35,981 bases of DNA from the NCBI GenBank assembly GCA_947176285.1, contig CAMWQF010000002.1, positions 1-35,981 of the forward strand. Reading direction: 5' to 3'. The notes under the pieces are model-generated. The model worked only from the letters and a program-made list of their open reading frames with translations. It did no database searches and was not told where the DNA came from. The DNA comes from an uncultured Porphyromonadaceae bacterium. GTDB taxonomy: Bacteria; Bacteroidota; Bacteroidia; Bacteroidales; Muribaculaceae. Made by a program: the position numbers and the translations under genes. Within the stretch, counting starts at the first letter, position 1; the number at the start of each line of letters is the position of its first letter. Positions 1-35,981 of this stretch are shown here, one piece after another.

Positions 1-121
1 CTAAGCCGATCGGAAGACCTACAACCGTAGCACAAACACACAAGCCTAAAATACCGTATAAAATAGCCCATATCCATCCGAAGAATGGAAAAATCCAAAG
101 AATGTTCCAAAAAATATTCAT
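1..121 (-). CDS. YccF-like (DUF307) small inner-membrane protein, N-terminal fragment truncated by the window edge
   Basis: Reverse complement from ATG at 121 reads MNIFWNILWIFPFFGWIWAILYGILGLCVCATVVGLPIGL, hydrophobic with a YccF-like G-x-P-x-G pattern. The ORF track omits it because it is truncated. Confidence 0.5.
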   Translation of the reverse strand, partial: MNIFWNILWIFPFFGWIWAILYGILGLCVCATVVGLPIGL

Positions 122-188
122 ATATCAATTGAAGTATGCCTCATCGCCCCTTTCCGGCGTTCCAAAGAATAAAATTAAACAGACATAC

Positions 189-368
189 AAAAAGCGTGGG
201 ACGATCTCTACTGTATATTTCAATCAGGGTATCGGCAAACACCTCTCACGTAATAAACAGCCCGCTCCCACGCCTGATCGGATATCGGAATCCCCCTTGT
301 CGGGGAGCGGATATACGACAAGCATGAGCGTTTATAGCTGCTAATCCCACGTGAAAAATTTTGCCGAT
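189..368 (-). ncRNA. Putative structured non-coding RNA, family not identified
   Basis: Minus-strand helices: 345-351 with 195-201 (CGTGGGA/TCCCACG) closing a ~157-nt domain; 303-310 with 262-269 (CCGCTCCC/GGGAGCGG); 252-260 with 211-219 (8 of 9 paired). TTTTT at 189-193 follows the closing stem. GC content is visibly higher than in the flanks, and no convincing ORF covers it. Confidence 0.45.
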
Positions 369-592
369 TTTTGATTGAAGGATAAAGCAAAAACGCTTAA
401 TGTAATATGTTAACTCAAGACTGCAGAGCAGTCTCGTCACAAAATTAGTAATTATTTTTCATTTGGCAATAGAATATGAAGATTATTTTTCAAACTACCT
501 TATAAAATCGCAGTTGATTAAACAAAGTCATAACAAATCTTCTTTAGTTTGGCCGAATCATTTATGAATTATGATTTTGCTTTATGCATTGG

Positions 593-2959
593 TCAGAAGG
601 GGTAGCCAATAGAGAAATGGAATGATGAGTCACGGTGCCAGTTGGGCGATATGAGTGGCCAAGGCTTCTCCCCCATCGCCGGATTATGGGCTTTCATTCC
701 AAGGTCGAAACGAAGAAGGAAGTAATTGAAATCCATCCGCAGACCAAGTCCATAAGCAGCAGCAAGTTGCTTATAAAATTCATTGAGCTTAAAGACTCCC
801 CCTTGCTGGAACGGATAGTCACGTATAGTCCAGATATTGCCAATATCAATGAAAGCACCCAACTCGAGCACCCAAAAGAGTTTCGCACGATATTCTGCAC
901 TCGTGATCAGACGGATATCACCACACTGATTTATAAAATCACTCACAGAGTTGCGCCCCGGATAAGCACCGGGACCAAGAGTACGCACAGCCCATCCACG
1001 CACACCGTTGGCACCACCACCATAAAATCTCTTCTCAAACGGAAGCATCTCTGAGTTCCCGTACGGCACACCAATTCCCCCTCCTACTCGAAACGCTACA
1101 GAATTCCTTTCATCAAAACGATGCAAAAGAGCATAGTCTGCTTCCACCTTGAAATATTGGGAATAGTGGATCCCGAAGATTTCATAAGGATCTTCATGGA
1201 AATTGCGGTGATGATCAAAGATGCTTGAAATGGCAAACAACAAGTTGCCTGCGATTTCCGCATTCACACGAATATTATATATGTCGCGTTGCAACGTCTT
1301 CTGCCATGGAGTTGCATCCTTCTTATTTGAATGATACCATCTCCAACCCATTCGCATGATGAAGTGATCTTCATAACTATAACGGAGCAAAGGATTGTCA
1401 GGGGCTATAAGATCGATGAAATCATTTGTAGAAGCAGGAAGATATACATAGTTGATATCAATTGGAGTAAACGTATGCCTGTTTTGTTTCCTGGCGTCCA
1501 CCCATTTGTAACTCCATCCGGCAGTGGAAATCACACGTGTGTATTCCGGGCGCTCTTGATAGTTCATGGAGAAATTAACTTCTGTTGAAGCTTGAATACG
1601 ACGCCGTACACGTGTTGAAATCGGAGCCTTAAATTCCGGCATAGAGAGCCCCAGATCGACCGAATATTCCATATATCGGTTGTTTAGCAAACCTTTTAGA
1701 TCGCCGGAAATAGATTCGTAACTGCCGCGCAATTTTCCGGTAAACGTCTCTGACCCTCTTCCTATATTTCGATGGTTGTAGGTCAGACCGACAGCTACGC
1801 CAAGATCTCCCTCAGAGTTTGTGCCTTCTAATTCCACACTCGCCGTCTGTGATTTACCCGGAGTAAGAAGAATATAGACATCGAGGATGCCCTCGTTGCC
1901 TATATGACCGGCGGGGACAAAAGACACATTGATAAACTTCAGAATGCCAAGACGTGAAAATGCCCTATAGGTCCTATCTACATTCTTTTGAGCAAATACT
2001 TCCCCAGGCGAAAGGAAACAATTTTCCGCTATCACTGAGGGACGAAGATAGCGGGAGTCAGCATACAGGATTTCTATGCCATTATAATTAACAGAATCTT
2101 TTCCTACAGCAAACGCAGGATTTTCAGCATTGATGGCATCCGCATCTGCAATAACAGTCACTTTCCTAATAAGAAATCTAGAGTATAGATCTGCATTCTC
2201 TTTAGAGAGTGCAGTTGATGGATAACTGACTTTCATCAACAGTTCGGCTTCAGAAGATCCGGCAGTAGTGTCGGCAACAAAAGTGATGCATTCCTTGCCA
2301 AAATTAAAATATCCATTATTGCGGAGATTGTCTGCCACCAAGGTGCGCTGCGCTTCGAGCAGATCTCTTGCAAGCGGACGCCCCGGGAAGGTGAGGAACT
2401 TTGAAGAATCCGCCATCACAATTTTACGAACTGCAGAATCGGGAAATTCATATTCCATCTTAGATATCATCTTCTGAGGGCCTGGAGAAAGGTTATAAGT
2501 AAGAGCCATCCTCTTCTTTTTATCATTTTTCACAGAGTCCACCAAAACATTTGCATTAAAATATCCTTTGCTCGCAAGATAATTGAGCAATTGGTCGGCA
2601 CTTGCATCTGTCAGAGACGGATCATATATGACAGGGGGCTCGCCAAGTTTACGCATCCAGCGATTCCACCAATTAGTGGAATCCTTGCCACTCAAATTAT
2701 AAAAACCGAGACGAAATTTTATACTCCACAGCATCTTATGATTTGGAGTCTGGCGAAGATATGCTTGCATTTCCGATACATCAAGACGATCATCATTCCC
2801 AGTTGAATCAATCCTGATGTTTACCTTGTCGAGCAGATAACTTCCATCAGGGACATGACGACTTGCCGAACAAGCCGACAGAATAAAACATACAATGACC
2901 AATATCCATGCAGACACCGGCACATTGACATGAAGTATTCTATACCTAAATGGAACCAT
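593..2959 (-). CDS. BamA/TamA-family outer-membrane protein with lipoprotein signal (TamL-like)
   Basis: 788 aa; lipobox-like FILSACSASRHVPDGSYLLDKVNI, POTRA-like N-terminal half, C-terminal beta-barrel with FYGGGANGVRGWAVRTLGPG and a terminal aromatic (GYPF). Confidence 0.88.
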   Translation of the reverse strand: MVPFRYRILHVNVPVSAWILVIVCFILSACSASRHVPDGSYLLDKVNIRIDSTGNDDRLDVSEMQAYLRQTPNHKMLWSIKFRLGFYNLSGKDSTNWWNRWMRKLGEPPVIYDPSLTDASADQLLNYLASKGYFNANVLVDSVKNDKKKRMALTYNLSPGPQKMISKMEYEFPDSAVRKIVMADSSKFLTFPGRPLARDLLEAQRTLVADNLRNNGYFNFGKECITFVADTTAGSSEAELLMKVSYPSTALSKENADLYSRFLIRKVTVIADADAINAENPAFAVGKDSVNYNGIEILYADSRYLRPSVIAENCFLSPGEVFAQKNVDRTYRAFSRLGILKFINVSFVPAGHIGNEGILDVYILLTPGKSQTASVELEGTNSEGDLGVAVGLTYNHRNIGRGSETFTGKLRGSYESISGDLKGLLNNRYMEYSVDLGLSMPEFKAPISTRVRRRIQASTEVNFSMNYQERPEYTRVISTAGWSYKWVDARKQNRHTFTPIDINYVYLPASTNDFIDLIAPDNPLLRYSYEDHFIMRMGWRWYHSNKKDATPWQKTLQRDIYNIRVNAEIAGNLLFAISSIFDHHRNFHEDPYEIFGIHYSQYFKVEADYALLHRFDERNSVAFRVGGGIGVPYGNSEMLPFEKRFYGGGANGVRGWAVRTLGPGAYPGRNSVSDFINQCGDIRLITSAEYRAKLFWVLELGAFIDIGNIWTIRDYPFQQGGVFKLNEFYKQLAAAYGLGLRMDFNYFLLRFDLGMKAHNPAMGEKPWPLISPNWHRDSSFHFSIGYPF

Positions 2960-3069
2960 AGTGCAAAATTAGAGATTTTTTCTGAATTTCTATTGTTCTA
3001 AAACTCATAAATCCTATAATTCTTAAAAATTTTTATTCCACTATCGCGTTTTTTCACTAAATTTGCATC

Positions 3070-4479
3070 ATGGAAGCAAAAATGGTCGACGCCCCAAAAG
3101 CATACACTCTTTTTCAATTCTCACGATTCGTTGCATCTGCTATGAGTCGGGAGCCGGTGCTAATGGGCGCATGGGTTACGGCAGAAATAAGCGATATGTC
3201 GACCAGCGGAGGACATTGCTACATGACCCTAATTGAGAAAGATGCATCCGGCACCACCATAGCAAGGATGCGTGCCACAATCTGGGCTAACAGATTCAGC
3301 CATATCCGACATAAATTTTTAGCAGCAACCGGAAAAGAAATATCCAACGGAATGAAGGTGCTTCTGTATGGAGGTGTCAACTATCACAACAGTTATGGAC
3401 TCTCATTCAATATAGGGGAAATCGACCCATCCTATACCATGGGCGATCTTGAGCGCCTTCGGCGAGAAATATTGGCCACCCTACAACGAGAAGGGATCAT
3501 TGACATCAACCGGAACTTGAGATTTACCGATCCCCCTCTTAAGATAGCTGTGATTTCGTCGGAAAAGGCAGCCGGATATGGAGATTTCATAAATCAACTC
3601 GCCAACAATTCTACGGGAGTTGAATTCCACACAATGCTATTTCCGGCTGTGATGCAAGGAGAAAAGACAGCACAAAGTGTGCTTTCAGCCCTCGACTTAA
3701 TCGAGCAGACCAACAGCATTGTCGGCTGGGATTGCGTAGCCATAATAAGGGGAGGTGGAGCCACTACCGACATGAATGGCTTTGACGACCTTGTTCTTGC
3801 GCGAAGAGTAGCGACATTCCCAATACCCATCGTTGTAGGAATAGGACATGAACGCGACAGATGCGTTCTCGATGAGATAGCCTGCATACGATGCAAGACG
3901 CCAACTGCTGTTGCTGCATGGCTGTCGGACACCGCCGGGATTGCTTGGCAACGTGCTTGCGATCTTGCCACCCGCATCGCTTCCTATGCCGCAGAGAAGA
4001 TAAAGGGGGAACAAATAAGGATGCAAAGCATCGAGACTATGGTGCCGGCTTTGGCTGAAGCCCAAATAAGAAATGCAAGGTTGAGACTTCACAACATTTC
4101 CGCTATTCTACCTTCCGCCGCACGTGAAGCCACATCAAAAGCCAATGTAAAACTTGAAGGAATCACCATGACTCTCAGGATGGCATCGCATGCAAGAATC
4201 GAAAGAGAGTATCCCGCTCTTCAATCAGCAGCAAACACTATCAAGTTAGCTACTGCCGGCATAATAACAAGAGAACAGACACGACTTGAGAATATCGAAA
4301 AACTCATTGACGTGCTTAATCCCCAATCAACTCTAAAACGAGGGTACTCTATCACCCGAATAGGAGGAAAGGCTTTAACGAACACTAATTCTATAATGCC
4401 TGGAGACATACTTGAGACTATAACAGCCGAAGGCACAATAACATCGACTGTGAATGATATCGTCAATATTCAGAACTGA
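3070..4479 (+). CDS. xseA: Exodeoxyribonuclease VII large subunit
   Basis: 469 aa; N-terminal OB-fold (WVTAEISDMSTSGGHCYMTLIEKD), IAVISSEKAAGYGDFINQL, IIRGGGATTDMNGFDD, PIVVGIGHERDRCVLDE, C-terminal LKRGYSITR. Confidence 0.95.
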   Translation: MEAKMVDAPKAYTLFQFSRFVASAMSREPVLMGAWVTAEISDMSTSGGHCYMTLIEKDASGTTIARMRATIWANRFSHIRHKFLAATGKEISNGMKVLLYGGVNYHNSYGLSFNIGEIDPSYTMGDLERLRREILATLQREGIIDINRNLRFTDPPLKIAVISSEKAAGYGDFINQLANNSTGVEFHTMLFPAVMQGEKTAQSVLSALDLIEQTNSIVGWDCVAIIRGGGATTDMNGFDDLVLARRVATFPIPIVVGIGHERDRCVLDEIACIRCKTPTAVAAWLSDTAGIAWQRACDLATRIASYAAEKIKGEQIRMQSIETMVPALAEAQIRNARLRLHNISAILPSAAREATSKANVKLEGITMTLRMASHARIEREYPALQSAANTIKLATAGIITREQTRLENIEKLIDVLNPQSTLKRGYSITRIGGKALTNTNSIMPGDILETITAEGTITSTVNDIVNIQN

Positions 4480-4485
4480 AAAAAA

Positions 4486-5139
4486 ATGAAAAAACTTGTC
4501 ATATTTGATCTTGATGGGACACTTCTTGACACCATAGCAGACTTAGGCACAGCCTGCAATTATGCACTCGAGGCAAAGGGATACCATAAGCATCCCTTAG
4601 CGGCATATCCATATATGGTGGGCAATGGAGTGAGAAAACTTATGGAAAGAGCCCAGCCGGATGCTTCACCGGAAGAAATAGACGAGTTGCTCGTTCTTTT
4701 CAGGGAATATTATGATCAGCATTGCACTGATCTGACAAAGCCATATCCGGGAATTCCGGAGATGCTGCAGCATCTCACTGATAACAAAATAGCAGTGGCT
4801 GTAGCCACCAACAAATATGAATCAGCAGCAAAAAAGATAATCGACCATTTCTTCCCGGACATTCCTTTTGTTGCTGTGATGGGGCAGACAGAAGACCGCC
4901 CGGTAAAGCCAGATCCAAGCATAGACTTCGCAGTGCTTCTTGCTCACCCTACTGCAAAAAGCGAAACTATGCATGTCGGAGATTCGGCTGTAGACATTGA
5001 GACTGCTCGACGTGCCTGCATAGACTCTGTAGGTGTGACTTGGGGATTCCGACCTATAACAGAACTTAGGAAAGCTTATGCCGACCACATAGTTTGCAGT
5101 CCGTCTGATATTCTTAAACTCGTATTTAAAAATGACTGA
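4486..5139 (+). CDS. HAD-superfamily phosphatase, phosphoglycolate phosphatase-like
   Basis: 217 aa; motif I FDLDGTLLDT, motif III KPDPS, motif IV HVGDSAVDIETA. Confidence 0.88.
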   Translation: MKKLVIFDLDGTLLDTIADLGTACNYALEAKGYHKHPLAAYPYMVGNGVRKLMERAQPDASPEEIDELLVLFREYYDQHCTDLTKPYPGIPEMLQHLTDNKIAVAVATNKYESAAKKIIDHFFPDIPFVAVMGQTEDRPVKPDPSIDFAVLLAHPTAKSETMHVGDSAVDIETARRACIDSVGVTWGFRPITELRKAYADHIVCSPSDILKLVFKND

Positions 5140-5623
5140 TATTGAAGTCACATCCAATGCTCAAAATGAGAGACTTACCCTTAGGAAAAGTGCGAAACTT
5201 CGCCACCGCACATTGGTGCAGGATCTTTTCCAGAAGGGCAAGTCGGTATATTCGGGTCCGCTGAGGGTCACATTCCACACCCTCTCCAACGAGGAGCTGG
5301 AACATTCATTTCGTGTGCGCATACCTGACCTGATGGGTCCGGTGCAGATGATGATAACCGTCCCCAAGAAGAAACGCAGGCATGCAGTAGACAGAGTACT
5401 GATGCGCAGGCGCATTCGCGAGGCTTTCAGACTTCAATGGCATCATTTGAAAAAGAGGGTTCAGGAAGACCCTACTATCAGGACTCTTTCTCTTGCCATA
5501 GTATATATGGACACAGAAAATGCTGAGATGGATAGCATCATGATAGCCATGGACTCGGTGTTGCATAAAGTAATAAAAAAACTTTTCCCTCAACCAAAAG
5601 AGGATGAGATTTGTCTAAAATGA
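5132..5623 (+). CDS. rnpA: Ribonuclease P protein component
   Basis: 163 aa; [24 protein letters not shown] and [24 protein letters not shown]; followed directly by yidD. Confidence 0.88.
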
Positions 5624-5838
5624 ATGCAGCGCAGCTTATACTCACCGGGGCAATACGCTTTTATCAATATGCGATATCCCCACATACTCCTCCAAGTTGT
5701 CGTTTCGTGCCTACATGCAGCCAATATGGCATTGAAGCCATAAAGAAACACGGGGCTTTGAAAGGAGGATGGCTAACGATCAAACGCATTTGCCGTTGTC
5801 ATCCCTGGGGTGGATCGGGATATGACCCTGTGCCTTAA
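5620..5838 (+). CDS. yidD: Membrane protein insertion efficiency factor YidD
   Basis: [59 protein letters not shown]. Start placed at ATG 5620, overlapping the rnpA stop as ATGA; the track's 5611 start is a TTG. Confidence 0.95.
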
Positions 5839-5914
5839 TATCACTCTAACTATCACTTACGCAAAGGCAGACACACAGACAGATACTTAGCGGAAGATTT
5901 TTAAACATATTGAC

Positions 5915-7450
5915 ATGGATTTTACACCTATTGCCAGACTTATTTTTTCATCACGTGCGAAAAGAACAGACAAATGGAATGGTCACGTTGAAGAGATACA
6001 GAGAAAGCAGTTGCAGTGGCTTTTGAATCGAGCAGCCGACACTGAAATAGGAAGGAAGTATGGATTCAGAGAGATTCTGAACGCCCCTGATATTGTAGCC
6101 GCATATCAATCTACAGTGCCCACTGTCTCATATGACGACATACGCCCTTATGCCATGCGAATGGTCAATGGGGAAAGAGATGTGCTTTGGCCCGGGGTCT
6201 GCAAAAGATTCGCCCAAAGCAGCGGCACGAGTGGCGGAAAATCCAAGTATGTGCCGATTACTGACGACAGCCTTCGGCATAACCATTATCCGGGAACTTC
6301 GGATGTGGTGGCTCACTATTTAAAAATGAATCCCCGAAGCCGGATATTCTCTGCTAAAAGTTTTATTTTGGGCGGAAGTTTTGCTAATGAACTCAATCTT
6401 AAGAAAGGGGTAAAGGTAGGAGACTTAAGCGCAACTCTCATCGACCGCATGCCTAAACTTGCAGACATGGTGAGAGTGCCGGAAAAACGCATTGCTTTGA
6501 TGGAAGATTGGTGTGAGAAACTCCCTGCTCTCGCAATGGCTGCCTCAAAATCTGACATTACTAATATTTCCGGAGTCCCCTCTTGGTTTTTAACTGTCTT
6601 AAAGGAGGTTTGCAAGATCAAAGAGGTAGAAAAAATTTCTGACGTTTGGCCAAATTTGGAGGTTTTTTTCCATGGTGGAATTGATTTCCGTCCTTACCGT
6701 AAGGAATATGAGGCACTGACAGATCCAAATAAGATGCATTTCATGGAGACGTATAATGCAAGTGAAGGATTTTTTGCATTTCAAAATGATTTTTCCGATC
6801 ATTCTATGCTTCTGATTCTTGACGGATGTGTTTTCTATGAGTTTGAGCCGCTTAGCGGAGGGGATCCTATTCCTGCATGGAAAGTTGAGGCAGGAAAAAC
6901 ATATGAGATGCTCATTTCGAGCAGCAATGGGCTGTGGCGTTATCGGATAGGAGACACTGTGACCGTAGATGCCACAGACCCCGTAAAGATTACGATAGCA
7001 GGACGCACAAAAAGTTTCATTAATGCTTTTGGGGAAGAAGTGATGGAAGACAATGCCAACCGTGCTATTCAGGCAGCTTGCGAGGCAACCGGAGCAAACA
7101 TTGCCAATTACACAGCGGGTCCTTTCTACGCTCATGACAATAAGAAAGGACATCATCAATGGCTTATAGAATGGAACAGAGAGCCGGATTCAATGGGAAA
7201 TTTCAGTGCAGTCCTTGACAAGACTCTGCAAGAAGTCAACTCCGACTATCAAGCCAAAAGATCGCATACCATCTTCCTTGACCCTCCCGAGATCATCACA
7301 GTTCAGCCGGGTCTATTTGACAATTGGCTCGCTATGGTCGGCAATCACAAACTCGGAGGTCAGAAAAAAATTCCCCGCCTCAACAACACCCGAAAACTCC
7401 TTGATCAACTCCTTGAAATGAATGCACAATGCAAAATGCATAGTTCATAA
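5915..7450 (+). CDS. GH3 (auxin-responsive promoter) family acyl-adenylate-forming protein
   Basis: 511 aa; QSSGTSGGKSKYVPIT, FMETYNASEGFFAFQND, YEMLISSSNGLWRYRIGDTVTV, GRTKSFINAFGEEVMEDNANRAI. Confidence 0.9.
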   Translation: MDFTPIARLIFSSRAKRTDKWNGHVEEIQRKQLQWLLNRAADTEIGRKYGFREILNAPDIVAAYQSTVPTVSYDDIRPYAMRMVNGERDVLWPGVCKRFAQSSGTSGGKSKYVPITDDSLRHNHYPGTSDVVAHYLKMNPRSRIFSAKSFILGGSFANELNLKKGVKVGDLSATLIDRMPKLADMVRVPEKRIALMEDWCEKLPALAMAASKSDITNISGVPSWFLTVLKEVCKIKEVEKISDVWPNLEVFFHGGIDFRPYRKEYEALTDPNKMHFMETYNASEGFFAFQNDFSDHSMLLILDGCVFYEFEPLSGGDPIPAWKVEAGKTYEMLISSSNGLWRYRIGDTVTVDATDPVKITIAGRTKSFINAFGEEVMEDNANRAIQAACEATGANIANYTAGPFYAHDNKKGHHQWLIEWNREPDSMGNFSAVLDKTLQEVNSDYQAKRSHTIFLDPPEIITVQPGLFDNWLAMVGNHKLGGQKKIPRLNNTRKLLDQLLEMNAQCKMHSS

Positions 7451-7474
7451 GTCTTATTATGAACTATGCATTTT
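7433..7474. terminator. 18-bp perfect inverted repeat overlapping the GH3 stop codon; likely hairpin or bidirectional terminator
   Basis: AAAATGCATAGTTCATAA (7433-7450), GTCTTA loop, TTATGAACTATGCATTTT (7457-7474), between convergent genes. A second hairpin AGCAATTCA-TTA-TGAATTGCT follows at 7482-7502. Confidence 0.6.
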
Positions 7475-7532
7475 ATGCTTTAGCAATTCATTATGAATTG
7501 CTTTCAATGACGTAATATAGACTCCACTGCAA

Positions 7533-8654
7533 TTACTCATTAACCTCAGAGGCAGCAAATTCCATCAGGTATGCCTTGATAAATTCGTCGATTTCGCCAT
7601 CCATAACAGAATTTACATCGGAAGTCTGATAGTTGGTTCTATGGTCTTTCACGCGACGATCATCAAAAACGTAACTTCTAATCTGAGAACCCCATTCGAT
7701 CTTCTTTTTGCCTGCCTCCACTTTTGCTTGCTCTTCAAGACGATGGTTCATTTCCTTTTCATAGAGGATTGAGCGCAAGTGGCGCAATGCATTCTCCTTG
7801 TTCTTCGGTTGGTCGCGAGTTTCTGTATTTTCGATGAGAATCTCTTCTTCTTCGCCGGTGTAGGGGTCTTTATACTGATAGCGCAGACGCACACCTGACT
7901 CAACTTTATTCACATTCTGACCGCCGGCTCCACCGGAACGGAATGTATCCCAAGATATACGGGCTTGCTCCACATTGATTTCAATAGTATCATCGACAAG
8001 AGGAGTCACAAAGACAGAAGCAAAAGAAGTCATGCGTTTTCCTTGAGCGTTATACGGGCTTACACGCACTAGACGATGAACTCCGTTCTCACTCTTCAGA
8101 TATCCATATGCATAATCTCCCTCAATATTGATAGTCACAGACTTGATGCCGGCATCATCACCTTCGAGGAGTTGGGCGATGGAAGTCTTGTAGCCATGGC
8201 GCTCCGCATAGCGAAGGTAAAGGCGCATAAGCATCTGAGCCCAGTCTTGACTTTCTGTGCCACCGGCTCCTGAATTGATCTTGAGCACTACTCCAAGTTT
8301 ATCTTCTTCACGACGAAGCATATTGCGAAGTTCAAGATTCTCAATATCTTTGGCAACCACACCATATTGTTCATCAACTTCCTCTTCAGTGACAAGACCC
8401 TCTTTCACAAAATCGAAAGCGAGACGAAGCTCCTCGACTTGCTTTTCAAGTGCATTGTATGAATCGATCCAAAAATGAAGGTCTTTGATCTTCTTCATTT
8501 GAGCTTCAGCCTTGGTGCGATCCTCCCAGAAATCAGCCACATGAGTACGAAGTTCCTCCTCCTCCACTTCAATTTTCTTGGAGTCAATATTTAGATATCT
8601 TTTAAGTGCGGCGGTGCGATCTTCCGCCTCTTTAAGTTGTTCTTGCGTTATCAT
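7533..8654 (-). CDS. prfB: Peptide chain release factor 2
   Basis: 373 aa; GGQ motif in RSGGAGGQNVNKVESGVRLRYQY, GAGGTESQDWAQMLMRLYLRYAERHGYKT, WGSQIRSYVFDDRRVKDHRT. Confidence 0.95.
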   Translation of the reverse strand: MITQEQLKEAEDRTAALKRYLNIDSKKIEVEEEELRTHVADFWEDRTKAEAQMKKIKDLHFWIDSYNALEKQVEELRLAFDFVKEGLVTEEEVDEQYGVVAKDIENLELRNMLRREEDKLGVVLKINSGAGGTESQDWAQMLMRLYLRYAERHGYKTSIAQLLEGDDAGIKSVTINIEGDYAYGYLKSENGVHRLVRVSPYNAQGKRMTSFASVFVTPLVDDTIEINVEQARISWDTFRSGGAGGQNVNKVESGVRLRYQYKDPYTGEEEEILIENTETRDQPKNKENALRHLRSILYEKEMNHRLEEQAKVEAGKKKIEWGSQIRSYVFDDRRVKDHRTNYQTSDVNSVMDGEIDEFIKAYLMEFAASEVNE

Positions 8655-8667
8655 TTACATCTCGATG

Positions 8668-8682
8668 CATAATTCATAATGC
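8668..8682 (-). repeat. Copy of 15-nt intergenic motif GCATTATGAATTATG, 13 nt upstream of the prfB ATG
   Basis: Plus strand reads CATAATTCATAATGC; same orientation as prfB. Confidence 0.8.
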
Positions 8683-8744
8683 ATAATTAGAATTCAAAAA
8701 AATGATGCAAATATGTATTATGCTTATAATTGATTAATTACCTA

Positions 8745-11096
8745 TTATTTCTTAGAACGTGCAGAAGAACGTTTTTTGGGTGTGGAATCCTGCTGCTCCA
8801 TCAACTTCGCCACATCTTCAAAAGTCAAAGAAACAGGATCTGTACCCTTTGGAATCTTATAATTTACTTTCTTTTTAGCCCCGGAGGGTAAATACGTGAA
8901 ATAGGGACCGAAGCGACCATTAAGAATTTCAATTTCCGGATGATCCGGGAAAGACTTGATAAACTTATTAGCCTCATCTGCCCTCTTTTTCTCAATGAGT
9001 TCTATCGCTTCCGCCTCTGTGATTGACAAAGGAGACAGATCCTTCGGTATAGAGACAAACACAGAGTCGTGGCGGATATAAGGACCGAAACGACCAACTG
9101 CAGCAAGTATCTTTTTCCCTTCATAAGAACCCACATCTCGAGGAAGTTCAAACAATTTCAATGCCTCTTCAAGAGTAAGGGTCTGCACACTCTGATCCGG
9201 TTGCAACGACGCAAAGAGAGGTTTGTCTTCATCTGTAGCTTCACCAATTTGCACTACGGGACCGAAGCGGCCTATCTTCACATATACATTTCTTCCGGTT
9301 TTGGGATCGACACCGAGGAGGCGTTCTCCCACTTTATGTTCCATCTTAAGAGTGTTGATCTTCTCAATTTCAGGATGAAAATCTCCGTAAAATTCCGACA
9401 TCTCATTCTGCCAAGGGAGTTTTCCCTCTGCAATGTCGTCGAACTTTTCTTCTATCTTAGCTGTGAAATTATAATCCAGAATATCGGGGAAATATTCTGT
9501 TAGAAAATCATTTACCACCATACCTGTGTCAGTAGGAACAAGTTTCCCTTTATCCGACCCAACAGATAGTTTTTTTGTTTTCATTGATATTTTCCCATTC
9601 TTTAGGGTAATATCCTTAAAATCTTGTGGAGTGCCTTCTTTTTCTCCACGCTTCACATATTCACGTTGCTGGATTGTGGAGATAGTCGGGGCATAAGTTG
9701 AGGGGCGTCCTATTCCAAGTTCCTCCATTTTCTTCACGAGGGAAGCTTCCGTATATCTTGGAGGAGCCTGCGTGAAGTCTTCAGTAGCAGTAATTTCTTT
9801 CGGGATCAAGTTCATTCCCACTGAAAGAGGAGGCAGTGAAGTATCCTTTCCGGCTCCTTGCTGATAAACCTGAAGGAAACCCGGAAATTTCACAACTTCT
9901 CCTTCTGCCTTGAACACACCATGGGAAGTGTCCTCTGCAGTTTTAGAGGCAGAGTCCGGAACAATGGCAATATCGACAGTAGTTTTCTCTATCTCAGCAT
10001 CAGCCATCTGCGATGCAACAGCCCTACGCCAGATAAGATCATAAAGTTTTTGTTCTTTTGCATCGCCATCTATTGTGCGGTTGCTTACATATGTGGGGCG
10101 AATAGCCTCGTGTGCTTCCTGTGCCCCTTTAGAATGAGTATGATAGTGGCGCACCTTCAGATATTCCTCACCTAAATCCTTACGTATCGCATCTGAAATG
10201 TCGCGCAGTGCCAATTCAGAAAGATTTGTGGAGTCAGTACGCATATATGTGATCTTTCCGTCTTCATATAGTTTCTGTGCTATCACCATGGTCTGGTTGA
10301 CAGAGAATCCAAGTCGTCGAGAGGCTTCTTGCTGAAGGGTAGAAGTAGTGAAAGGAGGATAAGGCTGACGCTTTCCGGGCCTGACATTGACTTCGTCAAT
10401 TCTAAAATAGGCATCATGACACTCACTCAAGACATCCATTGCATCTTGCTCATCGGAGCATCTGCGAGAGAGATCTGCTTTTAGTCCGGCGTCGCTTCCG
10501 GGAAGTTCAAACATGCCCGAGACGCGGAAATATGATTCCGGGACGAACGCCGCAATTTCTTTCTCACGCTCACAAAGGAGACGCACTGCTACGCTTTGCA
10601 CTCGCCCAGCCGAAAGGGATGGCTTAATTTTCTTCCATAGCACAGGACTCAATTCAAACCCGACAATTCTATCGAGAACTCTACGTGCCTGCTGGGCATT
10701 TACTCTATCAATGTCAATATCGCGAGGATTGGCAATGGCATTAAGGATTGCAGGCTTGGTTATCTCATGAAAAACGATTCTTTTTGTATTTGACGGATTC
10801 AATCCAAGCACTTCATAAAGATGCCATGCTATGGCCTCACCCTCCCGGTCTTCATCGGATGCGAGCCATACCATATCGGCTTTCTTGGCTGCCTCCTTTA
10901 ATTTCCGAACAGTATCTTTTTTATCAACGGGAATTTCATATTCCGGCTGAAAATTATTGTCGAAATCTATAGAAATCCCTTTCTTCTTAAGATCTCGGAT
11001 ATGACCATAGGAAGAAAGCACAGTATATCCCTTACCAAGGAATTTTTCAATGGTTTTAGCTTTTGCAGGCGACTCTACTATTACAAGATTATTCAT
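8745..11096 (-). CDS. topA: DNA topoisomerase I
   Basis: 783 aa; TOPRIM domain (NNLVIVESPAKAKTIEKFLG, DEDREGEAIAWHL), SAGRVQSVAVRLLCEREKEI, active-site ITYMRTDSTNLS, C-terminal repeated ..GRFGPYI.. segments. Confidence 0.97.
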   Translation of the reverse strand: MNNLVIVESPAKAKTIEKFLGKGYTVLSSYGHIRDLKKKGISIDFDNNFQPEYEIPVDKKDTVRKLKEAAKKADMVWLASDEDREGEAIAWHLYEVLGLNPSNTKRIVFHEITKPAILNAIANPRDIDIDRVNAQQARRVLDRIVGFELSPVLWKKIKPSLSAGRVQSVAVRLLCEREKEIAAFVPESYFRVSGMFELPGSDAGLKADLSRRCSDEQDAMDVLSECHDAYFRIDEVNVRPGKRQPYPPFTTSTLQQEASRRLGFSVNQTMVIAQKLYEDGKITYMRTDSTNLSELALRDISDAIRKDLGEEYLKVRHYHTHSKGAQEAHEAIRPTYVSNRTIDGDAKEQKLYDLIWRRAVASQMADAEIEKTTVDIAIVPDSASKTAEDTSHGVFKAEGEVVKFPGFLQVYQQGAGKDTSLPPLSVGMNLIPKEITATEDFTQAPPRYTEASLVKKMEELGIGRPSTYAPTISTIQQREYVKRGEKEGTPQDFKDITLKNGKISMKTKKLSVGSDKGKLVPTDTGMVVNDFLTEYFPDILDYNFTAKIEEKFDDIAEGKLPWQNEMSEFYGDFHPEIEKINTLKMEHKVGERLLGVDPKTGRNVYVKIGRFGPVVQIGEATDEDKPLFASLQPDQSVQTLTLEEALKLFELPRDVGSYEGKKILAAVGRFGPYIRHDSVFVSIPKDLSPLSITEAEAIELIEKKRADEANKFIKSFPDHPEIEILNGRFGPYFTYLPSGAKKKVNYKIPKGTDPVSLTFEDVAKLMEQQDSTPKKRSSARSKK

Positions 11097-11127
11097 AAGC
11101 TACTAATAATCAGGCTTTCAAATCAAT

Positions 11128-11153
11128 CATATAGCGCAAAATACGCTTATATG
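11128..11153 (-). promoter_or_regulatory. Hairpin in the predicted topA 5' leader
   Basis: CATATAGCG-CAAAATA-CGC(T)TATATG: 9 bp with one bulged nucleotide, between the topA start and its predicted promoter. Confidence 0.35.
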
Positions 11154-11168
11154 GCTATTTTGGTGACG

Positions 11169-11199
11169 CAAAATTAATACTTTTATTTTACAAACACAA
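11169..11199 (-). promoter_or_regulatory. Predicted Bacteroidetes-type promoter for topA
   Basis: Minus strand: TTG, 20 nt, TAATTTTG (-7 consensus TAnnTTTG at 11176-11169). Confidence 0.5.
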
Positions 11200-11343
11200 T
11201 ATTAAGGTGTAATGTTTTTAGGAAAAAACATATTCTTAATCGTTATATATGTGTAGGGCTATCCAAGTTTTCCTTGGTGGCTTCGTTTTTGTCGCTATCA
11301 TCGCATAACACAAAACAACTACAAAACCTAAATTATGCACTAT

Positions 11344-11358
11344 GCATTATGAATTATG
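11344..11358 (+). repeat. Copy of 15-nt intergenic motif GCATTATGAATTATG, 12 nt upstream of the acyl-CoA synthetase ATG
   Basis: Context: AATTATGCACTAT GCATTATGAATTATG CATTAAATTAAA ATG. Confidence 0.8.
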
Positions 11359-11370
11359 CATTAAATTAAA

Positions 11371-13242
11371 ATGGCAAATAAACTTGTAGAAATGATTCGC
11401 CGACAGGCGGAAAAATATGGTGATCGAGAAGCCTACCGCTATTGCTGGCGAAAGGCTGGAGAATGGCTTCCAACAAGTTGGGAGGAATTCCGCGTTCAGA
11501 TTGACGTTGCTGCGCGCGCCCTCGCACGCCTTGGAGTAAAGGAAAAAGATACCATCGCAATCTGTTCGAACAACACCCCCCAGATTTTGATTACTGAGTA
11601 TGCAGGATTCCGCAACCGCGTTGCCACTATTCCACTCTATTCCAGCAGCAGCCAGGCACAATATGACTTTATAGTCAATAATGGACAACCTCGAATACTC
11701 TTTGTTGGGGAAAAGCATCAATACCCTCTTGCTTATAATTACTGGAAGAAACATCCCGATCAGATCGACAAGATAGTTATCTTCAAGAAAGAGGGATTTG
11801 ACATCAATCCAGATGATTCAGTCTCTATTGTCTGGGAAGACTTCATGAAGATTGGGATAGAAGCAGATGAAGATATCCGCATACTGATAGAGCAAAGATC
11901 AGAACGAGGGATTCCGGAAGATATCGCTACTCTAATATACACATCAGGCACAACGGGCGAGCCTAAAGGTGTTTGCCTCAGCCATGCCAACTATGACGCG
12001 GCTATGGAGGCTCATCTTAAGTTCCTTATCAATGTCACCGACAAAGACCTTTCGATGGCATTTCTGCCAATGAGCCATATCCTGGAGAAGGCATGGTGTT
12101 TCTTCTGTCTCACAAAGGGAATCAGAATTGCCATAAATGAAGATCCACGTATCATACAGGATACTCTGCCACAAGTGAAGCCAAATCTCATGACGTGCGT
12201 ACCACGATTCTGGGAAAAGGTATATGCCGGAGTAAAAGAAAAAATCTCAAAGATGAGCAAGGTGCAGCAGGCTATGGTTGGTCGTGCAATCCGAGTAGGT
12301 TATCGAAGGAATCTCGGATTTAAAAGAGAAGGGAAACCTGTGCCATCTTGGCTTGAGAAAGAATATAGATTCTGGGATAAGAGAGTGTTCTCTAAAGTAA
12401 AAAACACAATTGGACTCCCGGATCCGAAAATGTTCCCGACTGCCGGAGCCCCATTAAGCCCGAAAATCACAGAGTTTATGCAATCTATTGGCATCAACGT
12501 TATAATTGGCTATGGCCTTAGTGAAACCACAGCGACAGTATCTGCTTTCCCTCTAAAAGACTTCGAAATCGGGACTGTTGGCAAACCGCTACCAATGGTC
12601 AAGGTAAAGATTGACAAAGAGGGTGAGATCCTTGTCAAAGGAGCAACCGTGACAGCAGGATATTACAACAATCCGGATGCTAATGCTAAGGCTTTCACTG
12701 ATGATGGATGGTTCCGCACCGGTGATGCCGGATATTTCACAGAATCGGGAGCACTGGTATTAACTGAGCGTGTAAAAGATCTATTCAAGACGTCTAATGG
12801 CAAATATATAGCCCCGCAGCTATTGGAAAGCCGTCTGGCTGAAAACAAATTTATCGATGAGGTCGCTGTCATAGGAGACGAACGGAAATATGTCACTGCA
12901 TTGGTGGTGCCTAATCTCTCGCAACTTCTTGCTTGGGCTGCTTCAAAGAAACTTGACACTGAAAATGTAGAGGAACTTTTGAAAAATACAGTCGTGATTG
13001 ACATGATAATGGGTGAAATCAATGAACTTCAGAAAGATCTCGCTTCCTATGAACAGATAAAGAAAATCACATTGCTTCCAAATCATTTCTCAATCACTCA
13101 TGGGGAAGTCACCAACACCATGAAGGTTCGCCGTCCGGTAGTAGCAAAGAGATATTCCAAGGAGATTGAAGCGATGTATGACGGGCCCAAAGATGGAGAG
13201 ACTCCTTTGATTCCTGAATACATTGAAACCAAACACGACTAA
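11371..13242 (+). CDS. AMP-dependent long-chain fatty acid--CoA ligase family protein
   Basis: 623 aa; IATLIYTSGTTGEPKGVCLSHANY, GYGLSETTATVSAFP, GWFRTGDAGYFTESGALVLTERVKDLFKTSNGKYIAPQLLE. Confidence 0.93.
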   Translation: MANKLVEMIRRQAEKYGDREAYRYCWRKAGEWLPTSWEEFRVQIDVAARALARLGVKEKDTIAICSNNTPQILITEYAGFRNRVATIPLYSSSSQAQYDFIVNNGQPRILFVGEKHQYPLAYNYWKKHPDQIDKIVIFKKEGFDINPDDSVSIVWEDFMKIGIEADEDIRILIEQRSERGIPEDIATLIYTSGTTGEPKGVCLSHANYDAAMEAHLKFLINVTDKDLSMAFLPMSHILEKAWCFFCLTKGIRIAINEDPRIIQDTLPQVKPNLMTCVPRFWEKVYAGVKEKISKMSKVQQAMVGRAIRVGYRRNLGFKREGKPVPSWLEKEYRFWDKRVFSKVKNTIGLPDPKMFPTAGAPLSPKITEFMQSIGINVIIGYGLSETTATVSAFPLKDFEIGTVGKPLPMVKVKIDKEGEILVKGATVTAGYYNNPDANAKAFTDDGWFRTGDAGYFTESGALVLTERVKDLFKTSNGKYIAPQLLESRLAENKFIDEVAVIGDERKYVTALVVPNLSQLLAWAASKKLDTENVEELLKNTVVIDMIMGEINELQKDLASYEQIKKITLLPNHFSITHGEVTNTMKVRRPVVAKRYSKEIEAMYDGPKDGETPLIPEYIETKHD

Positions 13243-13274
13243 GTTTGTTTCTCTATCAGAACATTATGCATTGT

Positions 13275-13289
13275 GCATTATGAATTATG
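13275..13289 (+). repeat. Copy of 15-nt intergenic motif GCATTATGAATTATG, 13 nt upstream of the obgE ATG
   Basis: Context: CATTATGCATTGT GCATTATGAATTATG AGTAAAGAATACA ATG. Confidence 0.8.
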
Positions 13290-13302
13290 AGTAAAGAATA
13301 CA

Positions 13303-14514
13303 ATGGCTGAATCAAATTTTATAGATTACGTAAAAATATTATGCCGCAGTGGAAAGGGTGGCGCCGGAAGCCGGCACTACCACAGAGCAAAATATATTCC
13401 GAAAGGTGGTCCTGACGGAGGTGACGGAGGACGAGGTGGACACATCATCCTTCGGGGCAACCGGCATAAATGGACACTTCTTGACCTGAGATATCAACGT
13501 CATATATTTGCTACAGATGGACAAAGCGGCGGTGAAAACCGATCTACCGGCAAAGATGGAGAAGATCGCATCATTGAGGTTCCGGTTGGCACTACTGTAT
13601 TTGATGCCGATACCGGTCAATATCTTTGCGAGATAACTCAAGACGGAGAGGAAATCAAACTGCTTCGCGGTGGAAAAGGGGGACGAGGAAATGTACATTT
13701 TGCCACTTCAACCAATCGTGCTCCCCGCTATGCACAGCCCGGGCAACCGGCTATTGAAAAGGCTGTGGTGCTCGAATTGAAACTGCTTGGGGATGTCGGT
13801 CTTGTAGGATTCCCCAATGCCGGAAAGTCTACATTGCTTTCTTCCATCTCCGCTGCAAAACCGAAAATTGCCGACTATCCATTCACTACAATGGAACCAA
13901 GCCTTGGCATTGTGAGTTACAGGAATGGCCAAAGTTTCGTGATGGCTGATATTCCTGGTATAATTGAAGGTGCAAGTGAGGGCAAAGGCCTTGGACTTCG
14001 TTTCCTGCGCCACATTGAGCGAAATGCAGTATTACTGTTTATGATTCCTGCTGACTCATCTGACATTAAGAAAGACTACGAAATTCTGCTCAACGAGTTA
14101 AGGCAATTCAATCCCGAACTGATGGACAAGAGTCGTGTGCTCGCTATCTCTAAGTGTGATATGCTTGATGAGGAAATGATGGAGGAGATGAAAAAGGAAC
14201 TCCCCGATGGTATCCCAACTGTGTTCATTTCTGCGGTCACCGGTTTCGGCCTAACCGAATTAAAAGACTTGCTTTGGCGTGAAATTAACTCAGAAGATAA
14301 TCTGGCTGCCTCAACTATCACCCATCGCAACCTTGACCGCCACCACCGAGTGGAAGAGGAAGACGAATTTATCTTCCATCAGGATGACAATGAAGAAGAA
14401 GATTGGATGCCCGAGACCGACGAGGAATGGGAAGACGAATTCTGGGACGAGGAGCAGTCTGTCAACGACGAGGATGCCTCATGGCGCGGCGCAAAAAAAG
14501 GCACCGGCAAATAG
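13303..14514 (+). CDS. obgE: Obg/CgtA GTPase with a highly acidic C-terminal tail
   Basis: 403 aa; Gly-rich Obg fold ([20 protein letters not shown]), [57 protein letters not shown]. Confidence 0.97.
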
Positions 14515-14593
14515 GCAAAAGAGTTTTGATGATAAACTTACCAATTACATGGCAGGGCTGTACGGATCGTACGCCTACGACAACACAATAATC

Positions 14594-15445
14594 ATGGATA
14601 AAAGACCATTATTACAATTAGATATTGAAGGGATTCTCAAAAAGAGAATCCCTTTGCGTAAGCAGAAGTTCATCCCCGGATTCCTTTATAATGCACTCGC
14701 GCGCCTCATTCATCAGGATGAACTCAACGAGATATTGCGTATCAGTTATCCGTCACAGGGTAGCGAGTTTTCAAGGAAAGTCCTGAAACATCTTAACATT
14801 GAAGTGAAATTAGAAGGGGCTGAGAATCTTCCTACACCGGATCACCGTGTAGTATTCGCGTCTAATCATCCGTTGGGCGGTCTTGACGGCATCGCCCTTA
14901 TAGCGGTATTGGGACAACGTTACGGTGATGAGAACATCAGTTTTCTAGTAAATGATCTACTGATGAATGTGGAGCCACTTAGTAACGTATTTCTTCCGAT
15001 CAACAAGTACGGAAGTCAAGCCAGAGCGGCTGCAGAGGCAATTAACTCGGCATATGCTTCCGACCGACAAATCGTTATTTTCCCGGCAGGATTAGTTTCA
15101 AGACTTCATCCCGGAGGTGAGGTATACGACTTGAAATGGCAGAAAGCATTTGTTCAGAAAGCAATTGAGAATGACCGCGACATCGTTCCTATAAGGTTTG
15201 TGGCACTAAATAGAAAACGTTTTTATCGTCTCGCGAAATGGAGGAAGAAACTGGGCATCAAAGTTAATATCGAGCAAGCAACGCTCCCCGCCGAACTTTG
15301 TGCCTCACGTGGCAAGCGATTCCGCATCATCATAGGAAAGCCCATAAGCGTCTCCGAACTGAAGAATTCCGGAAAATCCTTTCCACTACTTGCTGAAAAA
15401 ATCCACGACTTGATCTACACACTCCACATACCGGAAAAAATATAA
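14594..15445 (+). CDS. PlsC-like glycerol/lysolipid acyltransferase
   Basis: SNHPLGGLDGIALIAVLGQRYGDENISFLVND (variant of the HX4D block), FPAGLVSRLHPGGEVYDLKW, DIVPIRFVALNRKRFYRL. Start set to ATG 14594 (14549 also possible); the upstream extension of the 14279 ORF overlaps obgE out of frame. Confidence 0.82.
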   Translation: MDKRPLLQLDIEGILKKRIPLRKQKFIPGFLYNALARLIHQDELNEILRISYPSQGSEFSRKVLKHLNIEVKLEGAENLPTPDHRVVFASNHPLGGLDGIALIAVLGQRYGDENISFLVNDLLMNVEPLSNVFLPINKYGSQARAAAEAINSAYASDRQIVIFPAGLVSRLHPGGEVYDLKWQKAFVQKAIENDRDIVPIRFVALNRKRFYRLAKWRKKLGIKVNIEQATLPAELCASRGKRFRIIIGKPISVSELKNSGKSFPLLAEKIHDLIYTLHIPEKI

Positions 15446-15579
15446 CCCGAGATGAGACTCTAAAAGACGGATAGCATTGCAAACTATAATTTTAATTTCA
15501 CATTTTCAAACAAAGCCTAAAAAATATGGCAAAAAACAACTATAAAAAGAATTTTTAACTGGTCATACGCCATTAAAAT

Positions 15580-15610
15580 TTTGAACTTTACAAAAAATAA
15601 ACTATCTTTG
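15580..15610 (+). promoter_or_regulatory. Bacteroidetes-type promoter upstream of the secreted-protein operon
   Basis: TTTG at 15580-15583, 19-nt spacer, TATCTTTG at 15603-15610; about 60 nt upstream of ATG 15671. Confidence 0.7.
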
Positions 15611-15670
15611 CACAAAAATTGCAAATCAATCTATTATCAGCATCTATAGCTGACGAAGTTTCTACATCGT

Positions 15671-17998
15671 ATGAAAAAAATTAACCTAATCATTTGTGCA
15701 TTGGGCATCTCCCTCTTTGGCTTTGCCAATCGTTTAGACCTAAGATCTCTTTCAGAATTAAGGCAAGAAGTAATTAAAAATAAAAGCAACGCCTCAGCAA
15801 AAGTGAAAAAGATCATTGGGAACCAATCCACTTCAAACAATCCAACATCCGTAGCATTCATCACAATAGCCGACAATCATACCGCATCAGAACTTGAAGA
15901 TGCGGGAATAAACGTATTGAATGTAAAAGGGAATATCGCAATAGTAGAAGTTGCACTTGCTGAAGCTGAGGCCATTTCTTCCCTCGATGCAGTAAAGGCG
16001 ATGTCGCTTCAGAAAAAATTATTCCCGTCTATGGACCTTGCAAGGGAAGCCTCGGGTGTAGACTATATACATCAAGGGAACCAAGAAAAAGGTCTTTGGG
16101 TTCCATACACTGGGGCCGGAGTCATCACTGCAATAGTAGATCAAGGAATTGACGCTCACCATATCAACTTCCGTCTTCCCGACAACAGTTCACGCATAGG
16201 ATATCTCGCACATCTTCGCTACAATGCAGCAGGAACCGGGATTGCTGAAACACATTACAATGAAACAAACATTGCAGACTTTACCACTGATGATCCCTAC
16301 AGTTTTCATGGCACCCATACACTTGGAATCCTCGCGGGCGGCTATAATGGGCCTGTAAGCGTAGGACGACCCGGAGGGCAAATGCGCCCCGGAGACTATA
16401 TCACAGAAAACTGTAAATACTATGGGGCAGCCCCTGGTTCGAATATAGCCGTTTCTTGCGGTGATCTCGCCGACGGCTTCATTGCGCTTGGTTTGGATTA
16501 TATCCTTGGATATTCAGAATATCTCAACCGCCCGATTGTATACAGTCTTTCTCTCGGAAGCAGTGTTGGTCCGCACGATCCCAGATCTCAAATGTCTCAA
16601 TTCCTCGACGAAATAGGCAAGCATGGCATCGTCTGTATATCCGCTGGCAATGAAGGGGATTTGAAATTAGTAGTGAAGAAAACTCTTACTGAAGATGAAT
16701 CTTCATTTAAGACAATGATTCATCCTTATTTTTATACATATGACCCGGAAGAGCCCGGAAGTTCTACAATTCGCTATGGGGCAGTGTCGATCTATTCCAA
16801 CGATGAGACTCCGTTCAAACTTCAGGCGGTGATCTACAACAAGAAAAGAGGATACCGTCCGGCTTTAAGAATGCCGGTAGTAGGAGACAATATAGGCACT
16901 TACTATGCTTCATCTTCCGACTACCAGATGGATGCTTCCGACATCATAGGAGACGCAACGTTAAAGAAGGCTTTTGATGGCTACATCGGGGTAGGAGGAA
17001 AAATCGATGAGCAGACAGGTCGCTATTATGGAATGGTGGATTATTACACTATCAACAACATTGTTTCTAACCTTGAAGATGATTATGTGCTAGGATTTGA
17101 AGTGGAAGGAGTGCCGGGGCAAACTATCGAATGCTACTGCGACGGACAAAACACTTGGCTTGAAAGTTATGGCCAGGAAGGATTCTCGGATGGATCAATG
17201 GATGGCACAATCTCTGACCTTGCAGTTGGCCACAACCTTCTTGTAGTAGGATCTTACAATACTCGCCAGTATTGGACTTGCCTTGATGGAGGGACATCCG
17301 GATATCCAGAGGAAGCCTTTACACCCGGTGGGATAAGCGGTTTTTCTTCTTTCGGAACTCTTTCCGATGGAAGAGAACTCCCCCATGTATGCGCACCGGG
17401 AGCCGCTATTATCTCATCTGTCAGTTGGCCATATGCAAAACAAACAGCCGAAGAATATGGCGAAGGCTATCTCGACTATATGTGTCAGGCAAAACTTGTG
17501 GAAAATGAACGTACAAATTATTGGAAACAGGAAGTTGGGACATCAATGTCAACTCCGTTTGTAGCCGGATCTATCGCACTTTGGCTTGAGGCAAATCCGG
17601 ATCTGACTATCGATGATGTGAAAGAAATCATTGCCAAGACTTCAGTTAGAGACGAACAGGTGGAGTCTACGTTAGAGCGGACCAGATGGGGTGCCGGCAA
17701 GTTTGATGCTCTTGCCGGGCTTAAAGAAGCTATCCGCATGTCGTCAGAAGTTAAGGGTATCGATGCAGAACTGCGCAACGACCGCCTGATCTTATCAAAA
17801 GAAGGAGACCGCACATATAAATTATTCGTCGGTGGATCTGAAAGAATTGAAACTAAAGTCTTTACTACCGACGGACGCATAGTATTCAGCGATCTTACAA
17901 TCGGCGACGAAGCGACAGTAGACCTTTCAACTCTAATGCCCGGTATCTACCTGATAAATGCCAACGGACGTCACTCCCAAAAAATAACATTGAAATAA
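15671..17998 (+). CDS. Secreted S8 (subtilisin-like) serine peptidase with C-terminal sorting-like domain
   Basis: 775 aa; signal peptide; Asp block ITAIVDQGIDAHHINF, His block SFHGTHTLGILAGG, oxyanion Asn CISAGNEG, Ser block GTSMSTPFVAGSIALWL; C-term VFTTDGRIV...LMPGIYLINANGRHSQKITLK. Confidence 0.9.
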   Translation: MKKINLIICALGISLFGFANRLDLRSLSELRQEVIKNKSNASAKVKKIIGNQSTSNNPTSVAFITIADNHTASELEDAGINVLNVKGNIAIVEVALAEAEAISSLDAVKAMSLQKKLFPSMDLAREASGVDYIHQGNQEKGLWVPYTGAGVITAIVDQGIDAHHINFRLPDNSSRIGYLAHLRYNAAGTGIAETHYNETNIADFTTDDPYSFHGTHTLGILAGGYNGPVSVGRPGGQMRPGDYITENCKYYGAAPGSNIAVSCGDLADGFIALGLDYILGYSEYLNRPIVYSLSLGSSVGPHDPRSQMSQFLDEIGKHGIVCISAGNEGDLKLVVKKTLTEDESSFKTMIHPYFYTYDPEEPGSSTIRYGAVSIYSNDETPFKLQAVIYNKKRGYRPALRMPVVGDNIGTYYASSSDYQMDASDIIGDATLKKAFDGYIGVGGKIDEQTGRYYGMVDYYTINNIVSNLEDDYVLGFEVEGVPGQTIECYCDGQNTWLESYGQEGFSDGSMDGTISDLAVGHNLLVVGSYNTRQYWTCLDGGTSGYPEEAFTPGGISGFSSFGTLSDGRELPHVCAPGAAIISSVSWPYAKQTAEEYGEGYLDYMCQAKLVENERTNYWKQEVGTSMSTPFVAGSIALWLEANPDLTIDDVKEIIAKTSVRDEQVESTLERTRWGAGKFDALAGLKEAIRMSSEVKGIDAELRNDRLILSKEGDRTYKLFVGGSERIETKVFTTDGRIVFSDLTIGDEATVDLSTLMPGIYLINANGRHSQKITLK

Positions 17999-18016
17999 AC
18001 TATACATTAATTAGAC

Positions 18017-21000
18017 ATGAAAAAAACTTTTTCGCTGATTTGCTTTTTCCTGGCATTCATGCTCAATGCCTCTTCTTTAGAAGCATCGCGCAAACATACC
18101 CGCAGTTCTGAAGAATCACCCATAATCACAATCAAGACAGATGTATATAATATAGTAGGGCCTACAAACAGTTTCGGAATCGTACTGGGATCTACCGAGA
18201 CGGACTATTTCGACATAGACACAGGATTCGGTCTTCAGGAAATGGAAGTTGAGCCTTGGACAGTAGAAAACGGAGCCATATCAGGAACTTACAAGACTCT
18301 TCAAGTAAGTGAGCAAGGACTTATTAAAATTTACGGAGACCCGGAGAAAATCGACATGATCCAGCTGCAAGGCGGCTATGTCACTGAGATTGACATGGCG
18401 CAATGCAAAAATCTGGAAGTGATCGACCTGAGCCATAACACACTGAAATCTCTTGATCTTACACCTTTCACAAATCTTTATGCGATTTATCTCTCAGACA
18501 ATCCCTTCACTAAAGAGACCCCGCTGAAGATAGGAGTGCCAAAGAATAATCTGGCTATATTGGAAATCGATATAGTAGACCATCTTGACCAAAGTTTCAA
18601 CCTGAGCGATTACCCCGCCATGCAGGCTTTCGACGCTTATCACAATCTTGACCTTTGGAGTATTGATTCTTCCGGGTGCCCCGAACTGCTGACCATGAGT
18701 CTTGAACTTACCAACGTCAGCACTCTCGACGTATCGAAGAATCCTAATCTGATAAGCCTCAACATCTCTGAGACTCGAATCACTGATATTGATTTATCCA
18801 ACAACCCCAATATCACAACTCTGATGGCTGAGCATGCATCAGGCTCCGTCAACAACTCCTACTATCTCAACGGCATAGATCTTACAAAACTGCCAAATCT
18901 CGCCATTCTTTATCTTGGGGGGAACCACCTCAATAATTTGGATATCAGTAAAAATCCAAAACTCACCAATATCAGCCTGAAAAGAAATAACCTGACATCG
19001 ATTGACTTTTCATGCAATCCTTCTTTGTATAGCATAAATATCAATAATAATGACATGGATTTTGCGACTTTACCTGAGCCACAAGAAACTTGGGGAGAGT
19101 ATTTCTATCAGCAAAACGACATTCAAGTATCTAAGGAAATGGACGTTAACTCCACTCTTGATCTTTCTTCAAGAGTGCTACGTCCGAATACTGAGACTTA
19201 TGCATTGGTATTGAAAAAAGAAATCGATGGCAATGACACAATCATTGATCCTTCTCTATATTCTTATGCCGATGGGGTCATCAAATTTAATGAGGCAATT
19301 CCCGATTCTGTATATGTGAAATATGCCAATTCCATTTTCCCTGATTATCAACTTTCCACTACTCCGTTTATGGTTAAGAATCCTCAGGATATGGGAAATC
19401 CCTCTGTTGCTATCATTATCACACCAGCCTCCAATGCGTCATCATCAATTTCCGCATTTGTCGGAATGGAAGGAGCTACATCTGATAATCCTGTCAAGTT
19501 CTTAGTCGACTTTGGTGATGGAGTCTTGAAGGAGTTTACAGCAATATCCAATGGATTGCCTCAGGAGCCTAATCTTACGGGCTCAATTATCTCCGGAGCA
19601 TCAGTCACTATCTATGCGCCGGAAGAAGAAGCACTCACTGCTTTTGCAATAGACGGATTCCCTATTGAAACCATCGACCTTACGAAAGCACACTCATTAG
19701 GATGGTTGAACATCAATAATGCCGGACTTCACGATATAGATTTGAGATATAACCGATGCCTTCAGTCTTTAAATCTTGACAACAATGAGTTGACTGAACT
19801 TGACCTTGAAGCTATTTTCCCTAACTGGGAGAAACACGTTCTGACTGATATTTCTGCTGCTAATAATAAGGTGGCTAACGCAAACATCACAACACCAACA
19901 CAGATAAAGCGATTAAACCTGAAAGCCAACAATATTTCAGAATTCAGTTTGACTAACTTCGACGGTCTGAAAACGCTTGACCTCTCCGACAACAATCTCT
20001 CTGGCGAAATAAGCCTCACCTACCTTATCGACGCTGACTCAATTATGCTATCCGGCAACAGACTGAGCCGTATAGTTCATGACGTATTCTCAGATCTTAA
20101 GTTTCTTGACATCTCTGACAACGTATTCGATATTGAGACTTTGCCATATGAGCCAGGAGCAAAGGAATATATCTATGCTCCTCAAAAGCCGATTGAACTG
20201 CTCAAGAATGCGCCTGCCATCAATCTGACAAGCCAAAACCGCGTGCTTCTGAATGGAATGGGAACTACATTCACTTGGAAAAAAGCAGATGGAGTTCCAC
20301 TCGTAGATGGCGTAGATATGATTTGCAACGAGGGAGCAACGCGTTTCCTAAACATTGATCTTGGCAAGGTGTATTGCGAACTGACTAATCCTGCATTCCC
20401 CGAATTTAAAGGCAATGATGTGCTGCGCACTACTGAAGTGAACGTGGTAGGAGCGCCTACGATTGAAGTCGCCTCTTTCACAACCCTTGAAGACTCAGAG
20501 GCAGGAGAACTCATTATTGCTTCAGATGTCAACACCTCAATCTACGTCGATTGGCGTGGAGATGGATCCGAATTCATTCCATATGTAGCCAACAAAGATG
20601 ACCACTTCAATGCTTATGAGGGAATTCGCACGTATAAGAATGCAAAGGTAAAGATTTACACCTACGACTCTCCCACTGATCTGACTGTATTCTCCATGTA
20701 TGGAATGAAGTTGGGGAATTTTGATGGCACCCCAATGACGGGACTGAAAATGATCGGTGTAAGCAACGCAAATCTCAACAAAGAAGACATCAAGCTTCCG
20801 GATGCTCCTCTTGAAAGCATAAACCTCATCGACAATAATCTTTCTGATTTTGTTTGGGTAGAAAAGTATCCAAATCTTACAAGTCTCGATCTTTCTGAGA
20901 ATAAGTTTGAGAAATTTGACGCCTCAAAACTTCCTTATCTTAAGACTTTATATCTTGGAGGCAACCTTTTGACTGAAGTAAAATTCGGCAATACTCAAAT

Positions 21001-21679
21001 GTGGGAATTAGACCTTAGTTCCAACAATCTTGAGACAATTGACTTTACCGGCCTTAAGAATATAGAACAATTATGGCTATCCGGGAACAAACTTTCTGAA
21101 ATAAATGTACTCCCTTTTAGAGCCACGTTACACAACCTGGACATAGCCAACAACCGCTTCACATTCGCCACTATGCCCGTACAGTCGGATTACCCAAGGC
21201 TAACTGTCTATTACTATGGCAACCAAGAAAATATAGAAGCAATCATTTCAGATGATAATATGACATACGACCTTTCATCGCAAGCTGTAGTGAAAGATTT
21301 CTACGAGACTTCTTATATTTGGTTTTTGGGAGAACCTGTCTTGGATTCCGAAACCGGAACTCTCAGCGGCGAGACGCTCATTGTAGACGATGAGTATACT
21401 ATATCCAATGGAGTCACTACATTCAACACCACTTTCCCCGATGATGTTGTGTGTGTGATGCTCAACAACCTGTTCCCTCAGGCATATCTCCGCACTCCTG
21501 CTTATCGTGTAGGTTATGGCAATAGTGTCGACAACATCACCGACACTGAAGATGCTCCGATAGACGTCTACACACTCTCAGGAGTAATCATCCGCCGCAA
21601 TGTAAAACTTAGCGAAGTCCTTTCTGAACTTCCCTCCGGCATATACATTGCAGGTGGCAAAAAGATCTTCGTGAAATAA
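18017..21679 (+). CDS. Secreted leucine-rich-repeat protein with C-terminal sorting-like domain
   Basis: 1220 aa; signal peptide; many LRRs (NLEVIDLSHNTLKSLDL, NLTSLDLSENKFEKFDASKLPYLKTLYLGGNLL); C-term VYTLSGVIIRRN...LPSGIYIAGGKKIFVK. Confidence 0.87.
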   Translation: MKKTFSLICFFLAFMLNASSLEASRKHTRSSEESPIITIKTDVYNIVGPTNSFGIVLGSTETDYFDIDTGFGLQEMEVEPWTVENGAISGTYKTLQVSEQGLIKIYGDPEKIDMIQLQGGYVTEIDMAQCKNLEVIDLSHNTLKSLDLTPFTNLYAIYLSDNPFTKETPLKIGVPKNNLAILEIDIVDHLDQSFNLSDYPAMQAFDAYHNLDLWSIDSSGCPELLTMSLELTNVSTLDVSKNPNLISLNISETRITDIDLSNNPNITTLMAEHASGSVNNSYYLNGIDLTKLPNLAILYLGGNHLNNLDISKNPKLTNISLKRNNLTSIDFSCNPSLYSININNNDMDFATLPEPQETWGEYFYQQNDIQVSKEMDVNSTLDLSSRVLRPNTETYALVLKKEIDGNDTIIDPSLYSYADGVIKFNEAIPDSVYVKYANSIFPDYQLSTTPFMVKNPQDMGNPSVAIIITPASNASSSISAFVGMEGATSDNPVKFLVDFGDGVLKEFTAISNGLPQEPNLTGSIISGASVTIYAPEEEALTAFAIDGFPIETIDLTKAHSLGWLNINNAGLHDIDLRYNRCLQSLNLDNNELTELDLEAIFPNWEKHVLTDISAANNKVANANITTPTQIKRLNLKANNISEFSLTNFDGLKTLDLSDNNLSGEISLTYLIDADSIMLSGNRLSRIVHDVFSDLKFLDISDNVFDIETLPYEPGAKEYIYAPQKPIELLKNAPAINLTSQNRVLLNGMGTTFTWKKADGVPLVDGVDMICNEGATRFLNIDLGKVYCELTNPAFPEFKGNDVLRTTEVNVVGAPTIEVASFTTLEDSEAGELIIASDVNTSIYVDWRGDGSEFIPYVANKDDHFNAYEGIRTYKNAKVKIYTYDSPTDLTVFSMYGMKLGNFDGTPMTGLKMIGVSNANLNKEDIKLPDAPLESINLIDNNLSDFVWVEKYPNLTSLDLSENKFEKFDASKLPYLKTLYLGGNLLTEVKFGNTQMWELDLSSNNLETIDFTGLKNIEQLWLSGNKLSEINVLPFRATLHNLDIANNRFTFATMPVQSDYPRLTVYYYGNQENIEAIISDDNMTYDLSSQAVVKDFYETSYIWFLGEPVLDSETGTLSGETLIVDDEYTISNGVTTFNTTFPDDVVCVMLNNLFPQAYLRTPAYRVGYGNSVDNITDTEDAPIDVYTLSGVIIRRNVKLSEVLSELPSGIYIAGGKKIFVK

Positions 21680-21739
21680 GTGTTAAAGATTTCTACAATA
21701 TAAACTTTTCAACCATAAAACCATTAAATACAAATCAAC

Positions 21740-23605
21740 ATGATGAAAAGAATCTGTTTCTGGATCGTATCTGTCATAGTTGCTTTTGGAATCCTACCCG
21801 CATATGCCCAGGAAGAAAGCAACATACAGTTTACAATCAACGTTTCTAACCCAGAGGCTGTAAAATGCCAGATGAATGGCGAGACCTACGAATTGGTGAA
21901 AGGAGCCAACCACTTCGACGTGCCTCAATACACAAACTTTATTTTTGAAGGAGTATCTCCTTGGAAACTTACAGGAGTCACCGACAAGACAGGCACTGCT
22001 CCCTCCGGACTCTATGGAGACACCTGGTATCTGACTGTTTATGAGTCAATTCAAGATGAAGTATTCACTCTTTCTCTTGTCAATATCGATGAATTCCGCA
22101 CATCCCAATTCACTATCAATGTCGATGAGCCTTCACTGGTGAGTGCAATACTTGGAGGATACTACACTCATCTGGATCTTAAGGCAGGAGAAAACATCAT
22201 CAAATTTGATCCGGCTAAAGAATTCTATTTGACTATCAGCCCCTCAAACTACTCTGTGCCTCTCTACTCTGTGAAACTGAACGGCACAGAGGTTGCACCT
22301 GTCGATAACTCTTACTACGTTGACATTACAGAAGACTGCGTGATTGATATTGTAGCTATTCTTCCGGATGAAGATCATGTAGTGAATTTCTCATACTCCG
22401 AAGGTGCCGAAGGGTCGATTAGCATCAGCGTAAACTATCAGCCTATAGAAGATTTCGACGGAAAGTCTGTCGTAGTTAAACTCGGTGACACACTTACCAT
22501 CAATGGCAACGCTAACCTATATAACTTCACTGAAGTGACAGTCAACGGCCAGCCGGTTGACTTCTATAGCAGTTATTCTTTCCCTGTGATGAAAGACTCC
22601 GAAGTATTCATTGATGCACATCCTTATGGAACAATCAAGGTCACCTTGGTGGTACCCAATCCTGAATTCATTACAATATATAATGGGTATTCCCAAGAAT
22701 ATCCTATATCCATACAGCAAGGTGAAAACATCATTGAACTTTCCGAGAACAACTCGGTAATCAGCTGGAGTATAGACCCGACTGCTATCCTCAATTCTGT
22801 GATCCTAAATGGTGAAACTCTTCCAAGCTATAACGACAGTCAAGAGTTGAAAGATGGAGATGTTCTCGAATTTAATATTACTGAAAAGGTATTTGACAAG
22901 AAAGCTATCGTTTGGATCGACAACGTAAATGGAAAAGCTTGCTCCACTTTTCTTGAACTTGGATCTACCACAGATCATTCATATCGCTTCACATTAGAAA
23001 ACGGTTACAACGTAATGCCTTTCTACGAGCAAATGAATCCATTCAATCTCTCTTGGTATGCTTGGAACGAGGAAGACCCTACTATCAGCCTTTCAGGCAA
23101 AGTATATCTAAACGGAGAACTTCTTGAGCCAATGTATGAAGGCAGCACATCTTATGGTTTCGACCTTGCCGAAAACGATGTTCTCAAAATGTTTATGGAC
23201 ACAGACCCGGTAGAATGCAATGTGGCATTCGATATGGCTGCCGGAATTGAGGCTGATGTAGTCAAAGACATCGTCACTGTCGTAGAAAATCCGGCTGAGG
23301 GTTTCAATTGTTTTGCCGGAACTGAAGTGAGCGTGACAGGCAAGAATCTGGCAGTATCTGTCAATCAAACAGAACTTGAAGCAAAGAATAACGAAGATGG
23401 CACATCTACCTTTACATTCATCGTTTCAGAAACCCACAATGAAGTTTCAATTGCAGGAATAGGGAGTGGTGTCGAAACTGTCAACGCTCAATCAGATGCT
23501 TATATCTTCAACTTGCAAGGTGTTAAGGTTGGCAAAAAGTCAGAACTTAAAGATATGATCCCCGGAATCTATATCATCAACGGAAAGAAAACTGTAGTAC
23601 GCTGA
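21740..23605 (+). CDS. Secreted protein of tandem beta-rich modules with C-terminal sorting-like motif; function unknown
   Basis: 621 aa; signal peptide to AYAQEES; recurring segments (QFTINVSNPE.., QFTINVDEPS.., KVTLVVPNPE.., VKLNGTEV, VILNGETL, VYLNGELL); C-term IFNLQGVKV...MIPGIYIINGKKTVVR. Confidence 0.7.
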   Translation: MMKRICFWIVSVIVAFGILPAYAQEESNIQFTINVSNPEAVKCQMNGETYELVKGANHFDVPQYTNFIFEGVSPWKLTGVTDKTGTAPSGLYGDTWYLTVYESIQDEVFTLSLVNIDEFRTSQFTINVDEPSLVSAILGGYYTHLDLKAGENIIKFDPAKEFYLTISPSNYSVPLYSVKLNGTEVAPVDNSYYVDITEDCVIDIVAILPDEDHVVNFSYSEGAEGSISISVNYQPIEDFDGKSVVVKLGDTLTINGNANLYNFTEVTVNGQPVDFYSSYSFPVMKDSEVFIDAHPYGTIKVTLVVPNPEFITIYNGYSQEYPISIQQGENIIELSENNSVISWSIDPTAILNSVILNGETLPSYNDSQELKDGDVLEFNITEKVFDKKAIVWIDNVNGKACSTFLELGSTTDHSYRFTLENGYNVMPFYEQMNPFNLSWYAWNEEDPTISLSGKVYLNGELLEPMYEGSTSYGFDLAENDVLKMFMDTDPVECNVAFDMAAGIEADVVKDIVTVVENPAEGFNCFAGTEVSVTGKNLAVSVNQTELEAKNNEDGTSTFTFIVSETHNEVSIAGIGSGVETVNAQSDAYIFNLQGVKVGKKSELKDMIPGIYIINGKKTVVR

Positions 23606-23662
23606 CATATATTATTTTAATCCAGTCTTGGTATTAATACCGGAACTTAGGCATAAAAGAAA

Positions 23663-23692
23663 ACAGAGTCCTTTATGAGGGCTCTGTTTTTT
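23663..23692. terminator. Bidirectional intrinsic terminator between convergent genes
   Basis: ACAGAGTCC-TTTATGA-GGGCTCTGT (9-bp stem with one G-T wobble), flanked by A-rich and T-rich tracts. Confidence 0.8.
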
Positions 23693-23711
23693 ATGGCTAC
23701 TATCTCTGTTA

Positions 23712-25784
23712 TTATTTGACTACGAATTTCTTTCCGTTGCAAATGTAAATGCCGGCGGCAGGATGCTCAACTCGGCGCCCTGTCAGGTCATAGATAATAT
23801 TATCACCGGCTACACTGGGGTTAACACCCAATTCTTCTACCGCACATGAATTTTCTGAGGCTGCTGCCCATATTTCTTCATCAGACTTATAGTCTGAACC
23901 AAGATAATATCCTGTATGAGTAGGCTGATTATAACCTATGTTCTGGTTCAAGGCACTCATTTCATATACGTGATCAGTCATAAGCCAAGGAATGCGGTGA
24001 TCTGTAGGAATCCAAGATGTGAAGATCTTCAAGTCTTTTGTCTTGGTGCCATCAGGATATATAAGTTCTTCTCGCCAGTCACCAAGTATATCTCCATAAA
24101 AAGAAGGATTCTCCTTCGATCCGTTAATGTCAGACACATCATAGCGATAGACTGTAAATACACGCCCACCGCGACGGCTGTCGATTTTTGTCCCGGTAAA
24201 CATTTGGCGGTTTAATGAGCCATCAAACCAAATGGCAAAATTGCATGATCCAGGATAGTCGGCAGCCGATCCTTGAAGCTGATTGCCGTTGATGCCATGC
24301 ACTGAACTTTTGTACCACCACATCTCGCATCCGGGAGATGAAGGGTCGATATCTGCTATCATAGCACGTCCCATATCGCCATCTGAAGCACTTTTATGGT
24401 CCCATATCACAGAGCCATCGGATGCATCTCTCAGAGCCACCTCAGTCTTGCCTGTCTCAAAACAAGAGAAAATCTGCAGTCCCTCTCGAGAAGGATCGAA
24501 TTTCCCTAAATGAAGAGCATCTCCATGACCCAAACGAGAGGTATACAAGCCAACTCCGTCATGATCCACAGTCATGGCGCCGTATACCACTTCATCGAAA
24601 CCGTCACCATCCACGTCTCCAACGCTTAAAGAATGGTTTCCCTGAGCAGCATACTTGCTATATGCGTTGCCATCCTTTCCGGTAAGTTTCGCATCAGTGT
24701 CAAAGTTCCAACGACGCGTCAATTCCCCATTGCGATAATCCCATACTTCAATCACAGACTTGGCATATACTCCTCGCCCTAAAATCACAGATGGAAGGTT
24801 TCCGTCAAAGCATCCCACCCCGACTCTAAGGCTATGGGCACGTTTGAAATAATTATCGCCCCAGTCCTGGCTTTTCCCTCGCTTAATAAAATCAGCACGA
24901 GCCAGTTCCTTACCTGTGATGCCATCAACAATCGAGAAAAATTCCGGTCCGCTGCCTATATAATTCGCGCCATCGGTGCGATAATCTGTCTTTCCGTCCC
25001 CGTCAGTGTCCGGGATTTCCATTCCATCGCCAAAGATAGTCCCTTCTCCGGTCTTGATAGCCATTTCTGCCTTTCCATCTCCGTCAAAGTCCGCCACTGC
25101 GAAAGAACTGCTGTTGCCAAGGATAATGTTAGGGCCTGAACAAACACGCCACATCATTGTGCCATCAAGTTTATATGCCTCATAAAGCACTGTGTGCCTT
25201 ACAAAAAGAGGTGAGGCGCCTGAACCCGTTCCGTCGCTGTCGCCATATGCGAGCAGGCGCTTCACTATTATTTCCATTTGTCCATCTCCATCCAAATCCC
25301 CAACACTAACATCATTGGCTTGATAAGACACCCCTTCAGTTTCACATACATCAGAAGTTCCAGTCAAAGGGATTGATATATACGGCCGTTTACCTACTCT
25401 TTGGCTCGAGCGCAATGTATACGTTCCTATAGTCTCGTCACTTCCGGAATATGTTAGCCGATAAGTCACGTCACCTACACCGCCTCGATCGCTGAATGAA
25501 ATACTTTTATCCTGATAATTAGTAGCAAAGATTGGGTCAGCATTTAGCTTAACCTCTGATTTTCCGGAATAGCTCCGATAAAGGTCGAATGATGTTGATG
25601 CGTCATCACCCGGAAGCATACGCCAACTTACGAGCATTTTGTCGAGTGTTTCATTGTAATAGGTGGCATTCGACGTTCCACATACAGACCCCCAGAGAGC
25701 TCTGTCATTCATATTTTGAGCATTCCCTACTAAAGTAAATGCAATCAAAAATGAGTTGACGACATGATGAAGTTTTATTTTCAT
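23712..25784 (-). CDS. Rhamnogalacturonan lyase-like protein (PL11 family), secreted, with C-terminal sorting-like motif
   Basis: 690 aa; MNDRALWGSVCGTSNATYYNETLDKMLVSWRMLPGD, YQANDVSVGDLDGDGQMEIIVKR, FDGDGKAEMAIKTGEGT, DILGDWREELIYPDG; C-term IYDLTGRRVEHPAAGIYICNGKKFVVK. Confidence 0.88.
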   Translation of the reverse strand: MKIKLHHVVNSFLIAFTLVGNAQNMNDRALWGSVCGTSNATYYNETLDKMLVSWRMLPGDDASTSFDLYRSYSGKSEVKLNADPIFATNYQDKSISFSDRGGVGDVTYRLTYSGSDETIGTYTLRSSQRVGKRPYISIPLTGTSDVCETEGVSYQANDVSVGDLDGDGQMEIIVKRLLAYGDSDGTGSGASPLFVRHTVLYEAYKLDGTMMWRVCSGPNIILGNSSSFAVADFDGDGKAEMAIKTGEGTIFGDGMEIPDTDGDGKTDYRTDGANYIGSGPEFFSIVDGITGKELARADFIKRGKSQDWGDNYFKRAHSLRVGVGCFDGNLPSVILGRGVYAKSVIEVWDYRNGELTRRWNFDTDAKLTGKDGNAYSKYAAQGNHSLSVGDVDGDGFDEVVYGAMTVDHDGVGLYTSRLGHGDALHLGKFDPSREGLQIFSCFETGKTEVALRDASDGSVIWDHKSASDGDMGRAMIADIDPSSPGCEMWWYKSSVHGINGNQLQGSAADYPGSCNFAIWFDGSLNRQMFTGTKIDSRRGGRVFTVYRYDVSDINGSKENPSFYGDILGDWREELIYPDGTKTKDLKIFTSWIPTDHRIPWLMTDHVYEMSALNQNIGYNQPTHTGYYLGSDYKSDEEIWAAASENSCAVEELGVNPSVAGDNIIYDLTGRRVEHPAAGIYICNGKKFVVK

Positions 25785-25807
25785 ATTGTGATAGGTTAGT
25801 TTTTCTG

Positions 25808-25839
25808 CAAATTTAGCAACAAAATCTCATTTCAGCAAA
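25808..25839 (-). promoter_or_regulatory. Bacteroidetes-type promoter for the PL11-like gene
   Basis: Minus strand: TTTG (25839-25836), 20-nt spacer, TAAATTTG (25815-25808), about 24 nt before the ATG. Confidence 0.7.
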
Positions 25840-26040
25840 CATATCCTCAAAAATACAGCAAAAAACTCTTAAGAAAGAAAATTTAACTGTACTATCCCTA
25901 AATTTTTGAATTTCATAATATAAAAAAGTAACTAACCGGACGTAAACTTAGAATTTGCATAATCTTTCGCCTCAAGAGTTGATTATATGATTTTGATGTA
26001 GGATTTTCCCCTATTATTTCTATATATCGTTTTTTTTTCT

Positions 26041-26101
26041 TAATTTTGCATTTCAATTACAATACAATAGGACACCGGTAGACCTTTTGTCATCACAAAG
26101 G
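26041..26101 (+). promoter_or_regulatory. Candidate -7 box and structured leader of the polysaccharide locus
   Basis: TAATTTTG at 26041-26048; CGGTAG at 26076-26081; hairpin CCTTTTGT-CATC-ACAAAGG at 26083-26101; the first gene starts at 26236. The -33 element is weak. Confidence 0.4.
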
Positions 26102-26235
26102 GAAGAATAAATATGTGCATAATTTATCCTAAAATTCACATATACTTCCACTCAAATCACTTGAATATTAATATATTACCATAGAAAAACTCCATTCCAT
26201 TGTCGAAAGTCTAATACAAAATCGACCCTCTGTAA

Positions 26236-27276
26236 ATGAAAATTGGAATAGTCACTATATTCAACGTGCCCAACTATGGAGCGATGCTTCAATGCTGGTC
26301 ACTGTGCAATGCAATCAAAAATCTTGGACACGAACCGATATTAATTTATATTCCTGTCACTCCCGGAGAAAAGACATTCTCCCACAAAGTCAGGGATATA
26401 CTGCAATACAAATTCAAACAGGATTTTGTCAAGCATAATCTTCCTTATACTGCAGATTTAACTACTGAAGTAGACGCATATTTAGTAGGAAGCGACCAAG
26501 TATGGAATCCGAACATTGTAGGAAGTCAATTGGATCAATTTTTAGTAAACTTTGCGCTCAAGGACAAACCCATCGCTTCATTTGCATCGTCGTTTGGATT
26601 AGAAAAATGGCCTTTGCCGGACAAGATTGAATCCACAAGAAACTATCTTTCAAGATTCAAGATTATATCAGTAAGAGAAAAAAGTGGAGTTGACTTGTTG
26701 AAAAACACTTTTGATCTTAATGCGGAAGAAGTGTTAGACCCTTGTTTTCTGACCGACGATTATTCGTCTCTCTTTTCTCCGGATGAAAACCCTTCTGATG
26801 TAGTATTTTTCCGTCTCAGGCCATGGAAAGATATGCTATATAAGGAAGTGGAAGAAGAGGCTAATAAAAGAGGGTTAAGCTTCTTTAATGTGTCTGCACA
26901 TAGTTTTATTCCACATTTGAATAGAACCATCCGAGGATACAATGAAAAGTATTATTCTGTCTCGACATGGCTAAAAAAGATTTCTTCAGCCAAATATGTA
27001 ATTACAGACTCTTTTCATGGATTGGTATTCTCTTTGATTTTCAAACGTCAATTTGCCGTAATCAATTCAAAACCGGAAGCAATCACCCGAATGGAATCAT
27101 TACTATCCAAATTTGGATTGCAACGCCGGATTGTGAAGAATTCAGAGGATGCTTTTAATCTGATCTCCAATGAACACATTGATTATGATTCTATCGGTCC
27201 GAAATTGGATATGCTTAAAGATAAAAGTCGGGGGAAATTAAAGGATATTATCGGATTATTCTGTAAATCCAAATGA
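26236..27276 (+). CDS. Polysaccharide pyruvyl transferase family protein
   Basis: 346 aa; MKIGIVTIFNVPNYGAMLQCWSLCNAIKNLGHEPILI, DAYLVGSDQVWNPNI, FASSFGLEKW, YVITDSFHGLVFSLIFKRQFAVI. Confidence 0.92.
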   Translation: MKIGIVTIFNVPNYGAMLQCWSLCNAIKNLGHEPILIYIPVTPGEKTFSHKVRDILQYKFKQDFVKHNLPYTADLTTEVDAYLVGSDQVWNPNIVGSQLDQFLVNFALKDKPIASFASSFGLEKWPLPDKIESTRNYLSRFKIISVREKSGVDLLKNTFDLNAEEVLDPCFLTDDYSSLFSPDENPSDVVFFRLRPWKDMLYKEVEEEANKRGLSFFNVSAHSFIPHLNRTIRGYNEKYYSVSTWLKKISSAKYVITDSFHGLVFSLIFKRQFAVINSKPEAITRMESLLSKFGLQRRIVKNSEDAFNLISNEHIDYDSIGPKLDMLKDKSRGKLKDIIGLFCKSK

Positions 27277-27318
27277 TCGGGTTAAGGGCAAGTGTGCAAT
27301 ACACAAAAATCAGCATTT

Positions 27319-28866
27319 ATGTCAGCCGCAGACAATAAAAGAATCCTAAAAAACACAATGTTCTTGTATATCAGGATGATACTCGTAATGGGCGTCACTT
27401 TATATACATCAAGAATCATACTCGAATCATTAGGGTTCAAAGAATATGGCTTATATAATGTCATTGGAGGATTTGTTGCGCTATTTTCAGCACTGACAGG
27501 CTCACTGTCAGCCGCCATCAGCCGATATATCACTTACGAATTAGGTACAGGCAACTTTAAGAGGCTTAAAAATATATTTTCCAGTGCACTTTTTATCCAA
27601 TTATCTTTTTGTGGCGTAATAATTATCCTAAGCGCCACTATAGGGGTGTGGTTTATTGCCAACAAGATGGAGATACCAAGCGGAAGTTATACCTCAGCCT
27701 ATTGGATATTCGCTTTTTCGATTGCTTCTTTTTGCATGACCCTATTGAGCGTACCTTATAATGCTACTATAATAGCACATGAGAAGATGTCAACCTTTTC
27801 TTTCGTCAGCATCATCGAGGTCACATTAAAATTAGGAATCGCTTTCTCCATCAACCTCTTCACACACGATAAAGTGATATACTATGCCCTTATGGTTTTC
27901 CTTGTGTCCGTCACAATTCAGTTGATATATATGATCTATTGCTGGAGCCGTTTTGAAGAATGCCGTTGTTGGCCAAAATATAATACCACATTATTTAAAG
28001 AGATTGGGAATTTTGCCGGATGGAATATCATAGGGGCAGCCTCTGCCGTTTTAAGAACCCAGGGCAACAATGTCTTGCTTAATTTATTCTATGGGACAGT
28101 TGTGAATGCTGCTTATGCCATTAGCATGCAAGTATCTAATGCCGTCACACAATTGAGCAATAATTTCATGATGGCAGTTAATCCTCAAATCACAAAATTA
28201 TACGCCACCGGGAATGATGATGAAATGCTGAAGCTAATCAACAGAAGCGCAAAAATGGCCTTTTTCCTATGTTGGCTTCTTGCGAGTATAATTATCTTGA
28301 ACACTGACTGTATCCTAAAAATTTGGCTAAACAATACTCCTGAATACACCGGTTTGCTTGTAAAGTTAGTCCTCATTTTAATATTAAGCGAATCTATCTC
28401 ACATCCATTGGTGACGGCTATGCTTGCCACCGGCGACATCAGGGATTATCAAATAATAGTAGGAGGCCTGCAAATGCTTAATCTTCCTCTGTCTTATTTG
28501 GCACTGAAAGCCGGATGTAAGCCACCAAGCGTCTTAATAATAGCCATTGTTATTTCTCAATTATGCCTGTGTGCACGCTTAATAATGCTTTCAAAGATGA
28601 TTAAAATAAAAATAGCGGTTTACTTGAAAGATGTATATCTACGATGCATTCTCGTAGTGATGACATCTTCCATACTTCCGGCACTCATAAAGATATATTA
28701 TCCCGAAGAAAGTTTCTCAATTTTAATAGCGGAAAGCAGTTTTTACATTGCTTGCAGCCTATTGGCGATTTTTTCATTTGGCTTCAACAGAAATGAGAGA
28801 GAATTCATTATTCAACATTTATCACAATTTAAGGCAAAACTGATTAACAATCACAGAAGCAGATAG
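27319..28866 (+). CDS. Polysaccharide flippase (Wzx/MVF-like)
   Basis: Multi-TM protein; KNTMFLYIRMILVMGVTLYTSRIILESLGFKEYGLYNVIGGFVALFSALTGSLSAAISRYITYELG. Start at ATG 27319 preferred (27292 also open). Confidence 0.88.
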   Translation: MSAADNKRILKNTMFLYIRMILVMGVTLYTSRIILESLGFKEYGLYNVIGGFVALFSALTGSLSAAISRYITYELGTGNFKRLKNIFSSALFIQLSFCGVIIILSATIGVWFIANKMEIPSGSYTSAYWIFAFSIASFCMTLLSVPYNATIIAHEKMSTFSFVSIIEVTLKLGIAFSINLFTHDKVIYYALMVFLVSVTIQLIYMIYCWSRFEECRCWPKYNTTLFKEIGNFAGWNIIGAASAVLRTQGNNVLLNLFYGTVVNAAYAISMQVSNAVTQLSNNFMMAVNPQITKLYATGNDDEMLKLINRSAKMAFFLCWLLASIIILNTDCILKIWLNNTPEYTGLLVKLVLILILSESISHPLVTAMLATGDIRDYQIIVGGLQMLNLPLSYLALKAGCKPPSVLIIAIVISQLCLCARLIMLSKMIKIKIAVYLKDVYLRCILVVMTSSILPALIKIYYPEESFSILIAESSFYIACSLLAIFSFGFNRNEREFIIQHLSQFKAKLINNHRSR

Positions 28867-28981
28867 ATTATCAAATAATTAAATTATTCATTTCTCATGA
28901 TTATAAGGCCACGTTAAGATCCATTCTATAGTATAGAAGTTCTTAGTCGGTTATTAAAAAATTCTAAAGACTTAGACACAT

Positions 28982-30178
28982 ATGTGGACTATATTTAAAC
29001 TGACAAATTTATTCTACATTTTAGTTTCAGCATATATTTGGATTACAGCTGAAATACCATTAGGCCCGTTGCTGATGGCACTCAATGTGCTCTTGCTGTT
29101 TTTTCTCAGTTTCTTGCCGATCGAAATCAAATTGGATTCACGCACAGGCTTTATCTTGCTGGCTCTTGTAGGACTTGTAGCCTGGAGCACTTATATTGGA
29201 GGCATCGGGCTTGGATTCGTGACGTTTGCCATGTATCTTCCTGCGGTCTTTCTTGTCCAACTGCCCCAAGATTATCAAATAGATCTGCTAAAATATGTCA
29301 CCAAATGGTTTGCAATTCTCCTTATACCGGCATTGCTAATATATTGGGTCACTCTCGTAATCCCACTCCCGGACTTCGGGCTCTATAATCACCCACCTTA
29401 CAAACCTTTTATGAATTATATCTTCTATCTTAAGACCACATTTGACTATGGCACATTTGTACGCTTCAATGCATTCTTTCTCGAGCCGGGACACCTTGCC
29501 ATGCCTTGTGAGTTTCTTCTGATAGCAAACAGATTTGATTTTAAGAAATGCCCATGGCTTTGGATCATTATTGTGGCTATAGGATTCTCGTTTTCTCTTG
29601 CCGGCTATCTCATTACCTTCACAGCATTTGTGCTTATGAAAGTCAATACTATCGCGAAGGGAATTGGCGTTGCTGCTCTTATCGCGGCACTGATCGTGGG
29701 TCTCCAAAGTCTTTCAGGAGGCAATAATGCTGTCAATGAACTGATCATCGAACGTCTTCAGTATGATGAGAGCAAAGGCATCAAAGGCAACAACAGATAT
29801 TTTGACAACACCGATTTTGAATTTGATAAATCTCTGAAAAATGGTGATTTCTGGGCTGGGGTCAGGACAAAAGCAAATATGGACTTAATTGGAGGTTCCG
29901 GATTTAAAATCTATATCTTGCAATATGGACTGATTGGAGTCCTTTTAGTGTTGGCTTTCTACATCTCTTTGATTCCTCCAAATCCCAATTGGAAGTTTAC
30001 CTTGACATTTTTCTTCCTTATTGCATTATGTTTTATGCAGAATGCTTATCCCGGATGGTATTCTTGGCTGCTTCCATATATATTGGGATTAGACATCTAC
30101 AGCCGCAAAGGTTTGTCAGACGATCAATATCAGTCTTCTCAATCCCTCCCCACTCCGGAAGCAGAAAATGAAATGTAG
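28982..30178 (+). CDS. O-antigen polymerase/ligase-like membrane protein (Wzy-like)
   Basis: 398 aa, ~10 hydrophobic segments, Wzy-type RFNAFFLEPGHLAMPCEFLL followed by a periplasmic-loop-like region; located within a glycan cluster. Confidence 0.7.
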   Translation: MWTIFKLTNLFYILVSAYIWITAEIPLGPLLMALNVLLLFFLSFLPIEIKLDSRTGFILLALVGLVAWSTYIGGIGLGFVTFAMYLPAVFLVQLPQDYQIDLLKYVTKWFAILLIPALLIYWVTLVIPLPDFGLYNHPPYKPFMNYIFYLKTTFDYGTFVRFNAFFLEPGHLAMPCEFLLIANRFDFKKCPWLWIIIVAIGFSFSLAGYLITFTAFVLMKVNTIAKGIGVAALIAALIVGLQSLSGGNNAVNELIIERLQYDESKGIKGNNRYFDNTDFEFDKSLKNGDFWAGVRTKANMDLIGGSGFKIYILQYGLIGVLLVLAFYISLIPPNPNWKFTLTFFFLIALCFMQNAYPGWYSWLLPYILGLDIYSRKGLSDDQYQSSQSLPTPEAENEM

Positions 30179-30194
30179 CGCAAACCATTAGAGC

Positions 30195-31379
30195 ATGAAA
30201 GTATTATATATAGCCAGCGGCACCGGAATAGCAGGAGGAGCCACAAAGAGTTTTATTTCCATGATTTGTCAGGCACAGAATCATGGAATAGAATTTGAAG
30301 TGGTGTGTCCGAATGAAAATGGCCTCACTCAATGGCTGCGCGATCGGGATATTAAGGTCCACGTGGTTCATTTCAGGCATGTGCGGCTTCCCTATTTCAA
30401 CACGCTGTCAGAAAAAATAAAATGGCTTCCTCGGCTTGTTCATGACTTCTGGATTAATTTCAGAGCACGTTCGGGCGTAAAACGAATTGCTAAAGAATTT
30501 TCCCCCGACTTAGTGCATGAAAACTCCTCGGTCATAAATGTGGGATATTATGCATCTAAGGCCATTGGTGTGCCCGACATCGTGCATATTCGCGAATATG
30601 GATATTTAGATTTCCGTCTAATCTTGCCGGGACGTAAGAGCAGACTCAAGAGTCCGCACGTTTCTTCGATTTCTATCACTAAGGATATCCAAAGACATCT
30701 ACATCAAGATTCTAAAGACAATGCCATTCAGATTTATGATGGAATTGTCCGTTCTTCCGATTTCTGGATAAATGAAGATAAGCAGAGATGGTTTCTTTAT
30801 GCAGGACGCATTGAGCCCGCAAAAGGGATTGAAGACCTTCTTCATGCATATGTGGAGTACGCAAAATCTGTCGACAATCCTATACCTCTCTATGTTTGTG
30901 GAGGATGCGATGACCCCGCTTATCTTGAAAGCATGAAGTCAATAGCAGTTCAAGGTGGAGTAGATTCGAAAGTCGTATGGCTCGGAGAGAGGGCTGATGT
31001 CGCTGACTTTATGTATAATGCCGCAGCCACAATCATACCGTCAAGATTTGAAGGACTGGGGAGAGTCATGCCTGAAGCAATGGCAAATGGTTCGCTATGC
31101 GTAGCAAGATACACAGGTGGCACTAAAGAGCAACTTGACAATGGACTCGAATTCACCGGAGCTCCTATAGCCATTGCTTATGAAGAAAAATCACAGTTGA
31201 TTGAAGCCCTCGTCAATATCACCGAGATCTTTGACAACGGAGGGGCGTTTGTGCCAGGCAGTGAATTCAGGAATATGATCAATAGAGCGCAATCTTCTGT
31301 GAAGGAATTTTTTTCAGAAGAAAGTTTCGGCAATAAGATTATAAACTACTATAATAAGATTCTGGGCGATAAAAAATAG
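30195..31379 (+). CDS. Glycosyltransferase family 4
   Basis: 394 aa; LYIASGTGIAGGATKSFISMICQA, FLYAGRIEPAKGIEDLLHAY, AATIIPSRFEGLGRVMPEAMANGSLCVARYTGG. Confidence 0.88.
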   Translation: MKVLYIASGTGIAGGATKSFISMICQAQNHGIEFEVVCPNENGLTQWLRDRDIKVHVVHFRHVRLPYFNTLSEKIKWLPRLVHDFWINFRARSGVKRIAKEFSPDLVHENSSVINVGYYASKAIGVPDIVHIREYGYLDFRLILPGRKSRLKSPHVSSISITKDIQRHLHQDSKDNAIQIYDGIVRSSDFWINEDKQRWFLYAGRIEPAKGIEDLLHAYVEYAKSVDNPIPLYVCGGCDDPAYLESMKSIAVQGGVDSKVVWLGERADVADFMYNAAATIIPSRFEGLGRVMPEAMANGSLCVARYTGGTKEQLDNGLEFTGAPIAIAYEEKSQLIEALVNITEIFDNGGAFVPGSEFRNMINRAQSSVKEFFSEESFGNKIINYYNKILGDKK

Positions 31380-31414
31380 ATGGACTTCTTATCGCAACAA
31401 ATGATAAAGACAAT

Positions 31415-32527
31415 ATGACACCTAAGATAATTGCCTTCTATCTTCCTCAATATCATCCTACGCAGCACAACAATGACTGGTGGGGTCCGGGATTTACAGA
31501 ATGGACCAATGTAGCCAAAGCTCGCCCTCTTTACAAAGGGCACTATCAGCCAAAGATTCCTGCCGACCTTGGATTTTATGATCTCAGACTTCCCGAAACC
31601 CGTGAAGCCCAGGCAAAACTTGCTAAAGATTATGGAATCGATGGATTTTGCTATTATCACTATTGGTTTGGAAATGGCAAGCGCGAACTGGAACGCCCAT
31701 TCAATGAGGTTTTGAATAGTGGCAAACCGGATTTCCCATTTATGCTATGCTGGGCAAACGAAAGTTGGACAGCAAAATTCTGGAATCCGGATGGCTCTAA
31801 GATCGACCGGAAGGTTCTCGTGGAGCAAACCTATTCCGATGATGACATCGACCGGCACTTCATGGAGCTTCTTCCCGCATTTCTTGACAAAAGATATATA
31901 AGAATCGAGGGAAAACCCGCTTTCATGATTTATAAGCCCTTGATGCTTCCTGATGCTCAGGCTTTTATCAGAAGATGGCAATGTCTCGCAAAGGAAAATG
32001 GACTTGATGGAATATATTTCTTATGCCAGCTTCAGATGGACATTACCGATGAAGTCATTCATCGTCTGCTCAAGGAAGGGTTTGATGCCGTAAACACATG
32101 CCGACTTTTCGACATTTGGGTTAGCCGACGCACAAAAGGACAACTGATTACAAGAGCTTTCGATAGATTTATCCGACGTATTCCGGGAATTCGGGAATAC
32201 TCGGAAATGTATCCTAAATTTTTATGCGATATTGATCTGTCTGAAAATGTCGTGCCTACCCTAATACCTAACTGGGACCATACCCCGAGAAGTGGTGTGA
32301 CCGGCACCGTTCTGCATGGTGCCACCCCCGAACTTTTCAAAGCTCATTGTATAGAAGTATTGAGAGGGGTGTCTAAAAAAGAATCCAATCCTCTGGTCTT
32401 TTTAAAGTCTTGGAACGAATGGGGAGAAGGAAATTATGTAGAGCCTGATATTAAATTCGGGCATGGATTTTTGGAGGCAATTAAAGACGCAATTAAAGAA
32501 GTCGAAGACTCGACTCCTAATTTATAA
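31415..32527 (+). CDS. WbsX-family (GH99-like) glycan biosynthesis protein
   Basis: 370 aa; IIAFYLPQYHPTQHNNDWWGPGFTEWTNVAKARPLYKGHYQPKIPADLGFYDLRLPE, YGIDGFCYYHYWFGNGKRELERPFNEVL, FLKSWNEWGEGNYVEPD. Confidence 0.92.
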   Translation: MTPKIIAFYLPQYHPTQHNNDWWGPGFTEWTNVAKARPLYKGHYQPKIPADLGFYDLRLPETREAQAKLAKDYGIDGFCYYHYWFGNGKRELERPFNEVLNSGKPDFPFMLCWANESWTAKFWNPDGSKIDRKVLVEQTYSDDDIDRHFMELLPAFLDKRYIRIEGKPAFMIYKPLMLPDAQAFIRRWQCLAKENGLDGIYFLCQLQMDITDEVIHRLLKEGFDAVNTCRLFDIWVSRRTKGQLITRAFDRFIRRIPGIREYSEMYPKFLCDIDLSENVVPTLIPNWDHTPRSGVTGTVLHGATPELFKAHCIEVLRGVSKKESNPLVFLKSWNEWGEGNYVEPDIKFGHGFLEAIKDAIKEVEDSTPNL

Positions 32528-32531
32528 CGAA

Positions 32532-33659
32532 ATGGAACAAGAAAATTCAACTGCAGAATCTAAAGGGAAAATTTTTCTTATTTCAAACATGTGGCCCGAC
32601 GAGGAAAGCCCCGGATATGGAAGTTTCGTAAAAAATCTTACCGATGGTTTTGTAAACAACGGTCTTGAAATCGTCAATAGGGCACTGATAATAGGCAGGC
32701 CCAGTTTGAAATTTGAAAAACTGAAAAGTTATTTCGGATTCTTCCGACAAATAATCAAAGGATTCTCTCACGGTGGATTTGATTTAATATATATACATTT
32801 CCCTAATCAAGCCATTCCTATTTTAAAGTTTTTATACCTATTTAAGCATCCTAAGCTTATCGTGAATTATCATGGAGAAGACTTGCTTTATGAAAAAAAG
32901 GGATATTTGGGCTTCCTTGGGAAAATGACTGATAAGTTTGTTAGCAAGAATGCTTTCAGGATAGTAGTGCCATCCGAATATTTTAAGAAGATCGTAGACG
33001 AAAGGGGTATTATAGATGCTCATAAGATCATCGTGTCTCCATCAGGAGGAATATCAGAAGATATATTTTATCCTTCCGAGTCTTTTATACCGAAAACATT
33101 CTCTAAAGAAAACCCGATGAGAATTGGCTATGTCGGCAGATTAGAACCGGGCAAAGGCATCTTCTCATTATTGAATGCCATTTCAGAATTAACATCTTCA
33201 GGATTTCCTTTTAAGGCTACGATAATTGGGTATGGAACTCTTGAACAAGACGTGAAAGACTTCGTCAAGATGGACAAATATTCCGGGAATGTGACCTATA
33301 TCCCACGAATGCCACAAAAGGATCTTGGAGAGGTATACCGCAATCTTGATTTGCTTATTTTCCCAAGCATTGCAGAAAGTTTGGGGTTGACAGGAATCGA
33401 GTCGATGGCATGTGGCACTCCAGTGATCGGATCTAACGCAAGGGGAATTGCTACATATTTGCGCGATGGATACAATGGTTTTCAAATTTCGCCTGAGCAT
33501 CCCTCTGAAATAGTGGAGAAAATCATGAAATATGCGGATTTGACACCTGAGCAGAAAATTAAGATGAGGGAAAACTGTATTTCCACCGGTCGGAAATATT
33601 ATAGCAAGCATGTTTGCGACGAATTAAGCCTTACCTTAAATTCCCTCATCAACGATTGA
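32532..33659 (+). CDS. Glycosyltransferase family 4
   Basis: GRLEPGKGIFSLLNAI, LDLLIFPSIAESLGLTGIESMACGTPVIGSNARGIATYLRDGYNGF. Start set to ATG 32532 after the WbsX stop (track start 32463 overlaps it). Confidence 0.9.
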   Translation: MEQENSTAESKGKIFLISNMWPDEESPGYGSFVKNLTDGFVNNGLEIVNRALIIGRPSLKFEKLKSYFGFFRQIIKGFSHGGFDLIYIHFPNQAIPILKFLYLFKHPKLIVNYHGEDLLYEKKGYLGFLGKMTDKFVSKNAFRIVVPSEYFKKIVDERGIIDAHKIIVSPSGGISEDIFYPSESFIPKTFSKENPMRIGYVGRLEPGKGIFSLLNAISELTSSGFPFKATIIGYGTLEQDVKDFVKMDKYSGNVTYIPRMPQKDLGEVYRNLDLLIFPSIAESLGLTGIESMACGTPVIGSNARGIATYLRDGYNGFQISPEHPSEIVEKIMKYADLTPEQKIKMRENCISTGRKYYSKHVCDELSLTLNSLIND

Positions 33660-33680
33660 CACACTCGCCAATAAAGATAA

Positions 33681-34295
33681 ATGAAAAAAGTATTCTTTCT
33701 GCTTGGCAGATTCTATAGCTATTTTTCTGCCGTCAAAAGTCAGGTTGACAAGATCAAGCGAGTGATATATGCCGGATATTGCTCTGCCAAATTAAAAAGA
33801 TTAGGACACGACACTGTTATTGAGCCATATTTATTGGGACTCGCCGGTGGAAAATATATTAGCATAGGCGATAATTGCTATATCGACAAAAGCGTGCAGA
33901 TTTCTGCGTGGGATTCATATTTCGACCAGAGGTTCTCCCCGGAAATAGTCATCGGCGACAATTGCGGAATTGGTGCTTATTCTCATCTTTCTGCCATAAA
34001 AGGAATATATATAGGCAATAATGTGAGAATGGGGAAAAGCATTCTTATCATCGACAATGCCCATGGAGCATCTGAAAGGGATTTGCTTGACATAAGCCCT
34101 CGCCAACGTCCTTTAGTGTCGAAAGGTCCGGTAGTGATAGAAGACAATGTATGGATTGGCGAAAAGGCATCCGTCATGCCGGGTGTCAGGATAGGAAGAG
34201 GGGCTATAATAGCGGCAAATTCTGTTGTCACCCACGATGTAGATCCCTATTCTGTAGTGGCAGGCAACCCTGCAAAGACTATCAAACGCTTATAA
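33681..34295 (+). CDS. Acyltransferase with left-handed beta-helix hexapeptide repeats
   Basis: 204 aa; ISIGDNCYIDKSVQIS, IVIGDNCGIGAYSHLSAI, VVIEDNVWIGEKASVMPGVRIGRGAIIAANSVVTHDVDPYSVVAGNPAKTIKRL. Confidence 0.92.
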   Translation: MKKVFFLLGRFYSYFSAVKSQVDKIKRVIYAGYCSAKLKRLGHDTVIEPYLLGLAGGKYISIGDNCYIDKSVQISAWDSYFDQRFSPEIVIGDNCGIGAYSHLSAIKGIYIGNNVRMGKSILIIDNAHGASERDLLDISPRQRPLVSKGPVVIEDNVWIGEKASVMPGVRIGRGAIIAANSVVTHDVDPYSVVAGNPAKTIKRL

Positions 34296-34455
34296 TTATA
34301 TCATCTATCAGGAGTCTTCCGGGCGCAATTCAGATACAAAATGCAATAAGTGGCTCACTTATTCGTTATCATAATGGATAGGGTGAATTAATATCGAGAA
34401 ATAATGTTAATTCAAATTAACTATTTGCTTAATTAGAAGCCTGTAGAAAGATAAC

Positions 34456-35526
34456 ATGATAAAAGTTGCCATAATCGGGACTCAAGGAGTGCCGGCAAAA
34501 TACGGAGGATTCGAAAGCCTTGTCGAAAATCTTCTGGGGGATAATTGCCCTGATGATATCGAATATACAGTTTTCTGTTCCGGGAAAGATATGCATGAGC
34601 GGCTGCCTGAATATAAAGGCGCCAAACTCAGGTATATCCCTCTTAAGGCAAATGGCATGCAGTCTGTCCCTTACGATATCCTTTCGCTATGCAAAGCCCT
34701 CAATGGCTATAATGTAGTGCTTGTGCTTGGAGTGTCAGGATGCCTATTTCTCCCTATCTTCCATCTGCTTAATTCAAAAAAGCTCATCATCAATATTGAT
34801 GGCATGGAATATAAGCGCGACAAATGGGGCTTTTTTGCTAAGAAAATTCTGAAAATGTCTGAGTCCATGGCGGTTAAATATGCCGATGAAATCATCACAG
34901 ACAACAAGGCTATCCACGACTATGTGGCTATGGAATATGGCAAGGAATCCCGGCTTATCGCCTATGGTGGAGATCATGTATTAAGAAAAGTCTCTGAAGA
35001 ATTTGTTGAAGACACACTGAAATCATATGGCTTGAAAAAGGGAGAATATGCTATTGCAGTGTGCAGGATAGAGCCTGAAAATAATTGCGACATGGTGCTC
35101 AAGGCTTTCTCCCAGACCGACAAGACTCTGGTCTATATTGGGAATTGGGGTCATAATCCATATTCACAGGAACTTCGCGAGAAATATTCAGCCTATCCAA
35201 ATATCAAGATGATAGATGCAATCTATGATCTTGACGTGCTGTTCGCACTAAGGAAAAACGCCGGGATATATGTGCATGGACACAGCGCCGGAGGCACTAA
35301 TCCTTCTCTTGTGGAAGCAATGTTTTTCGGCATCCCGATCATTTCATACGATGTAGTTTTCAACCGCGCTACCACCAAAAACAAGGCTTACTATTTCAAA
35401 GGGCCAGACAGCCTGCTTGAAATCCTGAATCGCACGAATCTCGATGGTTCTAAATTAAAAAAGATTGCAGAAAAAAATTATACTTGGAAGACAATTTCTG
35501 CACAATACGCCGAATTATATAAGTAA
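34456..35526 (+). CDS. DUF1972-type glycosyltransferase (rhamnosyltransferase-like)
   Basis: 356 aa; MIKVAIIGTQGVPAKYGGFESLVENLL, NIDGMEYKRDKWGFFAKK, YVHGHSAGGTNPSLVEAMFFGIPIISYDVVFNRATT. Confidence 0.9.
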   Translation: MIKVAIIGTQGVPAKYGGFESLVENLLGDNCPDDIEYTVFCSGKDMHERLPEYKGAKLRYIPLKANGMQSVPYDILSLCKALNGYNVVLVLGVSGCLFLPIFHLLNSKKLIINIDGMEYKRDKWGFFAKKILKMSESMAVKYADEIITDNKAIHDYVAMEYGKESRLIAYGGDHVLRKVSEEFVEDTLKSYGLKKGEYAIAVCRIEPENNCDMVLKAFSQTDKTLVYIGNWGHNPYSQELREKYSAYPNIKMIDAIYDLDVLFALRKNAGIYVHGHSAGGTNPSLVEAMFFGIPIISYDVVFNRATTKNKAYYFKGPDSLLEILNRTNLDGSKLKKIAEKNYTWKTISAQYAELYK

Positions 35527-35548
35527 CTAATCAGCAAATATATCCACC

Positions 35549-35981
35549 ATGAAAGGCATCGTTCTCGCCGGCGGATCCGGCACAAGGCTATATCCGATTA
35601 CGAAAGGAGTCAGCAAACAGCTGCTCCCCATTTTTGACAAGCCGATGGTCTACTATCCTATTTCCACTCTTATGCTTGCAGGAATAAAGGATATCCTGAT
35701 CATTTCCACGCCTCAAGACCTTCCCGGCTTCCGACGTCTGCTTGGCGACGGTTCTGATTATGGTGTCAGATTCTCTTATGCAGAGCAACCTTCACCCGAT
35801 GGACTTGCTCAGGCTTTCATCATCGGCAAGGAATTCATTGGTGATGACTCCGTTTGCCTCGTGCTTGGCGATAACATTTTCCATGGGGCAAACTTCTCTG
35901 AGTTGCTAAAAGAAGCAGTAGCCACTGCAGAAGAAGACAAGAAAGCTACAGTTTTCGGCTATTGTGTAATTGATCCGGAAC
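35549..35981 (+). CDS. rfbA: Glucose-1-phosphate thymidylyltransferase, truncated by the window edge
   Basis: ATG 35549 reads [93 protein letters not shown]; no stop before the window end, so absent from the ORF track. Confidence 0.96.

Follow-up and report, generated by a model that had tools for sequence, protein, structure and literature searches.

The minus strand of the DNA stretch analysed here (35,981 nucleotides, hereafter the window) contains a set of short helices between positions 189 and 368 that compete for the same strands, upstream of a truncated YccF-like gene. This raises the question whether the locus encodes an independent small RNA (such as 6S or an RNA restricted to Bacteroidales) or a cis-acting switch for the gene that follows; the initial annotation had proposed both.

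All pairings listed there can indeed be read from the minus strand. After the segment TCCCACG (201-195) come C194 and a T5 tract (193-189), and CGTGGGA occurs at two sites, 351-345 and 272-266. Furthermore, CCGCTCCC (310-303) is complementary to GGGAGCGG (269-262) in 8/8 positions, ATCGGCAAA (368-360) to TTTGCCGAT (239-231) in 9/9 and CTGTTTATT (260-252) to AATATACAG (219-211) in 8/9. These pairings are not due to chance, since the minus strand of 180-380 folds at -83.5 kcal/mol against -52.8 +/- 4.5 for dinucleotide shuffles (z = -6.8), and 0 out of 200 shuffles was as stable.

Four of the five pairings are also kept in 35 relatives from the same genus, with 91-96% of the cells paired. The exception is 345-351/195-201, which is present in the window but is paired in 60% of the cells among these relatives, equal to the shuffled level. 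A closing stem using 345-351 is peculiar to the window, and the conserved alternative is formed by the tail and the internal copy at 266-272. The pairings 266-272/195-201 and 252-260/211-219 are two halves of one alternative hairpin.

Extent and distribution of the element

The compact structure had been placed at 189-368. The structure itself stands, but the true element is larger and covers 187-398 of the minus strand, as judged from covariation and from a covariance model (R1; 206 bits, E 9e-51). Beyond these borders we find a promoter (440-469), a 5' hairpin (418-434) and a downstream partner of the tail (143-150).

A BLASTN search with 180-420 was positive in 16 of 61 related genomes, of which some hold 2-3 copies; identity is mostly 70-79%. 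Model R1 was derived from an alignment (A1) of 15 full-length copies. It matches in 69 of the 111 genomes of the window's genus (E ≤ 0.01), leaving 42 that show no copy, in 87 of 295 genomes sampled across the order (E ≤ 0.001; 61 of 184 genera) and in 9 of 396 across the phylum (E ≤ 1e-6). Up to 7 copies per genome are seen in the genus and up to 8 in the order, numbers that are lower bounds because scoring covered only a few candidates in each genome. Matches in antisense orientation, which the palindromic rods produce, reach at most 38 bits, against at least 53 bits for the members used here. An exact pattern taken from the conserved 3' half and run over 84,980 species gave at least 119 stretches. 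Among the matches listed, all titles are Bacteroidota except for two MAGs that carry the labels Paenibacillus and Oscillospiraceae and are taken to be misbinned; the matches listed include Bacteroides fragilis, B. finegoldii, B. cellulosilyticus, Parabacteroides and Muribaculaceae as well as Rikenella, Odoribacter, Chryseobacterium and Winogradskyella.

The window's own genome carries a second, more diverged copy (L294:248-473, on G000:C310). Tandem pairs in the same orientation, 112-177 nt apart, occur at three loci (L243, L140 and L116), and four genomes (G008, G025, G092 and G109) have additional hits that form close pairs. Five viral contigs from IMG/VR (L201-L205) also contain the element; three of these have the same downstream gene, which is also present after the element at L262, from a Bacteroidales genome. 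A phage origin was considered and rejected, as the phage collection gave no match, yet the element is carried by these five IMG/VR contigs.

Conserved structure and pseudoknot

To 82 diverse members (alignment A3) we fitted a structure consisting of helices P1, K, P3, P4 and an apical helix together with a GGY/RCC hairpin. Overall 93.2% of the cells are paired, and 48 of the 52 pairs show changes on both sides. The covariation among relatives is very strong: 985 cells carry a compensatory double change, against 276 after shuffling and 95-130 in slid controls, and the covariation score amounts to 0.635 against 0.186 for shuffles. Such a structured, covarying core is a property of attenuator leaders. 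The rod measures approximately 160-225 nt across members, and G-U pairs are common.

In the window the element begins with AAGCGTTTTTGCTT (385-398), which holds a local AAGC/GCTT hairpin (88% of cells paired, 4/4 pairs changed on both sides). P1 is formed by TTCAATCA (372-379) and TGATTGAA (219-226); it is 97% paired with compensatory changes in every pair of the family alignment. P3 consists of TCACGT (349-354) and ACGTGA (246-251) and is 96% paired, again with all pairs compensatory. The closing stem AAGCG/CGCUU is conserved, and no covariation was found in it.

The K helix deserves separate mention. In the family it joins AAUCGCCAA to UUUGGCGAU, is 97.6% paired and has changes on both sides in 8/8 pairs. 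As the GGY...RCC hairpin has UUUGGCGAU in its loop, the K helix is a pseudoknot. The hairpin itself is 96.7% paired, and its third pair (U-A/C-G) covaries in 32 sequences. In distant members entire loop partners are exchanged together, for example as CUGGAC/GUCCAG, CUCGCA/UGCGAG and ACGACC/GGUCGU. The window has a double G-C/C-G swap here: its 5' strand at 360-368 (ATCGGCAAA, with family consensus AATCGCCAA) lies inside a weakly supported A/T hairpin, and its covarying 3' strand at 231-239 (TTTGCCGAT) is situated in the loop of the hairpin GGT-GTTTGCCGAT-ACC (228-243).

Given these data, it is hardly credible that the copies represent a mobile palindromic repeat (MITE- or ERIC-like), of which a DNA hairpin rather than an RNA is maintained. 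Such a repeat would explain why a genome can hold several copies, in contexts that are unrelated and in some cases at contig ends. However, the copies usually share just 70-79% identity and still keep their pairing through compensatory change, the common G-U pairs and the covarying pseudoknot do not suit a DNA hairpin, and no family of identical copies was found in the window's genome. Instead of the orientation-free insertion and near-identical copies of these repeats, we observe a fixed order and orientation of promoter, element and start codon.

Position of the element relative to promoters and genes

A TAnnTTTG promoter is present at most 150 nt upstream (mostly 40-80 nt) in 87% of 129 diverse members, compared to 6% downstream and 21% on the reverse strand. 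In these same 129 members the start codon of the first open reading frame peaks 50-70 nt past the conserved CCCACGCTT; in Parabacteroides distasonis, the CDS annotated by NCBI begins 55 nt past the element. The sequence that separates the promoter from the element folds at -0.202 kcal/mol/nt, against -0.112 for shuffles (108 members). In the window the promoter (440-469) is of the Bacteroidota -33/-7 type, with TTG at 469-467, a 19-nt spacer and TAATTTTG at 447-440, and is followed by a small hairpin AGACTGC/GCAGTCT (418-434) close to the transcript start. The gene behind the leader (1-121, minus strand) is cut at the contig end; its 40 residues match YccF weakly (E 0.005). At an orthologous locus (L208) the same element and a conserved promoter precede a YccF gene that is recognised as PF03733 (E 1.7e-11).

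The tail of the element also pairs with sequence ahead of the start codon. In 39% of the members it can form 6 or more Watson-Crick pairs with a GGGA-type segment there, against 9% in controls with exchanged downstream regions. Where 5 or more pairs are possible (a subset of 70 members), this segment often occupies the loop of a hairpin (37% have arms of at least 5 pairs around it, against 16%). In the window the YccF start codon is preceded at 22 nt by GGGGCGAT (150-143), with which ATCGTCCC (205-198) can pair in place of its partner within the element; at L294 the contact is GTTCCC/GGGAAC. Many members do not have the contact. Three Rikenellaceae members (L088, L120 and L130) have no GGGA partner and show another conserved stretch, ACTCACCAAAACAAACAAAAA..., before the start codon.

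That the element forms an mRNA 5' leader is thus well supported, and its location downstream of a promoter agrees with that of attenuators. The proposed switch upstream of the YccF-like gene gains support in the same way, as many unrelated genes show the same arrangement upstream, with a promoter, the element and a fixed distance to the start codon. The 101 downstream proteins fall into 63 Pfam families, none with more than 5 members, including BspA-type LRR proteins, outer-membrane barrels, lipoproteins and polysaccharide export, but also LytTR, restriction-modification and dynamin-like proteins. The copy at L294 precedes a gene resembling a secreted BspA-type LRR protein (LRR assigned by eye). 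By a simple heuristic 57% of the first genes have a signal-peptide-like start, against 30% of background open reading frames that include non-genes. Most metabolite riboswitches precede genes forming a coherent pathway. A coherent set of controlled genes is not seen here, and this diversity therefore favours a general signal or factor over a single metabolic pathway.

In different genera the gene immediately after the element encodes a member of one family of small HTH-like proteins (HIGxxIKE...HDFFxDLS; L211, L214, L227, L045, L050, L134, L138 and L158). Four were scanned against Pfam: the one at L134 matches HTH_3 and the three others are without match. It is possible that this family is a dedicated regulator. 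A link to anti-phage defence was rejected, as restriction-modification and GTPase genes are merely scattered among the downstream genes.

The whole window has no Rfam match at gathering scores, positions 120-460 have none even at E ≤ 10 (6S and Bacteroidales-1 included), and fifteen further members searched at their own length have none either. For the window, a Bacteroides fragilis member and a compact member, neither 6S, 6S-Flavo and Bacteroidales-1 nor any other Rfam family scores above noise. In the literature searched we found no description of the element; an unnamed mention is possible, for example in a 2017 survey of 224 candidate RNAs. Like 6S and 6S-Flavo (RF00013 and RF01685), the element is a long rod with a promoter and a U-run, but it lacks a match to either model (E ≤ 10), has other conserved sequences and is tied to genes in 0-8 copies, whereas 6S usually occupies a single gene-independent locus per genome. 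The Bacteroidales-1 RNA (RF01693) has a similar length and also occurs in Bacteroidales, but its model does not match the element. That model does work in this genome: a true Bacteroidales-1 RNA is found elsewhere (G000:C10:213-405, 97.8 bits). The FopS/GibS paralogous sRNAs of Bacteroides likewise form a multicopy RNA family in Bacteroidota. According to its published description, FopS has a consensus of a single-stranded 5' stretch and a terminator hairpin, acting in trans (PMC11697453); the element, in contrast, is not a short sRNA of a 5' seed and a terminator hairpin, but a rod with a pseudoknot.

As a side observation, the 6S and 6S-Flavo models return nothing over their cut-off in approximately 40 Bacteroidales genomes, and 6S therefore seems to be unrecognised there.

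The other proposal, an independent small RNA (6S-like, restricted to Bacteroidales or other) that has its own promoter and terminator and lies upstream of genes by chance, is consequently improbable. A promoter of its own, a terminator-like end and a long rod would all suit it. Nonetheless, the start codon stays at a near-constant 50-70 nt, the pairing of the tail with the region before it covaries copy by copy, the models of 6S, 6S-Flavo and Bacteroidales-1 do not match, and a genus in which 42 genomes lack a copy and others have up to 7 is not what such an RNA would show.

Two alternative folds and their possible role

The mutually exclusive helices noted at the outset are borne out by the family, as both alternatives covary. 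In the rod a 5' strand is paired with an internal strand, GGCGUGGG...CUGUUUAUU, and this internal strand is complementary to the 3' tail GAUAAAC...CCCACGC as well. In the window this internal strand is GGCGTGGGAGCGGGCTGTTTATT (252-274), common to both folds. Its 5' competitor is CGCTCATGC (322-330; apical helix 94.9% paired) and its 3' competitor the tail AATATACAG...TCCCACGC (194-219), directly followed by the U5 tract (189-193). Mean duplex energies for internal strand and tail are -22.1 for own pairs, compared to -17.4 with swapped tails and -11.0 with reversed ones; for 5' strand and internal strand they are -23.3 against -17.5 when swapped. Even after removal of the conserved cores, internal strand and tail yield -8.94 against -6.02 for permuted pairs (0 out of 1000 permutations), whereas the core alone is 94% paired with 20 double changes against 6.9. 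The U-run after the tail has 6-8 T per 8 nt in 101 of 131 members. Within the genus CCGCTCCC (303-310) provides a further alternative partner for 269-262 (95.7% paired, 6 double changes against 1.3 for shuffles in 35 relatives), which is absent from compact distant members. Computationally, the leader can thus adopt two mutually exclusive folds of which one resembles a terminator, as in an attenuator.

From this a mechanism can be proposed. Transcription would start at the Bacteroidota-type promoter and first produce the small 5' hairpin, then a rod of approximately 160-225 nt whose pseudoknotted core is made by the AAUCGCCAA strand and the loop of GGY-GUUUGGCGAU-RCC. In the apical half of the rod the internal strand would be paired with the 5' strand. 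The emerging 3' tail may then capture the internal strand to form a long hairpin directly before the U-run, an arrangement shaped like an intrinsic terminator. As long as the rod persists, the tail would remain free and RNA polymerase would read through; in many members the tail could subsequently pair with a GGGA-type loop situated 10-30 nt upstream of the start codon in genes for secreted or surface proteins. A candidate signal (metabolite, protein or RNA) would most likely act on the pseudoknotted core and tip the equilibrium towards either the rod, with read-through, or the terminator.

Nearest-neighbour energies favour the rod over the terminator fold, on average by 6.8 kcal/mol and by 15 in the window. 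Termination would therefore need kinetics or a factor, and read-through by default with conditional termination is possible. This stability difference also suits the main rival, namely that the leader acts in cis on translation or mRNA stability rather than on transcription termination. A global RNA-binding protein might then bind the element, or the element might serve as a thermosensor or control ribosome access, and the contact between tail and GGGA near the start codon would be the output. The covariation of that contact, its partner being often in a hairpin loop, and the very diverse downstream genes, as expected for a global factor, fit as well. On the other hand, the contact is absent in many members, while the internal-tail helix and U-run are nearly universal, and we consider this reading rather unlikely.

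On balance we lean towards a riboswitch-like attenuator leader, representing a cis-acting family of Bacteroidota that is absent from Rfam. The computations give good support to the family, its structure, the placement between promoter and start codon and the covariation of both folds and of the downstream contact; termination at the 3' hairpin, the direction of control and the trigger are what we infer from these. With transcription-attenuation riboswitches the element shares the 5' leader position, a conserved pseudoknotted core, mutually exclusive folds with one terminator-like, and tandem copies at some loci. It differs in having no known ligand or Rfam family, in its diverse genes and in a rod that is predicted to be the stabler fold. 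Riboswitch-type attenuators are therefore the closest kind, and membership of the class cannot be claimed, as this would require a ligand and as the genes do not form a coherent regulon.

Riboswitches for c-di-GMP (GEMM) are widely distributed and precede diverse extracellular and surface genes. The element may be likened to them in its broad spread before such genes, but it is unrelated in sequence and structure and has no Rfam match. Tentatively, it could belong to a widespread class of sensory leaders (an orphan riboswitch) in which one common signal controls secreted, surface and accessory genes together, as a mixed regulon, through strand exchange between rod and terminator.

Summarizing, relatives of the element precede very different genes in about one third of the sampled Bacteroidales genomes, and it therefore looks like a widely used, unrecognised gene switch before varied, mostly secreted or surface genes. 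An RNA family with strong covariation that occurs in approximately 30% of sampled Bacteroidales and has no Rfam entry represents a large annotation gap, with carriers spanning Bacteroides, Parabacteroides and Muribaculaceae. The surface of gut Bacteroidota is under many layers of control. If the proposed reading is true, an RNA switch shared by diverse surface and accessory genes would make its signal directly testable in tractable species.
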